A DNA stretch of 64,000 bases from Salinimonas chungwhensis DSM 16280 (GTDB taxonomy: Bacteria > Pseudomonadota > Gammaproteobacteria > Enterobacterales > Alteromonadaceae). The notes under the pieces are model-generated. The model saw only the letters and a program-made list of their open reading frames with translations, did no database searches and was not told the DNA's origin. The DNA is taken from NCBI RefSeq assembly GCF_000378185.1, contig NZ_KB899386.1, positions 1 through 64,000 of the forward strand, read 5' to 3'. This document shows positions 1 to 64,000 of this stretch, piece by piece. The translations under genes were made by a program, and so were the position numbers. Position 1 is the first letter of the stretch; each line of letters begins with the position of its first letter.

Positions 1-33
1 TCCGCATTTTCGTGGGTTAGCTGAAAGCCAGTG

Positions 34-43
34 CCATAATTAG
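34..43 (+). repeat. Left subterminal inverted repeat of the IS110-type element
   Basis: CCATAATTAG is the exact reverse complement of 1496-1505. The similarity continues outward as CAGTG here against CAGT on the other side, which supports a real element end rather than chance. Confidence 0.65.
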
Positions 44-75
44 TTTGCTTAAGACTAAATCATTTGGAGGCTAGC

Positions 76-1230
76 ATGAATAAACATAGCATGATTTTTA
101 TCGGCTTGGATACGCACAAGGAATTCCATGAAGTCGCGTATTGCGAAGAGCAACGCGGCGTAAGTCCTGTTCATTACGGACGCATCCCCTTTTAAAAAGT
201 CAGCTAGAAAAAGTTGCTTCGTCAGTTTGAATCGAAATACCCAGGCGCCACCCTTCACTTTGTTTATGAAGCTGGCCCCTGTGGCTACTGGATTTATCGG
301 CTCATTACCAGCCTAGGGCATTGTTGTTATGTGGTTGCTCCTTCTCTTATCCCTAAAAAGCCAGGTGAACGTGTAAAGACTGATCGCCGTGATGCGCTAA
401 AGCTTGTGAGGTTATTAAAGTCTGAAGATCTCACTCCTGTCTATGTGCCTGAGCCGGAAGATGAAGCTGTTCGGGATTTGTCCCGTGCTCGCGAAGCGGC
501 AATGAAGGATTTAAAAGAAGCTAAGTACCAGCTTAAGGCCCTGCTGCTTCGTAACAACACTCGTTACGAAGGTACTGCCAACTGGTCGAAGAAACATCTG
601 CGTTGGCTCACTGAGCTGATATTGCCTCATCCTGCACAGCAAATTGTTTTACAGGAACAACTGCAAACCATTGAAGAACGTATTCGGCGATTAGAGCGGT
701 TGGATAATGAGTTAACCCATCATGTTCATCACTGGCGTTACTACCCTGTGGTGAAAGCTATTCAGGCTATGCGTGGTGTCAGGTTGTTGGTGGCTGTCGG
801 CGTTGTCGCGGGATTAGGTGACCTGCACCGCTTCGACCATCCCAGAAAGCTCATGGCCTACTTAGGTTTAGTGCCCATTGAACAATCATCCGGTGGTAAA
901 CGTCATTTAGGGGCTATTACCAAAGCTGGAAACGGCCAGGCAAGACGGTTGCTGGTTGAAGGCGCACACAGTTATCGTTATCCGGCGAACGTCTCAACTG
1001 AATTGCAATTGCGCCAGGAAGGCTTACCCAAAGATATCGTTGATATTGCCTGGAAAGCACAGCTTCGCCTGTGCAAACGCTACCAGCGGATGAGCAAGAA
1101 AGGAAAACACTACAATCTCATTATTACGGCGATTGCCAGAGAAATGGCAGCTTACATCTGGGCTATCGCAAAAGAAGTGGTACTCACGCCCATCAATCCA
1201 AAACTCAGATTGAGTAGAGTGCCCGCATGA
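76..1230 (+). pseudogene. IS110/IS1111-family transposase, frameshifted
   Basis: Reading from ATG 76 (RBS GGAGG at 66-70) gives an N-terminal RuvC-like DEDD domain: D12 in GLDTHK, E65 in YEAGPCGYW, and D103/D106 in KTDRRDA. The C-terminal Transposase_20 domain has a serine-rich SSGGKRHLG segment, expected to hold the catalytic serine. The frame is interrupted by TAA at 193 and TAG at 205. Both disappear if one T is added to the T4 run at 190-193 and one A is removed from the A run at 208-212, which restores the expected residues FLKSQLEKLLRQF. Two compensating homopolymer indels therefore break the gene; they are either real decay or base-calling errors. The intact part from 214 onward lacks the first catalytic aspartate. 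Confidence 0.85.
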
Positions 1231-1495
1231 TAAACGAGTTTGAGCTAACGCATTCGGATCAGGCCGCGGAATGTGGCACAACCTACGAGGGCGTTATGAT
1301 GGCAATCACTTAACCGTGATTGATCCACGAGCATAGACTGATGAGAATGGCTGAGCGGTCACCGGGACACGGCGGATTGATAAGGTCAGCTCTGCTTATT
1401 CATCGAATAAGTAACCTACGAATACCAGCATACGAACCGACGACATTACTGCCTCATCCGGTGCGTTAGCTCATTTAATTTGAGTGAAACAAAAG
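1231..1495 (+). ncRNA. Candidate seekRNA/bridge RNA region of the IS element
   Basis: This stretch has no coding sequence and lies between the transposase stop and the right subterminal repeat, where IS1111-type elements encode their guide RNA. It contains clean stem-loops: CAATCAC/GTGATTG at 1303-1309 and 1316-1322, and CTTATTC/GAATAAG at 1395-1401 and 1405-1411. That it encodes a target-selecting RNA is inference from family knowledge; the RNA ends cannot be set from sequence alone. Confidence 0.4.
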
Positions 1496-1505
1496 CTAAT
1501 TATGG
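1496..1505 (-). repeat. Right subterminal inverted repeat of the IS110-type element
   Basis: CTAATTATGG is the exact reverse complement of 34-43; the element end is expected a few bases further right. Confidence 0.65.
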
Positions 1506-1550
1506 ACTGAAATAATGTCATGGAGACGCTCGGTTTTAATTGACGAAGGG

Positions 1551-1617
1551 AGTAATACCAACGCTAAGCTTTGCGTCCCAGTGACCGAAGGGAACGACAA
1601 CAGCGTATTGTTAGGCA
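1551..1617 (-). repeat. attC-like integron recombination site, degenerate
   Basis: On the minus strand the site starts at GCCTAAC, a canonical R'' core that overlaps the stop codon of the upstream cassette gene. It runs through a TCCC...GGGA hairpin with the CACTGGGACG segment common in chromosomal cassette arrays, and ends near GCGTTGG. The distal R' (GTTGGTA) is degenerate relative to the consensus GTTRRRY, so the site may be damaged. Confidence 0.5.
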
Positions 1618-2153
1618 TGTTTTAAACACTCCTCTAGTTTTTCAATTAAAGCATTCGAACGCAATAGAATTAGCTCTGCTTCTTCAGAATTTATTTCACG
1701 TCCATGAGCTGCAGCGTTTCCCAATTTAACAATTTCGAGAAGGGCCTCTGACAAAGGGCGAGTAATAACCTCATCGTTAGCTAGGGTTTGCAGCCGTAGT
1801 GCGAGTGAGTGTTTAGTTTTTCCCATATCGGGTTGATATTTACGGATTGTTTTCTCGATTTCTACTCGCAAGGCTACAAAGGCAAGTGATGTATCGACTC
1901 CCTGATATTCGGCGGCACTTTCTTTTACAATTGCTCCAGAAGTAACTTTTTCTACTTTCTGCAAAGCATCTTTAAGTTCAAGTTTTAAGCCGCCGGGTAA
2001 TTCTAGCGACTTCAAATACGGAAAGACCCAAGGTAACGCGGCAAGTACAACCAAAAGGACAGTGATTGAATCAATTGTTACGGCATCCACAAATTGGTGT
2101 GTAAATGCTAATGCTAGAAATACAAGAGAAACAAAAAAACCTAGAACTTTCAA
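1611..2153 (-). CDS. Membrane-anchored DUF4145/HEPN-like cassette protein
   Basis: The 180-residue protein begins at TTG 2153, chosen because a strong RBS (AGGAGGAG) precedes it; an in-frame reading that starts further upstream would run through the attC site and is not credible. Two hydrophobic segments (about residues 1-20 and 25-45) are followed by a helical cytoplasmic part ending in LGNAAAHG and a leucine-rich helix. The alternating helices and the N-x-x-x-H-G signature resemble DUF4145/HEPN-type domains, often nucleic-acid-related or regulatory, but the match is weak. It is the distal gene of a two-cassette minus-strand array and its stop codon lies in the next attC core. Function is unknown; a defence role would be speculation. 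Confidence 0.6.
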   Translation of the reverse strand: MKVLGFFVSLVFLALAFTHQFVDAVTIDSITVLLVVLAALPWVFPYLKSLELPGGLKLELKDALQKVEKVTSGAIVKESAAEYQGVDTSLAFVALRVEIEKTIRKYQPDMGKTKHSLALRLQTLANDEVITRPLSEALLEIVKLGNAAAHGREINSEEAELILLRSNALIEKLEECLKHA

Positions 2154-2166
2154 AACTCCTCCTTTG

Positions 2167-2279
2167 GCACATAACCTTCCAAATATGGGGCGCGGACGCG
2201 CAGGCAATAATGGCGAAGCCGCCTGCGTGTATGCTTCCCAGCGAGCGATAGCGAGTGCCATAATTTGTTTGTTATATGC
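2167..2279 (-). repeat. attC recombination site between two gene cassettes
   Basis: The outer arms GCACATAAC (2167-2175) and GTTATATGC (2271-2279) pair over nine positions with one wobble. The inner arms CCAAATATGG (2179-2188) and CCATAATTTG (2258-2267) pair with one unpaired base, as expected for an extrahelical base. A further internal stem CGCAGGC/GCCTGCG completes the 113-bp cruciform. The site directly follows the GNAT gene and precedes the next cassette gene, the standard cassette layout. Confidence 0.8.
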
Positions 2280-2284
2280 ATTTT

Positions 2285-2821
2285 TTACCATAGCCCAGGA
2301 TCATTTAAAGCCTCAACACATTGAGTGGGGCCAGCCATAGGATGAATTACTTGCCCATCAAGCGATTGCGCGAGCCAGCCAATTGGCTGACTTAAAGGGC
2401 AAGGCGCTTTTACAGTACTTTCATCGATTTGCTCGAAGCCAAGTTTGGAATAATAACTTGGGTCGCCGTAAGTGAAGGCTAAATTAACATTTAAAGACTT
2501 TAGATGTTCTAGGCCATATTTAATTAGCTTTTGGCCAATGCCTGTCCTTTGAATGTCTGTTGAAACGGCAACCGGTGATAAAATGAAAGCAACCTGCCCA
2601 CTAGGCACTGCAAGGCGACTGAAAAATATGCACCCAACAACAATCTCGCTTTCTTCTGCAATGTACCCAATAAGATCTTGTGGCGCAGTAGTGGTAATTA
2701 TTTTTGCTACAAAATCTGCAATTACTTGACCTTCTGCTTCTCCCTCGGATGCAGAGAACACTCTCTTGAAAAGATCGATTACCTCAGGAGATTTTGATTC
2801 ATTAAATAGTGAAAACTTCAT
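2285..2821 (-). CDS. GNAT-family N-acetyltransferase (gene cassette)
   Basis: This 178-residue protein has one GNAT fold. A central strand segment (IVVGCIFFSRL) is followed by the acetyl-CoA-binding helix motif QRTGIGQKLI (about residues 92-101) and a C-terminal YYSKLGFE strand, as in YhbS-like acetyltransferases. The acceptor substrate cannot be told from sequence; transfer to an amine of a small molecule or protein is the family role. It is carried as an integron-type cassette, with an attC immediately downstream and an attC-like site upstream, and starts at ATG 2821. Acetyltransferases are common cassette cargo. No truncation is seen. Confidence 0.85.
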   Translation of the reverse strand: MKFSLFNESKSPEVIDLFKRVFSASEGEAEGQVIADFVAKIITTTAPQDLIGYIAEESEIVVGCIFFSRLAVPSGQVAFILSPVAVSTDIQRTGIGQKLIKYGLEHLKSLNVNLAFTYGDPSYYSKLGFEQIDESTVKAPCPLSQPIGWLAQSLDGQVIHPMAGPTQCVEALNDPGLW

Positions 2822-2853
2822 ATTTCTTCAACCTTCGGCACTATCGCCAAGAT

Positions 2854-2957
2854 GCACATAACAATTTAATAGTGCGCAAATTGCGCGTTTTTCTCCCGAG
2901 CGTGTGCTCGTTTTTATCCATAGTGCCATCATTACTAATTGACTGAAAGTTACAGGA
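2854..2957 (-). repeat. attC- or attI-like site upstream of the GNAT cassette
   Basis: GCACATAAC at 2854-2862 repeats the R core of the downstream attC exactly. Inner palindromes GCGCAAATTGCGC (2873-2885) and GAGC/GCTC (2899-2910) follow. The opposite arm near GTTACAG pairs only partly. It could be the attC of a lost cassette. No integron integrase gene is found between here and 4850. The remainder of 2822-3232 shows no gene. Confidence 0.4.
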
Positions 2958-3232
2958 TACACAGGCTGTGCATATTTGTGGATAACTATGTTTAGGATAA
3001 GAACGCGCGATTAAGTCGTTTCCCCGAATATAGGGGAAAGGTCGCTACAACTGTATATATAGGCACGCACCTAACTTTTAACAATGAAAACACTTTGGTC
3101 AGCTATGGCACTACAGGTGAACCTATATCACTGAATGTGATGTTCGTCCCAATATTTGGGTTGTCTTTAATCATTGGATAATACATCCTGCACTAAGTAA
3201 TGAGACATATAAGTATCACGGGGGACAATAAC

Positions 3233-3361
3233 ATGACACTTGAAGGTTTTATTATCGGAATGGTCTTTGCGGGGTTCGCATTAATAGCAATGTGGGCATT
3301 AGCAAATGTGGGTTTACCTAAAGCCCAGAATAAACACGTTCCATTTAAACATCGTAAATGA
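3233..3361 (+). CDS. Small single-span membrane protein (42 aa), hypothetical
   Basis: ATG 3233 follows a purine-rich GGGGGACAATAAC sequence. The 42-residue product has a hydrophobic stretch at about residues 5-28 (FIIGMVFAGFALIAMWALA) and a basic tail ending KHRK, so one membrane helix with a cytoplasmic C-terminus is likely. I do not recognise a family. It stands alone in a gene-poor part of the island. It could be a chance frame, but the hydrophobicity profile and upstream region favour a real small gene. Confidence 0.45.
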   Translation: MTLEGFIIGMVFAGFALIAMWALANVGLPKAQNKHVPFKHRK

Positions 3362-3628
3362 GCGGACAACTAAAAGGCAACATTGCTGCTGCCTTTCAGT
3401 ATTGATGAATAGTTATTGGAAAACGATTCCAAAAATTTGAATTATGTTCACAGCCGGCTTCATTTGAAGCTGTTTACTAATCTCATACATCCTAATATAC
3501 CAGAACAGATGCCTGCGGGATGTATATCGGGCTTTATTGATATAAGCACATGCCGCCACTATTACGCAATATCCCCTTTGTCCATCAAACAATAGCGAAT
3601 TAGCAATCTCATTTTTTCGTTTCTGAAG

Positions 3629-3644
3629 CTTGTACATGTACAAG
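3629..3644. repeat. 16-bp palindrome, copy 1
   Basis: CTTGTACATGTACAAG is a perfect inverted repeat, identical to copies at 4007-4022 and 4687-4702. The symmetry suggests a site for a dimeric DNA-binding protein. Confidence 0.8.
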
Positions 3645-3721
3645 AAGCTACTATTTGCCGAAGGTACAAAAACGTCAACCGAAAACGTCAACAGAATATT
3701 GTCTTAGCCCTTTCAAATTGA

Positions 3722-3758
3722 GCCCTCTAGGTGTGCGCGAGAGCCTCACCTAGAGGGC
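3722..3758. repeat. Perfect 12-bp-stem hairpin
   Basis: GCCCTCTAGGTG at 3722-3733 is the exact reverse complement of 3747-3758, with a 13-nt loop. No T-run follows on either strand, so it is not an obvious intrinsic terminator. Role unknown. Confidence 0.7.
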
Positions 3759-3994
3759 GTAGGATATAGCGTTTCGCTCATAATAGTGTCATAAGGGTAA
3801 AAGCATATGCCTAATTTGCGAGGTTAGAGCGGAGAACAGAGAGATGGAGACCCGGGGCGTTACTGTATTGCAGGCACATTGTAGTGGCAGATTAAATTAT
3901 TCCCACGTAAGCATGGTTTAACTGTATCTCCTCTGCTCATTTGCCGTAGGTTATAAAACTTATCGCTGTCAGTGTATCTTCAAACGTGACCACG

Positions 3995-4034
3995 CCCACT
4001 TAAGGTCTTGTACATGTACAAGACCTTAAGTGGG
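3995..4034. repeat. Perfect 40-bp palindrome containing copy 2 of the 16-bp palindrome
   Basis: Every base from 3995 to 4014 pairs with its mirror position from 4015 to 4034; the centre is the CATG of the shared 16-bp core CTTGTACATGTACAAG (4007-4022). No T-tract follows. It could bind a protein, extrude as a cruciform or act in DNA processing. Confidence 0.85.
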
Positions 4035-4355
4035 GAAACTTACTAAAATACCTATTAGGCTACTTAATTGTGATGAAGCGTAGAAAACATGTTTGACTGC
4101 GAACAACGGACGTTATGTTAAATAACTTTACTCGTCAAAAATTCGTCTTTTAGCTCCGGTAAATGGGGAGAAATGTACCTTCCACGGTAAATAAAAGCCC
4201 TATGTGTCAAAATAGAATCAGTTTGAAGTTCATAGGGACGAACAGTGCAACAGCCCGACTTACCATCACAACTTTTATAGCTTCGCTGTGACAAGCGAGT
4301 CAAGCTATCGTAGATGAGGTATAGATAGCGTTAACGAGCCATTTGAGTAAGAAGC

Positions 4356-4568
4356 ATGCAATTAGATGTAACAATTTTTTTTGATGAAAAACTGGGTTTT
4401 CATGTTTGCTGTCTAAAAGCTGACTATAGCCAACATGACAATGTAATGGATGCAAATTGTATCGTGGGGTTGGGCGAATCACTAGCTGGCGCTCGGGAAG
4501 ACTTTATCTTTAACTACCAGATCAGTATGGATGAGCTTAATTCCCTGGACGGCGATATAAAACATTAG
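4356..4568 (+). CDS. Hypothetical 70-aa protein
   Basis: The frame opens at ATG 4356 and encodes an acidic 70-residue protein with two predicted strands (LDVTIFFDE, FHVCCLKADY) followed by a helix-forming segment (ESLAGAREDFIFNY). The strand-strand-helix order with a helix like ALANAREAI is faintly reminiscent of HicB-type antitoxins, but no toxin-like partner is adjacent and the match is too weak to name. The RBS is poor. The base composition resembles the surrounding island. It may be a real small gene or a chance frame. Confidence 0.35.
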   Translation: MQLDVTIFFDEKLGFHVCCLKADYSQHDNVMDANCIVGLGESLAGAREDFIFNYQISMDELNSLDGDIKH

Positions 4569-4686
4569 TTTCCTCCCAGCTTTAACAAGTACAGCCTTAC
4601 GGGCATTTCTTAACGTACCTTTCCCAAACCAGGATAAAGCCTGAAGCGCCTGATCAGGTGCGACTTACCTATTAGCATCGTTATTT

Positions 4687-4702
4687 CTTGTACATGTACA
4701 AG
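4687..4702. repeat. 16-bp palindrome, copy 3
   Basis: CTTGTACATGTACAAG is identical to the cores at 3629-3644 and 4007-4022. This copy lies about 155 bp upstream of the DUF4224/integrase pair, so it could act on that operon. Confidence 0.8.
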
Positions 4703-4857
4703 TTGCATCTAATGCCAGTCGAGGTGTTTGCATTTTCAGCACCCAACTTTATTTTTTTTGCTGCGCTCACTACCAAAAATCCCGCGTAATCTGACTATAG
4801 TTTTAAACCAGAGGGAAATTTTAGGAACACTCCCTCTCAGATCGTAGAGATGTCAGT

Positions 4858-5091
4858 ATGAGTTTATTCCTTGGTCGTGATGAAATAGCAGAAATCACCG
4901 GAAGAAAACAGAAAGGAAAGCAAATAGAGCAACTGCGTAAAATGAGAATTCCATTTGAAGTGAATGCTTTGGGAAACCCAGTTGTATTGAAAGGGTATGT
5001 TGAAACGCTCTTCGGTGGTGTGGACAGAAAACTCCCCGTGAATTCTGCTCGTGCTGACTTTAACAAACGCTTAAATGCAGGAGAGCTTTAA
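4858..5091 (+). CDS. DUF4224 domain protein (integrase-associated)
   Basis: The 77-residue product matches the small DUF4224 family: an opening FLGRDEIAEITGRKQKGKQ helix-turn segment, then IEQLRKMRIPFEVNALGNPVVL. These short proteins are typically encoded immediately upstream of tyrosine recombinases in prophages and islands. An excisionase or directionality-factor role is inferred from that position rather than shown. The stop codon (5089-5091) lies one base before the integrase start, so the two genes are almost certainly co-transcribed and translationally coupled. Confidence 0.8.
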   Translation: MSLFLGRDEIAEITGRKQKGKQIEQLRKMRIPFEVNALGNPVVLKGYVETLFGGVDRKLPVNSARADFNKRLNAGEL

Positions 5092-5092
5092 A

Positions 5093-6118
5093 ATGGGACG
5101 ACCCAGAAAAGAAGTCAACAAGTCTTTACCAGTCGGAATGTACTACAACGAAAAGGGTAAGACATTTTATTTGAGAAGTGCGAATAGTGGTGATATCAAC
5201 CTAGGAAAAGTCAAAGCTACGGCAATACAAAAATACTATCACGCCATAGATAGAGAATGTGAGGGATTTATAGTGGCTGATCTAATCGAACGGTATATGG
5301 AAGAAATATCACCAACATTATCAGTGTCGACGCATAAAACCAGTATTCCTAGAGCGAGAAAATTATTAGTTGCGTTTGGTGACTTCCCTTTAGAAGACTT
5401 AAAAACGAAGGATATTCAAAAATACTTGGACTATCGTAGAAAAACTCCCGTGGATGCAAATAGAACAGTAGCACTATTAAGTTCGATGTATACCGCAGCT
5501 GAGAGATGGGGATACATTGACAGAGTACCTTTCAAGAAAATTAAATTTCATAAAGAAGAGCCTCGCAAACGCATTGTAAAAATGTCCGAGATCGATATTT
5601 TTAAAGAATTTTGTCCTTCATGGATGTGCCTGTTTATTGATTTGAAATTCAGTACCGGACTACGGCAGAAAGACATTCGCGAGCTGACCACTGAAAATTG
5701 GAATCCATCTGTGGGGTTAATGGTTCAAGCATCAAAAAGTCAGCATAGAACGTGCTTTGATAAGTGTATCGAACTTGTATCATTGATAGAAGAGATCGAG
5801 AGGGCTGCTGCCACTAGGTGGAAGAAAGGTACGGCTACTCCTAAACCGCTATTTCCCAACAAAAAAGGGGGAGCTTATACACCTAGTGGATTTCAATCTA
5901 TGTGGCAGAAAAGAATGCAAAAAGCATTGAAGTCAGGTAAATTAAAAGAAAGATTCAGAGAACATGACATTCGTGCCATGGCAGCGACTAATAGGCCTGA
6001 TTTGGAAGATGCCAGGCGCTTGATGGGCCATAAAGAAGCAAGTACAACACTTCGAAATTATCGAAGAGGGTACGAGCACGTAATGCCTAATAGAAGCGTT
6101 GTATCAACGCTTCTATAA
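5093..6118 (+). CDS. int: Tyrosine recombinase/integrase of the genomic island
   Basis: The start is ATG 5093, preceded by GGAGAGC, giving 341 residues. The N-terminal part (MGRPRKEVNKSLPVGMYY) resembles arm-type DNA-binding domains; a SAM-like core-binding domain follows at about 60-150. The catalytic domain shows the first arginine in STGLRQKDI, HDIR for H-x-x-R, LMGHKEAS for the second histidine, and the tyrosine nucleophile in TTLRNYRRGY. It would catalyse site-specific integration and excision at the tRNA-Phe 3' end located 117 bp downstream. It is preceded by a DUF4224 gene. All catalytic residues appear intact. Confidence 0.9.
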   Translation: MGRPRKEVNKSLPVGMYYNEKGKTFYLRSANSGDINLGKVKATAIQKYYHAIDRECEGFIVADLIERYMEEISPTLSVSTHKTSIPRARKLLVAFGDFPLEDLKTKDIQKYLDYRRKTPVDANRTVALLSSMYTAAERWGYIDRVPFKKIKFHKEEPRKRIVKMSEIDIFKEFCPSWMCLFIDLKFSTGLRQKDIRELTTENWNPSVGLMVQASKSQHRTCFDKCIELVSLIEEIERAAATRWKKGTATPKPLFPNKKGGAYTPSGFQSMWQKRMQKALKSGKLKERFREHDIRAMAATNRPDLEDARRLMGHKEASTTLRNYRRGYEHVMPNRSVVSTLL

Positions 6119-6234
6119 ACATTAAATTTAAAAATAATTAAAATATTCGCAATTAATTGAAACAGCGATTTTTTCTAGGAAAATGTTTAGTAAAAAAGCT
6201 TAGGATAACAGTGCGTTAGCGGAATCGACTGAGT

Positions 6235-6281
6235 GATTGAAAATCCGCGTGTCCCTGGTTCGATTCCGGGTCGAGGCACCA
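6235..6281 (+). other. Island attachment site: 3' part of tRNA-Phe
   Basis: Positions 6235-6281 read as tRNA-Phe from the anticodon arm onward: GATTGAAAATC gives anticodon GAA, then the variable loop, a T-arm with GTTCGATTC, the acceptor strand TCGAGGC and ACCA. The sequence upstream (6190-6234) does not form the 5' half of a tRNA, so this is a fragment, as left when an element integrates into a tRNA gene. The element would lie to the left, with the regenerated full gene outside the window. Confidence 0.85.
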
Positions 6282-6289
6282 TTATTCCT

Positions 6290-6318
6290 AGCCTCGAACA
6301 GTGTTCGGGGCTTTTTTG
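6290..6318 (+). terminator. Intrinsic terminator after the tRNA-Phe fragment
   Basis: The stem AGCCTCGAAC/GTTCGGGGCT (10 bp, one wobble) with a 3-nt loop is followed by a T6 run. It probably is the native tRNA-Phe terminator and marks the return to core chromosome. Confidence 0.85.
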
Positions 6319-6477
6319 ATTCTATTCCCTGAGTTGGTGTATATATTCCATTTCTGCGCAGGCTGTCAGTAGTTACTCAGCACCAGGCTAATTCTCTCTT
6401 GCTAGCACTTCGTCATTTGAATAAAAACGCGTTTAATTATTAAGCTATCACCTTTTACAAAAAAGGGATGTTTGACA

Positions 6478-6977
6478 TGCATATCAAAAAATTAGCGGTA
6501 GTTTTTTTTACTCATGTCCGCGCCTGCATTTGCAGATAATGCATCAAAGCACGACAAAATTGTTGAGCTGATAGAAATCATTAATCTGGATTCAGTAGTA
6601 GACGCGATGTATTCAAGCGCACAGATGATAAAGGATAATAGATCTGTTTCCTCTGATCTTAACCCTTCTGAACAAACCATTGTCGATAAATATGATACAA
6701 AACTGCTCGATTTGATTAAGCGGGAACTTAGTTGGAAAAAGATGCAGCCGGATATGGTCGATATTTATGCAAAATATTTTCAGAAGCAGAAATTGCCGAT
6801 ATGCTGGCATTCTACCAAACTGAAACAGGGCAGAAGATGATTCACAAGATGCCGGAGATTTCTCAGGAGTCTTTTGCCCTGACACAATCACTCATGCAGG
6901 ACGTAATACCCAGGATCAAGGCTATTTCACGTCAGCGTAGCGAAGCACTTAATGCCGCTCGGCAGAGTGGAGAATAA
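6478..6977 (+). pseudogene. DUF2059 exported protein, two frameshifts
   Basis: The gene opens at ATG 6478 (MHIKKLAVV). Removing one T from the T8 run at 6502-6509 restores a signal peptide ending VVFLLMSAPAFA, and adding one T to the T4 run near 6778-6781 joins YAKYF to SEAEIADMLAFYQTETGQ. The restored protein of about 166 residues is a DUF2059 periplasmic protein: an N-terminal secretion signal, a helical DUF2059 core and a FYQTETGQKMI motif. Function of the family is unknown. Both lesions are single-base homopolymer changes, so sequencing error is as likely as true gene decay. It is a stand-alone gene between the island end and the uronate locus. Confidence 0.75.
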
Positions 6978-7133
6978 TAATTTACGCTTCCTGTGTTCTT
7001 TTGCCTTGCGCATAATACAGGCAGTTATATTAAGCACCATATGTGCAATGTCTGTGAGTCATGGCCGGGATTCCGGCCTTCTGTTGACGAGTCACAGCAT
7101 AACTTATCACGTCAATACGCTTAGCTGACAGTG

Positions 7134-8048
7134 CTAATATTCCGGCATGCAGTGATTGAAAGTCTCTTGCGCAACGATAGCGCCTGGGTGCCTAATTACC
7201 ACAGCAGCCACTTTGGCACCATACAACGCTGAGTCAAACGCACTGTGCTCCTTTGCTCGTGAGGCCAGATATCCGGCGTTAAATGCATCGCCTGCAGCGG
7301 TGGTGTCAACAACATTTTCAACAGGATTGATGGGAACAGACTGGCTTCCTGACGGTGTTAGTAGATAAACACCAGATGCGCCGTTTTTAATCACGCTTTC
7401 CCCAATATTAAAGGCGGATAAATGCTCTACCACCTGACTTACTGTTGTGTGTTGGTAGAGCTGGGCGTGGTCATCAACGCCAGATAATGCAATATCGCTG
7501 AGCGCGTAGGCGCGGTCGGCCCATTCGCGTGCGTCGGCTACGCTGTTCCAAAGTGCAGGACGGTAATTCAGATCAAAGGCAATTTTACAGCCCTGCCGAC
7601 GTAAGTCGGCGATGACATCAAACAAGCTTTGGCGCTGCGCATCATCCAGAATCGCTATAGAGATTCCGCTAAAGTAAAAAAGGTCAGGGGCGGGGATGGG
7701 GGAACGCATTTCATTAAAGGTCTGGGTCGCCGCAGAATCTTTCCGCCAATAGGTGAAGCTGCGTTCACCTGCATCATCAGTATGCACCATATAAAGCCCG
7801 AGATGACGAACGGCTGCCCGTTGTACCAGGCTGGTGGAGAGCGACTCATTTTGCATATAGCGATAAAGTTGGTCGCTCTGAGCGTCGTCGCCTATCGCCG
7901 TTAAATAGTGTACGGTAGTGTCAGGTGAGCATCGCTTTAAATAGACAGCAGTATTAAATGTGTCGCCGGCAAAATTTTTAATCAGGTGGCCGGTGGGTTG
8001 CTCTACCAACTCAATCATGCACTCACCGAATATCACTATCTCTTTCAT
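7134..8048 (-). CDS. kdgK: 2-keto-3-deoxygluconate kinase (PfkB family)
   Basis: The enzyme phosphorylates 2-keto-3-deoxygluconate (KDG) to KDPG in the cytoplasm, the last uronate-specific step before the Entner-Doudoroff aldolase. The 304-residue protein has the PfkB sugar-kinase fold: IVIFGECMIEL at the N-terminus and the C-terminal ATP/anion-hole signature DTTAAGDAF with the catalytic base Asp254. It is the last gene of the minus-strand operon uxaC-uxuB-kdgK, 45 bp after uxuB, with RBS AAGGA before ATG 8048. KDG specificity is inferred from the operon; PfkB kinases are otherwise hard to tell apart. No KDPG aldolase gene is in the window. Confidence 0.88.
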   Translation of the reverse strand: MKEIVIFGECMIELVEQPTGHLIKNFAGDTFNTAVYLKRCSPDTTVHYLTAIGDDAQSDQLYRYMQNESLSTSLVQRAAVRHLGLYMVHTDDAGERSFTYWRKDSAATQTFNEMRSPIPAPDLFYFSGISIAILDDAQRQSLFDVIADLRRQGCKIAFDLNYRPALWNSVADAREWADRAYALSDIALSGVDDHAQLYQHTTVSQVVEHLSAFNIGESVIKNGASGVYLLTPSGSQSVPINPVENVVDTTAAGDAFNAGYLASRAKEHSAFDSALYGAKVAAVVIRHPGAIVAQETFNHCMPEY

Positions 8049-8093
8049 GATGTTTTCCTTGTAAGGTCGCTAACCTGTCAGGCCGTTTTTAAA

Positions 8094-9554
8094 TCACAAT
8101 GTTGCAAGACATTGCTCAGCATTATCACTATCTATCGTTGCCAGCTTATTGAGTTGAATGAGTACCGTTTCGCGAAATTCTGTATTGTCAGTTAACCCAC
8201 CAAAGATGCGTTTTTCGTTCAAAATGCGCTTACCTACTTCTTCAATATCCTCTGGATTAGCGGTTACCACGCCTGCTAATAAATCTGCCATGGGATCAGT
8301 AATCTTTCTTTTTGCCTGCACTGCTCTAATAACAAAAAGTATCCACGCTGCTACGACGGCACAAAGCAGGCTGATGCTTCGATTTTCTTCAATATTGTCT
8401 TTGATAGTGCCAAGAATGCGCGGCGGCAATTTCTGTGAACCATCCCAGGCAATCTGCGACAGTAAATGGTGAATATGTTTATTCTCAAACCGCTTAAGAA
8501 TGGCTTTCGCATAGTCTCCAGGAACCAGTGCCGCATCATGTTGTAACGTGGGCAAAATTTCCTGCTTGAGAAGACGGGTGATGAAATCGCTCATCGAATT
8601 GTGGGTGATGGCGTCAAACACGGTACGCATTTCACATAAACTACCCAGATAGGCAAGGGCTGAGTGCGTACCGTTCAATACCCGAAGTTTTGCGTTTTCG
8701 AAGATGTGCACATTGTCTGTAAAGACCACCCCGGCATTTTCCCAGGCAGGACGGGGGCCGCTAAAGTTATTTTCAATTACCCACTGAGAAAATGCTTCGC
8801 GCTGAACCGGCCATCTATCTTCTAACCCGGTTGCCTTTATGGTGGCTTTTTCAAGCGCTTCATCTGAAGCGGGTGTGATGCTATCCACCATCGTATTGGG
8901 AAAGCTGATGGTTTGCGCAATCCACTGGCTCACCGCCGGGTCATACCTGGCGGCAAACCGCTTTACTGCACGGTATAATTTGTCGCCATTTTCTGGCAGG
9001 TTGTCGCAACTGACTACTGTCAGTTCGTTATAGCCAGCTTTACGCCGTGTTGCCAATGCGGCCACAAGCAGGCCAATGGCTGATACTGGCGTGTCGGGGT
9101 GGGCAAGATCATGCTCAATATCCGCATGAGTAAGATCAAGCTCGCCCTGATTATTCAGACAATAGCCTTTTTCTGTAATGGTCAGGGTGATGATGGCGGT
9201 TTGCCGCGCCGTCATGCGGTCCATAACCCGCTGTCGATCGTCCTGCAAGACAAGTATTTCTTTAATAATGCCGACAATACTAACCTGAGGCTCGTCATCC
9301 AAAACCATTAAAGTATAAAGATTATCCTGCTCAGCTAACGCCTGTTTGAGTGTCGGGCTTCTCAGCGACACTGCGCTGATGCACCATTGTCCGCCATCGC
9401 GGGCAACCTGTTGTGTATACATTGCCTGGTGGGCCCGGTGAAATGCGCCCGGCCCTAAGTGAACAATGCCGATATCTGTACTTTGCCGGTCATAATCTGG
9501 CCTGGCTACATTTGCCGGTAATTTATGCAACGACTGATTAGTTAATCGGGTCAT
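8094..9554 (-). CDS. uxuB: Mannitol dehydrogenase-family oxidoreductase, fructuronate reductase
   Basis: The 486-residue protein belongs to the long-chain mannitol dehydrogenase family. The Rossmann motif HLGPGAFHRAHQ at residues 32-43 binds NAD(H), and the C-terminal domain carries KLRVLNGTHSALAYLG with the conserved Asn/His region. Between an isomerase and a KDG kinase gene the expected reaction is D-fructuronate to D-mannonate with NADH. Tagaturonate or mannitol would be alternatives, but the neighbouring mannonate dehydratase supports fructuronate. It starts 2 bp after the uxaC stop codon and lies in the same operon. The length agrees with the family. Confidence 0.88.
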   Translation of the reverse strand: MTRLTNQSLHKLPANVARPDYDRQSTDIGIVHLGPGAFHRAHQAMYTQQVARDGGQWCISAVSLRSPTLKQALAEQDNLYTLMVLDDEPQVSIVGIIKEILVLQDDRQRVMDRMTARQTAIITLTITEKGYCLNNQGELDLTHADIEHDLAHPDTPVSAIGLLVAALATRRKAGYNELTVVSCDNLPENGDKLYRAVKRFAARYDPAVSQWIAQTISFPNTMVDSITPASDEALEKATIKATGLEDRWPVQREAFSQWVIENNFSGPRPAWENAGVVFTDNVHIFENAKLRVLNGTHSALAYLGSLCEMRTVFDAITHNSMSDFITRLLKQEILPTLQHDAALVPGDYAKAILKRFENKHIHHLLSQIAWDGSQKLPPRILGTIKDNIEENRSISLLCAVVAAWILFVIRAVQAKRKITDPMADLLAGVVTANPEDIEEVGKRILNEKRIFGGLTDNTEFRETVLIQLNKLATIDSDNAEQCLATL

Positions 9555-9556
9555 AG

Positions 9557-10972
9557 TTATCCCAGCTTATAAGCTTGCTTGGCAAGTTTGTAGGTGAGCT
9601 GACTGGCAAGTTCAAATGCTTCATTTTCACTGATTCTGTGTTCTGCAATCAGTTGCGCCAGAAAGCGACAGTCCATGCGACGGGCGACATCATGGCGTGC
9701 CGGTATAGAAAGAAACGCTCGGGTGTCGTCGTTAAATCCTGCGGTATTGAAAAAGCCCGCCGTTTCAGTCATCTGATGGCGAAAGCGTAGCATGCCTTCC
9801 GGGCTGTCGTGGAACCACCAGGCTGGACCAAGTTTCAGGCAGGGATAATGGCCGGCCAATGGCGCCAGCTCGCGCGAATAGGTGGTTTCATCAAGAGTAA
9901 AAAGAATAATGGTTAAGTCACGCTCATTGCCATATTTGTTCAACAATGGCTTAAGCGCATCCACAAAATTTACTGCAACCGGTATATCGTGCCCTTTATC
10001 GCTACCGAATTGCTTAAATAACTGTGTATTGTGGCTGCGGTGCGAACCCGGATGAATTTGCATTACCATGCCGTCTTCAACACTCATGCCTGCCATTTCG
10101 GTGAGCATTTGCGCCCGGAAAAGATCCTGATCGGCTGCTGTGGCATCCGGGCTCAGCACTTTGCTAAAGAGCGCTTCACATTCACTTAGGGTCAAATCTG
10201 CTGTGGCTGCAGTAGGATGGCCGTGGTCAGTTGCTGTTGCCCCGTGCGCTTTAAATACTTCACGCCGGCGTCTAAGCGCGTTCAGGTAACCTTCCCACGT
10301 CAATGTGTCTTCGCCGGTCATTTCACCCAGGGTGGCGATATTTTGGGCGAAGTCATTCCTTGATGCATCGACCACATCATCGGGGCGGAAGGTGGTGATA
10401 ACACGCTTATTCCAGCCTGATTGCTTAAGCTTTTGATGGTGGGTTAAGGGATCTAACGCCCCTTCTGTTGTTGCAATAAGTTCAATATTAAAGCGGTCCA
10501 TCAGCGCACGGGGCTTGAATGCCGGTGTAGCAAGCTCGGCCGTAATATGATCATAGTAATTCATCGCATTTTTGCTGCACAACATATCCGTCATGCCAAA
10601 AACTTCGTGAAAAACGGTATCCAGCCATAAGCGTGAGGGGGTGGCGGCGAACAGATAATAATGGTCTGCAAAAACCTGCCAGGCTTTGCGCGGATCCTGT
10701 TCTGTGGGACCGTCATCAGTACGGCTGATGCCAAGGGTGTCTAACCCCACCCCCTGACTATATAGCATCCTGAACACATAATGGTCCGGTGTAATGAAAA
10801 GCTCAGTTGCATTGGTAAAGTTTTCATCGTAGGCAAACCAGCGAGGATCGGTATGTCCGTGGGGGCTGATGATCGGCATATCTTTCACTGACTGATAGAG
10901 TGCCCGGGCAGTGTCGCGGGTGGTTTTATCAACAGGAAACAACCTGTCTTCGTGCAGTAGAATCGGATCCAT
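9557..10972 (-). CDS. uxaC: Glucuronate (uronate) isomerase
   Basis: The 471-residue protein is a UxaC-family member of the amidohydrolase superfamily. It has an N-terminal HGH metal motif at residues 38-40 (SPHGHTD), the family's YRMLYSQG-type segment and a conserved MQIHPGSHRSHN stretch. It interconverts D-glucuronate and D-fructuronate (also galacturonate and tagaturonate) in the cytoplasm. It is the first gene of the uxaC-uxuB-kdgK operon, starting at ATG 10972 after a GAGGA RBS. A sigma70-type promoter overlapped by a palindromic operator lies about 65 bp upstream, next to the LacI-type regulator gene. Confidence 0.95.
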   Translation of the reverse strand: MDPILLHEDRLFPVDKTTRDTARALYQSVKDMPIISPHGHTDPRWFAYDENFTNATELFITPDHYVFRMLYSQGVGLDTLGISRTDDGPTEQDPRKAWQVFADHYYLFAATPSRLWLDTVFHEVFGMTDMLCSKNAMNYYDHITAELATPAFKPRALMDRFNIELIATTEGALDPLTHHQKLKQSGWNKRVITTFRPDDVVDASRNDFAQNIATLGEMTGEDTLTWEGYLNALRRRREVFKAHGATATDHGHPTAATADLTLSECEALFSKVLSPDATAADQDLFRAQMLTEMAGMSVEDGMVMQIHPGSHRSHNTQLFKQFGSDKGHDIPVAVNFVDALKPLLNKYGNERDLTIILFTLDETTYSRELAPLAGHYPCLKLGPAWWFHDSPEGMLRFRHQMTETAGFFNTAGFNDDTRAFLSIPARHDVARRMDCRFLAQLIAEHRISENEAFELASQLTYKLAKQAYKLG

Positions 10973-11022
10973 AACGTCCTCTTTTTGCCTGATGTAATCA
11001 AAATGGCACGTAAATAATAAGT

Positions 11023-11042
11023 TTATGCCACCGGTGGCATAA
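11023..11042. promoter_or_regulatory. Palindromic LacI-type operator of the uxaC operon
   Basis: TTATGCCACCGGTGGCATAA is a perfect 20-bp palindrome with the central CG typical of LacI-family sites. It overlaps the -10 element of the uxaC promoter, so binding would block transcription. The adjacent LacI-type gene (11077-12093) is the probable binder; inducer unknown. Confidence 0.75.
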
Positions 11043-11067
11043 TAGAAGTAGTGTAATTGTTGATCAA
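11039..11067 (-). promoter_or_regulatory. Predicted sigma70 promoter of uxaC-uxuB-kdgK
   Basis: On the minus strand, TTGATC (-35, 11067-11062), a 17-bp spacer and TATTAT (-10, 11044-11039) lie about 65 bp upstream of the uxaC start. Confidence 0.65.
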
Positions 11068-11076
11068 GCGTATTCT

Positions 11077-12093
11077 TTATTTTTTGCTGGTGGATTCGCG
11101 GATAATCAGGCGAGGTATTACCGACTCGCTCTGCGTATTTTGGATGGGTAAACCTTCAATTTGGCCAATAAGTTTCTTCGCTGCGATGGAGGCCATTTGG
11201 GCAACAGGGCGACGTATTGTAGTCAGTGAGGGTATCATTCGGGAGGCCATCAGGTTGTCATCGAAACCAACCACCGACAATGCCTCGGGAATAGCAATAT
11301 TTAAGTCGTGCGCCGCCTTTATCACACCTACCGCCATCTCATCGTTATTGGCAAATATAGTAGCTGGACGGGGAACTTTCTGTAGTAGTAAGCGGCCACA
11401 TTCGATACCGCTTTCGTAGGTATTGTTTCCCTCAACAATCCAGTCCTTCGCGATATTGATATTTAAATCCCGTAAAGTCTGGCAAAACCCCTCGAGCCGT
11501 TCTATTGACGATGAGTAGGCGCCCGGCCCGCTAATCACGGCAATATCGCTATGGTTTTGCGCCGCCAGGTAACGGGCCAGTTCCTCTACCGCGGTTCTGT
11601 CATCTGATATTACTATTTTGTCCGGGTCGTCTAACTTTACTGACGTCATGCGAACATAATTGATACCACGCTGTCGAAAATTTTCTGCCAGCCCGGAGGA
11701 TTCCGATACGGGGGGCAACACGATAACGCCATCCACACTGGATCGTTTTACAAAGTTAAGGCAATTATCTACAAAATTGTCTTGGTGATAATGACAGGGG
11801 TGAACAATGAGTTCGTATCCCTTTTCAGTGATAACGTCCAACACACCCTCTTGCACCTGGTCGATGTAAAAGGTGCCCGGGTTGTCATAAATAATACCCA
11901 GTAAATAGGAACGCCTGACCGCCAGGCCTCTGGCTTTTTTGTCCGGTGAGAATCCTTCCTGTTTGATAATGTGCTCGATCTTTTTCCTGGTGTCGCTATT
12001 TACATTGGCCGCACCATTGATCACCCGTGACACGGTTCGTTTTGAGACACCAGCCTGCTGCGCGATGTCATTGATCGTAGAGCGTTTTTTCAT
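11077..12093 (-). CDS. LacI-family transcriptional regulator of uronate catabolism
   Basis: The 338-residue regulator has an N-terminal LacI helix-turn-helix (INDIAQQAGVSKRTVSRVINGA, read in two adjoining parts at about residues 8-29), a hinge helix region, and a periplasmic-binding-protein-like effector domain ending in TTIRRPVAQMA and LIIREST. It lies immediately upstream of the uxaC operon on the same strand and is separated from it by the operator at 11023-11042, so it probably represses that operon and is relieved by a pathway intermediate (KDG or a uronate). It may also control the facing receptor operon. No truncation. Confidence 0.85.
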   Translation of the reverse strand: MKKRSTINDIAQQAGVSKRTVSRVINGAANVNSDTRKKIEHIIKQEGFSPDKKARGLAVRRSYLLGIIYDNPGTFYIDQVQEGVLDVITEKGYELIVHPCHYHQDNFVDNCLNFVKRSSVDGVIVLPPVSESSGLAENFRQRGINYVRMTSVKLDDPDKIVISDDRTAVEELARYLAAQNHSDIAVISGPGAYSSSIERLEGFCQTLRDLNINIAKDWIVEGNNTYESGIECGRLLLQKVPRPATIFANNDEMAVGVIKAAHDLNIAIPEALSVVGFDDNLMASRMIPSLTTIRRPVAQMASIAAKKLIGQIEGLPIQNTQSESVIPRLIIRESTSKK

Positions 12094-12205
12094 AGTTTGA
12101 GGAATGATACGTTTAATCTCATTTGACAGCAGAGTAGCGTGTCAGCATTCGACTGACAAAGAGTTTTGCTCTTTGACCAGTGCGTTGCCAGAAGCACGTA
12201 GATGG

Positions 12206-12928
12206 TTACTCAAGCTCTTCAAAAAATTCCGGGTGGCGCGCTTTCACAGAGTCTATCACTTGCAGTATCAGATGCAGGTGGCTGCTCATCGCGGCTCTGG
12301 CAAGCTCAGGATCTCTTGCCTTTAAAGCATCGACAATAGCCACATGTTGCTCCAGTACGCTTTGGTACTGGCCACCGGATTCTTTAAGACCCAAATTGCG
12401 GACTCTGTCCATGTGCGCTTTTTCATACTGAATAAGACTCGCGGCGCGCTGATACTGCGCAAAATCAGCAAAGGTCTGGTGAAAAGCGTCATCCAGTTGC
12501 TGAAACGAGAGTGCATCCATCTTGCTGGCCGCCAGGCGCTGCTTCTCAATAAGTTGCTCACATTCAAGAATCAGTTCATCCGTTGCCTTCTCAGCGCAGA
12601 GGGCCACTATTGCCACTTCCAGTGCTTCGCGAATGAACCGGGCTTCAATAATTTTTGAAATACTTAACTTTGAAACAAAGGTTCCCCGCTGCGGGCGAAC
12701 TTCTACAAAACCTAATGCAGCCAGCTTTGCAATTGTCTCTCGCACCGGTGTCCGGCTGACTCCGTACTTTGCCGCCAGTTTATTCTCTGACATCGTCGAG
12801 CCAGGTTCGATGGCCATATTGACGATTTCATCACGCAGATGTTCGAAAAGCTGGTCAGAGGTTGACTGGTAATAAGATAATTGAATATCTGACATTGTCG
12901 TCGAGGTTTTCTTAGATTTTGATTTCAC
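12206..12928 (-). CDS. GntR/FadR-family (FCD) transcriptional regulator
   Basis: The 240-residue protein has a winged-helix GntR domain (MSENKLAAKYGVSRTPVRETIAKL, about residues 42-65, spoken of in parts) and an all-helical FCD ligand-binding domain at about 95-225. This subfamily includes UxuR/ExuR, which sense uronates. The frame starts with GTG 12928; an internal ATG at 12892 is an alternative start because neither has a strong RBS. It lies divergent from the TonB receptor/GH67/TRAP/ManD operon, and the palindrome TTGTATACAA at 13267-13276 near that operon's start is a plausible target. Its ligand is inferred from context only. Confidence 0.85.
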   Translation of the reverse strand: MKSKSKKTSTTMSDIQLSYYQSTSDQLFEHLRDEIVNMAIEPGSTMSENKLAAKYGVSRTPVRETIAKLAALGFVEVRPQRGTFVSKLSISKIIEARFIREALEVAIVALCAEKATDELILECEQLIEKQRLAASKMDALSFQQLDDAFHQTFADFAQYQRAASLIQYEKAHMDRVRNLGLKESGGQYQSVLEQHVAIVDALKARDPELARAAMSSHLHLILQVIDSVKARHPEFFEELE

Positions 12929-13364
12929 TATAGCACCGGTCTTACTGAAAATGAGTTACAGGTTCTCAAAAGAATGCCCTTACGATCGCACGTAAACACC
13001 CTCAAGTATCTTTTTTCTTCCAAATTATTAATCGTAATATCGAGTCCGAAAGGTTTAGCCTGCCCCCGTTGAGGGGGTACCTCCGACGGCAGTACTGCTG
13101 CAATGCGATAAAATATGAATAACGAAACAATCAGTATCAACGTGCCATCGCTCGTTTTGTTAATCAAAAGTTATACTGCCTTTATGATTTTTAATAATTG
13201 TTAAATTTTGGATCCTTTTCTCTGGTAGACCACCCATCTCGCCGCTATAGTGAGCTCAACTTGAAGTTGTATACAAGTATTCATGTGTCGGTTGTGCCTT
13301 CCGAAAGATAGATCAGAGTATCGGCACTGTCACCATCGTTCAACGCCAAATGTAAGAGGTAAGT
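12929..13364. promoter_or_regulatory. Divergent regulatory region between GntR gene and receptor operon
   Basis: This 436-bp gap contains no convincing gene. It holds a short hairpin CCCCC/GGGGG near 13063-13077, a possible -10 (TATAGT) near 13246, and the palindrome listed next. Promoters for both divergent units must lie here. Confidence 0.5.
13267..13276. promoter_or_regulatory. Candidate GntR (UxuR-like) operator
   Basis: TTGTATACAA is a 10-bp palindrome resembling the GTATAC core of FadR-subfamily sites such as UxuR/ExuR boxes. It lies about 90 bp upstream of the TonB receptor start and next to the GntR gene. A single short site is weak evidence. Confidence 0.45.
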
Positions 13365-16280
13365 ATGAACACAAGCAAGACTTTCACGCTGAGCAAACGA
13401 GGGCTACTGATGTTGGCAGTGGCTTCCGCGGTTACGTCTGTTCAGGCTCAGGAGCAGCCAGAGGAAGAGCCACAACAGACACAGGAAGCTACTCAGGAAA
13501 CTGAAGTTATTGAGGTGCGCGGCTACCGGGGAAGCTTATTCAACTCGACCGTGGCCAAACGCGACTCTCAGGGATTTGTAGATGAGGTCTTTTCAGATGA
13601 GCTGGGTAAGATGCCAAGCCAGAATCTGGCTGAGTCATTAAGCCGCATTCCCGGTGTAAAGATTAATCGGGATGTGACCGGTGAAGGCCAGCAAATTTCG
13701 GTACGGGGCCTGGGTCCAAGTTTTACTAAAATTGCGTTGAACGGCAATGCTATATCCATAGCCTCAGATGGTAGCCTAGGCTCGGGAAACAGAAATCGCG
13801 AAGTCGATTTGGATATCTTCCCGACCGAACTTTTCAGCAGTTTGTCGGTCTCAAAAACGGCGATGGCGCATCAGTTGGAAGGCGGAGTCTCAGGTTTTGT
13901 CAATATGCGGACCGCCCGTCCGTTTGATGCCGGTAATCAAACTTTTAAATATTCGTTAGAGGGCGCTTACGGCGATCTTAGGGGCGACATCAGCCCCCGT
14001 TACTCTGCAATTTACAAGAAAACAGTAAATGATAAGTTTGGGGTATTGGTGGGTGTAGCGGGTGCAAATACCAAATCCAGGGTCGATGGCTATGAAGCTG
14101 TCGCTTTATTTACTGACGGCTGTGTCGCACAGTGGAATGACCCTGAGCATACTGCATCTGGCTGCGTCGAGGGGAGCCAGGGACTGAATCACTTTTTCTG
14201 GAGCCCGGAAGCAACATCGGATTACGCTGCCGCCAATGAAGGTGTCAGTGTAGGTGACCCGGTAAATCCGGTGGCGACCTCCGGGCTGGCCGCTGACACA
14301 CTGGATACGGCGCTACTGCCTTATCTTGGCCGTCCCATGTTTACCTACGGGGATCGCGACAGAGTTTCCGGTATCATTTCATTGCAATACCGACCAAATG
14401 ATCGCATTGATGCAGTGCTTGATACGATGTATGCCAAGGCCTCTAAAGATTTCGTCAGAACAGAGGCAATGTGGTGGGGCAGACGTAACTACCTGCATCA
14501 GGGCGCTGCCATTATTCCGGAAAATGTCACGGTGGATGACAACGGTTATGTAACCGATGGTACATTCTACAATTCCCACATCTGGGTAGGTTCTCACGAT
14601 TATGAGGAAGACCTGGACTTTTACAGCATCATGCCCAGCGTATCGTGGATTGCCACGGATACGCTTACAGTGGATGTTTCAGCCAGTTTGACAAAATCAG
14701 AATTCGACCGTGATGAGCCCTATGTTCTTTACATGTCGCCGGGCGGCACGATGCAATTTACAAATGGCGATGTGCCAAGCTTTAACTTCAGTGAAAACCC
14801 GGCTGACCCGACTATCGGGTATACCTGGCAGCAGGAATACGACCAAAATAAAGATGGGGTCATCAGTGAGGATGAGAAGTTTGGCGATATGTTCCGCATC
14901 CAGCGTAATCACCGTGAAACGGAAACCAAAGGGTTTCACCTGGACTTTGCCTATGGAGAGGCCCCTGAGTATAACGGCTTCAAATTCGGTATCGCATGGG
15001 ATGAGAATACCTCCAATATGGATGCATTTGGCGGTACAGCCGAGTTTACCGAAAACAATGTGAGAAACTCCCCCGCCTATGGCAACTTTGCTGAATACCT
15101 GTCGCCATCACTGGTTGACGACCTGGGTACGGGCATCAGTGGCTATAACGGCTACACCGGTATTGCACAGGTCGACTGGGACCGGATTAAAGACGCGACC
15201 AATTACGACAGCTTTGAGGCCATCCCCTCTCAGGGCGATCAGTTTGGTGCGACTGTTGGTGATATCAGTGAGGAAGTGCTGGGCATTTATGTTGAAGCGA
15301 ATACTGAAACTGAAGTGGCAGGTCGCCTGTTAAGGGTAAATACCGGTGTGCGCTGGGTTGATACTGAGCAAAGTGTCGCGACTTCTGAAAGCCAGACAAG
15401 CACGAGTTATAGTAAGTTGCTGCCGTCATTGAGCTTAGTCTACGACTTTATGGAAGATGTGAAAATACGAGCCAGTGCTTCACGTAGCTTAACCCGGGCG
15501 AACCCGTCCGACTTGTTCCCCAATGCTTCGTGGGGAGGTTCTGGTATAGAAACCGTTAACGCGGGAAATCCATACCTTTCTCCCTTCGAAGCAACCAATT
15601 TTGATATTGGCGGCGAGTGGTATTTCTCGGAGCTGGGCTATATCGGGCTTACGTTCTTTGAAAAAGAAGTCACCGGATTTACCCGGTCTGACAGTATCAC
15701 CGTGGCCTTCGAGAACCTTGGCCAGTATGGCATTGATGTCAATGATATCGGCGATGATCGACAGCAGGCGCTGCTGGAATGTGGTGGGCCGTCGCAGTGT
15801 ACAGCTACTGTTAACACGCGCAATAATATCGATGGCGCAACAACATTGAGTGGTTTTGAGGCAGTGTGGGTGCAACCGCTGGATATCATCGTTGAAGGTC
15901 TTGGTTTCAATATCAGTGGTACAACAATTCGTCAGGATGCCAGCGACGATGATGCCATCATTACCGGTATTTCAGATCTGAGTTACAACGGAACGCTGTT
16001 CTATGAAAACGAGTTCTTCCAGACCCGAGTCACGGTTAATCATCAGGATGGTTCTGCAAGTTATTACACACAGGGTAAAGAAGTATTTTCGTTTGACCGG
16101 ACACAGATTGACTTGTCCGCCAGTTACAACCTGCCGGTTGATATGGATATGACGGTGACACTTGATGCTTACAACCTGACCAACGAGCCTGTGGGCAACT
16201 GGCATGAGTATGAAGGTATTGCCTTTAATGCATACTATCCCGGCGCGACTTATACACTGGGTCTTCGAGGCTCGTTTTAG
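13365..16280 (+). CDS. TonB-dependent receptor, probably for aldouronates/xylo-oligosaccharides
   Basis: The 971-residue outer-membrane protein starts at ATG 13365 (RBS AAGAGGTAAGT) with a signal peptide cut after QAQ. A TonB-box-like stretch (EVIEVRGYRGS) precedes a plug domain with LAESLSRIPGVKI, RGLGPSFTKIALNG and a C-terminal 22-strand barrel ending in an aromatic F (TYTLGLRGSF). Such large receptors of marine gammaproteobacteria import oligosaccharides using TonB energy. It is the first gene of a five-step operon with GH67 alpha-glucuronidase, TRAP transporter and ManD, so methylglucuronoxylan oligomers or aldouronic acids are the likely cargo. Specificity is inferred from context. Confidence 0.92.
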   Translation: MNTSKTFTLSKRGLLMLAVASAVTSVQAQEQPEEEPQQTQEATQETEVIEVRGYRGSLFNSTVAKRDSQGFVDEVFSDELGKMPSQNLAESLSRIPGVKINRDVTGEGQQISVRGLGPSFTKIALNGNAISIASDGSLGSGNRNREVDLDIFPTELFSSLSVSKTAMAHQLEGGVSGFVNMRTARPFDAGNQTFKYSLEGAYGDLRGDISPRYSAIYKKTVNDKFGVLVGVAGANTKSRVDGYEAVALFTDGCVAQWNDPEHTASGCVEGSQGLNHFFWSPEATSDYAAANEGVSVGDPVNPVATSGLAADTLDTALLPYLGRPMFTYGDRDRVSGIISLQYRPNDRIDAVLDTMYAKASKDFVRTEAMWWGRRNYLHQGAAIIPENVTVDDNGYVTDGTFYNSHIWVGSHDYEEDLDFYSIMPSVSWIATDTLTVDVSASLTKSEFDRDEPYVLYMSPGGTMQFTNGDVPSFNFSENPADPTIGYTWQQEYDQNKDGVISEDEKFGDMFRIQRNHRETETKGFHLDFAYGEAPEYNGFKFGIAWDENTSNMDAFGGTAEFTENNVRNSPAYGNFAEYLSPSLVDDLGTGISGYNGYTGIAQVDWDRIKDATNYDSFEAIPSQGDQFGATVGDISEEVLGIYVEANTETEVAGRLLRVNTGVRWVDTEQSVATSESQTSTSYSKLLPSLSLVYDFMEDVKIRASASRSLTRANPSDLFPNASWGGSGIETVNAGNPYLSPFEATNFDIGGEWYFSELGYIGLTFFEKEVTGFTRSDSITVAFENLGQYGIDVNDIGDDRQQALLECGGPSQCTATVNTRNNIDGATTLSGFEAVWVQPLDIIVEGLGFNISGTTIRQDASDDDAIITGISDLSYNGTLFYENEFFQTRVTVNHQDGSASYYTQGKEVFSFDRTQIDLSASYNLPVDMDMTVTLDAYNLTNEPVGNWHEYEGIAFNAYYPGATYTLGLRGSF

Positions 16281-16336
16281 TCCTATAACTCACGACCAGA
16301 CCTGCTGACTAAGCAGGTCTCACCGAGAGGGTGATC

Positions 16337-18496
16337 ATGAAATACATTGTAATGATTTGCGTTTTGCTGGTATCCGTAAGCAGTCTTGCTTCCTCAATTA
16401 TTGAGGGGGAAGACGGCTACAGACTTTGGCTGAAGTATGACCCGATAACGTCGGCCAGTTTAAAAAAGAAATACACTCAGCAGGTGGGCCGCTTTCACGT
16501 GACTGGTGACACGGAGACCATGCAGGTTGTGCGCGATGAACTTAATTATGCACTTAACGGCATGCTCACAGATGCTACTGTGGTGAGCCAGAAACAAGCT
16601 GGTTTGCTGGTTGTCGCCGGTGACCAGGCGAGTAGTTTAGCTGCCAGTAACAGCCTGGATTTGAAGTCTGTTGGTGATGAAGGCTATGTGATACATCAGA
16701 CAAATGACGGTGATGCTTCGCAGATACTGGTTCTGGCCAATACCGATGTCGGTGCGCTCTACGGTACGTACCGCTTGCTACGCCAGCTGCAGACTCATCA
16801 GCCGCTGGATGGTTTGTCAGTATCCTCATCGCCAGATATTGACTTGCGCGTGCTGAATCACTGGGACAATCTTGATCGCCACGTGGAACGCGGTTATGCA
16901 GGCCAGTCAATCTGGGACTGGCACAAATTACCGGATTATCGGTATCAACGTTATATCGATTATGCGCGGGCCAATGCCTCCATCGGTATTAATGGCACGG
17001 TGCTTAACAATGTCAACGCTGATCCACTTATTCTCACACCTCACTATCTGACCAAAGTTAAAGCGCTGGCAGACATGTTCCGCCCTTATGGCATTAAAGT
17101 TTACCTGTCAGTGAAATTCAGCTCCCCACAGCTTATCGGCGACCTGGATACATCTGATCCCCTCGACCCAGAAGTTCGGCAGTGGTGGAAAGACAAGGTT
17201 GCAGATGTTTATCAACAGATCCCTGACTTTGGTGGCTTTCTGGTAAAAGCAAACTCAGAAGGGCAGCCAGGGCCTGGCGATTTCGGGCGCACCCATGCTG
17301 AAGGCGCCAACATGCTGGCCAGTGCGCTGGCGCCTCACGGCGGAACCGTCATGTGGCGGGCATTTGTGTATGCCAACGAAAAGAACGAGGAACGTTCCAA
17401 ACAGGCATATTCTGAATTTAAGCCATTGGATGGAAAGTTTAAGGACAACGTGCTGGTTCAGGTGAAAAATGGTCCCATCGATTTTCAGCCCAGAGAACCC
17501 TTTAGTCCGCTATTTGGGGCGATGCCCGACACCCCGTTGATGATGGAATTCCAAATCACAATGGAATACCTGGGGTTCAGCACGCATTTTGTCTATCTGG
17601 GGTCGATGTATGAAGAGGTCCTCCAGTCGGATACTTATGCTCGTGGGGAAGGCTCAACGGTGGCCAAAGTGATAGACGGCGATCTCTTTAACCATAATGT
17701 CACAGGCATGGCTGGCGTAGCTAATATTGGCACCGACCGCAACTGGACAGGACACATTATTCTACAGTCCAACTGGTATGTATTCGGTCGCATGGCCTGG
17801 GATCCGCAGGTTTCAGCCAAAACCGTGGCAGATGACTGGATTCGGATGACGTTAAGTAACGATGACAAGGTTGTGGCCAGCGTATCCGACATGATGATGA
17901 AGAGTCATGAAGTCACCGTGAATACGATGACGCCACTGGGGCTCCATCATATCATGGGCGCGGGTCATCATTATGGCCCGGCACCGTGGGTTGATTCACT
18001 GGGTCGTGCCGACTGGAACTCAGTGTATTATCACCGTGCAGCAAAAGACGGTATCGGTTTCGATCGCTCTGAATCAGGGGTAAATGCGGTAGAACAGTAC
18101 TTTTCACCTTTGAAAGAACAATTGTCTGACCCTGCCACCACCCCGGAAAAATACCTACTGTGGTTCCATCATCTGCCGTGGGATTATGAAGTCAAATCAT
18201 CAGGCCGTACCCTTTGGAATGAGCTAGTCCACCGATACTATCAGGGTGCCGCTGACGTAGAGGAAATGGCCGACACCTGGGATAGCCTGGAAGGCAAATT
18301 GGATCCGCTACAGTTTCATCAGGTCCAGATGGCAATGGATATTCACGAAAAAGAAGCAATTTGGTGGCGCAATGCCTGTGTGCTTTATTTCCAGCAGTTT
18401 TCCGGGCAACCCATTCCTGAAACGTTACCTAAACCTGAAAAATCGTTAGCGGATTATCAAAAAATGTCGTTTCCCCATGCACCGGGTCAGGGCTAA
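16337..18496 (+). CDS. GH67 alpha-glucuronidase, exported
   Basis: The 719-residue enzyme is a full-length GH67 alpha-glucuronidase, which removes (4-O-methyl)glucuronic acid from the non-reducing end of xylo-oligosaccharides. Family landmarks include LNHWDNLDRHVERGYAG, the general-acid glutamate in ANSEGQPGPGD, an aspartate in NGPIDFQPREP and a glutamate in MMEFQITMEYLG, which correspond to the catalytic set of the family. Start ATG 16337 is preferred over GTG 16331 because GAGAGG lies 6 bp upstream of it. The first 20 residues form a signal peptide (IVMICVLLVSVSSLASS), so the enzyme probably works in the periplasm or at the membrane, not in the cytoplasm. It follows the receptor by 56 bp. 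Confidence 0.93.
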   Translation: MKYIVMICVLLVSVSSLASSIIEGEDGYRLWLKYDPITSASLKKKYTQQVGRFHVTGDTETMQVVRDELNYALNGMLTDATVVSQKQAGLLVVAGDQASSLAASNSLDLKSVGDEGYVIHQTNDGDASQILVLANTDVGALYGTYRLLRQLQTHQPLDGLSVSSSPDIDLRVLNHWDNLDRHVERGYAGQSIWDWHKLPDYRYQRYIDYARANASIGINGTVLNNVNADPLILTPHYLTKVKALADMFRPYGIKVYLSVKFSSPQLIGDLDTSDPLDPEVRQWWKDKVADVYQQIPDFGGFLVKANSEGQPGPGDFGRTHAEGANMLASALAPHGGTVMWRAFVYANEKNEERSKQAYSEFKPLDGKFKDNVLVQVKNGPIDFQPREPFSPLFGAMPDTPLMMEFQITMEYLGFSTHFVYLGSMYEEVLQSDTYARGEGSTVAKVIDGDLFNHNVTGMAGVANIGTDRNWTGHIILQSNWYVFGRMAWDPQVSAKTVADDWIRMTLSNDDKVVASVSDMMMKSHEVTVNTMTPLGLHHIMGAGHHYGPAPWVDSLGRADWNSVYYHRAAKDGIGFDRSESGVNAVEQYFSPLKEQLSDPATTPEKYLLWFHHLPWDYEVKSSGRTLWNELVHRYYQGAADVEEMADTWDSLEGKLDPLQFHQVQMAMDIHEKEAIWWRNACVLYFQQFSGQPIPETLPKPEKSLADYQKMSFPHAPGQG

Positions 18497-18508
18497 TGTG
18501 GGTGCATT

Positions 18509-19552
18509 ATGTTCCTGACTTTTATTTTTGCCCGTGCATTAAAAAGCAGCAAAAGCGTGTTGTGTAGGCGCACGCCGCTTTTCTGCATAATCCTGCTTGC
18601 GCAATTGCTGGTAACAACACCGGCCATTGCCGGGCAGACCCTGAATGTCATTACTTCCTTAAGTAGCAATGACCCCATGTACGAGGGGTTAGTTAAATTT
18701 AAGCAAGAAGTTGAAACCGCCTCTGACGGGCAGCTTGCCATTCGCATTTTTGTTGGCTCACAGTTAGGTAACGACAGCGATATGCTGGAACAGGCCATGC
18801 TGGGGGCGAATGTCGCGGTGCTTGCCGATGGCGGCCGTCTCGCGGTGTATCAGAATGAACTTGGCATACTTGGCGCACCTTATCTAATAGATAATTACGG
18901 GCAACTTAGTCAGTTTACCCAGTCTTCGCTTTTTGAATCATGGGCCGAAGCACTTGCGCAGCGTGAAGGCCTGCATATATTTTCGTTCAACTGGTGGCAG
19001 GGCGCCCGCCATCTGCTGACCCAAAAACCGGTTTCCGGTCCAGCAGATTTGCAAGGTATCAGAATGCGCACTATTGGTGCGCCCGTGTGGATTGAAACCA
19101 TCGAGGCGATGGGCGCGACACCTACGCCGCTCGCCTGGGCTGAAGTTTACAGTGGGCTGCAGCAACGGGTTATCGATGCCGCTGAAGCACAGTACACAGG
19201 CATGTGGGGCGCGCGCTTATATGAGGTCATCACCCATGTCACCAAAACCGGGCATATTCAGCTTATCTCCGGCCTGGTAGGCAGCGAGCGTTGGTATCAG
19301 TCGCTGAGCCCGCAGTTGCAGAAAATTGTCACCCAGGCGGCAATTGCGTCTGGAGACTACGCCTCTGAAAAGGTGCGCAAGGCGGAGCGCACTATTGAAC
19401 AGAAACTGAAAGCCCAGGGTGTTGTAATCACGACGCCCGACACCACGCCATTCAGACAGGCCACGCGTCAGGTATATGAAAACCTGGGCTATGCCTCGTT
19501 GTACACAAAAATACAAACCCTGTTGGGTGAGGCCGATGATGCAAACGATTAA
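18509..19552 (+). CDS. dctP: TRAP transporter substrate-binding protein (DctP family)
   Basis: The 347-residue periplasmic binding protein starts 12 bp after the GH67 gene. It has an N-terminal hydrophobic signal (about residues 24-41, cut after AIAG), the DctP fold and the conserved carboxylate-binding arginine region LQGIRMRTIGAPVW. It should capture a carboxylated sugar in the periplasm and hand it to the DctQM permease. With GH67 and the glucuronate pathway around it, glucuronate or an aldouronic acid is the expected ligand. The extended N-terminus before the signal core suggests the true start could be internal, but no better RBS is visible. Confidence 0.9.
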   Translation: MFLTFIFARALKSSKSVLCRRTPLFCIILLAQLLVTTPAIAGQTLNVITSLSSNDPMYEGLVKFKQEVETASDGQLAIRIFVGSQLGNDSDMLEQAMLGANVAVLADGGRLAVYQNELGILGAPYLIDNYGQLSQFTQSSLFESWAEALAQREGLHIFSFNWWQGARHLLTQKPVSGPADLQGIRMRTIGAPVWIETIEAMGATPTPLAWAEVYSGLQQRVIDAAEAQYTGMWGARLYEVITHVTKTGHIQLISGLVGSERWYQSLSPQLQKIVTQAAIASGDYASEKVRKAERTIEQKLKAQGVVITTPDTTPFRQATRQVYENLGYASLYTKIQTLLGEADDAND

Positions 19553-20006
19553 TCGCATTGAGCGGATGCTCTGTGTTTGGCTGTTGAGTGCGATCGTGGG
19601 CCTGGTTTTTATCGCAGCTATTATGCGAACCTTGGGTTATCCGATTATCTGGTCTGTGGATATGGCGCAGCTATTGTTTGCCTGGCTCACAATGCTTGCC
19701 GCTAACCAGACATTTCACCACGGCCAACATGCCAGTGTGGATATACTTACCCGGCGGCTCTCTGCTTCAGCCAAAGAAATTCTGTTCACCGGTTTCGATA
19801 TTTTAATGGTGGGCGTGCTGATCGTTCTACTGTGGTTTGGTATTGAGCTGTTTATGGCTAACCCTCAGCGCACACTGGGAAGTACCACCATTGCTTATCG
19901 CTGGGTCACACTGTCAGTGCCGGTTGGTGCAGGGCTTATGATTATCACCCTTACACACCGTGTGCTGAGTCGTCATCATCGGGAAAAACAGGAGGCAGGG
20001 CTATGA
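19536..20006 (+). CDS. dctQ: TRAP transporter small permease subunit
   Basis: The 156-residue protein has four hydrophobic helices and the DctQ family signature around WSVDMAQLLFAWLTMLAAN and FHHGQHASVDI. Start ATG 19536 is chosen because it has GTGAGG upstream; it overlaps the end of dctP by 17 bp, and an ATG lies immediately after at 19539. The subunit links the binding protein to the large permease. It overlaps the next gene by 4 bp (ATGA), which indicates translational coupling. Confidence 0.9.
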   Translation: MMQTINRIERMLCVWLLSAIVGLVFIAAIMRTLGYPIIWSVDMAQLLFAWLTMLAANQTFHHGQHASVDILTRRLSASAKEILFTGFDILMVGVLIVLLWFGIELFMANPQRTLGSTTIAYRWVTLSVPVGAGLMIITLTHRVLSRHHREKQEAGL

Positions 20007-21280
20007 TCATGCTGGTACTTTTTCTCGGCTTTCTTTTGCTCGGTTTACCCCTTGCTTTTTGTCTGCTGATTGCCGGTATGAGCTATTTTATCAGCGCAGA
20101 TAGTTTGCCGCTGACCGTTGCCGTGCAGCGGTTAGTGGCCAGTAGTCAGAGTTTTCCGCTTCTGGCGGTGCCGTTCTTTATTCTTGCCGGTCACATTATG
20201 AATCATTCTGGCATTACCCAGCGGTTAATAAAATTCTCTAATCTGTTGGTGGCGTGGATAGCCGGTGGGCTGGCTCATGTGACGATTATTCTTAGTGCGC
20301 TGATGGGCGGCGTGTCTGGTTCGGCCATTGCCGATGCTGCCATGCAGGCCCGGGTTCTGGGTACACCCATGCAGGATTCAGGTCTGGGCAAAGGATTCAG
20401 CGCCGCTATCATCACAGTAAGTGCGCTTATTACTGCTTGTATTCCGCCCAGCATCGGCTTAATTCTTTACGGCTTTGTGGGCAATGTCTCCATCGGCAAA
20501 CTATTTATTGCCGGTATTGTGCCAGGCATTTTGCTGACGCTAACCCTGATGCTGACCGTTTTTTTTCAGGTGAAAAAGCATTATCCCGCGCAAGCTGAAG
20601 GCGAAACACGACCACAGCTGGGCAGTGTTTTTACCGCCATGAATGAGTGTAAATGGGCGCTGTTGTTCCCGGTTATTCTTATTGTCACTATTCGCTTCGG
20701 TATTTTTACCCCCTCTGAAGCGGGGGCGTTTGCAGTGGTTTACGCCATAGTGATTGGATTCTGGTGCTACCGGGAGCTATCCGTTCCACGTCTTTTAGAG
20801 TCGCTTAAACAGAGTGTGGATGATATTGGCATGATTATGCTCATCATTCTCAGTGCAGGTGTCGTTGGATATGTTGTTGCGTACCAGCAGCTGCCAGTGA
20901 CCCTGGCTCAGGCGGTCGCCGATCTTACGCAACAGCCCATACTGGTTATGCTGTTGTGTCTTCTCTTTTTGCTGGTGGTTGGCATGTTGATGGAAGGCAC
21001 GGTAATTGTTTTATTGTTAACCCCTATTCTTGTACCTGTTGTGCAGTCGGTGGGCATAGATCCCGTTCATTTCGGTGTGTTGATGATGATTATGGTGACC
21101 TTCGGGGGGACGACACCACCGGTGGGCATCGCAATGTATTCAGTGTGCAACATTATGCGCTGTCCCACAGACGAATATGTGAAAGCAGCCTGGCCATTTT
21201 TTGTGGCGGTATTAGGGTTAATCACCCTGATGGCTGTATTTCCTTCAATTGTTCTTTTTTTACCAGAGCTGGTTTATTAA
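20003..21280 (+). CDS. dctM: TRAP transporter large permease subunit
   Basis: This 425-residue inner-membrane protein has about 12 hydrophobic segments and the DctM motifs PFFILAGHIMNHSGI, SALMGGVSGSAIADAA and TACIPPSIGLILYG. It is the ion-coupled translocation channel of the TRAP system, driven by a sodium or proton gradient. It starts inside the end of dctQ (ATGA overlap) and is followed after 21 bp by the mannonate dehydratase gene, which ties uptake to intracellular uronate metabolism. Confidence 0.93.
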   Translation: MIMLVLFLGFLLLGLPLAFCLLIAGMSYFISADSLPLTVAVQRLVASSQSFPLLAVPFFILAGHIMNHSGITQRLIKFSNLLVAWIAGGLAHVTIILSALMGGVSGSAIADAAMQARVLGTPMQDSGLGKGFSAAIITVSALITACIPPSIGLILYGFVGNVSIGKLFIAGIVPGILLTLTLMLTVFFQVKKHYPAQAEGETRPQLGSVFTAMNECKWALLFPVILIVTIRFGIFTPSEAGAFAVVYAIVIGFWCYRELSVPRLLESLKQSVDDIGMIMLIILSAGVVGYVVAYQQLPVTLAQAVADLTQQPILVMLLCLLFLLVVGMLMEGTVIVLLLTPILVPVVQSVGIDPVHFGVLMMIMVTFGGTTPPVGIAMYSVCNIMRCPTDEYVKAAWPFFVAVLGLITLMAVFPSIVLFLPELVY

Positions 21281-21301
21281 CGCCGGACGGGGAGATAAAT
21301 A

Positions 21302-22510
21302 GTGAAAATTATCGGCGCAAAAGTGATTGTATGCTCTCCTGGGCGTAACTTTGTGACCTTGAAGATCATGACTGACGAAGGTGTGTATGGCGTGGGTGAT
21401 GCCACCCTGAATGGCCGTGAAAAATCGGTGGTCAGTTATTTAGAAGACTATATGATTCCAGCGCTAATCGGCAAGGATCCGCAGCGTATTGAGGATATCT
21501 GGCAATACTTCTATCGCGGAGCCTACTGGCGTCGCGGGCCTGTAGGCATGACTGCTCTTGCAGCAGTAGACGTGGCGCTATGGGACATTAAAGGAAAGAT
21601 TGCCGGGCAGCCTGTTTATCAATTGCTTGGCGGACGCAGCCGCGATCATATTATGACTTACACCCATGCCAACGGAAAGTGCAAGGCATCAACCCTTGAG
21701 GAGGTGGGAGAGGCTGTTGATGCGGGTTATAAAGCGGTGCGGATTCAGTCCGGTGTTCCGGGAATGGTAAGTACTTATGGAGTGGCAAAAGAAGGCCGCA
21801 AATACGAGCCGGCAGATGCAGACCTACCGTCTGAGAATGTCTGGTCGACAGAAAAGTATCTTAATTTTATGCCAGAATTATTTGATGCGGTTCGCAGCCA
21901 GTATGGCTACGATGTCCATCTGCTGCATGATGTACATCACAGGCTAACACCGATTGAGGCGGCAAGACTGGGTAAGAATCTGGAGCCATTTAGATTATTT
22001 TGGCTGGAAGATTGCGTGCCAGCTGAAAATCAGGAAAGCTTTAAGCTTATACGTCAGCACACCACCACGCCACTGGCAGTCGGTGAGGTATTTAACTCAA
22101 TTCATGACTGCCGGGAGCTTATTCAGAATCAGTACATTGATTACATTCGCTCAACAATTGTGCATGCCGGGGGCATAACCCAGGTTCGTCGCATCGCGGA
22201 CTTTGCTGCCTTGTATAACGTACGCACCGGCTTTCATGGTGCCACCGACTTATCGCCGGTTTGTCTGGGCGCTGCACTGCACTTCGACTACTGGGTACCC
22301 AATTTTGGTATTCAGGAACATATGCCCCACAGTGAGGAAATGGAGTCAGTATTTTCGTTTGATTACACCTTCGAAAAAGGTTTCTTTACCCCAGGTGAGA
22401 CGCCAGGTCACGGGGTGGATATTGACGAGAAGCTCGCTGCTAAGTACCCGTACAAACGGGCCGCATTGCCGGTTAATCGATTAGAAGATGGTACGCTCTG
22501 GAACTGGTAA
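21302..22510 (+). CDS. manD: D-mannonate dehydratase, enolase superfamily (ManD)
   Basis: The 402-residue protein starts at GTG 21302 and matches ManD almost end to end, including [36 protein letters not shown], the metal-binding/acid-base segment [23 protein letters not shown] and the C-terminal DGTLWNW, where the last Trp closes the active site. It dehydrates D-mannonate to 2-keto-3-deoxygluconate. It replaces the unrelated UxuA enzyme of enterobacteria. It is the last gene of the receptor-GH67-TRAP operon, while the flanking steps UxaC, UxuB and KdgK are on the opposite strand. Confidence 0.95.
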
Positions 22511-22566
22511 AGTAGGCTTATTACCGCTGTATAAAGCACGCAGCGGGTAAAATATAAAAATAAAGC

Positions 22567-22582
22567 GGTGCGCAAGCGCACC
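22567..22582 (-). terminator. Probable terminator of the VWA/PEP-CTERM gene
   Basis: GGTGCGC/GCGCACC with a 2-base AA gap forms a hairpin; on the minus strand it is followed by the T-rich GCTTTATTTTTA. It lies 17 bp after the stop codon. Confidence 0.55.
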
Positions 22583-22598
22583 ACTCAATCAAAATATT

Positions 22599-23480
22599 TT
22601 ATTTTCTTGAAAACGATCTGGCGAAAAAGCCTGCTATAGCTAAAGAAAAGATAGCCAGTGTTCCAGGTTCATTCACTGATACCTGGTTTTCTTCTATTTG
22701 TTCTCTTGTAACATCGACAAACGTCGATGAGAAAACGCTCGCAAAAGCAGCACCACCATTTCTGAAGTCATCTACGCCCCAGGATGAGCCCCCTGTAGCT
22801 AAAGCTAAATTTACGTAGTCTGGAATGGTAGAGCCATTTCCATATGTCGCATGCGCATTTTCGCACACATCATAACTATCCGTGGTAATCACATAACCGT
22901 TTCCTGTAGCATCCATTCCTGATGCAGAACGACCATCACCACACTGGTAACTAGCACCCACTAGCACGTTAAGTGTAATATCGTAAGCATTCAATTTTTC
23001 CAGAACGTCTTGATATTCAGAGGTTGTGAAGAATGGGTCACGATCCTCATCAGTGATAAGCATGATATTCTTTGTCGCTGAGTTTCTGAAATCATAATTA
23101 TCTATTGCAAACTCTAACGCTTCATATCCATCCTCGGTGCCGCCAGAGGTTACAAGATCTTTTGACGCTATATCAAACTCGCTCGCGCTACCCCATAACT
23201 CCCCACTTTCCATATACTGAGCGTGACCCATCTGACCGTTAGGGCCATAAGAATCACCATAGCCGACTAGTCCATAACGTGGATCGAAGATATCATTCCC
23301 GGCAGCTCGCAGTAGCTCATTATCTAACTGAGAAATCATGCCTCCAAGCCATGAATGCTCGTTTGACATAGACCCAGACTCATCAACAACTGTGATGATA
23401 TCTGTAACTATAGGAGAAGCGAAAGAGCTGAAAGATAAAGAAGTAGCAATTGCCAAAGCGCTGATTTTAATTTTTTTCAT
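22599..23480 (-). CDS. Exported VWA-domain protein with PEP-CTERM-type anchor
   Basis: The 293-residue protein has a signal peptide (MKKIKISALAIATSLSFSSF) and a von Willebrand A domain with a MIDAS metal site, DESGSMS at about residues 33-39. The C-terminus NEPGTLAIFSLAIAGFFARS has a degenerate PEP motif, a hydrophobic helix and basic residues (RKs), the layout of exosortase-sorted PEP-CTERM proteins. Such proteins are released or anchored outside the outer membrane after sorting. Four cysteines in the middle may form disulfides. No exosortase gene is in the window. It stands alone between two unrelated operons. Function unknown; adhesion or matrix binding is a guess. Confidence 0.8.
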   Translation of the reverse strand: MKKIKISALAIATSLSFSSFASPIVTDIITVVDESGSMSNEHSWLGGMISQLDNELLRAAGNDIFDPRYGLVGYGDSYGPNGQMGHAQYMESGELWGSASEFDIASKDLVTSGGTEDGYEALEFAIDNYDFRNSATKNIMLITDEDRDPFFTTSEYQDVLEKLNAYDITLNVLVGASYQCGDGRSASGMDATGNGYVITTDSYDVCENAHATYGNGSTIPDYVNLALATGGSSWGVDDFRNGGAAFASVFSSTFVDVTREQIEENQVSVNEPGTLAIFSLAIAGFFARSFSRK

Positions 23481-23821
23481 TTAATAAAACCTGTGTATTT
23501 TTTAATTCCATTTTAAGAGGGAAGTTAATCCCGGCGGCTTTAAAGCAAAATGCAGGCCACACAATAACTCTTTGATAGTTATAGATTTTAAATTTAATGG
23601 TATTGTACCTGTAAAGTTACTTGACGGTAATTACCACTAGCTTTTATCTGCAATTATTAATTTATATTCTGAAATTAAAAAATGGAATACATACAAAAAA
23701 TTTTGTTTTTTGTTCTGCATGCTTTTCGTACATTTTTTTGAATTGTAAGCTGGTGTTATTGAGTCAACTTTTTAATCGCATGAACCCGTGATTGGATTTC
23801 ACATTTAACACTGTTCGAAAC

Positions 23822-24473
23822 TTAGGAAACCGCATCATGCTCGTTAGGTGCATTTCTATCAATATCATTCATCTGCGCATTGGTATCGCCAACTAAGTCG
23901 GAGTTAGAGGTGTCCACATCCTCTATATCTTCTATGACATCGCTGGCTTTGGCTGCCAGAGTTCGAACCGTCGGTAACAACGCCAAATCCACGACCGGCC
24001 CCACCCACCCGGCTTCAACGGCAACATATAATGTCAGCAGATTTGTTTATTCGGTATGACTTAAAGCGATGCCCACAATATTGCAACTATCAGCTGCTTG
24101 TGCTGTTAACCTTTCGCTGCTTTCATGAGCTGTTGTCACTAGTTGAGAGATTGAATCTGAAATTTCCTGTGCAGCGGCTAATGAAGATATGGCTTCATCT
24201 GTATACTGTGAGGTGGTTACTGACTTATCTGTATTAAATTCCTGCCAAAATTTTTATATTGCTCAGAATTGATTAAAAAGGGCTTAAAGAATGCTCGGTG
24301 ATGCTTTTCAATAACTTATGTTTAAAAGTGCATGGTTCGCGTCCAGCACTGTGCCATCAAGTTCAAACGCAATCATGCCCATGTGCCAGAAAATAGCCAG
24401 GAAGTTTTCAGTTCGTTCTTACAGCTTTTCGCGGGGGACTGTGCGGCTTTTCACTTTTTTCTTAAAAAAGCAT
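23822..24473 (-). pseudogene. Decayed PAS-domain methyl-accepting chemotaxis protein
   Basis: No single frame is open, but three frames together read as a chemoreceptor. From ATG 24471-24473: FLRKK, then a PAS segment (MIAFELDGTVLDANHAL and LINSEQYKNFWQEF), then SLAAAQEISDSISQLVTTAHES of the signalling domain, then LYVAVEAG plus PTVRTLAAKASDVIEDIEDV, a damaged version of the MCP hairpin whose normal form is [12 protein letters not shown]...EVRTLA. Several indels and stops are present, so this is true decay rather than a single error. It belongs to the soluble or PAS-MCP type similar to BdlA/Aer. The region 23481-23821 before it shows no gene. Confidence 0.75.
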
Positions 24474-24900
24474 CAGTATCTCTCTTGGTACTTAAATTAA
24501 GCTATACCAGCCACTAGCGATGCATGATGCTGCAGTGAGTCACCTATTACTCATCTGTTTTGGTGAGGGTTTAGATTCCGGGTTAATTAGCCAAAAAAGA
24601 ATCAGTAAGCTATCCGCTCACTTTCCAGACAGATTATATTTATGTGAAATTAATTTTGAATTGTTACATATCTATTTCAGTTTAGAGTTGGCGATCATGA
24701 CTTTTAATGCAGTTTCTTGCTTTGCTTTAAGGTTTGTTTTATTTGTCAGGATGTCAATCTGTTATCTTTCTATTTCCAGTTAAATTAGATAGATAGCTTT
24801 TTTAATCTGGTCGGTGTTGCTCTGTGTCCTAAACTATATATCCTCTGAAGTATAAATTTTATTTGTAAGTGAAGCTGAAGTTCAACATAAGGGATTACAA
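24474..24900. other. Intergenic region upstream of pckA
   Basis: AT-rich, with one short open frame (24520-24783) lacking a family match or RBS. It should contain the pckA promoter. Nothing else is supported. Confidence 0.4.
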
Positions 24901-26466
24901 ATGACAGTAGCTAACGCGCCCGCGCCAACGACAGAGATCCCACCCTTAACTGATTTAACATCGGCAGAGCTGGTGGAAATCGCGCTTAAGCGCGGTGAGG
25001 GCAGGCTGGCGGCAAATGGGGCACTGGTGGTAGAGACGGGTGCGCGAACTGGCCGTTCCCCGGCTGACCGTTTCATAGTAAAAGAGCCCTCTACACAAGA
25101 CGACATTGACTGGGGAGCAGTTAATCGTCCTTTTGATGAAGGAAAGTTCAATGCATTATGGGGCCGTGTTGACAGCTATCTGTCAGAGCGCGAACACTTT
25201 CTCTCACATTTGCAAGTGGGCGCAGATGCCAACCACGCGCTGCCGCTGAAGGTACGCACAGAAACCGCCTGGCAACATATTTTTGCCCAAAATCTTTTTA
25301 TTCGTCCGGACATCTGGAATCCGAATGACGAAGCAGTATGGAAGGTGATGAATGTACCGGGCTTTTCCTGTGAGCCTGAGCGGGATGGCACAAACAGTGA
25401 TGGGGCGGTTATTATCAACTTTGCACAGAAAAAAGTCTTGCTGGTGGGAATGCGTTATGCCGGTGAAATGAAAAAGGCCATGTTTTCTGTGCAAAACTTT
25501 TTATTACCCGGACAGGAAGTTTTACCCATGCATTGCTCTGCCAATGTCGGTGAAGACGGCGATGTAGCGCTTTTCTTTGGATTGTCAGGAACGGGTAAAA
25601 CCACCTTATCAGCCGACCCGCAAAGATTTCTTATCGGCGATGATGAGCACGGCTGGGCCCCCGGCAGTGTGTTTAACATTGAAGGCGGCTGCTATGCTAA
25701 ATGCATCGATCTGTCACATCAAAACGAACCGGTAATCTGGGATGCAATTCGCTTCGGAACGATCCTGGAAAATGTTGTATTAAACGCTGCGCGCGAACCC
25801 GATTATACCGACACTTCGCTGACGCAGAACTCGCGAGCTGCCTATCCGTTGACCCATATTGAAAAACGGACAGCTGAAAATCGTGGCGGTGAGCCTCACT
25901 CTGTTGTGTTTTTAACCTGTGATGTCAGCGGTGTGTTGCCGCCGGTGGCAATTTTAAGCGAAGAGGCCGCGGCGTATCATTTTTTAAGCGGGTATACGGC
26001 GAAGGTCGGTTCTACAGAAATTGGCTCGGTTGCGGATGTGGAATCTACTTTTTCCACTTGTTTTGGTGCACCATTTTTTCCACGTCCAGCAGGCGTGTAT
26101 GCGGAGTTACTGAAAAAGCGGGTGCGTGAATTTGGTGCGAATGTGTATCTGGTCAACACCGGATGGACAGGAGGACCTTATGGTACGGGCACACGGTTTG
26201 ATATTCCAACCACCCGGGCGATCATCGATGCCATCGTAAACAAAAAGCTCGTCGGCGTGGAGACGGTTCATATTGACGGACTTAACCTGGATGTGCCAGT
26301 AAGCGTGCCAGGTATCGACGATACGCTACTGATCCCCAGAAATACCTGGCAAGACAAGCAGCAATACGATGAGTTCGCCGCTAGTCTTATTCGGGAGTTT
26401 AATAAGAACTTTGAAAAATATGCCGTGGATGAAAATATCGTATGGGCCGGACCCAGGCAAGAATAG
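24901..26466 (+). CDS. pckA: Phosphoenolpyruvate carboxykinase (ATP)
   Basis: The 521-residue enzyme converts oxaloacetate and ATP to phosphoenolpyruvate, CO2 and ADP, the entry step of gluconeogenesis, in the cytoplasm. The start ATG 24901 follows AAGGGATTACAA. It contains the ATP-PEPCK P-loop [16 protein letters not shown] (about residues 228-243), the substrate-binding [10 protein letters not shown] near the N-terminus and [12 protein letters not shown] toward the C-terminus. The length agrees with the ATP-dependent family and excludes the longer GTP type. It is monocistronic with a strong terminator directly after it. It fits growth on non-sugar carbon such as organic acids. Confidence 0.95.
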
Positions 26467-26470
26467 AAAG

Positions 26471-26495
26471 AGCCCGCTGCAAGCGGGCTCTTTTT
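26471..26495 (+). terminator. Intrinsic terminator of pckA
   Basis: AGCCCGCT/AGCGGGCT (8-bp stem, 3-nt loop) followed by CTTTTT, four bases after the pckA stop. Confidence 0.9.
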
Positions 26496-26519
26496 GGGGT
26501 TTGTTGGTCAAAGATATTG

Positions 26520-29500
26520 TTACTCTACGATGGGTTCCACCTTCATCTGCGCAGGCACCGCAGTAGCGTCAAACCAGTATCGATAGGTCTCAGCAACGTC
26601 AATATCAATGGCTGAATCACCGCCGTTTTCGTACATAGGGAACCAGTAACCAAGAGTATTTTGGTTACTGGCACCAAAGTTAATCGACCAGCTCTGCGTG
26701 GCCACTTTAAAATAGGTAGTGCCTGCAGTCTGTGCTACATCTGCAGTGTAGATTCCCATCCCCACATATTGCATTGGATGCGCTGTTCCCCAACTGTTCA
26801 TTGTACCGCGCAGGTACAGGGTTTCAGCAATGGGAGGTACATCCTCAGCTATTGTAAGGATCGGGCTTGCCGGGTTGGAGGCGTCAAGACTAACAATATA
26901 AGCGCTGCTGACTGGCGCGATAAACGATAAGTCCTGACTATCACCGCTGTTGATGACATCCCACGGTGTATCTGTTTGCACAGTCTGTCCGGGGCCGTTA
27001 GCGCCGATATTAACGCTACTCCAGTTGGCATCAGCAATTTTGAAGGTATGGCTACCAGCGTCCAGTGCTACGGAGCCTTTATACATACCGTTGCCTTTGT
27101 ATGATAATTCAAACGTCTCGGTGGCCGACCAATTGTTCATTGTACCTCGAACAAAAATCGGAACATTGTAGGGGCCGGTATCTTCCGGTGGTGTAATCGC
27201 ATCAGATGTAATGGTGAGAATGGGAGCCTGCACATCCTGCGCCGTCAGCTCGAACTGGTATTCGGCAGTTTGGGGAATAGACAAAGTAAGATTGTTGCCC
27301 CCATTTTGCAGCGTCGCTTCACCTCCAACGGGCACGTTGAATCCACCACCGATATTGGCCTGCCCAAACGCCTCGTCGGCAATCTTAAATGTATAATCAC
27401 CGGCCGCCAGCGTAGTTGTCAGTGAGTATGTCTTGTTGCCCTGATAGGTGAACGGATCGCTGGTGGCCCAACCGTTCATATCCCCACGCAAATAGATAGG
27501 CTGATCACCGTATGGTGGCAAGGCTGAAATGCCACTGCCCTGGCTACCTGACTGCGGTTTAACCAGTACAGCAGTAGTCAGCCGGGGGACGCTAACACCC
27601 TCAGTTGTAATGGTTATCTCTGTGAGCGCCGGATCGGATGCTGTCTGCTGGACTGGGTGCAGCATCAAATCACCAAAGCCGGTCACTGTCTGCGTGCTGT
27701 CAGTAGCATTAATCACTACCAGCACAGCGTCGTGCGCCGGGTCGATATCCGTGACACCGTGCCCATCATCGATACTCATTACAATCAGGCCCTGGGTCTG
27801 GGCTGTGCCGGTATTGTGAAAAGTAACCCGCCGGCGGATATCTTCCAGGGTCCGCAGTTTAAACAGCGGCGAGCTTTTACGCACGCGCAGAAAATCCTTG
27901 AACTGTTCGCTGGCGGCGTGCATCGCCTGAGCGTCAATGGCTGAATTTGGGTTTGCGCTAATACCACGTATTTCAGGCCAACGGTTCTGATTATCCTGAG
28001 CCAATGGCAAACCTGTATTCCAGGCGTTGTTAGTGGCGGTGAAATCTACCAGATTGAACCAGTCGCCGGCATCATAGGTGTTTCTATCCATTGACTTGGA
28101 ACGAAGTAGTTCGCTGCCCATGTGCAAAAATGGAATGCCCTGACTCAACAGCGGAATCGACAGAGCAATACTTTGTACCCGCACTCGGTCGTCAAGAGGC
28201 ATAGCGGAAGGAAGATTATATTGTAACTGGTCCCACAGCGTTTCATTGTCATGTTTGGAAACGTAATGAACGCTGTCAGCGGGATCTTCGGCATAGGCAG
28301 CACTTTGTCCGTTCCAGTCGTAATCTTCGCCTTTTACCATCTCGCCACCGGCGGTGACAAATTCATAGCCACTCAGGCTCCCTGCCATAGACAGGCGAAT
28401 CAGGTCTTGCTGATTTGTACTGCCATTATTTTTGAATAACTCTGCGCTGCGAACAGCCTCCCGCAAGCGGTCATTAAATGTCCCTACCTCGGTACCGGCC
28501 ATGCCATACTGCGAAGCCTGTGGGAACCGACGGTCATTTACCACTTCCCCAAAGTTCCAGCCTTCACCATAGAACAGGGTATCTGCATCTACCTCACGCA
28601 CTGCTTCGCGGGCATCCAACACCGCCTGCTTAGGAATATGTCCCATCAAATCAAAGCGGAAGCCGTCGAAACCAAAATGCTTTGCAAAACTGACCAGTGA
28701 ATCGTTCATCAGCTTCGCCATCATGCGGTGTTCAGTGGCAGTATTTTCACAGCAGGTGGAATTTTCTATGGCGCCGGTTACTTCATTCAAACGCTGATAA
28801 TAGCCCGGTACAGCTTTATCAAGCACCGAGGTGTCATACAAACCCGATGAGGCCGTGTGGTTATAAACCACATCCAGAATTACCTGCAGACCCATATTAT
28901 TAAGCGCCATCACCATCGCCCGCATTTCTTTGATACGTGCCTCACCGTCCGGGTCGGTGGCATAGCTGCCTTCTGGTGCAGCAAAGTGATGTGGGTCGTA
29001 ACCCCAGTTAAAACCATCCAGCCTGCGCATACTGTCAATCAATGCCTGCGCATCAGTGCTGGCCGGATCGTAACCTTCCAGAACATCCCACAACACAGCT
29101 GAGTTTGACTCAACGCCACACACGGGGGCATCAGGTACAGTGGCACACAGCCTGCCCACAGTATCGGTTAAATCAACACGACTGCTTTCGTCTTCGTTGA
29201 TGGAGGCAATATCATTGGCCGGTAAAAGATGAATGTGGGTCATTCCGGCTTCAGCCAGTGATGCAAGATGGTTTACAGGCGTAGAGTTTTCTTCTGTAAA
29301 GGCCATATATTTGCCCCGGTATTCCGGTGTTACCGATTCGTCCCTGATACTGAAGTCGCGGATGTGCGTTTCATAAATTACCGCTTCTTCCGGTGCCGGC
29401 AAAGCAGGGCGCATACGTGAATTCCAGCCTTGCGGCGCTAAGTCTGCGGCATAGGTATCATCCAGATTAACAAACTGGCTGAACTGACCGTTGGTGGACA

Positions 29501-30908
29501 AGCTTACCGAATAGGGATCACTCGTGTGAACCACTTCCATCGACTCAGTCAGGGGATGATAAACGTCAATTTCGTATTGATAGAAAAGTCGATCCAGCGC
29601 GGCTGCGTCACCCTGATACCGCCAGATTCCTGAGTTTTCATCATAATCCATCGCAAACTGTTCGACAGGCTGCTTGTTATCGTTGAAAACATTGAGTTTT
29701 ACAGCCGTCGCGGTGGGCGCCCAGATAGCTGCAGTAATCTGACTATCTGTGTAGGTGATGCCGAGGTTGGCCTCATCAGCATCATTATTGCCACTGGTAT
29801 AGAGATGATCCAGCAAGCGGGGTATCTGAACTCGAGTGATATCAACGATTTCTCCTTCGCTATCCCGTGCCACTGCCATCAATTGTTGTTTTACAAGCAT
29901 CTTCGCCCGGGAAACGTCAGTATTCAGAGTGAACCCTGTGAAATTATCCATATGCGGTAGCTGCGCACGGATAGCGGCGTCAACATTTGCTAACTGCATC
30001 GGCAGATACTGGGTGCCGTTGAAATTACCATCATCCAGACTTAGTGACGCATCGGTTGAGTAATACAGCGAGTAAGACTCGGCTGCATCGCTGTCTACAC
30101 GCCATAGCAAGGTATCAGTATCAATCCAGTGGGCGCGGGCCCCGTCGATAGACGCTGGACGGCTGGTGAGCGGCGAATACCAGATCTCGGGATAGCCATG
30201 AAAAGTAAAACCTTCCTGACCTTGCGATGGATCAAAACGGCTGTTGGCATTACCCAATGCCTTGTCATCGCCTTTGTGCACAATAAAGTTATAACAAGAT
30301 GCGCCCGGCTCAATATTCAGAATGTAGTACGCCCCATAGTCAGGATGAATGCCATCGGCAGGATAAGGGTCGGTCCAGTTATTAAAATACGTGCTGGTGG
30401 CAGTAGGCGCTGCATAATTGCCACATCCTTCGCCATTCCACAGATGTAAGCCCCAGTTCTCATAATTTTCGTCATCACGCGAATAAAACACAGCGATCTG
30501 GTTAGCTGCCAAATCCAGGCCGGTTGCGGTGCTCGTTTCTGTTAACAGCCGTAGGTCAAAACTGACTCGCTCACGACTGATGTTCATTTTCACCGGTAGC
30601 GAGTGTGAATCCCCCGGCGCCAGGGCTATGCCTGCTATATCGATGAAGGGCGTGTTTTCATCCGCACCCGTAGCATTGATTATGGCGTGGTTAGTAGCAT
30701 CAAACATCAGCCTGAGCGGCGTATTGAGGTCGCTGTCACCTGTATTGGTGATGGTCACCACGCTGACCAGTTGTTTATTGACTCTGTCGAACGTTGGGCG
30801 CGGCGTATAATCGACACCGACGTTTTCAAGCTGCGTCCACTGAGCCAGTCCCGAGGCGCTAAATAACAGCAATACTGCGGTTATTATTGATATGAGAGGT
30901 TTATTCAT
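26520..30908 (-). CDS. Secreted pullulanase-type alpha-1,6-glucosidase with three C-terminal repeats
   Basis: The 1462-residue protein starts at ATG 30908 (GGAG 10 bp upstream) with a signal peptide cut near GLAQ. Order: an N-terminal beta domain (about 25-125), a CBM41-like starch-binding domain (WGLHLWNGEGCG, about 130-245), CBM48-like N2 modules, then a GH13 pullulanase catalytic domain with the type I motif NWGYDP, the nucleophile aspartate in FRFDLMGHIP (about 750), the acid glutamate in YGEGWNFGE (about 783) and SKHDNETLWD. Three repeats of about 85-110 residues end the protein, each opening with YLRGDMNGW-like sequence (about 1133, 1253 and 1363). It debranches alpha-1,6 bonds in pullulan, glycogen or amylopectin. 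It starts 6 bp after the upstream gene's stop, so they form an operon. Confidence 0.92.
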   Translation of the reverse strand: MNKPLISIITAVLLLFSASGLAQWTQLENVGVDYTPRPTFDRVNKQLVSVVTITNTGDSDLNTPLRLMFDATNHAIINATGADENTPFIDIAGIALAPGDSHSLPVKMNISRERVSFDLRLLTETSTATGLDLAANQIAVFYSRDDENYENWGLHLWNGEGCGNYAAPTATSTYFNNWTDPYPADGIHPDYGAYYILNIEPGASCYNFIVHKGDDKALGNANSRFDPSQGQEGFTFHGYPEIWYSPLTSRPASIDGARAHWIDTDTLLWRVDSDAAESYSLYYSTDASLSLDDGNFNGTQYLPMQLANVDAAIRAQLPHMDNFTGFTLNTDVSRAKMLVKQQLMAVARDSEGEIVDITRVQIPRLLDHLYTSGNNDADEANLGITYTDSQITAAIWAPTATAVKLNVFNDNKQPVEQFAMDYDENSGIWRYQGDAAALDRLFYQYEIDVYHPLTESMEVVHTSDPYSVSLSTNGQFSQFVNLDDTYAADLAPQGWNSRMRPALPAPEEAVIYETHIRDFSIRDESVTPEYRGKYMAFTEENSTPVNHLASLAEAGMTHIHLLPANDIASINEDESSRVDLTDTVGRLCATVPDAPVCGVESNSAVLWDVLEGYDPASTDAQALIDSMRRLDGFNWGYDPHHFAAPEGSYATDPDGEARIKEMRAMVMALNNMGLQVILDVVYNHTASSGLYDTSVLDKAVPGYYQRLNEVTGAIENSTCCENTATEHRMMAKLMNDSLVSFAKHFGFDGFRFDLMGHIPKQAVLDAREAVREVDADTLFYGEGWNFGEVVNDRRFPQASQYGMAGTEVGTFNDRLREAVRSAELFKNNGSTNQQDLIRLSMAGSLSGYEFVTAGGEMVKGEDYDWNGQSAAYAEDPADSVHYVSKHDNETLWDQLQYNLPSAMPLDDRVRVQSIALSIPLLSQGIPFLHMGSELLRSKSMDRNTYDAGDWFNLVDFTATNNAWNTGLPLAQDNQNRWPEIRGISANPNSAIDAQAMHAASEQFKDFLRVRKSSPLFKLRTLEDIRRRVTFHNTGTAQTQGLIVMSIDDGHGVTDIDPAHDAVLVVINATDSTQTVTGFGDLMLHPVQQTASDPALTEITITTEGVSVPRLTTAVLVKPQSGSQGSGISALPPYGDQPIYLRGDMNGWATSDPFTYQGNKTYSLTTTLAAGDYTFKIADEAFGQANIGGGFNVPVGGEATLQNGGNNLTLSIPQTAEYQFELTAQDVQAPILTITSDAITPPEDTGPYNVPIFVRGTMNNWSATETFELSYKGNGMYKGSVALDAGSHTFKIADANWSSVNIGANGPGQTVQTDTPWDVINSGDSQDLSFIAPVSSAYIVSLDASNPASPILTIAEDVPPIAETLYLRGTMNSWGTAHPMQYVGMGIYTADVAQTAGTTYFKVATQSWSINFGASNQNTLGYWFPMYENGGDSAIDIDVAETYRYWFDATAVPAQMKVEPIVE

Positions 30909-30914
30909 CAGGGC

Positions 30915-31595
30915 TTACTCCTGCGCAGCCGGTTTATTAGTGCGTCGGCGCAATGCGGCCAGCGTACACAGGCTTGCCAAAATGCCGGTAGCAGGCGCGG
31001 AGACTGCTACTGCTTGTGCGGTTAACTGAACATTGTCGATGTTGAGGACCGACATGAGTGGCTCATCAGTGGGCGAGAACGCATCGAACAACTGAAATTC
31101 CAGGGTCCAGTTACTCATGGTGTACAGAGAGCTATCCAGCACCGCAGTAAAGCTGTCACTACCATAGGAACTTACCGGATCGATAAGATACCCTGGCATA
31201 CCCTGCGCGTTAAACGGCGCACCCGAACCATCAGAAAGGTATACGGAAAAGTAGTCGCCAGCTTGAGCATCGCCGTCCGTGCCACTAAATGTCCAGTCAA
31301 AGGATAACGTCAAATCATTTTCAGAGGCAGATAAATCCAGCCCTGTAAACAGAGTGTTAGCATAAAAAGCGGTGGAGGTGGTCATATCATCGACCATGAT
31401 GTTAGCACTGCAGTTTCCTGCATCATTGGCTATGGTGAAATCTGCAGTATTGCCCGGAGCACCAAGGCCATCTGTATCCTGCTGCCAGCCGCTGAAATCA
31501 CAGGTGGCAAAGTCGCCGTTAACAATGCTGGCTTCGGCGTTAGGTAAGTACACGAGTAACGAGGATAATGTGGCAAGTGCAAAAAGGTTTTTCAT
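30915..31595 (-). CDS. Exported protein with PEP-CTERM-like anchor, upstream of the pullulanase
   Basis: The 226-residue protein has a signal peptide (MKNLFALATLSSLLVYLPNA), a beta-rich body similar to carbohydrate-binding or choice-of-anchor-type domains (GDFATCDFSGWQ, SFDWTFSGTDGDAQAG), two cysteines near the N-terminus and a C-terminus SAPATGILASLCTLAALRRR. That tail has the hydrophobic helix plus arginines of PEP-CTERM proteins, but the PEP tripeptide is replaced by APA, so sorting is uncertain. It is the first gene of a two-gene operon with the pullulanase; a role in surface glucan handling is inferred only from this linkage. Confidence 0.7.
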   Translation of the reverse strand: MKNLFALATLSSLLVYLPNAEASIVNGDFATCDFSGWQQDTDGLGAPGNTADFTIANDAGNCSANIMVDDMTTSTAFYANTLFTGLDLSASENDLTLSFDWTFSGTDGDAQAGDYFSVYLSDGSGAPFNAQGMPGYLIDPVSSYGSDSFTAVLDSSLYTMSNWTLEFQLFDAFSPTDEPLMSVLNIDNVQLTAQAVAVSAPATGILASLCTLAALRRRTNKPAAQE

Positions 31596-32020
31596 AAAGT
31601 TTCCTTCTTAATAGATACAGGGAGGCATCATAAAAGAGGAAGACCTCATCAGATGCGCATTGTTAACTGAATGTAATTGCCATGTATCCTAAATGAGGAA
31701 ATTTTGTACGCCTAGCTAAAGACTAATGAATACGTATGTAATAAAAAATATACCTGTCGATAGAAGGGATTCAAATGAGGAAGGTCTGAATAAAAAATAA
31801 CCTTTAGAGGTGGTGAAGGGGCATGTCGGGGATAAAAAAAGAACTGATGATTATGCCAGTTTCTCTGCCTGGCAATAGTTAATAGTTAATAAATAATACA
31901 ATTTAAAAAACTGAGTGCTCAAATTCTGCGTAGGGAATGTTACAACTCGTGTTCCTTGGGTCCTGAACCGGCCCATATGTAGTAGATGCGACTTCTTATA
32001 AGACAATGAAGGAGCCACCG
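31596..32020. other. Divergent intergenic region
   Basis: About 425 bp between the pullulanase operon and the sugar dehydrogenase gene. It should hold both promoters. I see no gene, repeat or strong palindrome in it. Confidence 0.5.
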
Positions 32021-33295
32021 ATGAGAAAGACACCACTGGCAATTTGCCTGGTTAGTTTATTCAGTTTTCCCGCCTATATGGCACAGGCACAAGTTGCTGT
32101 TGAACCTGAAAATGGTTATGCAATGGGGGACAAAGTTCCCCTTCCTGAACCATACGCTACCAAGTCTGCGGAACGCCGCACAAAAGTCATTCCATGGCCT
32201 GATAACCAGACACCCCAGGCACCTCAGGGCTTTACGGTAAAAGCGTTTGCTGATGACCTTGAGCACCCTCGCTGGTTGTACCTTTTACCCAATGGTGATG
32301 TACTGGTCGCGGAGTCCAATGACGCCGAAAAAGGCAGTGCTGATCGCATAACGTTACTCAGAGATACCGACAACGATGGGGTGGCTGATGAGCGCCATGT
32401 ATTTCTGGAGCAGGGGTTGAATCAGCCCTTTGGAATGACATTGGTGGATGGTCAGTTTTATGTGGCCAACACCGACAATATCACTCGCTATGATTACACT
32501 GAAGGTGCTGATGCCATCAAAGGAAAGGGCGAAGTGATTCATTCACTGCCCTCCGGCGGCTATAACCACCACTGGACCAGGAATATCGAAGTCAACGATA
32601 CAGAGGATAAGCTACTACTGACTATTGGCTCATCCAGTAACGTCGGTGAACATGGTATGGATAAGGAGGAGCGTCGTGCCAAAATATTCACTGTTGATTT
32701 AGACGGTGGCAATGAAGAAGTATACGCCTGGGGTTTGCGTAACCCTAACGGGTTGGATTATAACCCGGTAACCGGCGAACTGTGGGCGGCAGTAAATGAA
32801 AGAGACAAGCTGGGCGACAACCTGGTTCCTGACTATGTTACCAGTGTGAAAAAAGGCGGTTTTTACGGCTGGCCCTATAAATATTTTGGTGAACATGTCG
32901 ATCCGCGGTGGAAAGATAAAATGCCTGAGGATCTTCCGGAACAAACTCTCGTGCCGGATATTGCGCTGGGTAATCACTCGGCCACGATGGATTTAGAATT
33001 TTATCAGGCTGAAGCATTTCCTGAGCGCTATCACAATGGATTGTTTGCTGCGCAGCACGGTTCGTGGAATCGGGCAAAATATAATGGCTACCGCGTCGTA
33101 TTTATGCCATTTGAAAATGGTGAGCCCACCGGCGAAATCGAGGAGTTTTTGGGTGGCTTTATTAAAAGTATGGATACCGATGAAGCGTATGGCCGACCCA
33201 CAGCGGTGAGAGTTACAGATAATGGCATGCTGCTGGTGGCAGATGATGATGGCAACGCTATCTGGTCTGTGCAGGCTGACCAAAAGTCTAATTAG
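32021..33295 (+). CDS. PQQ-dependent sugar dehydrogenase family protein (soluble beta-propeller)
   Basis: The 424-residue protein starts at ATG 32021, since AAGGAG lies 6 bp upstream (an ATG at 32006 is part of that site). A signal peptide ends near AQAQ. The body has the glucose/sorbosone dehydrogenase six-bladed propeller: GFTVKAFADDLEHPRWLYLLPNGDVLVAES, GLNQPFGMTL, the HHWTRNIEV segment and WGLRNPNGLDYNPVTGELWAAVNERD. It would oxidise an aldose or related sugar in the periplasm with PQQ as cofactor. Some members act on other substrates or lack PQQ, so the substrate is open. It is not in an obvious operon. Confidence 0.85.
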   Translation: MRKTPLAICLVSLFSFPAYMAQAQVAVEPENGYAMGDKVPLPEPYATKSAERRTKVIPWPDNQTPQAPQGFTVKAFADDLEHPRWLYLLPNGDVLVAESNDAEKGSADRITLLRDTDNDGVADERHVFLEQGLNQPFGMTLVDGQFYVANTDNITRYDYTEGADAIKGKGEVIHSLPSGGYNHHWTRNIEVNDTEDKLLLTIGSSSNVGEHGMDKEERRAKIFTVDLDGGNEEVYAWGLRNPNGLDYNPVTGELWAAVNERDKLGDNLVPDYVTSVKKGGFYGWPYKYFGEHVDPRWKDKMPEDLPEQTLVPDIALGNHSATMDLEFYQAEAFPERYHNGLFAAQHGSWNRAKYNGYRVVFMPFENGEPTGEIEEFLGGFIKSMDTDEAYGRPTAVRVTDNGMLLVADDDGNAIWSVQADQKSN

Positions 33296-33407
33296 TATCA
33301 GGTTAAGGGCGGCATATACTTGAAGGTGTAGAAATTGAAGAATCAACAGGCGGTGACATTTGCCGCCTGTCTGATTGTGTTCTTCGCATTCAAAAAGGGA
33401 GTAAGTT

Positions 33408-34037
33408 ATGCCGTCACAATTTCCTTATACTGCGTACTTTGATCGAAGATTTAACTGTGAGGCAGTCAAATTACTGCCCGGAGAACACCTTGCTACCGCC
33501 CAGCACAAAGTAATTATCGCGACACTGGGCTCAAGTGTTTCTGCATGCCTGTTTGATCCCATTGCCGGTGTTGGCGGGTTAACCCACTTTTTATTGCCTT
33601 CTGATTCTCATGGCTTTTGGTGTCAATCATCTGTACATGCTTATGCAATACAGACTCTTGATACGTTGTTAGGCGGTGTGAAACAACTGGGAGGCCAACA
33701 TATCCGGTTAAAGGTAAAATTGTTTGGTGACGCAAATCTTTTGCAAATGTCCGGTAAAATATCTTCATCTTGGGAAACCGTTACTGCGAATTTTGTCACC
33801 AATTATTTTCAAAGTCAGAACATCGCTATTATTAATGGCGATCTTGGCCAAACCTATGCCAGAAAGATCTATTTTTTTCCTAAAACCGGCGATGTGCTGA
33901 TGAAAAAAATTACCCGCCTCAACAACGATACAATTTTTGCAAGAGAAAGCGAATATCGTTACCAACTCAGTTTACAACTCAGGTCCAGCCAGCCGACTTC
34001 AGGCGATTTTAAGCAACACAACGCCACTAACGATTAA
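33408..34037 (+). CDS. CheD-like chemoreceptor deamidase homologue lacking the catalytic cysteine
   Basis: The 209-residue protein follows the CheD fold: EAVKLLPGEHLATA, LGSSVSACLFDP and GGLTHFLLP. Active CheD carries LGSC with the nucleophile cysteine, followed by a catalytic histidine in the G-G-x-x-H segment. Here the cysteine position is Ser43 while His60 is present, so deamidase activity is doubtful; Cys48 is the only nearby cysteine. CheD proteins act on glutamines of chemoreceptors. No other chemotaxis gene is adjacent, although an MCP is encoded 3.3 kb downstream. The 3' end overlaps the convergent SMR gene by 39 bp. It may be a binding-only or divergent CheD. Confidence 0.8.
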   Translation: MPSQFPYTAYFDRRFNCEAVKLLPGEHLATAQHKVIIATLGSSVSACLFDPIAGVGGLTHFLLPSDSHGFWCQSSVHAYAIQTLDTLLGGVKQLGGQHIRLKVKLFGDANLLQMSGKISSSWETVTANFVTNYFQSQNIAIINGDLGQTYARKIYFFPKTGDVLMKKITRLNNDTIFARESEYRYQLSLQLRSSQPTSGDFKQHNATND

Positions 34038-34313
34038 CAAAACGCCGGAAACTCTGAGTAAGGTTGCCGGGTCCTGATAGAATAATACCCCCACCAAAAA
34101 TGTACCGGCTGCACCAATTCCGGTCCATACAGCATAAGCGGTACCGATTGGGATTTGCTTTTGCGCAAGATACAAAAAGAAACCACTGGCAACAATAAAG
34201 ACCACCGCCATAGCAACACCGACGAGGCGGGTGCCTGGTGTCTGTGCCATTTTTAAACCTACCGGCCAGCCTATTTCAAGCAGGCCTGCTACAATTAAAT
34301 AAATCCAGCTCAT
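33999..34313 (-). CDS. SMR-family exporter, SugE/Gdx type
   Basis: The 104-residue protein has four hydrophobic helices and the small multidrug resistance signature: Glu13 in LLEIGWPVGLK, the conserved substrate-binding glutamate, and WTGIGAAGTFLVG. The GLLEIGW/GLK pattern fits the SugE/Gdx branch, which exports guanidinium ion by proton antiport, rather than EmrE-like multidrug pumps. A good RBS (GGAGG) precedes the start. I looked for a guanidine riboswitch upstream (34314-34420) and did not find a convincing one. It functions as a dual-topology dimer in the inner membrane. Its 3' end overlaps the cheD-like gene on the other strand. Confidence 0.85.
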   Translation of the reverse strand: MSWIYLIVAGLLEIGWPVGLKMAQTPGTRLVGVAMAVVFIVASGFFLYLAQKQIPIGTAYAVWTGIGAAGTFLVGVLFYQDPATLLRVSGVLLIVSGVVLLKIA

Positions 34314-34533
34314 CGCTACACCTCCACCAAAAAGATTGAAAAAGACGTCTCACTATACGCCAATACACAATGCGAGATACACGCGTATCATTACCGCGCA
34401 ACAGCGCTTGTTTTTAACAAAGTTGTGATTTTTGAGGACAACTGTCCTAATGGAATCGATACCTGCTTTCCCAATCTTATTCGACAAATCCGGCGTACAA
34501 GTTCTGAATCCTACCAGTAATAAGGACAAATTA

Positions 34534-35529
34534 ATGTCAGATGCCGAACTTTCAATGCGTCAGTTGGGAAAATCCAACATAGAAATTAGTCGAATCGGGC
34601 TGGGCTGCTGGCAGCTCGGCGGTGATTTCGGGGCAATAAGTGAAGAAGCTGCGCACAATATTTTAATGCGCGCGGTCGATGAAGGTATTCGATTTTTCGA
34701 TACTGCAGATGTTTATGGCGCGGGGCAAAGTGAACGCTTTTTAGGGCAATACATCAGCCAGCGAAGCGATGTGGTTATAGCGACAAAATATGGCAGGGGC
34801 GAAGGAACCTACCCTGATAATTACAGTTTCAACAATATGCGCGATGCCGTAATGCGCTCTCAGGATAGGCTTCAGCGCGATACCATCGACCTGTTGCAGT
34901 TACATTGTGTGCCATTTTCTGTGCTCAAGGCGCGGCATATTTTTGACTGGCTGGAAGAGCTCAAAGTAGAAAACCAGATTAGCGCATATGGCGCCAGTGT
35001 CGAAACTGTCGAAGAGGCACAGTTCTGTCTTGATCACAGTGAGGTTACTTCGCTGCAAATCATCTTCAATATGTTAAGACAAGATGCCGTTTCTAAGTTA
35101 TTTGACCAGGCGCTGGAAAGTAACACGGGCATTATTGCAAGGCTCCCACTGGCCAGTGGCCTGCTATCTGGCAAACTTTCTGCCTCATCGTCTTTTGAAG
35201 CCGACGATCATCGTAACTTCAATAAAGACGGTGATGCATTTAATGTTGGTGAAACATTTAACGGATTGACCCTGGAAAAGGGTGTCGAGCTAGTTGATAG
35301 CCTTGAAGCGCAGTTTAAACCTTCAAACATTACAATGGCACAGTTTGCCCTGCGGTGGTGTTTGGATCATAAGGCGGTAACCAGTGTCATTGCTGGCGCG
35401 AGTAAACCCGAGCAGGTTACACAGAATGTCCAGGCTGAACATACTGAAGCTTTATCGGAGCAGTTACACAAAGAACTGGCTGAATTTTACAAAACGCAAG
35501 TGAGAAGCCATATCCGGGGCGATATCTGA
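34534..35529 (+). CDS. Aldo/keto reductase family oxidoreductase
   Basis: The 331-residue protein starts at ATG 34534, where AAGGA lies upstream; the frame extends 102 bp further 5', but that part has no RBS and no family resemblance. It is a TIM-barrel NADPH-dependent aldo/keto reductase: SRIGLGCWQLGG, the tetrad residues Asp in DTADVYG with its tyrosine, the lysine in ATKYGRG, and a His in LQLHC, and a C-terminal SVIAGASKPEQV cofactor-binding segment. Substrate unknown; the family reduces aldehydes or ketones. It is monocistronic, with a bidirectional terminator after it. Confidence 0.9.
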   Translation: MSDAELSMRQLGKSNIEISRIGLGCWQLGGDFGAISEEAAHNILMRAVDEGIRFFDTADVYGAGQSERFLGQYISQRSDVVIATKYGRGEGTYPDNYSFNNMRDAVMRSQDRLQRDTIDLLQLHCVPFSVLKARHIFDWLEELKVENQISAYGASVETVEEAQFCLDHSEVTSLQIIFNMLRQDAVSKLFDQALESNTGIIARLPLASGLLSGKLSASSSFEADDHRNFNKDGDAFNVGETFNGLTLEKGVELVDSLEAQFKPSNITMAQFALRWCLDHKAVTSVIAGASKPEQVTQNVQAEHTEALSEQLHKELAEFYKTQVRSHIRGDI

Positions 35530-35558
35530 GGCTGCTGACATTTATCATTGCACCAAAA

Positions 35559-35584
35559 AAAAGGAGCCGTAACGGGCTCCTTTT
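35559..35584. terminator. Bidirectional intrinsic terminator
   Basis: GGAGCC/GGCTCC stem extended by A-run and T-run (AAAA/TTTT) lies between the convergent aldo/keto reductase and binding-protein genes and can serve both strands. Confidence 0.85.
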
Positions 35585-35601
35585 AGCGGGATAAACAGAT
35601 T

Positions 35602-36003
35602 TTACATCTTAAACAGTACTTTGACATCACCGGTTACGGCTGATGCATCCACCACGCCGATAGTGTTGCTATCCGACGAAACCTTGCTGATAACATCGCC
35701 TGCGCCGATGGTTTCTGGCGGCCGACCACCGCCAGTAAATGCCAGCTTCGCCCAGTAAGCTTTAAACTGGCTGGGTGAGCGAGATAATACTTTTTCGATA
35801 AACTCGTCAGACGCGGAACCGCTTGCCATGATTGGTTTCATAGATTTATCTTTGCCTAGAAAAATCTGGCTGACTTCTTCCTGACCCATGGCAGCGCTGT
35901 TACCGCTGTTGACAATAACTGCAATTTCCGCCTGAGCCGGCACAGCCAGCATCAAAGTAGTCAGAACAAAAGTATGTTTTTTAATTGTGTTGATTATTTT
36001 CAT
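35602..36003 (-). CDS. Small PstS-like periplasmic binding-domain protein
   Basis: The 133-residue protein has a signal peptide cut near AQA. The mature part reads like the N-terminal half of a phosphate ABC transporter binding protein: IAVIVNSGNSAAMGQEEVSQIFLG, a PMASGSASDEFIEKVL region and a C-terminal IGVVDASAVTGDVKVLFKM. It is too short for a complete two-lobed PstS and no permease or ATPase gene is near. Families of this kind often lie downstream of a porin gene, as here, 11 bp after the porin, in one operon. A role in anion or oxyanion sensing is possible; no activity can be assigned. Confidence 0.7.
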   Translation of the reverse strand: MKIINTIKKHTFVLTTLMLAVPAQAEIAVIVNSGNSAAMGQEEVSQIFLGKDKSMKPIMASGSASDEFIEKVLSRSPSQFKAYWAKLAFTGGGRPPETIGAGDVISKVSSDSNTIGVVDASAVTGDVKVLFKM

Positions 36004-36014
36004 TTTACTGACCC

Positions 36015-37136
36015 TTAAAAAACCGTAACCAAAGCAACCTGGAATAAACCTGCATCGCTGCCATCGGCCTGCTCAGACTGCGTGTATTCAGCTTTAAATG
36101 CGGCAGAGTCATGGAAATCCCAGCGTGCGCCGATAGTGTAGAAAGGCGAGTTACGTCTGCGAAATTCTGTGGCATCTTCAGTTACTGCGAGCAAACCATC
36201 CAACTGTGGGCTAAGACCACGTGGTACACCCGACAGGTCCACCGATGTAGATTTATTGCGACCATAGGTAATATGCGGCATAACAGTACCAAAGCGCTTG
36301 CCTAACGACACCATCCAGGGGTCGAGCTCACCAACTATCGTTCCCTCAAGATCGCTTGGAATATACTCGGCAACGAACAACCAGTTTTGGTCATCGTATA
36401 TTACGCCCATTTCCAGACCCGTTGCATCATCATTATTAATTCGCAGATCTTCACCCACGTATGCAAACGGAGTTTGCGCCCAAGCCTCAGCCAACGGATC
36501 AACACCAATATCCGCAGAAAATTCAAATTCAACGTAGGTAGTGCGGAATGTCCACCAACCATAATTTATACTGGCTACGGCACTGAAAATATCATCCACA
36601 TCAAACTCGACCCCATCGGCGCGGGTTGTATTTTCCTGGCCATAATAGAAGCGAACGTTGACCTGAGCATCGCCTACCGAAAAATCATGAATAGAGCCAA
36701 TACCGTCGAGGCTATCAAAGACTGATTGATAGACTTCCATAGGCGGTGCGATCCAGTGATAAGCGTAAGAAACATCCAGGTAATCTGAATAAAGATAAAT
36801 AGGGATACGCTGGCGGCCAACCTGCACCCGCCAATTGTCCTGTACCTGATAGGACAGATACGCCCAGGTAAATTCGGGATCCCAGTCATCTTCGCCTTTT
36901 GCACGGATCTGAGCGGTAGCACTCAGGCCGTCGCCAAGATCAGAGTAAGCCTGCAACGCAAAGAATGATCCTGTTTTAAATTCAGGACTGGTATCCGTAT
37001 AGTTGCGAACCTCTGTATCGCTGTCAGTCAGCATTCCGGCAGACAGCGTTCCGAAGCCGCTAAATTCAATATCTGCATGCGCGCCAAAAGAAAAAGCCAG
37101 GCCTAGAGAAAGGCAGGATAAAGATTTAAATTTCAT
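36015..37136 (-). CDS. Outer-membrane porin-like beta-barrel protein
   Basis: The 373-residue protein has a signal peptide (MKFKSLSCLSLGLAFSFGAHA) and the rhythm of an outer-membrane barrel: alternating aromatic/polar strands such as GFGTLSAGML, FFALQAYSDLGDGLSATAQIRA, WRVQVGRQRIPIYLYSDYLDVSYA, and a C-terminal FQVALVTVF ending in phenylalanine. The GRQRIP strand is typical of gram-negative porins. It is the first gene of a two-gene operon with the PstS-like protein, preceded by the MCP gene on the same strand at a distance of 210 bp with a terminator in between. Substrate unknown. Confidence 0.85.
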   Translation of the reverse strand: MKFKSLSCLSLGLAFSFGAHADIEFSGFGTLSAGMLTDSDTEVRNYTDTSPEFKTGSFFALQAYSDLGDGLSATAQIRAKGEDDWDPEFTWAYLSYQVQDNWRVQVGRQRIPIYLYSDYLDVSYAYHWIAPPMEVYQSVFDSLDGIGSIHDFSVGDAQVNVRFYYGQENTTRADGVEFDVDDIFSAVASINYGWWTFRTTYVEFEFSADIGVDPLAEAWAQTPFAYVGEDLRINNDDATGLEMGVIYDDQNWLFVAEYIPSDLEGTIVGELDPWMVSLGKRFGTVMPHITYGRNKSTSVDLSGVPRGLSPQLDGLLAVTEDATEFRRRNSPFYTIGARWDFHDSAAFKAEYTQSEQADGSDAGLFQVALVTVF

Positions 37137-37286
37137 TGAAAAATCCAGGGTAATTAGGGACAGGAATAGAGTAGATGAACCAGCGGTATAATATATAAAC
37201 CAAAGGTAGAGTTAGGATACATATAGCTATAATTAAGTATGCTCTAATATACGTGCTTAATATAAATTTTTGGCGGCAAAAGTATA

Positions 37287-37316
37287 AAAAAACCCCGCGT
37301 TATGAGCGGGGTTTTA
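37287..37316 (-). terminator. Intrinsic terminator of the MCP gene
   Basis: CCCCGC/GCGGGG stem flanked by A- and T-runs lies 31 bp after the MCP stop; on the minus strand it is followed by a long T-run. Confidence 0.85.
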
Positions 37317-37346
37317 TCTGACTGATTGTATAGTTTTTTTGGTGTC

Positions 37347-38966
37347 TTAAACCCGGAACTGTCTGGCGATAGACTCAAGCTTGGTTGCCAAATCGGCCAG
37401 CTGATGACTGGCAGATGCAAGCTCCTGAGAGTCCTTACTGGTTTCTTCAGTACGCTGAAATATTGCATCTACGCTGTTCACGATGTTGCGAGACGTCGCT
37501 TGCTGAGAGTCTGTTGAAGCTGCAATTTGCGCGTTCATCTGGCTTATCTGATCAATAGTTTGCGTGATTGTGTCCAGACTATGGCCAGCAAGGTTCGCGG
37601 TATCGACGCTTTCCCTGGCCTTTTCATTGCCTTTATTCATGACTGTTACAGCCGATTGCGCGGCGCTTTGCAAACGTTCTATTGTGTTCTGAATTTCTTC
37701 TGTTGACTGCTGAGTCCGTGATGCCAGGGTGCGAACTTCATCGGCCACCACAGCGAACCCCCGGCCCTGTTCACCGGCACGGGCTGCCTCAATAGCAGCA
37801 TTGAGTGCCAGCAAATTGGTTTGTTCCGCGATACCTTTAATGACATCCAGTACCACACCAACCTGATTAGAATCATTCTCCAGTTTTTGGATAACATCGG
37901 CCGTCTCTGCCACGTTTTCAGCCAGGCTCTGGATACTACTGACCGTATTGCCTACAACCCGCTTGCCTTCGTTGGCAGCATCTGCAGCTTCGTTAGCAGC
38001 CGTTGAGGCTTCTGCTGCATTATGAGCTACCTGATAGACCGACTGGCTCATCTGTTCTACTGCAGATTTCGCTTCTGTAGCGGATTCCTGCTGATTCTTG
38101 ATGGTACGATTGGTATCTGTGGTCAGCGTGTTTAAGTTCTGGGCCAGCGAGGACAGGGGAAGGGTGGTATCCACAATGTCTTTGACCAGGTTTTGCAGGC
38201 GCTCCATAAACCGGTTGAAGTAAGTGACCAATTCGCCCACTTCATCTTTGGAGTTAGACTCGATACGTACCGTCAAATCACCATTTTCTTCAGCGATATT
38301 TCGTAAAGAACTCACTACCCGGTTCAGGTTACCGCGAATTTCAGAAACAATCGGCCAGGCAGTAGCAAACAAGATAATTGTAGTGAGCAAGCCCATGATA
38401 ATGCCTAGTAGCAGCAGAAACTGCTGCGCATCATTGTAATCCTCAAAAGCTTTATCAAAGGCTTCAGCACGGCGTTGTTTAAAATTGTTTAAATGGGAAG
38501 TAACTTCTTCATAACGCTGGTTCATTGTTTCCAGCTGTGTGCTAAGCGTGGAAAAATCAGCCGTGTCGTTAAGCATTGATGTAGTAATCTGATTAGCCAA
38601 CACATAGTAGGCATCAAACTCAGCCAGAATATCGTTAACTTCCGCAGAAAGTTCAGGGTCGATACTTTCTATCTGAGCCAGCCGTTGTTCTGTTTTTTCA
38701 GCTGACTGCCTGGCCAGTGTCAGCGCGTCAGTATCACCGGTAGTCACAGCACCGGCAAGTGTATCTCTGACTTTTTCCATAGACACCAGCGCTTCAGAGC
38801 TTAACTGTAAAGCTGGAAAATCTACATTTTTTGCTGCTTCAAGCTGTTGGGCGTTCTGGCTTGAAATATAGCTGTTGATGACGACAAAAATGAGAAAGCT
38901 GGCAGCGCCAATGATGGGAATTAGAAAAATCTTTTTTGCCACTGATAAATTCAGAAGAAACTTCAT
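37347..38966 (-). CDS. Methyl-accepting chemotaxis protein
   Basis: The 539-residue chemoreceptor has an N-terminal transmembrane helix (about 12-34), a helical periplasmic sensor of about 145 residues (four-helix-bundle type), a second membrane helix (about 187-207), a HAMP domain and a long cytoplasmic coiled coil with the highly conserved tip [20 protein letters not shown] (about residue 385-405). It ends in a short tail without the NWETF-type CheR/CheB pentapeptide. It senses an unknown ligand and signals to CheA/CheW. The gene stands alone, with its terminator downstream. The neighbouring porin operon may be coincidental. Confidence 0.93.
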
Positions 38967-39200
38967 TGTTACATCCTTTACATCTAATAGTACGTCGATG
39001 CACGTACCATTGGACTAGTTGTCATAGCCAGGGTATGAGCAAATACAAATAACTCTTGATGAGTATCTTAGCTACTTTATCGTCACAAAAGGAATGGAAC
39101 TTTAGATTAATTTAATAAGAGGTGTTTTAGATCAAAGCGCTGATCAATGCTGCATAAGATGCGTAAAAAAATGTTGCATCTGTTTTCCTCAAGGGTATCA

Positions 39201-40292
39201 ATGATGGCATCATTTAACCGCCGACAGTTTATTAAATTAACCTCCAGTGGTCTGTTGCTTGCTGCAGCACCAGCCTGGTCTTTACCTGCATCACAAAAGA
39301 AGCTTGGCGTAGCACTGCTTGGGCTGGGTAACTACAGCACAAATTTACTTGCTCCTGCGCTGCAGGACACACAATTTTGTGAATTGCGCGGCATCATTAC
39401 AGGTAGTCCGGAAAAAGTACCCGAATGGCAGCGAAAATATAAGATCAAAGATGCCAATGTGTACAGTTATGATGATATGGACACTATTACTGACAACGAT
39501 GATATTGATATTATCTATGTTGTAACGCCGACCGGCACCCATAAGTCATTTTCCGTTCAGGCAGCCAATGCAGGCAAACATGTATGGTGTGAGAAACCTA
39601 TGGCGATGGATGAAAAGGAGTGTCAGGCGATCATTGATGCGTGTGAAAAAAATGGGGTAAAGCTTGCGATTGGCTATCGCATGCAACATGAACCCAATAC
39701 GCGCACGTTCGGTGATTATCGCGACAGTCGCCCCTATGGCCCTATAACCGGACTAAGCAGTTTCGCCGGCTATGCTGGTAGTGGTCGGCCAGCCGACAAC
39801 TGGCGCATGCAAAAGGACATGGGCGGTGGCGCGTTGTATGACATGGGTGTTTATGCAATAAACGGTGCACGTTATATGACAGGTAAAGAGCCGGTCTCTG
39901 TTACCGGTCGTCATGAAAAATCTCATCCAAAAGTTTTTACTGAAGTCGATGAAACCACGTATTTTACGATGGATTTTGGTAATGGTGTTACAGCTGACTG
40001 CGGAACAAGTGTGGTGAAGGGATTCAATCATCTTAAAACCCAGTGTGAAAATGGCTGGTATGAACTCAAGCCGATGCAGCAATATACCGGCGTCACCGGC
40101 TTTACCAGCGATGGCAAGAAACTATCTCCTATCAGTAAAATGCAACAAGCATTGCAAATGGATAATGACGCACAAGCCATCCTGGGCACCGGCCCGGCCC
40201 TGGTTACTGGTGCCGAGGGACTGGCCGATATCAGACTGGTAAACGCAATCTTTCGTGCGGCAGATACCGGCAACCCGGTTCGCTTGGGTTAA
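39201..40292 (+). CDS. Tat-exported Gfo/Idh/MocA-family oxidoreductase
   Basis: The protein of 363 residues starts at ATG 39201 (AAGGG 6 bp upstream); a 5' extension to 39147 lacks an RBS. A Tat signal with FNRRQFIKLTSSG at the N-terminus precedes a Gfo/Idh/MocA fold: the Rossmann motif GVALLGLGNYS, WCEKPMAMD (the EKP motif) and a second domain with GGALYDMGVY. Like glucose-fructose oxidoreductase, it probably carries a bound nicotinamide cofactor and acts in the periplasm on a sugar. It converges with the haloacid dehalogenase gene (20-bp gap) and seems monocistronic. Substrate unknown. Confidence 0.9.
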   Translation: MMASFNRRQFIKLTSSGLLLAAAPAWSLPASQKKLGVALLGLGNYSTNLLAPALQDTQFCELRGIITGSPEKVPEWQRKYKIKDANVYSYDDMDTITDNDDIDIIYVVTPTGTHKSFSVQAANAGKHVWCEKPMAMDEKECQAIIDACEKNGVKLAIGYRMQHEPNTRTFGDYRDSRPYGPITGLSSFAGYAGSGRPADNWRMQKDMGGGALYDMGVYAINGARYMTGKEPVSVTGRHEKSHPKVFTEVDETTYFTMDFGNGVTADCGTSVVKGFNHLKTQCENGWYELKPMQQYTGVTGFTSDGKKLSPISKMQQALQMDNDAQAILGTGPALVTGAEGLADIRLVNAIFRAADTGNPVRLG

Positions 40293-40312
40293 GCGCAAGA
40301 GAGATAAAGGTT

Positions 40313-40999
40313 TTAGGCTTGTAATTTATCTGCCAGCATAGTGATATCGGTTACCTGTAAATCATGGGAAAGCCCTAGCGGGTAGGGCATCTTGCCAGGA
40401 CGGTCAATAAAGGCCGTTCGCATACCTGCTGCCTTAGCACCGCTGACATCCCAACCGTGAGCGGCTACCATCATACTGTTGTGAGTGTCCGTCTGCATCG
40501 TGTCCACGGCCCATTGATAAGTCTCTGGGTGCGGTTTATAGCGCTTAAGTGTCGAGACACTCAAAATGGTATCAAACAACCTGGCAATACCCGCCTGATG
40601 AAGCTGTTTATGAAGTCCTGCCTCAGCGGAATTGGAGAATGCGACCAGGGTGAAGTTCGCGTTTTTAAGGCGGGTAAGGCCGTCTGCCACATCATCATAT
40701 GCCGGCAGGTTAGTCATGGGGCCGGTAATAATAGACTTGGCTTCTTCCATTGAATAGCCCTTACCCATGCTGTGCGCAACCATAACCAGTGAGGCTGCGC
40801 CAATATCTGCAAAATCGTGATACTGACCGGTGGCGCTGTCTACCAGTGAGTGATGTAACAACTGAGAGAACCAGGCTGGTACCAGATTGTCATTACCATT
40901 TAGCGCATCAGCAATAGCAGATTTGATCCCAGACATATCGAGCAATGTTTCGTTAACATCAAAAAAAAGCGTGGTTGGTGGGGTAGATAACGTTGTCAT
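40313..40999 (-). CDS. Haloacid dehalogenase type II (HAD superfamily)
   Basis: The 228-residue protein has the HAD motifs: nucleophile aspartate in FFDVNETLL (about residue 14), the motif II serine in FSNSAEAGL, a lysine in KRYKPHPETY and a C-terminal HGWDVSGAKAAGM motif. VNETLLD and AAHGWDVSGA are typical of (S)-2-haloacid dehalogenases, which hydrolyse L-2-haloalkanoic acids. Relatives with other small substrates exist, so the assignment is moderate. It is divergent from the TonB receptor at 41192 with about 190 bp in between. Confidence 0.85.
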   Translation of the reverse strand: MTTLSTPPTTLFFDVNETLLDMSGIKSAIADALNGNDNLVPAWFSQLLHHSLVDSATGQYHDFADIGAASLVMVAHSMGKGYSMEEAKSIITGPMTNLPAYDDVADGLTRLKNANFTLVAFSNSAEAGLHKQLHQAGIARLFDTILSVSTLKRYKPHPETYQWAVDTMQTDTHNSMMVAAHGWDVSGAKAAGMRTAFIDRPGKMPYPLGLSHDLQVTDITMLADKLQA

Positions 41000-41191
41000 G
41001 CTAACTCCTGTAGCCGTGGGTTTATAAGATGAACGCCTATCTTTTTAAGATAGGCTTCATATTTTTGCCAAAATAACTTCATGAATATGCATTTTCATGT
41101 ATACTCACCGCCCGATCTGCGTACCGAGCGCATATCTGTATATTCCCTATACAAATCTATCAATAAAGCACTCACCCAGACGGAGAATAGC

Positions 41192-43465
41192 ATGTCAATT
41201 CATTCGCTTACGCTGCGAACCTTTCATCCTGCGCGTTTATCTGCTGTTACCCTTGCTATCGCGGCCGCTATGGTGCCCTGTGTGGCTACTGCGCAAACCG
41301 CAGAACAGGCCACTGGCGACGATGTCGAAAAAATCATGGTCACTGCCCGTAAGCGTACAGAAAGCATTTACGAAACGCCTACAGCCGTATCTTCCATTGG
41401 CGAAGGGATAATTGACGATACTAATGTCACCAACCTTGATGATGTTGGCAAGTATGTGCCAAATCTTAATATCAGCCGCTATGGTGCCGGTAACAGCGGA
41501 CATGCTGCGGTATTTATTCGTGGCATCGGTCTGCAGGATCATATTATTACCACCGATCCTGGGGTGGGCGTATATCTCGATGGCGTTTATCTGGGCCGGC
41601 AGATGGGCGCGAATATGTCATTGCCCAATATTCAGCGGGTTGAAGTATTGCGTGGTCCGCAGGGAACACTCTATGGCCGAAACACTTTGGGTGGTGCGGT
41701 GAACATTATTACCAAGGCACCTGGCTCACAGGATTTGGCGACTGTAGCGGCAAAGGTGGGTACCCGCGGCCGACTCGCTACCGACCTGTATGTGAACAAA
41801 GATATCAATGATGATTTCAGTGTGTCGGGTACTGCCTCGTTCAAACAACGTGATGGTGTCGGTACAGCGGTAAATTTAGAAGATCCAGAGCGTGAAATTG
41901 GTGAAGAAAACGAATACAGCGGCCGAATCGCCGCAAAATATGTAGTCAGCAGTGATTTTTCAGTGACGGTGTCTGCAGATTTTGTAGAAAACGAAGCTGG
42001 TCAGTCTCCGTATACCATTGAGTTCATCCCGGGCGGGCCTGAACAATTTTCCATTGACGATGGCGAGTTCTATCTGCTTGAGCCTTCACTGATTCCAAAC
42101 GATCCTGACGATTTAGGGACAACGGTTGCTGGTATCGAATCGACGGCCTATTCGGGCTGGGGGGCGGCATTGACCGCCGAATGGACGGCAACTGATAATC
42201 TTGACGTTAAGTTTCTGGCCAGTAAGCGTGCGTCAGATTATGAGGGGGGCCTGGACGATGACGCCTCGCCGTTGAATCTATCGGAGTTTCCTGAAACTGG
42301 CGATGCAGATCAGACATCTTTAGAATTGCAACTAAATGGTACATTCGACAATTTTGATTTTGTCTCCGGTTTGTACTATTTCACCGAAGAAGGCACTACG
42401 GCGTCAGGTCCCTGGACCTTTAGCCCCTTCAATGTTCCAAACGGCCGTCTGAATGATGGTACCCCAGTTACCGAGGTGTGTAGTTTTTGTGGTGATTATG
42501 GCTTTTTCGATATAAACCAGGAAACCACAGCTTATGCTGCCTACGGAAATATCTCTTACAGTTTGACTGATAAGCTCAATGTTGGCGGTGGTCTGCGCTA
42601 TTCTCGTGATGAAAAGGATGCTGATGCACTATTTCCTTCATTTGGTGAGCGAGCGTTTCGCAGTGTCGATTTCAGTGAAGTAACCTGGGATGTGAACGCT
42701 GGTTATAATCTGACCGACGACCTGAATATGTATCTGGCGGTACAAAAAGGGTATCAGACAGGGGGCTTTCCGCCGCGTCCATTTGGTGGCCCGGCACAGT
42801 TTGTTTCATTCGATGAAACCACGGCTATCAACTACGAAGTAGGGTTTAAAGGCGCAATCGGCGATCGTGTCACCTTTATGTCGGCGTTCTTTTTAACTGA
42901 TTACACCGACTTGGCTCTGCCATTTTCTGACCCCCAGGCCGGTGGCGGATTTGTCACAATTGTAGAAAATGCCGGAGAGTCGCGCTCACAGGGTGTCGAG
43001 CTGGAGCTTACTGTGGATGTCACGGATAATTTCGTCGTACGTTCTTCTGTTGGGTTCCTTGATGCGGAGATTACCAGTCTCGATGAAGGCGTAGTGGGTA
43101 TTGGGGAAGGCGACGCGCCGGCATTATCACCCAAGTGGACATTAATGATTGCGCCCACCTATTTCCACGAACTCAATGATGGCGCGTTAGTATCTGCCAG
43201 CGTTGATTTTTCATTTCGGGATGAGATGCAGGGGCAATCGGTTTTCAACCCTTACGAAACCATTGATGCCCGAGAGTTGGTAGGCTTCAACGTAAGCTAT
43301 GAACCAGCTGCGGGTGACTGGTCGCTGAGCTTGTATGGCAAAAATGTCTTTAACGAAATTTATGACCAGGGTCGACTTGCACAGAATGGTTATGTGGGTA
43401 TCGTGCGCAGCAATGACCGCAGCGAATTTGGCTTACGCTTTACAAAAAGTTTTGACTTATACTAG
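41192..43465 (+). CDS. TonB-dependent receptor, substrate unknown
   Basis: The 757-residue outer-membrane receptor starts at ATG 41192, which follows GGAGAATAGC; the frame continues further 5' without an RBS. A signal peptide ends near ATAQT. A TonB-box-like VEKIMVTARKR is followed by the plug (YVPNLNISRYG, FIRGIGLQDH, VYLDGVYLGRQ, RVEVLRGPQGTLYGRNTLGGAVNI) and a barrel ending LRFTKSFDLY. The plug is of the FyuA/siderophore-like or general type. No catabolic neighbour hints at the cargo. Its own terminator is split by an IS4-type element 30 bp downstream. Confidence 0.9.
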   Translation: MSIHSLTLRTFHPARLSAVTLAIAAAMVPCVATAQTAEQATGDDVEKIMVTARKRTESIYETPTAVSSIGEGIIDDTNVTNLDDVGKYVPNLNISRYGAGNSGHAAVFIRGIGLQDHIITTDPGVGVYLDGVYLGRQMGANMSLPNIQRVEVLRGPQGTLYGRNTLGGAVNIITKAPGSQDLATVAAKVGTRGRLATDLYVNKDINDDFSVSGTASFKQRDGVGTAVNLEDPEREIGEENEYSGRIAAKYVVSSDFSVTVSADFVENEAGQSPYTIEFIPGGPEQFSIDDGEFYLLEPSLIPNDPDDLGTTVAGIESTAYSGWGAALTAEWTATDNLDVKFLASKRASDYEGGLDDDASPLNLSEFPETGDADQTSLELQLNGTFDNFDFVSGLYYFTEEGTTASGPWTFSPFNVPNGRLNDGTPVTEVCSFCGDYGFFDINQETTAYAAYGNISYSLTDKLNVGGGLRYSRDEKDADALFPSFGERAFRSVDFSEVTWDVNAGYNLTDDLNMYLAVQKGYQTGGFPPRPFGGPAQFVSFDETTAINYEVGFKGAIGDRVTFMSAFFLTDYTDLALPFSDPQAGGGFVTIVENAGESRSQGVELELTVDVTDNFVVRSSVGFLDAEITSLDEGVVGIGEGDAPALSPKWTLMIAPTYFHELNDGALVSASVDFSFRDEMQGQSVFNPYETIDARELVGFNVSYEPAAGDWSLSLYGKNVFNEIYDQGRLAQNGYVGIVRSNDRSEFGLRFTKSFDLY

Positions 43466-43488
43466 ATAAATAAACGTTGAAAAAAGCC

Positions 43489-43499
43489 TGTATTAGGCG
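43489..43499. repeat. Left target-site duplication of the IS4 element
   Basis: TGTATTAGGCG matches CGTATTATGCG at 44929-44939 in 9 of 11 positions, consistent with the 10-12 bp duplications of IS4-family elements with some divergence. Confidence 0.6.
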
Positions 43500-43517
43500 T
43501 AATGCCGATCAGTTAAG
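43500..43517 (+). repeat. Left terminal inverted repeat of the IS4 element
   Basis: TAATGCCGATCAGTTAAG pairs with the reverse complement of 44911-44928 in 16 of 18 positions; two further bases (CG) outside also match. Confidence 0.85.
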
Positions 43518-43590
43518 AATTTAATGATCGGTTGACCGGACTTTTGAAGGGTTAAAAATCCGATATCAGTTCCTGATATCGGATTTTTTT

Positions 43591-44919
43591 ATGCCTCTTC
43601 ACAGCCTTCTTGATGACACCTTTACTGCTGCTGACGAACTTAACTCTGTCGACAAGTGTAAGTCGTTTTTAGACCCTGAGATATTGGAACAGGCGTTTGA
43701 ATATTCAGGTATTGCAACGGTGCGGCGCAGACGACTGCCCCTTGAAGCCGTGATGTGGTCTGTCATTGGTATGAGCTTGTTCCGCAACGAGCCAGTATGG
43801 AACATTGCTAGCAAACTGGATATTTCATTACCCGGTAAAAATAAGCTGGTTGCACCCAGTGCATTGGTGCAGGCGCGTCAGCGACTTGGAGATGAAGCGG
43901 TAGGTCGTGTCTTTCATATGTTGGCGCAACGCACTTTTCAGCAAGAGGCCTTCGAGCAGTGGTGTGGACTGAACTTACTGGCTGTGGATGGGGTTATGTT
44001 TCGAGCTCAGGACACACAGGAGAACCTGGCCGAGTTTGGGTGCGAGCGTAATAACCACGGCGATGCTGCCTACCCCCTGATTAGGATGTGCAGCCTGATG
44101 GAAACTTCCAGCCACATGCTACTTGCCAGTGAGTTCGACAGCCGCAGCGTGGGAGAAATGACGCTTGCCCAGAGGCTGTTATCATCAGTGCCGGATAACT
44201 CGCTTACCTTGTTTGATAAAGGATACTATTCATTAGGCCTGCTGCATCAGTGGCGGCAAAAAGGCGAGCAGACACACTGGATGCTGCCTGCACGTAAAGA
44301 TTTACAATACACCATCAAACACCAGCTCGACGAGAATGATGCCGTGGTTGTTTTAAAAAGCACGCCTCAAGCCAGAAAAAAGTTCGATGACCTCCCTGAA
44401 GTGATAGAAGCCCGCCTGACCCGTTACCAGTTGGATGGGAAAGCCTACCGGGTATTAAGCTCTACGACAGACACGCTGCGTTATCCTTACGATGAGGTGG
44501 TTGACGTGTACACCCAGCGCTGGGAGATTGAAGTGGGCTTCAGGGAGATGAAGCAGGGCTTACATCAAGCCAGGCTCACACTGCGCAGCAAGAAACCTGA
44601 AATGGTCAGGCAGGAGTTGTGGGGCCTATTGCTGGCATAAAATCTCGTGCGCATGGCTATGTTGGATGCAGTGAAGTCTACTCCGGACGTTGCCCCTTCA
44701 AGATTAAGCTTTAGTCTGTGCATGAGACAGGTCGTGACCTTCTTCATCTCTACCACAATACGGAGTCCCAGTAAGCTACCAGAGCATTACAAATACCTGT
44801 TAGAAACGCTACGAATGCTGGAATTACCCAACAAGAAACCGAAAAGAAGCTACCCTCGAGTAGTGAAGGGAAAGCCTCAGAAATATCGTAAAAAGAAAAA
44901 TGCCAGTCAGCTTAACTGA
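43591..44919 (+). pseudogene. IS4-family transposase with an internal stop codon
   Basis: The frame reads 349 codons from ATG 43591 to TAA 44638-44640 and continues in the same frame to 44919, giving about 442 residues if the stop is read through. GLLLA-stop-NLVRMAM suggests a former tyrosine codon changed to TAA. The catalytic part is upstream of the stop: DDE residues in LLAVDGVMFR and LTLFDKGYYS and the IS4 YREK motif, VYTQRWEIEVGFREMKQGL (about residues 306-320). Missing the C-terminal third may inactivate the enzyme. The C-terminal part keeps a lysine-rich tail. Confidence 0.85.
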
Positions 44920-44928
44920 TTGGCACTA
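44911..44928 (-). repeat. Right terminal inverted repeat of the IS4 element
   Basis: CTTAACTGATTGGCACTA is the right end, matching the left repeat in inverse orientation (16 of 18); it overlaps the last codons of the transposase. Confidence 0.85.
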
Positions 44929-44939
44929 CGTATTATGCG
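44929..44939. repeat. Right target-site duplication of the IS4 element
   Basis: CGTATTATGCG, partner of 43489-43499. Confidence 0.6.
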
Positions 44940-45030
44940 GGCTTTTCATGCAGATTGCGCTGTTAGCGAAGCTGATTTGTGGATAGGTTATTGTCTTGTA
45001 ATATTCGATGAAATGCAGGAAAGCAGTCGA

Positions 45031-45058
45031 AAAAAAAGAGAGCCAACTAACTCTCTTT
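45031..45058 (-). terminator. Intrinsic terminator of the trehalose-locus TonB receptor gene
   Basis: On the minus strand AAAGAGAG/CTCTCTTT (8-bp stem, 8-nt loop) is followed by a T-run, 18 bp after the receptor stop. Confidence 0.85.
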
Positions 45059-45075
45059 ACTTGGGAGATAATCGC

Positions 45076-47331
45076 TTAGAACCACTGATAAGACAGACTA
45101 AGTCGCACGGATCGCGGCATTATATAGCGGCCGTTCGGCGCCTCGGGATTACGGGGGTCGCCCTCGGTAATGCCTAATTCATCGGTAAGATTATCTACTG
45201 ACAATTGTACCTGGAGGTTGTCGGTGGGATTTACCATAACACCAACATCGACCTTCTCGTATCCCTCAAGAACCACTGTATTTTCATTATTTCCGAAGCG
45301 ATCATCTACAGCTGACAACGTCGCGTATATCGAACCGTAAACATTATCGCTCAGGTCGAAGCCGTAGCTTGGCGTCACCCGAACTTGCCAACCAGGCTGA
45401 CGTTGGGCTTCATTACCCTCATTCGTCGCGCTGGCAGTAATTTCAGTTTCCTGGAAGGTGGCGTTTAAATCCACAGAAAAGCCAGAATGGTGGTAGTAGC
45501 TACCATCCAGTTCTATACCGTAAGCTTCATTAGTCAAAATTTCTGCGGGGGCACCAGGGCGGCGAACAAATGTATCCCCTTCGACTTCATTAACAAAGGC
45601 GGTAGCGAAAAACTGAACACTGTCGTTCATGAATTTGTAACCAAGCTCGGCTTGCGTGACTTTCTGGATCAGATCGTTTCCACCGGTATATGCTCCCCAG
45701 TTGTCACGAAAATCATCGAAGTAGGGCATTTTATAACCACGGTTTGTGCGAAGGAACACACCACTTGTATCGTCTAACGCATAATTGGCACCAAGCGTCC
45801 AAGACATTTTGGTTTCATCATACTCTAGCGCTTTGGTAATTGTGCCATCCAAGCCTTCATCTACTGAATAATTGACTTCGTGATTTTCTCGACGCAAGCC
45901 TAAATCAATGCTCAAATCTGTGGTTGCGTACCATTTACTGGTTGCATAGAATGCAAAGGTACTGGCATCCCCTACTGAGTTAATATCGTAGTTGAAACCG
46001 CAGCCTTCAGCGTTATTGTTACATTCAATACCATCGAGCAACTCGCCGCCTGGTTCCAGCACATGGTAGGCCGTATTACCAATACTCCACCAGTCCTCTG
46101 ACTTTGTAGAGGCACTATAAATACCAAATGAGACATCAATATCTTCCCAACTTTTGGAAATCGCTAAGTCGTTGGTAAATGCTTCAATATCTTTTAGAAC
46201 AACCCAGCGACCTATTTGTTGAATAGGCGTATCGCCTGAATAAGTTGTTCCCGTCACCGTTCCAACTGCTGATTCTCCATTGTCTGCAACCGCTGAAACT
46301 GTCACCGCAGGACCATTAGGTACAAGACCAAAGGTGTTTGCTTTTCCTTTTGTCAGGTTAAAGCGGTCGATGAGGAACCAGTCATTGGATAAATCTATTT
46401 TAAGACTTCCGCCACTCACATGGCCATCCCATCCTCGCCCATCACCAAAATCAAAAGTCTCGGTCGTATTGTCCGAGCCGTATGTAATAGTAGCTTGTCT
46501 ATTCAGAGGACCTATTTGTGTATAATTTGCATCTATACCATCTACATCAAGGGGCGTGGGCAGATACCATGTACCACGATCGTCCGTTTGACGGGTATAT
46601 AAATTCAGCTCTCCTTTATCAAATACTTTCGTTAGATTAACCGTGAACTGATTCCCCTGTTCTGAATTAAAGCCGGCGTCTCTGATCCCTTCAGAGCTCT
46701 TGATATAGCCACCCATCATATAATAAAAGTCATCAGCAAGTGATCCGCTTGCAACGACATCAACACGATTCAGGCCATAATCAGAGACGGTATATTTTGC
46801 CATAGCTTCCGAGGACTCACCGCCCCGTTTCAATCTAAAGTTAGTTGTTAAACCTGGCTGTCCGTTGCTTACCACAGGGTTAGGTCCGCCGCGCAGGCCT
46901 TCAACCATTTCAATGGTTTCATCGATACGGAAAAGCTGTGAGTTTTCTAAAAAAGATAATGTTGGAGCTGGATATATTGGTGAACCCTCAAGCGCGATGG
47001 TAAGAAAGGGGGCATCACCCCCACCGGGAAAACCACGAACAAAAACGTTAGCACCAGATTCACCACCGGAACTTTCAACCCAGACGCCCGGAATAGCTTT
47101 GAAAAGGTCGGCTGTTGATTTGGGAGCAAGCCGTTCAATGTCGCTGGCATCTATATTGGTAACCGCGAAGCTAGCATCGATTTTACGGATCCCCGCACCT
47201 CCGGGAGTGCCGCTAACTACGATGACTTCGGTGTTTTCTTTAGTTGCCTGCGCTTGCGCCAGTGCAACCGGACTAGATAGTGCTATGGAGACCGCACTAG
47301 CGAGTAAACCTGTTGAGAACCGCTTATCCAT
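45076..47331 (-). CDS. TonB-dependent receptor of the trehalose locus
   Basis: The 751-residue receptor starts at ATG 47331, after AGGAGCACTCA; a frame to 47355 has no RBS. A signal peptide ends near ALAQA, then EVIVVSGTPGG as TonB box, a plug (LFKAIPGVWVESSGGES, GANVFVRGFPGGG) and a barrel ending RLSLSYQWF. Its start faces the LacI-type regulator with two operator palindromes in the 270-bp gap, and a third copy precedes the MFS permease and GH37 trehalase genes. It is therefore likely to import trehalose or a trehalose-containing or related alpha-glucoside across the outer membrane. Confidence 0.9.
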   Translation of the reverse strand: MDKRFSTGLLASAVSIALSSPVALAQAQATKENTEVIVVSGTPGGAGIRKIDASFAVTNIDASDIERLAPKSTADLFKAIPGVWVESSGGESGANVFVRGFPGGGDAPFLTIALEGSPIYPAPTLSFLENSQLFRIDETIEMVEGLRGGPNPVVSNGQPGLTTNFRLKRGGESSEAMAKYTVSDYGLNRVDVVASGSLADDFYYMMGGYIKSSEGIRDAGFNSEQGNQFTVNLTKVFDKGELNLYTRQTDDRGTWYLPTPLDVDGIDANYTQIGPLNRQATITYGSDNTTETFDFGDGRGWDGHVSGGSLKIDLSNDWFLIDRFNLTKGKANTFGLVPNGPAVTVSAVADNGESAVGTVTGTTYSGDTPIQQIGRWVVLKDIEAFTNDLAISKSWEDIDVSFGIYSASTKSEDWWSIGNTAYHVLEPGGELLDGIECNNNAEGCGFNYDINSVGDASTFAFYATSKWYATTDLSIDLGLRRENHEVNYSVDEGLDGTITKALEYDETKMSWTLGANYALDDTSGVFLRTNRGYKMPYFDDFRDNWGAYTGGNDLIQKVTQAELGYKFMNDSVQFFATAFVNEVEGDTFVRRPGAPAEILTNEAYGIELDGSYYHHSGFSVDLNATFQETEITASATNEGNEAQRQPGWQVRVTPSYGFDLSDNVYGSIYATLSAVDDRFGNNENTVVLEGYEKVDVGVMVNPTDNLQVQLSVDNLTDELGITEGDPRNPEAPNGRYIMPRSVRLSLSYQWF

Positions 47332-47432
47332 TGAGTGCTCCTGAATATTTAGCATGAGTTTGTTAATTAGGTGGCGACCTTTGTTAATAGCTTGTCAAGA
47401 TTCGCCGCGTTTTGTAACAAACTAGATCTTTT

Positions 47433-47446
47433 TGCAAACGATTGCA
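47433..47446. promoter_or_regulatory. LacI-type operator 1 of the trehalose locus
   Basis: TGCAAACGATTGCA is a near-palindrome. The same 14-mer recurs inverted at 47456-47469 and identically at 48631-48644. Confidence 0.8.
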
Positions 47447-47455
47447 ACGGATAAA

Positions 47456-47469
47456 TGCAATCGTTTGCA
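47456..47469. promoter_or_regulatory. LacI-type operator 2 of the trehalose locus
   Basis: TGCAATCGTTTGCA is the exact reverse complement of operator 1, with centres 23 bp apart. Together they lie between the divergent receptor and lacI-type genes and can control both. A possible minus-strand -35 TTGCAA lies within the pair. Confidence 0.8.
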
Positions 47470-47602
47470 AAAAGAGTGATAAGTTGATGGTTCTATTTAA
47501 GACGCGCCGCCGTTACTGGACTTGAATGCAAGATGCGCTTACGGTAGGTACCAATTAATTTAAATTGATATTACTATCATCACTTCTGGACTCTGCAGCG
47601 CT

Positions 47603-48622
47603 TTGAAAAAAGAATCAAAACTTACGCTTACCGGACTGGCACGTATCGCGGGCGTGTCAGCTTCGACCGCCTCAAGAGCATTAAAAGACAGCCCGCTTAT
47701 AAAGCAGGAAACCCGTGATAAGGTTCAGGCTCTCGCCCGCGAACATAATTTTAGTGTGAATGCCGCTGCGAGCCGCCTGCGCACTCAAAAGACGCACGTA
47801 ATCGCGGTTATACTTAATCTCATGGATGACACAGAACAGAGTATAACGGATCCCTTTTTGCTAAAGATTGTGGGTGAGTTGAACAAGGCTCTGAATGCTC
47901 GAGGCTATGAGCTTCTGCTTTCGAATTCATTCATGGCCCGTGACGATTGGACAAATTATTTCATCAATAGTCAGCGCGCCGATGGTTTGATAGTGGTGGG
48001 TCAGGGTAAAACGAGTGTGAAAATTGACCGCGCTGCGGCAGCGAGCGTGCCACTAGTGGTCTGGGGGGATCCCTCAAGCGGTACACTTTACCCGATAGTG
48101 GGGGGGAATAATCGTCAGGGAGGGTTTCTGGCTACACAGCATCTGATAGAGAAGGGCTGTCAAAGGATAATGTTTTTAGGCGACCCTGACCATGCAGAAA
48201 TGCGTGAACGCCATACGGGATACGTGGAAGCTCACAAGGTCGCCGATTTACCTTGCGATGAAGCCTTAACCCTCGGCATCGATATTACTTCAACCGCAGC
48301 TTATAATAGTATCAATACCTGGATCCGGCAACATGGCCTGAATTTCGACGGCATCGTGTGCAGCAGCGATATGCTGGCGCTAGGCGCGTTAAAAGCACTT
48401 AAAGAGCGTTATATAAATATTCCCGCTGACGTCAGCATTGTCGGCTATGATGACATCCCCCTGGCTGAATTGATGCACCCTTCAATCACCACTATCAGGC
48501 AGGATACTGCCCAAGCCGCTCAGCTTATGGTAGCAAAATTGATAGACCAGCTTAACGGTAAGCCTGCGACATCAGATTACATAGATATCTCACTGGTGAT
48601 CAGGCGATCATCACGTCTATAA
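47603..48622 (+). CDS. LacI-family regulator of the trehalose locus
   Basis: The 339-residue regulator starts with TTG 47603 (weak RBS CTGGA) and has the LacI helix-turn-helix (LTLTGLARIAGVSASTASRAL, quoted in shortened form at about residues 7-27), a hinge (AASRLRTQKTHVIAV) and an effector domain with VSIVGYDDIPLAELMHPSITTIRQD. It lies between the divergent receptor gene and the MFS/trehalase pair. Three identical operators around it (47433, 47456, 48631) define its regulon, and an auto-regulatory role is expected. The inducer is probably trehalose or its phosphate, inferred from the neighbouring trehalase. Confidence 0.88.
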   Translation: MKKESKLTLTGLARIAGVSASTASRALKDSPLIKQETRDKVQALAREHNFSVNAAASRLRTQKTHVIAVILNLMDDTEQSITDPFLLKIVGELNKALNARGYELLLSNSFMARDDWTNYFINSQRADGLIVVGQGKTSVKIDRAAAASVPLVVWGDPSSGTLYPIVGGNNRQGGFLATQHLIEKGCQRIMFLGDPDHAEMRERHTGYVEAHKVADLPCDEALTLGIDITSTAAYNSINTWIRQHGLNFDGIVCSSDMLALGALKALKERYINIPADVSIVGYDDIPLAELMHPSITTIRQDTAQAAQLMVAKLIDQLNGKPATSDYIDISLVIRRSSRL

Positions 48623-48630
48623 TACATAAA

Positions 48631-48644
48631 TGCAAACGATTGCA
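48631..48644. promoter_or_regulatory. LacI-type operator 3 of the trehalose locus
   Basis: TGCAAACGATTGCA, identical to operator 1, lies 56 bp upstream of the MFS start and 8 bp after the regulator stop. Confidence 0.8.
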
Positions 48645-48699
48645 TTTTAACTTGCTGCGAGCTAGACTCCCACCACTACAGTTAACAAGGTGTTTACAC

Positions 48700-49947
48700 A
48701 TGCCTCGGTTGTTAATCATTACCGCCATCGCAGCGAGTTATTTTATTTTTGCTATTTTGCTAAACAGCGTAGGGACGGTAATCCTTCAATCCATAAACAG
48801 CTTCGGGGTGTCAAAACCCGATGCCAGTACTTTGGAGGGATTCAAGGATCTTTCTATCGCGGCGGTTTCGTTCCTGGTGGCCTCCTTCATTCCTCGTGTC
48901 GGATACAAAATAGCGCTGTTAGCAGGCCTAATGATGGTAGTGCTTGGCTGCATCTTGACACCCGCAATCTCTCAATTCTGGGTATTTAAATTATTGTTTG
49001 CCGTGGTAGGTACGGCGTTTGCGTTGGTGAAAGTAGCGGTCTACGCGATCATTGGCCAGTTGTCGAGCGATACCCGTCAGCATTCATCGCTGATGAACAC
49101 GGTAGAAGGTATATTTATGCTGGGAGTACTGTCCGGCTACTGGATTTTCAGCGCTTTCATTGATCCCGAGAACAGCGCAGATCCAAGCTGGCTGAATGTT
49201 TATTATTTGCTAGCCGCTATGTCTGCAGTGGTAATGCTAATAGTCGCCTGGGCGCCTATTAGCCCTCCGCAGAAAAATACCGATGGAGAAACGCCGTTAC
49301 AGTCTTTTATGGCCATGATCAGACTGGCATATCAACCCCTTGTCTTAATTTTTATTTTTTCAATTTTTCTGTATGTACTAATAGAGCAAGGCATTGGCAG
49401 TTGGCTGCCAACATTTAATCGTGAAGTGCTTGGGTTACCGGTAGATATCAGTATTCAAATTACCAGCTTATTCGCAGTGTCATTGGCAGTTGGTCGGCTC
49501 ACGGCAGGTGCCATATTACAAAAGGTAAATTGGTATCCTTTTATTAACGTATGTCTGGTGGGTATGGCGTTGCTCATGACGCTAAGTCTGCCTCTGGCCG
49601 AGCGAATTACAGAGGGCAGTGTGCAAGACCTTGCAGACGCTCCAATAGCAGCTTATTTAGTGCCTCTAATCGGACTGATGATGGCGCCCATTTATCCGGT
49701 TATTAACTCAGTAATGTTAAGTGCCTTACCGAAGGTTCAACAAGCTCCGATGACCGGTCTTATCGTCGTATTTTCAGCTTTGGGGGGCACCACGGGGTCC
49801 ATAATTACCGGTTTAATTTTTGATTCAATGGGCGGTCAGAAGGCCTTTGCTTTATCACTTGTACCCATTACAGGGCTATTAGTCACACTGTACCTGTTTA
49901 AGCGATTTTCCAGGTCGTCTGTAAGGGCGCAGGAGGTGAGAGCATGA
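48700..49947 (+). CDS. MFS permease of the trehalose locus
   Basis: The 415-residue permease has 11-12 hydrophobic segments. The start ATG 48700 (AAGGTG 7 bp upstream) is preferred to an upstream ATG at 48640, which would run through the operator. It resembles the FHS/TsgA-like branch (SVGTVILQSINSFGVS near the N-terminus, DLADAPIAAYLVPLIGL). It should carry the sugar across the inner membrane after the TonB receptor. The stop overlaps the trehalase start by 4 bp (ATGA), indicating translational coupling. Substrate trehalose is inferred from the operon and operators. Confidence 0.85.
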   Translation: MPRLLIITAIAASYFIFAILLNSVGTVILQSINSFGVSKPDASTLEGFKDLSIAAVSFLVASFIPRVGYKIALLAGLMMVVLGCILTPAISQFWVFKLLFAVVGTAFALVKVAVYAIIGQLSSDTRQHSSLMNTVEGIFMLGVLSGYWIFSAFIDPENSADPSWLNVYYLLAAMSAVVMLIVAWAPISPPQKNTDGETPLQSFMAMIRLAYQPLVLIFIFSIFLYVLIEQGIGSWLPTFNREVLGLPVDISIQITSLFAVSLAVGRLTAGAILQKVNWYPFINVCLVGMALLMTLSLPLAERITEGSVQDLADAPIAAYLVPLIGLMMAPIYPVINSVMLSALPKVQQAPMTGLIVVFSALGGTTGSIITGLIFDSMGGQKAFALSLVPITGLLVTLYLFKRFSRSSVRAQEVRA

Positions 49948-51458
49948 ATCATAACCAGGTGGCAGGCTGGCAACATACATTGGCCTTTTTTGAGAGTGAA
50001 TTATTTCATGATGTGCAGATGGCGGGCTTATTTTCGGATAGCAAAACGTTCGCCGATGCGATACCTGTTGAAAGTTGGCAAGCAGCACTTGAGGCTTATC
50101 CTAAACTGCGGGAGCAACCAACGTTTTGCTTGCGCAAGTTCGTACATGAGCATTTCAATCTGCCCCCGCCAGTGTCGCTTACTAGCAGGCAAAAGTTTAA
50201 TCGCACCGGAGAATACATCGAACACATGTGGAAGGTTTTAGGCCAGCGACCTGACATTGCTGATAATTCAAGTCTGATTCCACTGCCTCACCCATACATC
50301 GTTCCTGGCGGGAGGTTCAGAGAAATTTATTATTGGGATAGTTATTTCACAGCTTTGGGGCTCATGCATGACGGCCACCGGGGCATCGTCGTTTCGATGC
50401 TGAAAAACTTTCTTGCGATACAGGAACAAGTAGGCAGTATCCCCAATGGGAACCGGTCCTATTATCTGGGACGAAGTCAACCCCCAATATTGGCGTTAAT
50501 GTTTGAATTACTTGAGCCGGAGTCGCTAAGTGAAGAACTCGCGAAGCGCTGTCTTGCAGGAATTGAGCGCGAATATGAATTTTGGATGGTGGGAGCAAAA
50601 ACGCTCGGTGAGGGGGAATCATACCGCCGGGTTGTAGCAATGCCCGATGGGAGCATACTCAACAGGTATTACGACGAAAATACCACGCCACGTCCGGAAT
50701 CCTATAAAGAAGACATTGAAGCGGCCCAACAGGTGACCGATAAAAAACAGTTTTTTCGTGATTTGCGAGCTGCGTGTGAATCCGGTTGGGATTTTAGCTC
50801 GCGCTGGCTGGCAGATCCTCAGATGCTGACTACCGTGCGCACTACACAGATAGTCCCTATTGACTTAAACGCCTTGCTTTACCATGTCGAACTTACTTTG
50901 GCTAAATATACCACTGATACAGGTAATAAAGCAGCGATGTATCGTCAGGCCGCGGAAAAGCGTCAGCAAGCTATAAATCACTACCTGTGGAGTAAGTCTG
51001 ATGGTTTTTATTACGACTGGTGTCTGGCCGATAATGCGCGAACCCGCATCGCGTCGTTGGCGGCTACTGTACCGATGTTTACTGGTATGGCCTCAAAAGC
51101 TCAGTCTAATGCCGTGGCTTCTACCTTATCAAGCTTTATCGCCCCTGGCGGTCTGGTAACGACCTTAAATAAAACGCAGCAGCAGTGGGATGCACCGAAT
51201 GGCTGGGCACCGCTTCAATGGTTTGCGATTAAAGGGCTACTTAACTATCAATATACCAACCAGGCAAGAGATATCGCGCAACGATGGGTAAACTGTGTTG
51301 ATGCATATTTTTCACATCACCATTCTATTTTGGAAAAATATAATGTTGAGGATACTGGCGTGCCCGCTGGTGGCGGTGAATATGAAGTTCAGTTAGGCTT
51401 CGGATGGACCAATGGTGTTTATGTAAAATGTCAGCAACTGCTACACGAGTTAAATTAG
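49944..51458 (+). CDS. treF: Trehalase, GH37, cytoplasmic
   Basis: The 504-residue protein carries both GH37 signatures: PGGRFREIYYWDSYFT at about residues 119-134 and QWDAPNGWAPLQ at about 413-424, with the acid Asp and base Glu regions of the (alpha/alpha)6 barrel. It hydrolyses trehalose to two glucose. No signal peptide is seen, so it resembles cytoplasmic TreF, consistent with import by the MFS permease encoded just upstream in the same operon. Start and stop are clear and the length is normal for the family. Confidence 0.95.
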   Translation: MNHNQVAGWQHTLAFFESELFHDVQMAGLFSDSKTFADAIPVESWQAALEAYPKLREQPTFCLRKFVHEHFNLPPPVSLTSRQKFNRTGEYIEHMWKVLGQRPDIADNSSLIPLPHPYIVPGGRFREIYYWDSYFTALGLMHDGHRGIVVSMLKNFLAIQEQVGSIPNGNRSYYLGRSQPPILALMFELLEPESLSEELAKRCLAGIEREYEFWMVGAKTLGEGESYRRVVAMPDGSILNRYYDENTTPRPESYKEDIEAAQQVTDKKQFFRDLRAACESGWDFSSRWLADPQMLTTVRTTQIVPIDLNALLYHVELTLAKYTTDTGNKAAMYRQAAEKRQQAINHYLWSKSDGFYYDWCLADNARTRIASLAATVPMFTGMASKAQSNAVASTLSSFIAPGGLVTTLNKTQQQWDAPNGWAPLQWFAIKGLLNYQYTNQARDIAQRWVNCVDAYFSHHHSILEKYNVEDTGVPAGGGEYEVQLGFGWTNGVYVKCQQLLHELN

Positions 51459-51501
51459 ACAGGTGTATCCCTATTACTACCACATCCTCCTATAAATGCC
51501 T

Positions 51502-51530
51502 TGCGCAATCACTTTTTTGCGCAGATTTTT
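51502..51530 (+). terminator. Probable terminator of the trehalose operon
   Basis: TGCGCAA/TTGCGCA stem (7 bp) followed by GATTTTT, 43 bp after the trehalase stop. Confidence 0.65.
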
Positions 51531-52182
51531 ATCGCTGTTGCCTGAAAATAAGTGACTGATAAAAATTTAATAGCGACACGGTAGAGTTATAAAATGAGAA
51601 GAGCAGCGAAGCTGTGGATAACAGCACTTTAAAAAGGCCTGATAGATAGATCGTATTAACAACAGACTGATGCTTTTCTGGCTGAGTGTTGGAGCATGTT
51701 AGTTTACTGTTAAAAAAAGCTATAGACGAGACGAGCGCTCGTTTTCTACTGGTGAGTCATCAGATGCCAGAACAATTTATCATCTTAGCGCCAAGCAATT
51801 TATACGGTTGATGACGGCTTATTCTAAAGTTCACTGAAACCCTAATAATTATACATCTGCAGTTGGTCCCCGAGCCTGAAACAAGCCGACAATTTCACCA
51901 ATCTTACCCGCTGAATCTATTAACAGGATTTTTTGAGAGCATGGTTTCCGGATCTGCGGAATAGCGTCACTCAACCTTGCTGCAGAAAAACAAAGAGAAC
52001 AAGTCGGCCTCTTGCTGCTACAGCGCAACCACCCTCTAGCCTTTCAATTCTTAAGTTTCCCTTTAAGGATGAACTTTTTGCAGGCTTTTTTTCGTATCAA
52101 GGCAGTACAATCAACCGTAAATTGTCTGTGTCGGGCTGGTAATGCCCTGTCAAGCAGGCAGCAACTATAGGATGGTGAACGC
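51531..52182. other. Intergenic region upstream of acnA
   Basis: No gene is supported in these 650 bp. It holds a perfect 12-bp palindrome ACGAGCGCTCGT (51731-51742), a possible regulator site, and should contain the acnA promoter. A short plus-strand frame at 51933-52142 lacks an RBS and family match. Confidence 0.5.
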
Positions 52183-54903
52183 GTGAAATATCAGTCATTT
52201 GCACAGGTTAACGTCAATGATAAGACGTATAAGTCGATAAGCTTTGACAAAATCAGCGAGCAGTATGATTTATCCCGCCTGCCTTTTTGTATCAAAATTT
52301 TACTGGAAAATTTAATCCGCCACGAGCAGGAAGATTTTGTAAGCAGCGAAGATATCGAAAAAATTGCGAAATGGGACACCCAGGATGAGGGGCAGCAGGA
52401 GATATCGTTTGTGCCTGCCCGGGTTATTCTCCAGGACTTTACCGGCGTGCCAGCCATTGTTGATTTGGCCGCGATGCGTGATGCTGTAAACAGTCTGGGC
52501 GGCGACGCGCAGGCGATTAACCCGCTTAACCCCGTTGAATTGGTTATCGACCACTCGGTCATGGTGGACTATTTTGGTGAGGAAGACTCCTACGAGAAAA
52601 ATACTGATGTAGAAATTGAACGTAACAAAGAACGTTATCAGTTTCTCAAGTGGGGACAAAGCTCCTTCGATAATTTCAAAGTGGTGCCTCCCGGGCGTGG
52701 AATTGTGCACCAGGTAAACCTCGAGTATCTGGCGCGTTGTGCGTTTACTAAGGAGCAAGATGGGGAAACTATGGTTTACCCTGATACGCTGGTAGGCACA
52801 GACTCGCACACCACGATGATCAACGGTCTTGGTATCCTTGGCTGGGGTGTCGGTGGCATAGAAGCAGAAGCTGCTATGTTAGGACAGCCGGTTACGATGC
52901 TGGCACCGCGTGTTGTAGGTTTCCGTCTTTCCGGCAAACTGCCGCCAGGTATAACCGCAACGGACATGGTACTGACTATCACGGAGCAATTGCGTAACCA
53001 TGGTGTAGTTGGCAAATTCGTAGAATTTTATGGGCCGGGACTAAAATATCTGACTACTGCCGATCGGGCCACTATTTCCAATATGGCGCCGGAATATGGC
53101 GCTACATGTGGCATTTTCCCCATCGACAAAGTCGCCCTTGAATATCTGGCTCTTACCGGCCGTGATCAACAGCAAATTGATCTGGTTGAACAGTACGCGA
53201 AGAGCGCGTCGCTGTGGCACGATGATACAATGAAAGACGCTGAGTATCATGAAACATTAGAGCTTAATCTTGAAGACGTAGTACCTTCTCTGGCTGGCCC
53301 TAAACGGCCACAGGATCGTATTCCACTGGATAAAGCGGCCAGCGCATTTACAGAGTGGCATGCTCAGCAAATAGACGTAGAAGTCGTCGATGAAGAAGAT
53401 GCTAAATTTGTCGCTGAAGGCGGGGATATGTCTGAAGTGGACGAGGGACATGAATCTTACGTCGATTTTAAGGGCAGCAAATTTAATCTGCAAGATGGCG
53501 CGATCGTTATTGCTGCGATTACCAGCTGCACCAATACCTCCAATCCTTCAGTACTCATCGGTGCTGGTCTGGTGGCCAAAAAAGCGGTTGAGCTTGGCTT
53601 GGTCAGTAAACCATGGGTAAAAACATCCTTAGCACCTGGTTCACAGGTAGTGACACAATATCTGGAAGATGCCGGATTGATGGACCCGTTACGTAAACTG
53701 GGCTTCAATCTGGTTGGCTATGGTTGTACGACCTGTATTGGTAACTCTGGTCCGTTGCCCGATGAAATCCACCGAGCAGTAAGCGATGCAAAACTTACCG
53801 TTACCTCGGTGCTATCTGGTAACCGTAACTTTGAAGGCCGTATTCACCCTGATGTGGCGGCTAACTACCTGGCGTCACCTCCGCTGGTAGTCGCATATGC
53901 GTTGGCCGGCAATATGAAAGTGGATATTACCAAAGAGCCAATCGGGAAAAGCAAAGATGGCAAGCCGGTATATCTGAAAGACATTTGGCCGGACAATGAA
54001 GAAATTCAGTCAATGGTCAAAGAATTTGTCTCTGGCGAGCTGTTCAAGCAAAAGTATGCAGATGTATTTAAGGGTAACGATATCTGGAATAACCTGGATG
54101 TATCGTCTACCTCTGTCTACGACTGGCCTGAGTCGACCTACATCAAACAGCCTCCTTTCTTCGAAAACATGGAGAAAGAGCCAGAAGCATTGAGTGCAAT
54201 TCGCGATGCGCGTTGTCTGGTCAAAGTGGGCGATTCTATCACCACTGACCATATCTCGCCAGCAGGGGCAATTGCGGCTGATAGTCCGGCAGGCAAGTAT
54301 CTGCAGGAAAATGGTGTAGAGCCTAAAGACTTTAACTCATATGGATCACGCCGGGGTAATCACGAAGTAATGATGCGCGGTACATTTGCCAATGTAAGGT
54401 TGAAAAATCAGCTTGCACCTGGCACCACGGGAAGTGCAACAACACATTATCCAAGTGGTGAAGAAACATCCATCTTTGATGCCGCAATGAAATACCGTGA
54501 TGAGAAAGTTCCTGCGATTGTTGTGGGTGGCAAAGAGTATGGAACAGGTTCAAGCCGTGACTGGGCGGCAAAAGGTCCTGCCTTACTGGGTGTGAAAGCG
54601 GTTATAGCAGAGAGTTATGAACGAATTCACCGGTCTAATCTGATTGGTATGGGCATCCTGCCTTTGCAGTTTAAAGAGGGTGAGAGCGCCAGCTCAATCG
54701 GCATCAGTGGTGATGAAACGTTCTCTATCTCTGAGGTGTCTCGGGACACCAAGGAAGTTCAGGTCACAATGATGAGCGATTCTGGAGAAGTAACAGAGTT
54801 TATGGCTGATGTGCGTATTGACACTGCCAATGAATTTACCTACTTCGAACATGGCGGCATTTTGCACTATGTAATTCGGGATTATCTTAAAAAAGATAAA
54901 TAG
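52183..54903 (+). CDS. acnA: Aconitate hydratase A
   Basis: The 906-residue enzyme isomerises citrate and isocitrate through cis-aconitate in the TCA cycle, using a 4Fe-4S cluster. It starts with GTG 52183 after AGGATGGTGAAC. Landmarks are the N-terminal LPFCIKILLENLIRHE, the cluster cysteines in SCTNTSNPS (about residue 448) and GCTTCIGNSGP (about 514 and 517), and the C-terminal swivel domain with GSSRDWAAKGP. The domain order and size fit AcnA/IRP1, not AcnB; AcnD, a 2-methylcitrate enzyme, is shorter. It is monocistronic with a terminator 20 bp after its stop. Confidence 0.95.
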   Translation: MKYQSFAQVNVNDKTYKSISFDKISEQYDLSRLPFCIKILLENLIRHEQEDFVSSEDIEKIAKWDTQDEGQQEISFVPARVILQDFTGVPAIVDLAAMRDAVNSLGGDAQAINPLNPVELVIDHSVMVDYFGEEDSYEKNTDVEIERNKERYQFLKWGQSSFDNFKVVPPGRGIVHQVNLEYLARCAFTKEQDGETMVYPDTLVGTDSHTTMINGLGILGWGVGGIEAEAAMLGQPVTMLAPRVVGFRLSGKLPPGITATDMVLTITEQLRNHGVVGKFVEFYGPGLKYLTTADRATISNMAPEYGATCGIFPIDKVALEYLALTGRDQQQIDLVEQYAKSASLWHDDTMKDAEYHETLELNLEDVVPSLAGPKRPQDRIPLDKAASAFTEWHAQQIDVEVVDEEDAKFVAEGGDMSEVDEGHESYVDFKGSKFNLQDGAIVIAAITSCTNTSNPSVLIGAGLVAKKAVELGLVSKPWVKTSLAPGSQVVTQYLEDAGLMDPLRKLGFNLVGYGCTTCIGNSGPLPDEIHRAVSDAKLTVTSVLSGNRNFEGRIHPDVAANYLASPPLVVAYALAGNMKVDITKEPIGKSKDGKPVYLKDIWPDNEEIQSMVKEFVSGELFKQKYADVFKGNDIWNNLDVSSTSVYDWPESTYIKQPPFFENMEKEPEALSAIRDARCLVKVGDSITTDHISPAGAIAADSPAGKYLQENGVEPKDFNSYGSRRGNHEVMMRGTFANVRLKNQLAPGTTGSATTHYPSGEETSIFDAAMKYRDEKVPAIVVGGKEYGTGSSRDWAAKGPALLGVKAVIAESYERIHRSNLIGMGILPLQFKEGESASSIGISGDETFSISEVSRDTKEVQVTMMSDSGEVTEFMADVRIDTANEFTYFEHGGILHYVIRDYLKKDK

Positions 54904-54920
54904 CCGGATCTTTAACTAAA

Positions 54921-54947
54921 AAAAAGCTCCTTCGGGAGCTTTTTTTA
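54921..54947. terminator. Intrinsic terminator after acnA
   Basis: AGCTCC-TTCG-GGAGCT with a TTCG tetraloop, flanked by A- and T-runs; it may serve both acnA and the convergent DUF3392 gene. Confidence 0.9.
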
Positions 54948-54954
54948 TATCTGC

Positions 54955-55278
54955 TTAAATATATCGCCTGCGCTCTGCAAAAATACCAATGGCAATAAAT
55001 GCGCTAAGGAATACCAGACCCTGTAAATAGCCCGGGAAAAACTTAATCAGGTGCAGGACCAATGGCGCACCATATAATGTCATGGCGCCATAACCAAAAG
55101 CACACAGAACCACAAACAGACTCACCCTGATGATAAAATGACAAGGGCTGAGTATATGCTTGACGTAGCCGTTTATCAGATCGCCAAATACCACAAGTAG
55201 TGTGGCAACCAGCATCAGGCTCATTTCGGAAAAGTAGGGCGATAGCGCCCGGGTCAGTGTAGCCAGTAATTCCACCAT
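54955..55278 (-). CDS. DUF3392-like inner-membrane protein
   Basis: The 107-residue protein has three to four hydrophobic segments (MLVATLLVVFGDLINGYVK, IIRVSLFVVLCAFGYGAM, LQGLVFLSAFIAIGIFA) and a basic C-terminal RRRYI. The sequence resembles the uncharacterised DUF3392 family of marine gammaproteobacteria. No activity is known for it. It starts at ATG 55278 and stands between the acnA terminator and the isomerase-like gene. No operon partner is evident. Confidence 0.6.
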   Translation of the reverse strand: MVELLATLTRALSPYFSEMSLMLVATLLVVFGDLINGYVKHILSPCHFIIRVSLFVVLCAFGYGAMTLYGAPLVLHLIKFFPGYLQGLVFLSAFIAIGIFAERRRYI

Positions 55279-55376
55279 AGCGCGTACTCCATAATTCGTG
55301 CAGGCAGTAAAAATACTGGCTCAGTGTACTGGCATCTGAGCGGTTAGTCAGCAAAAAACGAGGCTGATAGTCCGCG

Positions 55377-56231
55377 TTAGCGACGGAGGATCTTTTCTAA
55401 CGCCTGATAGCCCTGAGTAATGGTGGCAAGTTTATCCTGTGTTTGGTCGCGTTCTACAAACTGATGTTCTACACCAGCCTGTTGAGCATGATCAAAAATT
55501 TCTGCAAAGTCGATGATGCCGGTTCCTACGTCAGCGAAGTTGCCTTGCTTATCCATGTCTTTTACATGAAAGAGTTTAAAACGACCGGGATGTTGCTTAA
55601 ACAGAGTTAGCGGGTCATGCCGCGCCTTCACAACCCAGTATAGGTCCAGCTCAAAACTGACATTGTTGGCATCAGTATTATTGAGCAGCACATCGAAAGG
55701 AATCTCACCATCGGTTTTGTTAAATTCAAAGTCGTGATTGTGGTAGGCCAGAGTAATATTTTCTTTCCTGCAGGCTTCTCCCCAACGCTGCATATTTTCC
55801 GCGAGCTGTTTATATACATCAATAGATGGGCCGCGCTGCTCGGGTGTCAGATAGGGGATGACAACATACTTATGCCCCAACTGTTTGGCAGTATCGATAA
55901 CCTGATTAACACTTTTTTGAAAGTCGGTCAGTGGCATATGCGCAGAAGGGGCACTTATACCTTCTTCTTTTAGCAGTGTGCTTATCGTTTTTGCTGAATG
56001 GCCAAAATAACCAGCAAACTCGACCTCTTTATAACCCACGCCGGCCACCAACTTTAATGTGCCAGGTACGCTAACCGTCATCCACTCACGTAATGTGTAG
56101 AGCTGTAATCCTGCCTGAGCCTTTGTCGCAGCGGCGAAGCTGAGTGATAGTGGCATTGCGGTCAAGGCAGCAGCTGCAGAGCTTAGCTTTAAAAAGCGTC
56201 GGCGCGTGAGGGCGGAAATCTGGTTACTCAT
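55377..56231 (-). CDS. Tat-exported sugar phosphate isomerase/epimerase-like TIM-barrel protein
   Basis: The 284-residue protein has a Tat signal (LTRRRFLKLSSAAAALTA, about residues 9-26) cut after SFAAA. The rest is an AP-endonuclease/xylose-isomerase-type TIM barrel: LQLYTLREWM, a YKEVEFAGY strand, LAYHNHDFEFN with metal-binding residues, and FELDLYWVVKA and HVKDMDKQGNF. Such exported proteins often accompany sugar-oxidising or glycan-utilising loci, but no substrate is known. Its start overlaps the stop of a LacI remnant (ATGA), suggesting that it once was translated together with that regulator. Confidence 0.85.
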   Translation of the reverse strand: MSNQISALTRRRFLKLSSAAAALTAMPLSLSFAAATKAQAGLQLYTLREWMTVSVPGTLKLVAGVGYKEVEFAGYFGHSAKTISTLLKEEGISAPSAHMPLTDFQKSVNQVIDTAKQLGHKYVVIPYLTPEQRGPSIDVYKQLAENMQRWGEACRKENITLAYHNHDFEFNKTDGEIPFDVLLNNTDANNVSFELDLYWVVKARHDPLTLFKQHPGRFKLFHVKDMDKQGNFADVGTGIIDFAEIFDHAQQAGVEHQFVERDQTQDKLATITQGYQALEKILRR

Positions 56232-56490
56232 AAGTTTCTCCTGAATATCGAGGTCTCATAGGGGGCCGGGCCGGTACTACTTCGTATAACAAGCTCATAG
56301 GGCATAATAACGCGAGGTGCTTTTTTTTATTTTGCCATTAAGAACATCTACCAATAGTGACACCGCAGTACGGCCGAATTCTTCGGCGGGTTGTGCAATG
56401 GTCGTAAGCGGAGGGTCCGTAAAGGCCGAAAAAGCTATGTCATCAAAACCAGCCTCAGTGATAATGGCGCAATAGAAGGTAAGCCTGTTA
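56228..56490 (-). pseudogene. LacI-family regulator, C-terminal remnant
   Basis: The minus strand reads the C-terminal effector domain of a LacI regulator: AIITEAGFDDIAFSAFTDPP, LTTIAQPAEEFGRTAVSLLV, then after a frameshift in the A8 run (plus strand T8 near 56322-56329) RVIMPYELVIRSSTGPAPYE. The DNA-binding half is missing; upstream of about 56490 no LacI sequence is found. Its stop overlaps the next gene's ATG. It seems a truncated remnant of a regulator for the isomerase-like gene. Confidence 0.75.
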
Positions 56491-56627
56491 GCTAATTGTC
56501 AGTAAATACCTCATCCGGCGACTGTGGTATGAACCTTCGCGGGTTTTTTGTATCCGCGGGAAAGTTTGCTTCTTGGTCGTTGTTCTATCTGGTAGGCTAG
56601 CGGCTTTTTGCCGGAGAGTCTTAAGGT

Positions 56628-57518
56628 ATGGTAGGTGAAATTGCAGCGCTAACCGTTGCATTGTGCTGGGCGATTGCAGCAAGAATGTTCAGGGTACTGG
56701 GCGCATCATTTTCGCCGCTGTCGCTGAACCTCTGGAAGGGCGTTGTTGCAATTGTGCTGTTGGTAACAGTAACTCAACTATTTCTACCGCCGGTTACGTT
56801 ACCTGTCAGCGCGTACGCATGGCTGCTATTTAGCGGTATTGTTGGTATCGGTATTGGCGATACCTGTTTCTTTCAGGCTCTTAATAGAATTGGTGATACC
56901 CAGTCGGTGCTCATCACAGAAACCCTGGCGCCCATCTTCACCGCTTTACTGGCAATGGCGTGGATAGCTGAATGGCTGACATGGCAACAGTGGTTGGGAA
57001 TTGCGCTGGTGTTGATAAGTGTAGATATGGTGGTCAAGGTAAAGCGTCGTGCGGAGCTTCATTTGTTTGCGCCATCGGGCTACCTGTTCGCGGCTGCAGC
57101 AGCACTTTGTCAGGCGGTGGGTGCGGTGATCAGCCGTGACATACTGACCAGCTACACCATAGATGCGTTTAATGCCAGCCTGGTGCGCCTTGTGGGTGGC
57201 CTGGCTATTATTGTGGTCTTGATGGTGGTATTGCGTAAATCATGGCTGCCCAAAAGTGACAAACCACTGCAAATGTGGAAAACCTTTGCCATGGCCACCA
57301 TTCTGGGCACAGCGGCAGCGCTGTACTTACAAATGGTGGCATTTGCCAATGCTAAGGCTGGTGTGGTGCAAACGCTCATTGCGACGTCGGCCGTAATGTC
57401 ACTGGCAGTGGCCTGGGTGCTGGGTGAGCGGGCCAATAGAGGTACTGTGTTCTGGTCGTTTGCCGCTTTGGCTGGCGTCGCGGTGCTGGTAGCCGCCGGT
57501 CATTTCGCTGCCCATTAA
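56628..57518 (+). CDS. EamA/DMT-family transporter
   Basis: The 296-residue protein has ten hydrophobic segments in two EamA repeats (DMT superfamily, RhaT-like or YdcZ-like), with a duplicated motif around VLITETLAPIFTALLAMAWIAEW in the first half and VVQTLIATSAVMSLAVAWVLGE in the second. Such permeases export or import metabolites; the substrate is unknown. The start ATG 56628 has a weak TAAGGT RBS. It is followed by the ribosomal protein operon on the same strand but with its own promoter in between. Confidence 0.85.
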   Translation: MVGEIAALTVALCWAIAARMFRVLGASFSPLSLNLWKGVVAIVLLVTVTQLFLPPVTLPVSAYAWLLFSGIVGIGIGDTCFFQALNRIGDTQSVLITETLAPIFTALLAMAWIAEWLTWQQWLGIALVLISVDMVVKVKRRAELHLFAPSGYLFAAAAALCQAVGAVISRDILTSYTIDAFNASLVRLVGGLAIIVVLMVVLRKSWLPKSDKPLQMWKTFAMATILGTAAALYLQMVAFANAKAGVVQTLIATSAVMSLAVAWVLGERANRGTVFWSFAALAGVAVLVAAGHFAAH

Positions 57519-57539
57519 ACTATCAGGGCTGATTAGTGC

Positions 57540-57568
57540 TTGTGCAGGGTGTTCAGAATCTGTATACT
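57540..57568 (+). promoter_or_regulatory. Predicted sigma70 promoter of rpsF-rpsR-rplI
   Basis: TTGTGC (-35), a 17-bp spacer and TATACT (-10) lie about 85 bp upstream of rpsF. Confidence 0.7.
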
Positions 57569-57601
57569 GCGCGCCCTTACAGCTAAACCAACTAGTTCCT
57601 T

Positions 57602-57631
57602 GCCTCCAACAGCTGGCTGTACTGACGAGGC
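57602..57631 (+). promoter_or_regulatory. Leader hairpin upstream of rpsF, possible S6:S18 autoregulatory site
   Basis: GCCTC/GAGGC encloses an inner ACAG/CTGT stem. S6:S18 complexes are known to repress their own mRNA through leader structures in many bacteria; whether this stem is that motif cannot be decided here. Confidence 0.35.
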
Positions 57632-57651
57632 TACAACCGTAAGGAGCAATA

Positions 57652-58053
57652 ATGCGTCATTACGAAATCGTTTTTATGGTTCACCCAGATCAGAGTGAAC
57701 AAGTACCTGGTATGATCGAGCGTTATACCACAATCCTTAAGCAAGACGGTGGTCAGATTCACCGTATGGAAGACTGGGGTCGTCGTCAACTGGCTTACCC
57801 AATCGAGAAGCTGCACAAAGCCCACTATGTTCTGGTCAACGCAGAAGCAACTGCTGAAGCTGTTGAAGAACTGGAAAATGCGTTCCGCTTCAACGATGTT
57901 ATCCTGCGAAATCTGGTTATGCGCACTAAGAACGCTGTGACTGAGCCTTCTCCTATGATGAAAGAAGAGCCACGTCGTGAGCGTCGCGAAGATTCTGCAC
58001 CTCGTACAGAGCGTACAGATAAGAATACAGAAACCACCGAAGATAACGCGTAA
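57652..58053 (+). CDS. rpsF: 30S ribosomal protein S6
   Basis: The 133-residue protein matches S6: [22 protein letters not shown] at the N-terminus (alpha/beta core to about residue 100) and an acidic-basic disordered tail (about 105-133) with repeated ERR/DS residues. S6 pairs with S18 on the 30S platform. A strong RBS (AAGGAG) precedes ATG 57652. It is the first gene of rpsF-rpsR-rplI; only 11 bp separate it from rpsR, so no priB gene lies between them as it does in E. coli. Confidence 0.97.
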
Positions 58054-58064
58054 GGAGTATAACC

Positions 58065-58292
58065 ATGGCTCGTTTTTTCAGACGTCGTAAGTTCTGCCGT
58101 TTTACAGCAGAAGGTGTAACTGAAATCGATTATAAAGATATCGCTACGCTGAAGAACTACATCACAGAAAGCGGTAAGATCGTCCCTAGCCGTATCACAG
58201 GTACAAGCGCGAAGTATCAGCGTCAGCTGTCTTCAGCAATAAAGCGTGCACGTTTTCTTGCACTGCTTCCGTACACTGATTCTCACAAGTAA
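58065..58292 (+). CDS. rpsR: 30S ribosomal protein S18
   Basis: The 75-residue protein begins [17 protein letters not shown] and includes [27 protein letters not shown] and a basic C-terminal [16 protein letters not shown] segment, the full S18. It binds S6 and 16S rRNA in the small-subunit platform. RBS AAGGAG lies 9 bp before ATG. It is in operon with rpsF and rplI. Confidence 0.97.
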
Positions 58293-58317
58293 TTTGGCGA
58301 AATAAGGGGTAGCTAAG

Positions 58318-58770
58318 ATGGATGTCATCCTACTGGATAAAATCGCCAACCTTGGTGGTCTGGGCGACAAAGTTAATGTTAAGTCTGGTTTTGCACGTAA
58401 CTTCCTTTTCCCTCAGGGTAAAGCAGTTCCTGCAACTAAAGACAATGTAGAAAAGTTTGAAGCACGTCGTGCTGAGCTGGAAGCGAAAATCGCAGAAGAT
58501 TTGGCTAACGCACAGGCTCGCGCTGAAAAACTGGACGCGCTGGAAGAAGTTACCATCGCAGCACCTGCTGGTGATGAAGGTAAACTTTTCGGTTCTGTAG
58601 GTACACGAGATATCGCCGAAGCAATTACTGCAGCTGGCGTGGAAGTTACCAAATCAGAAGTTCGTCTGCCTACCGGTACATTACGTGATACCGGCGAATA
58701 TGACATTGATGTGCAACTGCACTCTGATGTCGCAACAACAGTTAAAGTTGTTATCATCGCTGAAGCGTAA
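58318..58770 (+). CDS. rplI: 50S ribosomal protein L9
   Basis: The 150-residue protein has the two-domain L9 shape: an N-terminal domain [32 protein letters not shown] (about 1-40), a long connecting helix ([23 protein letters not shown]) and a C-terminal domain ([16 protein letters not shown]). It binds 23S rRNA at the base of the L1 stalk. It is the last gene of the operon and has a clean terminator 26 bp after its stop. Confidence 0.97.
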
Positions 58771-58796
58771 GCACCGACACACGCTTATAAATAAAA

Positions 58797-58820
58797 GCCG
58801 CAGTTTTCTGCGGCTTTTTT
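58797..58820. terminator. Intrinsic terminator after rplI
   Basis: GCCGCAG-TTTT-CTGCGGC stem followed by T6; the upstream A-run also lets it serve the convergent MOSC gene. Confidence 0.9.
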
Positions 58821-58827
58821 GTTTGTG

Positions 58828-59451
58828 TCAGCGCGCATGTTTTATACATTTATTTCGCCACTCATCATCAAGTACCGATAGTTGCGCATAGCGAGCAGCT
58901 TCCTGCTTTCCCTGCTCGGTATACAAACAACGCATCAACCCACTAATAGTGACAGTCTCTTCAACACGTTCAAGCAGTGTGACATCATCATGCTGTACCA
59001 GCGGACCAGGTTCCAGAACACGAAAATACCAGCCGGTTATGCCTTTTTGACCGACAAATCTGTCTAAATTCTTTATCCCAAAGCGATGAGATATCTTGTT
59101 ACAGGGGGCCCGCGGCGCTGACACCTGCACGGTAATCTTGCCCATGCGATAAATGTCGCCTATACAAACATTTTCATCGTGCATTCCCTTTATCAGCAGG
59201 TTTTCTCCAATGGTGCCTGGCTCAAAGTTTGTGTCAGGATAAGCTTGCGATAACGCTTGGTAGCCTTCAAAACTGTATTGGTGGAGCACTTTTTCTGATC
59301 CCCCGTGCAGCTTTTTATTGCCTTGCTCATCTTCAAGACTGCCGCTTGTATGCACCGTTAGTTGAGGCACCGGCGTCTTGATTATTGAACTTGGTGATCC
59401 TCTGGGACCAAAAGGCTGTGGCTTTGCTGCGTAAAGTGCGTAAATATTCAT
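58828..59451 (-). CDS. MOSC-domain protein (YiiM-like)
   Basis: The 207-residue protein is a stand-alone MOSC protein similar to YiiM, with KLHGGSEKVLHQY, EPGTIGENLLIKGM and the MOSC cysteine region VSAPRAPCNKISHRFG (about residue 117). YiiM-type proteins handle molybdenum cofactor sulfur and help detoxify N-hydroxylated compounds such as 6-hydroxylaminopurine. A winged C-terminal region follows (RVEETVTISGLMRCLY). Its expression seems independent; it converges with rplI and shares the terminator region. Confidence 0.88.
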   Translation of the reverse strand: MNIYALYAAKPQPFGPRGSPSSIIKTPVPQLTVHTSGSLEDEQGNKKLHGGSEKVLHQYSFEGYQALSQAYPDTNFEPGTIGENLLIKGMHDENVCIGDIYRMGKITVQVSAPRAPCNKISHRFGIKNLDRFVGQKGITGWYFRVLEPGPLVQHDDVTLLERVEETVTISGLMRCLYTEQGKQEAARYAQLSVLDDEWRNKCIKHAR

Positions 59452-59594
59452 CCTGGCTGTCCTGTTTGTCTGATATTGCTCATTATGCGTTATTTAAGCA
59501 GAAAAAAAATATTCACATTTAAACCTTCGGCCAACCTATCGCAACTAATCTTTTAAATCGTTGTTTAATGAGTTAACCGGCAGAGCGAGATGAC

Positions 59595-60176
59595 ATGGAA
59601 ATGTGCAAGGCGGCTATCAACGACGCGCAGATAACGCCAACACCTCATACAGAGAGACAAATTATAGAAGCTGCACAGAGAGGAGATAAGCAAGCCTATC
59701 GGCAGTTATATCGCCTGCACACAGGTAAAGTCTTTGCACTTTGCTATCGGCTGACCGCTGATCGTGGTATGGCAGAAGATGCCACCCAGGAAGTTTTCAT
59801 ACAGCTGTGGCAAAAATTGAACAACTTTTCGGGGCAAAGCAAATTCAGCACGTGGTTACACAGTGTCACGGCAAACATCACTCTAAGTTATATGCGAAAA
59901 CAAAAAAGCTGGTTTAGGCGAATGGTCAATTTCGAGGAGAGTGCGGCGATGCAAGATGTTTCGCCGCGCTGCACATCGGAGATAGATTTGGAAGCCTTGA
60001 TTTTAAGGCTGCCAGAGCGCGCCAGAGTCGTGTTTGTTTTACACGCTATTGAAGGTTATCGGCACGAGGAAATTGGCCAGATGATGAAGATGGCTGCCGG
60101 TACCAGTAAAGCGCAATTTCACCGGGCAAAGCAGCTTTTGAAGGTATGGATGGGGTATGACGATGAAGCCATTTGA
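59595..60176 (+). CDS. ECF-type RNA polymerase sigma factor
   Basis: The 193-residue sigma factor has region 2 (AYRQLYRLHTGKVFALCYRL and DATQEVFIQLWQKL) and region 4 (ALILRLPERARVVFVLHAIEGYRHEEIGQMM) with its helix-turn-helix. It starts at ATG 59595. It overlaps the next gene by 20 bp. The partner gene product is a small membrane protein and likely the anti-sigma, and a DUF4097 gene follows, so this resembles an envelope-stress signalling cassette. The signal and targets are unknown. Confidence 0.88.
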   Translation: MEMCKAAINDAQITPTPHTERQIIEAAQRGDKQAYRQLYRLHTGKVFALCYRLTADRGMAEDATQEVFIQLWQKLNNFSGQSKFSTWLHSVTANITLSYMRKQKSWFRRMVNFEESAAMQDVSPRCTSEIDLEALILRLPERARVVFVLHAIEGYRHEEIGQMMKMAAGTSKAQFHRAKQLLKVWMGYDDEAI

Positions 60177-60657
60177 ACAGTATCTGAAACAGAAACTGGA
60201 CGCGTTGCCAACCGAGCGCCAGCCGGAAAACGATCTTTGGCCGGGTATTGATTTAGCGCTGCATGCCGAGAAGCCGCATTCTGCGTTCAGTAAACCACAA
60301 AGATGGTTAGCAAGCGCCGCCGCGCTTATAGTTGCTGTCGGGCTGGGCTGGGTTTTACAGCCACTGTGGCATACCCAAAATGATGTAGCACTGAACGGCG
60401 AGGCGCTGGTCCAGGCGCTCAGTCAGCAACACGAACAAAATAAGACGACTCTACTGGTAAGTTTAAAAGACACACCTGCACTGACGAACAACTGGGAAGA
60501 GCAGTTAACAGAGCTTGAAGAAGCAGCTGAAGCAATCAAAACCGCTCTGAAAGAAGACCCCGATAACACCGCATTACTTCGGATGCTGCAAAGCGTTTAT
60601 CAACAGCAGTTTTTACTGATTGAACGTGTGCACGCACCCAAATGGCAGAAGATTTAA
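60157..60657 (+). CDS. Probable membrane anti-sigma factor
   Basis: The 166-residue protein begins within the end of the sigma-factor gene (ATG 60157, 20-bp overlap). It has an N-terminal cytoplasmic part of about 50 residues (EQYLKQKLDALPTERQPENDLWPGI), one transmembrane helix (about 52-70, WLASAAALIVAVGLGWVL) and a periplasmic helical region rich in Q, E and A. The size, topology and tandem position fit an anti-sigma factor with a short, non-zinc N-terminal domain, although no ZAS cysteine motif is present. The anti-sigma role is inferred from context. Confidence 0.75.
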   Translation: MTMKPFEQYLKQKLDALPTERQPENDLWPGIDLALHAEKPHSAFSKPQRWLASAAALIVAVGLGWVLQPLWHTQNDVALNGEALVQALSQQHEQNKTTLLVSLKDTPALTNNWEEQLTELEEAAEAIKTALKEDPDNTALLRMLQSVYQQQFLLIERVHAPKWQKI

Positions 60658-60675
60658 ACAATAAAGGACCGTACT

Positions 60676-61659
60676 ATGCATTTTTTTACACATTCAGTAA
60701 TTCAGTCTTGGCCTGGCGCCCTTTTGCTAAGTACATTAGTGGCGGTCTCCGGACCAGCTTGGGCAAAACAAAAAATTGACGAAACCATTGAAACGTCAGC
60801 TACACCAAATGTAGAAATAGAGCATATACAGGGTCGGGCAGTTATAAAAACCTGGGATAGAAAAGCAGTTCGAATTACAGGAGAGTTATCAGACCAGACG
60901 ACTGATTTTGAATTTGCAAAAACCAGTACCGGGGTCTCTTTTGATGTGGATACGCCGAGGCGGCATAACAACTGGAGAAACTACGATATAGAAGAGGGGG
61001 ACGCTTTGACAATCTTTGTGCCCGTTAGTAGCAAGCTGGATTATTCAGCCGTTTCTGCCAGTGTCACCCTGTCAGACATTACCAATGAGACAGTGGTCGA
61101 CTTAGTCAATGGTGATATTGAGGCAAACCAGCTTTCAGGTCGGGTAACACTGGAAACAGTAAATGGCGATATTACGATGAAAGCTGTCAGGGGCGAGTTG
61201 ACTGCCGAGACAGTCAACGGAGATATCAAAGGTGACCATAGCGAGGGTAATACCGCGCGTTTGATAACGGTAAATGGAGATATTGACATAGTGACCAACA
61301 GCCCCAGACTTCGAATTGAATCGGTGAATGGCAAAATGGAATTTAAAACCGGCCAAATCAATGGACTTGATGTGGTTACAGTGAACGGTAGCGTACAGGG
61401 CGATATCAGGCTGGCCAGCGACGGCAATGTCGATGTTTCTTCAGTGGGCGGCAAGGTGAAATTACGTTTCCAGCCGGATGTTTCCGCGCGATTCGATATC
61501 CAGGCCCATGCCGGGGGAAGTATTGAAAACCACCTTACCGACCAGCAGGCAACAAACGCTAAATATGGGCCTAACAAGTGGCTTGAGTTTACGACCGGAC
61601 AGGGCAATGCCAGTGTCGAAATTTCTACCGTTCACGGAACTATTATTCTGAATAAATGA
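60676..61659 (+). CDS. Exported DUF4097-type beta-repeat protein
   Basis: The 327-residue protein has an N-terminal signal peptide (cut near PAWA) and a right-handed beta-repeat body with a recurring VNGDI unit: LVNGDIEAN, TVNGDITMK, TVNGDIKGD, TVNGDIDIV and further VNGK and VNGS versions, about 16-20 residues apart. This is typical of DUF4097/bactofilin-like stacked sheets. It is the third gene of the ECF operon, 18 bp after the anti-sigma gene, and so probably acts in the envelope under control of that sigma factor. Function unknown. Confidence 0.8.
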   Translation: MHFFTHSVIQSWPGALLLSTLVAVSGPAWAKQKIDETIETSATPNVEIEHIQGRAVIKTWDRKAVRITGELSDQTTDFEFAKTSTGVSFDVDTPRRHNNWRNYDIEEGDALTIFVPVSSKLDYSAVSASVTLSDITNETVVDLVNGDIEANQLSGRVTLETVNGDITMKAVRGELTAETVNGDIKGDHSEGNTARLITVNGDIDIVTNSPRLRIESVNGKMEFKTGQINGLDVVTVNGSVQGDIRLASDGNVDVSSVGGKVKLRFQPDVSARFDIQAHAGGSIENHLTDQQATNAKYGPNKWLEFTTGQGNASVEISTVHGTIILNK

Positions 61660-61832
61660 TAAACAGTGTCGAAGCGGCGTCACCAAGCCGTTGTACTAGT
61701 TGTAGTAATACGTAAAATATCGCCAGAGAATCTCAGGGTGGCCTTTAAGTTGCATTAATTATCTTAAACACTTCGATAAGAAAGACCCTACCTCAAGATT
61801 CTCGGGGTACGGCAGAAGTATGGAGAATGCTC

Positions 61833-62327
61833 ATGTGGCCTACGCTACACCAATTTTTATCTGGAACACGTTTTAAAGCAGCGCTCATGGCGGCCATGTT
61901 GCTCCTCGGTGCTGTTAGCTGCGCAGTGCGCGAGCCTGATGCTGTTGCCGGCACGTGGGTGATTACCGAAGCGATCGTTCCCGGCCAAAGCTCCTTATCT
62001 ACTGAAGAGGCTGATGCCTGGCTTGGGCAATCATTTCACTATGGTACAGAAAATCTGACACTGGGACGCACATCTTGTGCATCAGCCCACTATGAAGAAA
62101 CTAAGACATCGGCTGCGGAATTTAAGCAGCACTATGATACTGAGCTTAAGGCTTTGAATATTTATGATGACAGCATACAATCAATATCGGTTTCCTGTGA
62201 TGGTCAATCACCAATGCCAGGACAAACGATATTATTATCTGCATCAGGACATACTTACACCGTTTGGGATGGAGTTTTCTTTAAAATGGAAAAAACTGTG
62301 CCACAGACTCAGTCAGCCGTAATATAG
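61833..62327 (+). CDS. Small exported (possibly lipo-) protein, function unknown
   Basis: The start is ATG 61833 with GGAG seven bases upstream (ATG 61827 would be too close). The 164-residue product has a hydrophobic N-terminal segment ending LLLGAVSCAVRE; the Cys in AVSC could be a lipidation site, though A at -3 is not the commonest lipobox residue. Three further cysteines lie in the mature part, and an acidic SLSTEEADAW and DDSIQSISVSC segment give a beta-rich, META- or lipocalin-like impression. No family is assigned. It is separated from the upstream operon by about 170 bp and converges with the diguanylate cyclase gene. Confidence 0.6.
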   Translation: MWPTLHQFLSGTRFKAALMAAMLLLGAVSCAVREPDAVAGTWVITEAIVPGQSSLSTEEADAWLGQSFHYGTENLTLGRTSCASAHYEETKTSAAEFKQHYDTELKALNIYDDSIQSISVSCDGQSPMPGQTILLSASGHTYTVWDGVFFKMEKTVPQTQSAVI

Positions 62328-62331
62328 CGAC

Positions 62332-63999
62332 TTAAACCGGCTGAGAATCACTCTGTGGATTAAACACTGCGCCGATGCTTTGATTACGACCATTATGTTT
62401 GGCACTGTAAAGTAATTTATCACATGCCGAGAGCACCTGAACCACATCCGTTTTATTGTTTACCTCTATCACACCGGCAGAAAACTGGAGTGTACCATCA
62501 GCGCCAAACTCACTTAACGCCTGTCGCTCAAGCAATTGTTTCAGAGCATGAAGTTTTGTCTTGGCGTTTTCCAGCGAAATTTTATCGAGCATCAAAATAA
62601 ACTCTTCTCCGCCATAGCGGCCGAAAATATCGTTATCGCGAAACTGGTATTTACAAAGTCTGGCGAAATGCGTAAGGATCGCGTCACCGGTTTGATGGCC
62701 AAATGTGTCATTGAAGCGCTTGAAGTGGTCGATATCAATAAGTGCTACACAAACCCTATCATCCTGCCGTTTTATGGCGTTTAGTCGCTTTTTCAGTAAA
62801 TCGATGGCGTACCAGCGATTATAAACTCTGGTGAGGTTATCCAACCGGGAAAAGCTCTCCAGTTCACGCTTATGGCGAATGAGCCGCCACAGAAATAAGC
62901 CGGCTATCAGCGCACAGAATGTACTGAAAATGGCCAGCAGTGTAATTCGCTCAGCTTGCTGGCTTTGCAGGGCCAGTTTTTTTTCTACGATTTCAAGTTC
63001 TCTGGCGTTAATCGAGTCATTTACTTCCTTGAGTTCGCGAAAGCTGAAGCTGGAGCCGGGTTGAGGAGACAAAGCCTTAATGGCTTTTTCATATTGGTCC
63101 ATCGCCTTTTTTTGCTCCCCTTTAAGTTCAGATATCCGAGCACTAGCAATAAAAATATCTGCATCAATCAGAGGTCCCGAGGTTAGCGTGGTGGTGGGGG
63201 CCTGGAGCATTTTATTTAAATAAAACTCTGCGAGTTCGACATTTTTTAGTTCAATCTGACTCAACGTAAGTAAAGAATAAAGTCCGTATATAGTAGGGTC
63301 CAGCGACTTACCGGTCTGGTGATATAAGTCCAGTGCATCTTTAGCATACATAAATGTCAGGTCAGGCCGGCCCTTAGCCCGGTAATAGATGGCCGAGTCG
63401 CGTAGCAGCCAAATTCTCGACTCTACTAAGCCGGTTTGTTCCACCAGAGGGCTCATTTCTTTTAGTCTAACAAAAGCCTCATCCAACCGCTCTAATTTGA
63501 TAAGTACAGCCACCTCGCAGCTAAGACCATCTATCTGAACGCTGATATCGTTAGGTAAATAATTTTTATACTTGAGACAAAATTTTAAAGCACCTTCATA
63601 ATCGTTAAGGGAGAATAGAGAGACATACATTTGATAAAAAATAGCCATGAGTGAATAGCTGTAGGTCATGCCTATAGTTTCTACGTGAGCGGCCCTAGGC
63701 GTATAGTTGTTCATTTCAAGAATCGCATTGAAATGTAATTCAGAAGCCTGCAAAGATAAGACAAGTAACGAAGTAGCCCATCCCTCAATCCGGGGCCAGC
63801 TTTTTTCTCTGGCGACATCCTGCACCGCTCTGAAGCGCTTAAACTTTTTTTGAGGAGGCTCATCAGATAACCATGCCATTAACACCTCGCGCTCATAATA
63901 ATACTCGGGATAATCACGGCGTAATGTATCGAGTTCTTCGTCAGACAATGCGTAAAATGTCGGGTCGTTCTCCAGATACAAAAATGTAGATAAGTAAAA
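62332..63999 (-). CDS. Diguanylate cyclase with TPR-like sensor, 5' end cut by window edge
   Basis: The product has a long N-terminal, helical TPR-like part (to about residue 340), one transmembrane helix (AIFSTFCALIAGLFLWRLI, about 355-372) and a GGDEF domain with the active-site GGEEF at about 460 and FGHQTGDAIL. The domain should make cyclic di-GMP from GTP. The frame stays open to the window end, and the upstream residues (FYLSTFLYL) look like the end of a signal or membrane segment, so the real start lies beyond position 64000. The TTG at 63981 is not a credible start. No EAL domain is seen. An RxxD inhibitory site cannot be confirmed. Confidence 0.88.
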   Translation of the reverse strand, partial: FYLSTFLYLENDPTFYALSDEELDTLRRDYPEYYYEREVLMAWLSDEPPQKKFKRFRAVQDVAREKSWPRIEGWATSLLVLSLQASELHFNAILEMNNYTPRAAHVETIGMTYSYSLMAIFYQMYVSLFSLNDYEGALKFCLKYKNYLPNDISVQIDGLSCEVAVLIKLERLDEAFVRLKEMSPLVEQTGLVESRIWLLRDSAIYYRAKGRPDLTFMYAKDALDLYHQTGKSLDPTIYGLYSLLTLSQIELKNVELAEFYLNKMLQAPTTTLTSGPLIDADIFIASARISELKGEQKKAMDQYEKAIKALSPQPGSSFSFRELKEVNDSINARELEIVEKKLALQSQQAERITLLAIFSTFCALIAGLFLWRLIRHKRELESFSRLDNLTRVYNRWYAIDLLKKRLNAIKRQDDRVCVALIDIDHFKRFNDTFGHQTGDAILTHFARLCKYQFRDNDIFGRYGGEEFILMLDKISLENAKTKLHALKQLLERQALSEFGADGTLQFSAGVIEVNNKTDVVQVLSACDKLLYSAKHNGRNQSIGAVFNPQSDSQPV

Positions 64000-64000
64000 A

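Follow-up and report, generated by a model that had tools for sequence, protein, structure and literature searches.

Upstream of a gene pair encoding a DUF4224 protein and a tyrosine integrase, the DNA analysed here carries three identical copies of a 16-bp palindrome, CTTGTACATGTACAAG, and the question raised by this locus is which protein recognizes these sites and why a mobile element should carry them. The initial annotation of the sequence had offered several answers, namely sites for an island-borne regulator, for an excision or replication factor, or for cruciform-dependent processing. The analysis presented here points in another direction: the palindromes are probably copies of the parS/operator site of Alteromonas conjugative plasmids, carried at a tRNA-Phe gene by an integrative mobilizable island about 9.65 kb long. 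By analogy with a known island, the element probably carries the plasmid's tag in order to exploit the plasmid's machinery for inheritance and transfer. In the following, the window is the whole 64-kb stretch of DNA that was analysed, and its relevant features are listed in Table 1.

The repeated palindrome in the window and in its own genome

Three exact copies of a 16-mer had been judged to be beyond chance, and the numbers agree, base composition predicting 1.8e-5 exact occurrences of CTTGTACATGTACAAG per 64 kb. No further similar site with up to three mismatches exists in the window; in shuffled windows the mean number of matches at this tolerance was 0.25, and three were reached in one of 100 shuffles. 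The shuffles and the expected count together rule out a chance repeat. Perfect 16-bp palindromes occur five times in the window (the three copies of CTTGTACATGTACAAG and two single ones), and among the 14-bp palindromes the core of CTTGTACATGTACAAG is the sole repeated one. The palindrome is not scattered evenly over the genome, as the whole 3.99-Mb assembly (G000) holds the three island copies and no other. A site for a host regulator is unlikely, given this lack of other copies in G000 and the presence of the 16-mer in only three of 395 genomes of the family.

The perfect 40-bp palindrome reported around the middle copy exists as described. Sites 1 and 3 are palindromic over 16 bp only, so that the extension belongs to one copy in three, and cruciform-forming processing sites become an unneeded idea; a terminator was likewise rejected, a simple scan showing none at this position. 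The description of the stretch as gene-poor is mostly fair, but it overlooks an oriT-like element and a 70-aa ORF.

Table 1. Features of the island and its borders in the 64-kb window.
Feature	Position	Strand	Remarks
IS110-type transposase gene	1-1230		At contig end
parS-like site 1	3629..3644	no strand	CTTGTACATGTACAAG; ~20 bp from oriT-like element
oriT-like element	3665..3759	no strand	Two 13-bp direct repeats and an inverted repeat
Perfect 40-bp palindrome	3995..4034	no strand	Core 4007-4022 is parS-like site 2
70-aa ORF	4356..4568	+	46% over 65 aa to plasmid ORF C13_5670_5903; no Pfam match
parS-like site 3	4687..4702	no strand	CTTGTACATGTACAAG; ~155 bp upstream of DUF4224 gene
DUF4224 protein, 77 aa	4858..5091	+	PF13986, E=2.3e-14
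Island tyrosine integrase	5093..6118	+	ORF open from 5075; PF00589, E=7.4e-10
attR	6235..6287	no strand	53-bp repeat of tRNA-Phe 3' end

Borders and genes of the island

The intact tRNA-Phe gene and the other end of the island lie on a second contig of the same assembly, G000:C13. The two contigs overlap by 398 bp, which open the window and close G000:C13 and reach into the IS110-type transposase gene; the island measures about 9.65 kb if these 398 bp represent one copy. A replicase encoded near the other end is 50% identical to the plasmid replicase described below. The island combines an integrase with att direct repeats at a tRNA gene, as expected of an integrative mobilizable element. To judge by its position, the DUF4224 protein may act together with the integrase. 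Two observations concern the surroundings: two minus-strand ORFs at 1611-2821, encoding a DUF4145 protein and a GNAT acetyltransferase, show a spacing that looks like that of integron cassettes, and directly to the right of the island, at 6514-6977, two overlapping frames look like one small frameshifted protein.

Distribution of the 16-mer

In the genus, three of 59 genomes contain the 16-mer: G000, with its three island copies; G014, with 12 copies on one contig; and G019, with one chromosomal copy, around which blastn against plasmids finds nothing beyond the site itself. The family adds no genome to these three. A wider search found the 16-mer in 10 viral stretches and 49 stretches of genome contigs; seven of the latter are from the plasmid contig of Alteromonas indica, while the other 42 and the viral ones represent scattered singles. 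Across the resulting 59 loci, each of at most 10 kb, a second core was present at the A. indica loci alone, which led to rejection of a general phage or bacterial motif. CTTGTACATGTACAAG marks mobile elements. The picture is less clean in one respect, as single exact copies were also noted on each of five contigs of one uncultured Prevotellaceae MAG (L047, L048, L060, L076 and L081), possibly an unrelated use of an identical palindrome, and in several Paenibacillus and Veillonella species. The 1.1-kb island stretch as a whole has no DNA similarity to the plasmids of PLSDB.

A plasmid family with a dozen sites

The 12 copies in G014 lie on G014:C13, a plasmid-like contig of 73,583 bp that corresponds to A. 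indica PYVY01000020.1, has 38-bp tandem repeats at both ends and encodes a Rep3-type initiator, a replicase-primase protein, ParA and a ParB-domain protein; a thirteenth site differs from CTTGTACATGTACAAG in an outer base. A related plasmid, pKD03 of A. macleodii (77,913 bp, circular), has 12 copies of the common 14-bp core, and in 11 of them the outer pair C...G is replaced by T...A, giving TTTGTACATGTACAAA; the twelfth has T...T. The third member, contig G038:C21 (75,060 bp), carries nine copies of TTCTACATGAAGAA, whose symmetry is incomplete, plus two forms with one mismatch; two further matches with two mismatches look like chance. The palindromes extend to 14-20 bp on the A. indica contig and pKD03, and to 18-26 bp at the integrase loci described below.

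Counterparts of the sites were judged by reading gene maps, without a formal test. By this measure, the A. indica plasmid has a matching site at the homologous position for 10 of 12 pKD03 sites and for five of 11 G038:C21 sites. Unmatched are the sites at 935 and 57575 in pKD03, those at 8210, 25017 and 28150 in the A. indica plasmid and, in G038:C21, a further six, of which three precede an EAL gene, one is inside traD and two are at 37931 and 71916. All three plasmids have a site at the start of parA and another inside the relaxase-like gene, the latter at an identical offset of 258 bp in two of them, and several sites fall within coding regions or directly past gene ends. The sites thus change together from plasmid to plasmid, and this concerted change suggests that a plasmid-encoded binding protein changes with them.

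Further members were sought in several collections. With ParB as the query in PLSDB, pKD03 alone matched over most of the protein and 18 other records matched part of it weakly, and two other queries returned pKD03 only. Matches were found in two of 395 family genomes (E<=1e-12) and in one of 394 order genomes (E<=1e-25), and a search of viral contigs and phages for the plasmid family gave partial or distant matches only. Two sets of sequences served as negative controls for the palindrome scan: no repeated 14-bp palindrome was seen in five plasmids with related recombinases (one of them scanned in part), and among 21 viral stretches with a ParB relative a palindrome repeat was seen in one, as a low-complexity overlap. 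In G000, no plasmid of this family was found.

ParB as the candidate binding protein

IncC plasmids offer a point of comparison. As a positive control for the method, the first 50 kb of the IncC plasmid R55 were scanned blindly for palindromes, and TTTCACATGTGAAA was returned eight times, in seven cases within CTTTCACATGTGAAAG. This core is the one published for 14 IncC and two SGI1 parS sites (PMC10954446). Binding by ParB was shown for three selected sites, and the 14-bp core alone was unbound, flanking bases being required (PMC10954446). The layout TT-NNN-CATG-NNN-AA is common to the R55 core and to the repeated palindromes described here. Since the R55 scan yields a ParB-site core of matching layout, the palindromes most likely serve the plasmid's ParB as sites of the parS type.

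The proteins themselves are consistent with this assignment. A profile of the three plasmid ParBs matches R55 ParB over 143 columns (probability 96, E=4.7e-9), and against the PDB its best matches are solved ParBs (E=1e-13), with KorB 8qa8 as a weak match (E=5.6e-4). The ParB N-terminal domain PF02195 is found in two of the plasmid ParBs (E=1.1e-10 and 3.1e-12), and that of G038, which is 25-28% identical to the other two, scores 19.3 bits, under the cut-off of 26.3. The KorB model PF08535 matches R55 ParB and none of the ParBs of A. indica C13, pKD03 and G038. A parA gene adjoins parB in all three plasmids. In G000, the search for a plasmid ParB gave a weak chromosomal-type match only, and none at E<=1e-12. 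Among the plasmid proteins, ParB is therefore the best candidate for the binder. Of the ideas put forward in the initial annotation, that of a protein-binding site holds in so far as the sites are tied to mobile elements, but the protein that binds them is more likely a conjugative plasmid's ParB than an island-borne regulator.

An oriT-like element and a tyrosine-recombinase-type protein

The oriT-like element next to site 1 comprises 13-bp direct repeats at 3669-3681 and 3682-3694 and a 12-bp inverted repeat at 3722-3733 and 3747-3758, with a 13-nt spacer. It is 78% identical over 97 bp to G014:C13 3220-3126 and 84% over 38 bp to pKD03 4700-4737; in PLSDB, the oriT-like part found pKD03 only, at E=0.09. 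The exact inverted-repeat pattern occurs in two of 59 genus genomes and in two viral stretches. On the plasmids, the element is followed by an 80-aa gene and by the gene of a 313-aa tyrosine recombinase. A 74-bp tandem repeat of 4.4 copies adjoins the element on the A. indica plasmid contig (L026 2684-3006).

pKD03 has a set of transfer genes, lists no relaxase among its genes and is typed as non-mobilizable by MOB-suite. Pfam revealed no classical relaxase among 20 further proteins, either from the A. indica contig or relatives of such proteins, which represent a subset of the ORFs. Relatives of the 313-aa protein occur in 158 PLSDB plasmids, of which 144 are typed as non-mobilizable. A perfect inverted repeat with arms of at least 12 bp is present in nine of 13 upstream regions compared, namely those of the three plasmids, of this island, of G039, where it is far upstream and has a spacer of 21 nt, and of Klebsiella, Vibrio and two Shewanella plasmids; it is absent upstream in G024, G047, pPL-24mi and pVS127. 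Residues R163, K202, H268, R271, H302 and Y311 are invariant in all six aligned recombinase-type proteins, and this set is taken here to be that of the tyrosine-recombinase catalytic residues. A SAM-like core-binding domain was sought in four of the six, with no match in three and Phage_int_SAM_1 below the cut-off in the Klebsiella protein. A catalytic pentad plus tyrosine is given for tyrosine recombinases (PMC8152469), and a tyrosine-recombinase relaxase with its own oriT is known in MobK of pIGRK (PMC8152469). The likeness to the MobK, MpsA and TcpM relaxases is that of a tyrosine-recombinase protein beside a non-coding repeat element (PMC8152469, PMC9299015), on plasmids that here are without an annotated classical relaxase. 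Two plasmids with relatives of the 313-aa protein also carry a MOBH relaxase, and another role for this protein is therefore possible. From its similarity to the plasmid element, the oriT-like element is likely a copy of the plasmid's transfer origin.

Palindromes at related integrase loci

Relatives of the integrase (E<=1e-20) are present in four of 58 other genus genomes, G031, G024, G047 and G039, and palindromes were counted within 10-14 kb around each. It had been suggested to look for the 16-mer near related integrases; its exact form is absent at the four loci, but each has two to three repeated CATG-centred palindromes of variant sequence. The G031 locus has three copies of TTTGTACATGTACAAA, the pKD03 type; the G024 locus has two copies of ATTAGGCATGCCTAAT, the G047 locus two of ATTAGGCATGCCTAAT and one TTTGGCATGCCAAA, and the G039 locus two of TTTGTGCATGCACAAA. 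TTAGGCATGCCTAA occurs in eight of 59 genomes, singly in six and twice only in G024 and G047, and TTGTGCATGCACAA has two copies in G039 and one in G043. Because the G024 and G047 loci are nearly identical over long stretches, the four loci represent about three independent lineages.

A tRNA-Phe gene adjoins the integrase in G024 and G047, and G031 matches that DNA; no tRNA gene was seen beside the G039 integrase, which is only 30% identical and is split into two frames. In G024 and G047 the palindromes lie next to a resolvase gene, at a distance of 4-5 kb from the integrase; in each of these two genomes the pair sits between a 193-aa ORF and the resolvase gene, its members 249 bp apart and embedded in longer repeat units that resemble each other (L120 4500-4830 and L121 5540-5870, respectively). 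In G031, one of the sites precedes the DUF4224 gene by about 140 bp. The G047 and G039 loci themselves encode a protein of the 313-aa type, and the oriT-like element of the plasmids has no match at any of the four loci. DUF4224 and the integrase were the only island genes seen in common between this island and the sibling loci (ORFs of at least 60 aa). Helper plasmids for the G024/G047 and G039 palindrome types were not found in the 59 genomes.

Alternative readings and a proposed mechanism

The plasmid might also encode a transcription factor other than ParB, such as an activator or repressor of transfer, for which the sites are operators and through which the island would sense its helper much as SGI1 does with AcaCD. 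The position of site 3 about 155 bp upstream of the DUF4224/integrase pair, the comparable position of the G031 site and the presence on all three plasmids of a conserved 404-aa protein with sub-threshold helix-turn-helix hints (Rep being conserved there as well) would suit such a factor. It is nevertheless unlikely, as several sites lie in coding regions or after gene ends, unlike promoter operators, and their layout is the one published for ParB sites of IncC (PMC10954446). Operators of an island-encoded excision regulator, with no link to a plasmid, would suit the difference of the palindromes between sibling loci, and the two sites between the 193-aa ORF and the resolvase gene in G024/G047 would fit; yet DUF4224 and the integrase were the sole genes that the loci were seen to have in common, and both GTA-type variants are repeated 12-13 times on two plasmids, which leaves this reading with little probability. 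Least probable of all is an island that is the decayed remnant of an integrated plasmid, its sites being relics and no mimics: the oriT-like element, the replicase homologue and the small plasmid-related ORF would fit, but the island possesses an integrase and att repeats of its own at tRNA-Phe, as at related loci, and its three sites are all perfect, although blastn around them finds little plasmid similarity other than in the sites themselves, the small ORF and the oriT-like element.

If the palindromes are copies of the plasmid's parS-type site, the following sequence of events may be proposed. The ParB of an incoming plasmid would bind the three sites of the island, the plasmid's tyrosine-recombinase-type relaxase would act on the island's copy of oriT, and the island would exit via the plasmid's type IV secretion system. 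Because of the analogy with the parS copies of SGI1, it is further proposed that bound ParB would help to partition and stabilise the excised island and that the island's sites would compete with the helper plasmid for ParB. Site 3 may tie excision to the presence of the helper. A broader and more tentative idea, held a little short of an even chance, is that tRNA-Phe islands in Alteromonas form a class of partition-site mimics, each tuned to one helper lineage by the three-base code in TT-NNN-CATG-NNN-AA plus the outer pair; plasmids would rewrite their dozen sites together with ParB and the islands would follow, as in an arms race.

If this reading is correct, parS mimicry is wider than SGI1 and IncC and extends to marine bacteria whose island and plasmid family are unrelated to these, and the helper plasmid can be read from the palindrome. 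The roughly dozen sites of each plasmid, changing in concert, represent a natural experiment on the evolution of ParB specificity. A search of the PMC literature, with subscription papers and preprints outside its scope, found no report of this island and plasmid.

Comparison with known systems

Several known systems share part of this arrangement. KorB acts on RP4/RK2 (IncP) at 12 palindromic 13-bp operators, as cited in PMC10954446, and the likeness is that a protein of the ParB family has roughly a dozen palindromic sites at scattered positions of a conjugative plasmid; the differences are the length of the sites and the lack of a match between the present ParBs and the Pfam KorB model. In NAH7, ParB acts on conjugation genes and its sites are near transfer and partition genes of a conjugative plasmid, as several are here, and identical copies of its parS are also found on chromosomes (PMC12421886). 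Mimicry of a helper by an island does not figure in the account of NAH7 drawn on here.

The closest parallel is SGI1, a well-studied mobilizable island of Salmonella with two copies of the scattered parS of its IncA/IncC helper (PMC10954446). Of the 14 parS copies of the IncC helper, four lie within ORFs and one is at the parA promoter, and through its two copies SGI1 uses the plasmid's ParABS system and weakens the helper, as shown by experiment; SGI1 also encodes MpsA, a presumed relaxase of tyrosine-recombinase type (PMC10954446). Similar Par features were previously unidentified in mobilizable islands, as stated in PMC10954446. The present island, in a like manner, has three exact copies of a site scattered 12 times on the A. 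indica contig, and the core form TT-NNN-CATG-NNN-AA is found in both systems (PMC10954446). It differs in its insertion at tRNA-Phe, its DUF4224/integrase pair there, its other plasmid family and the several site variants among related loci. The arrangement therefore resembles the mimicry of IncC parS by SGI1, but with an unrelated island and plasmid family, in which ParB would be the protein that binds the sites.
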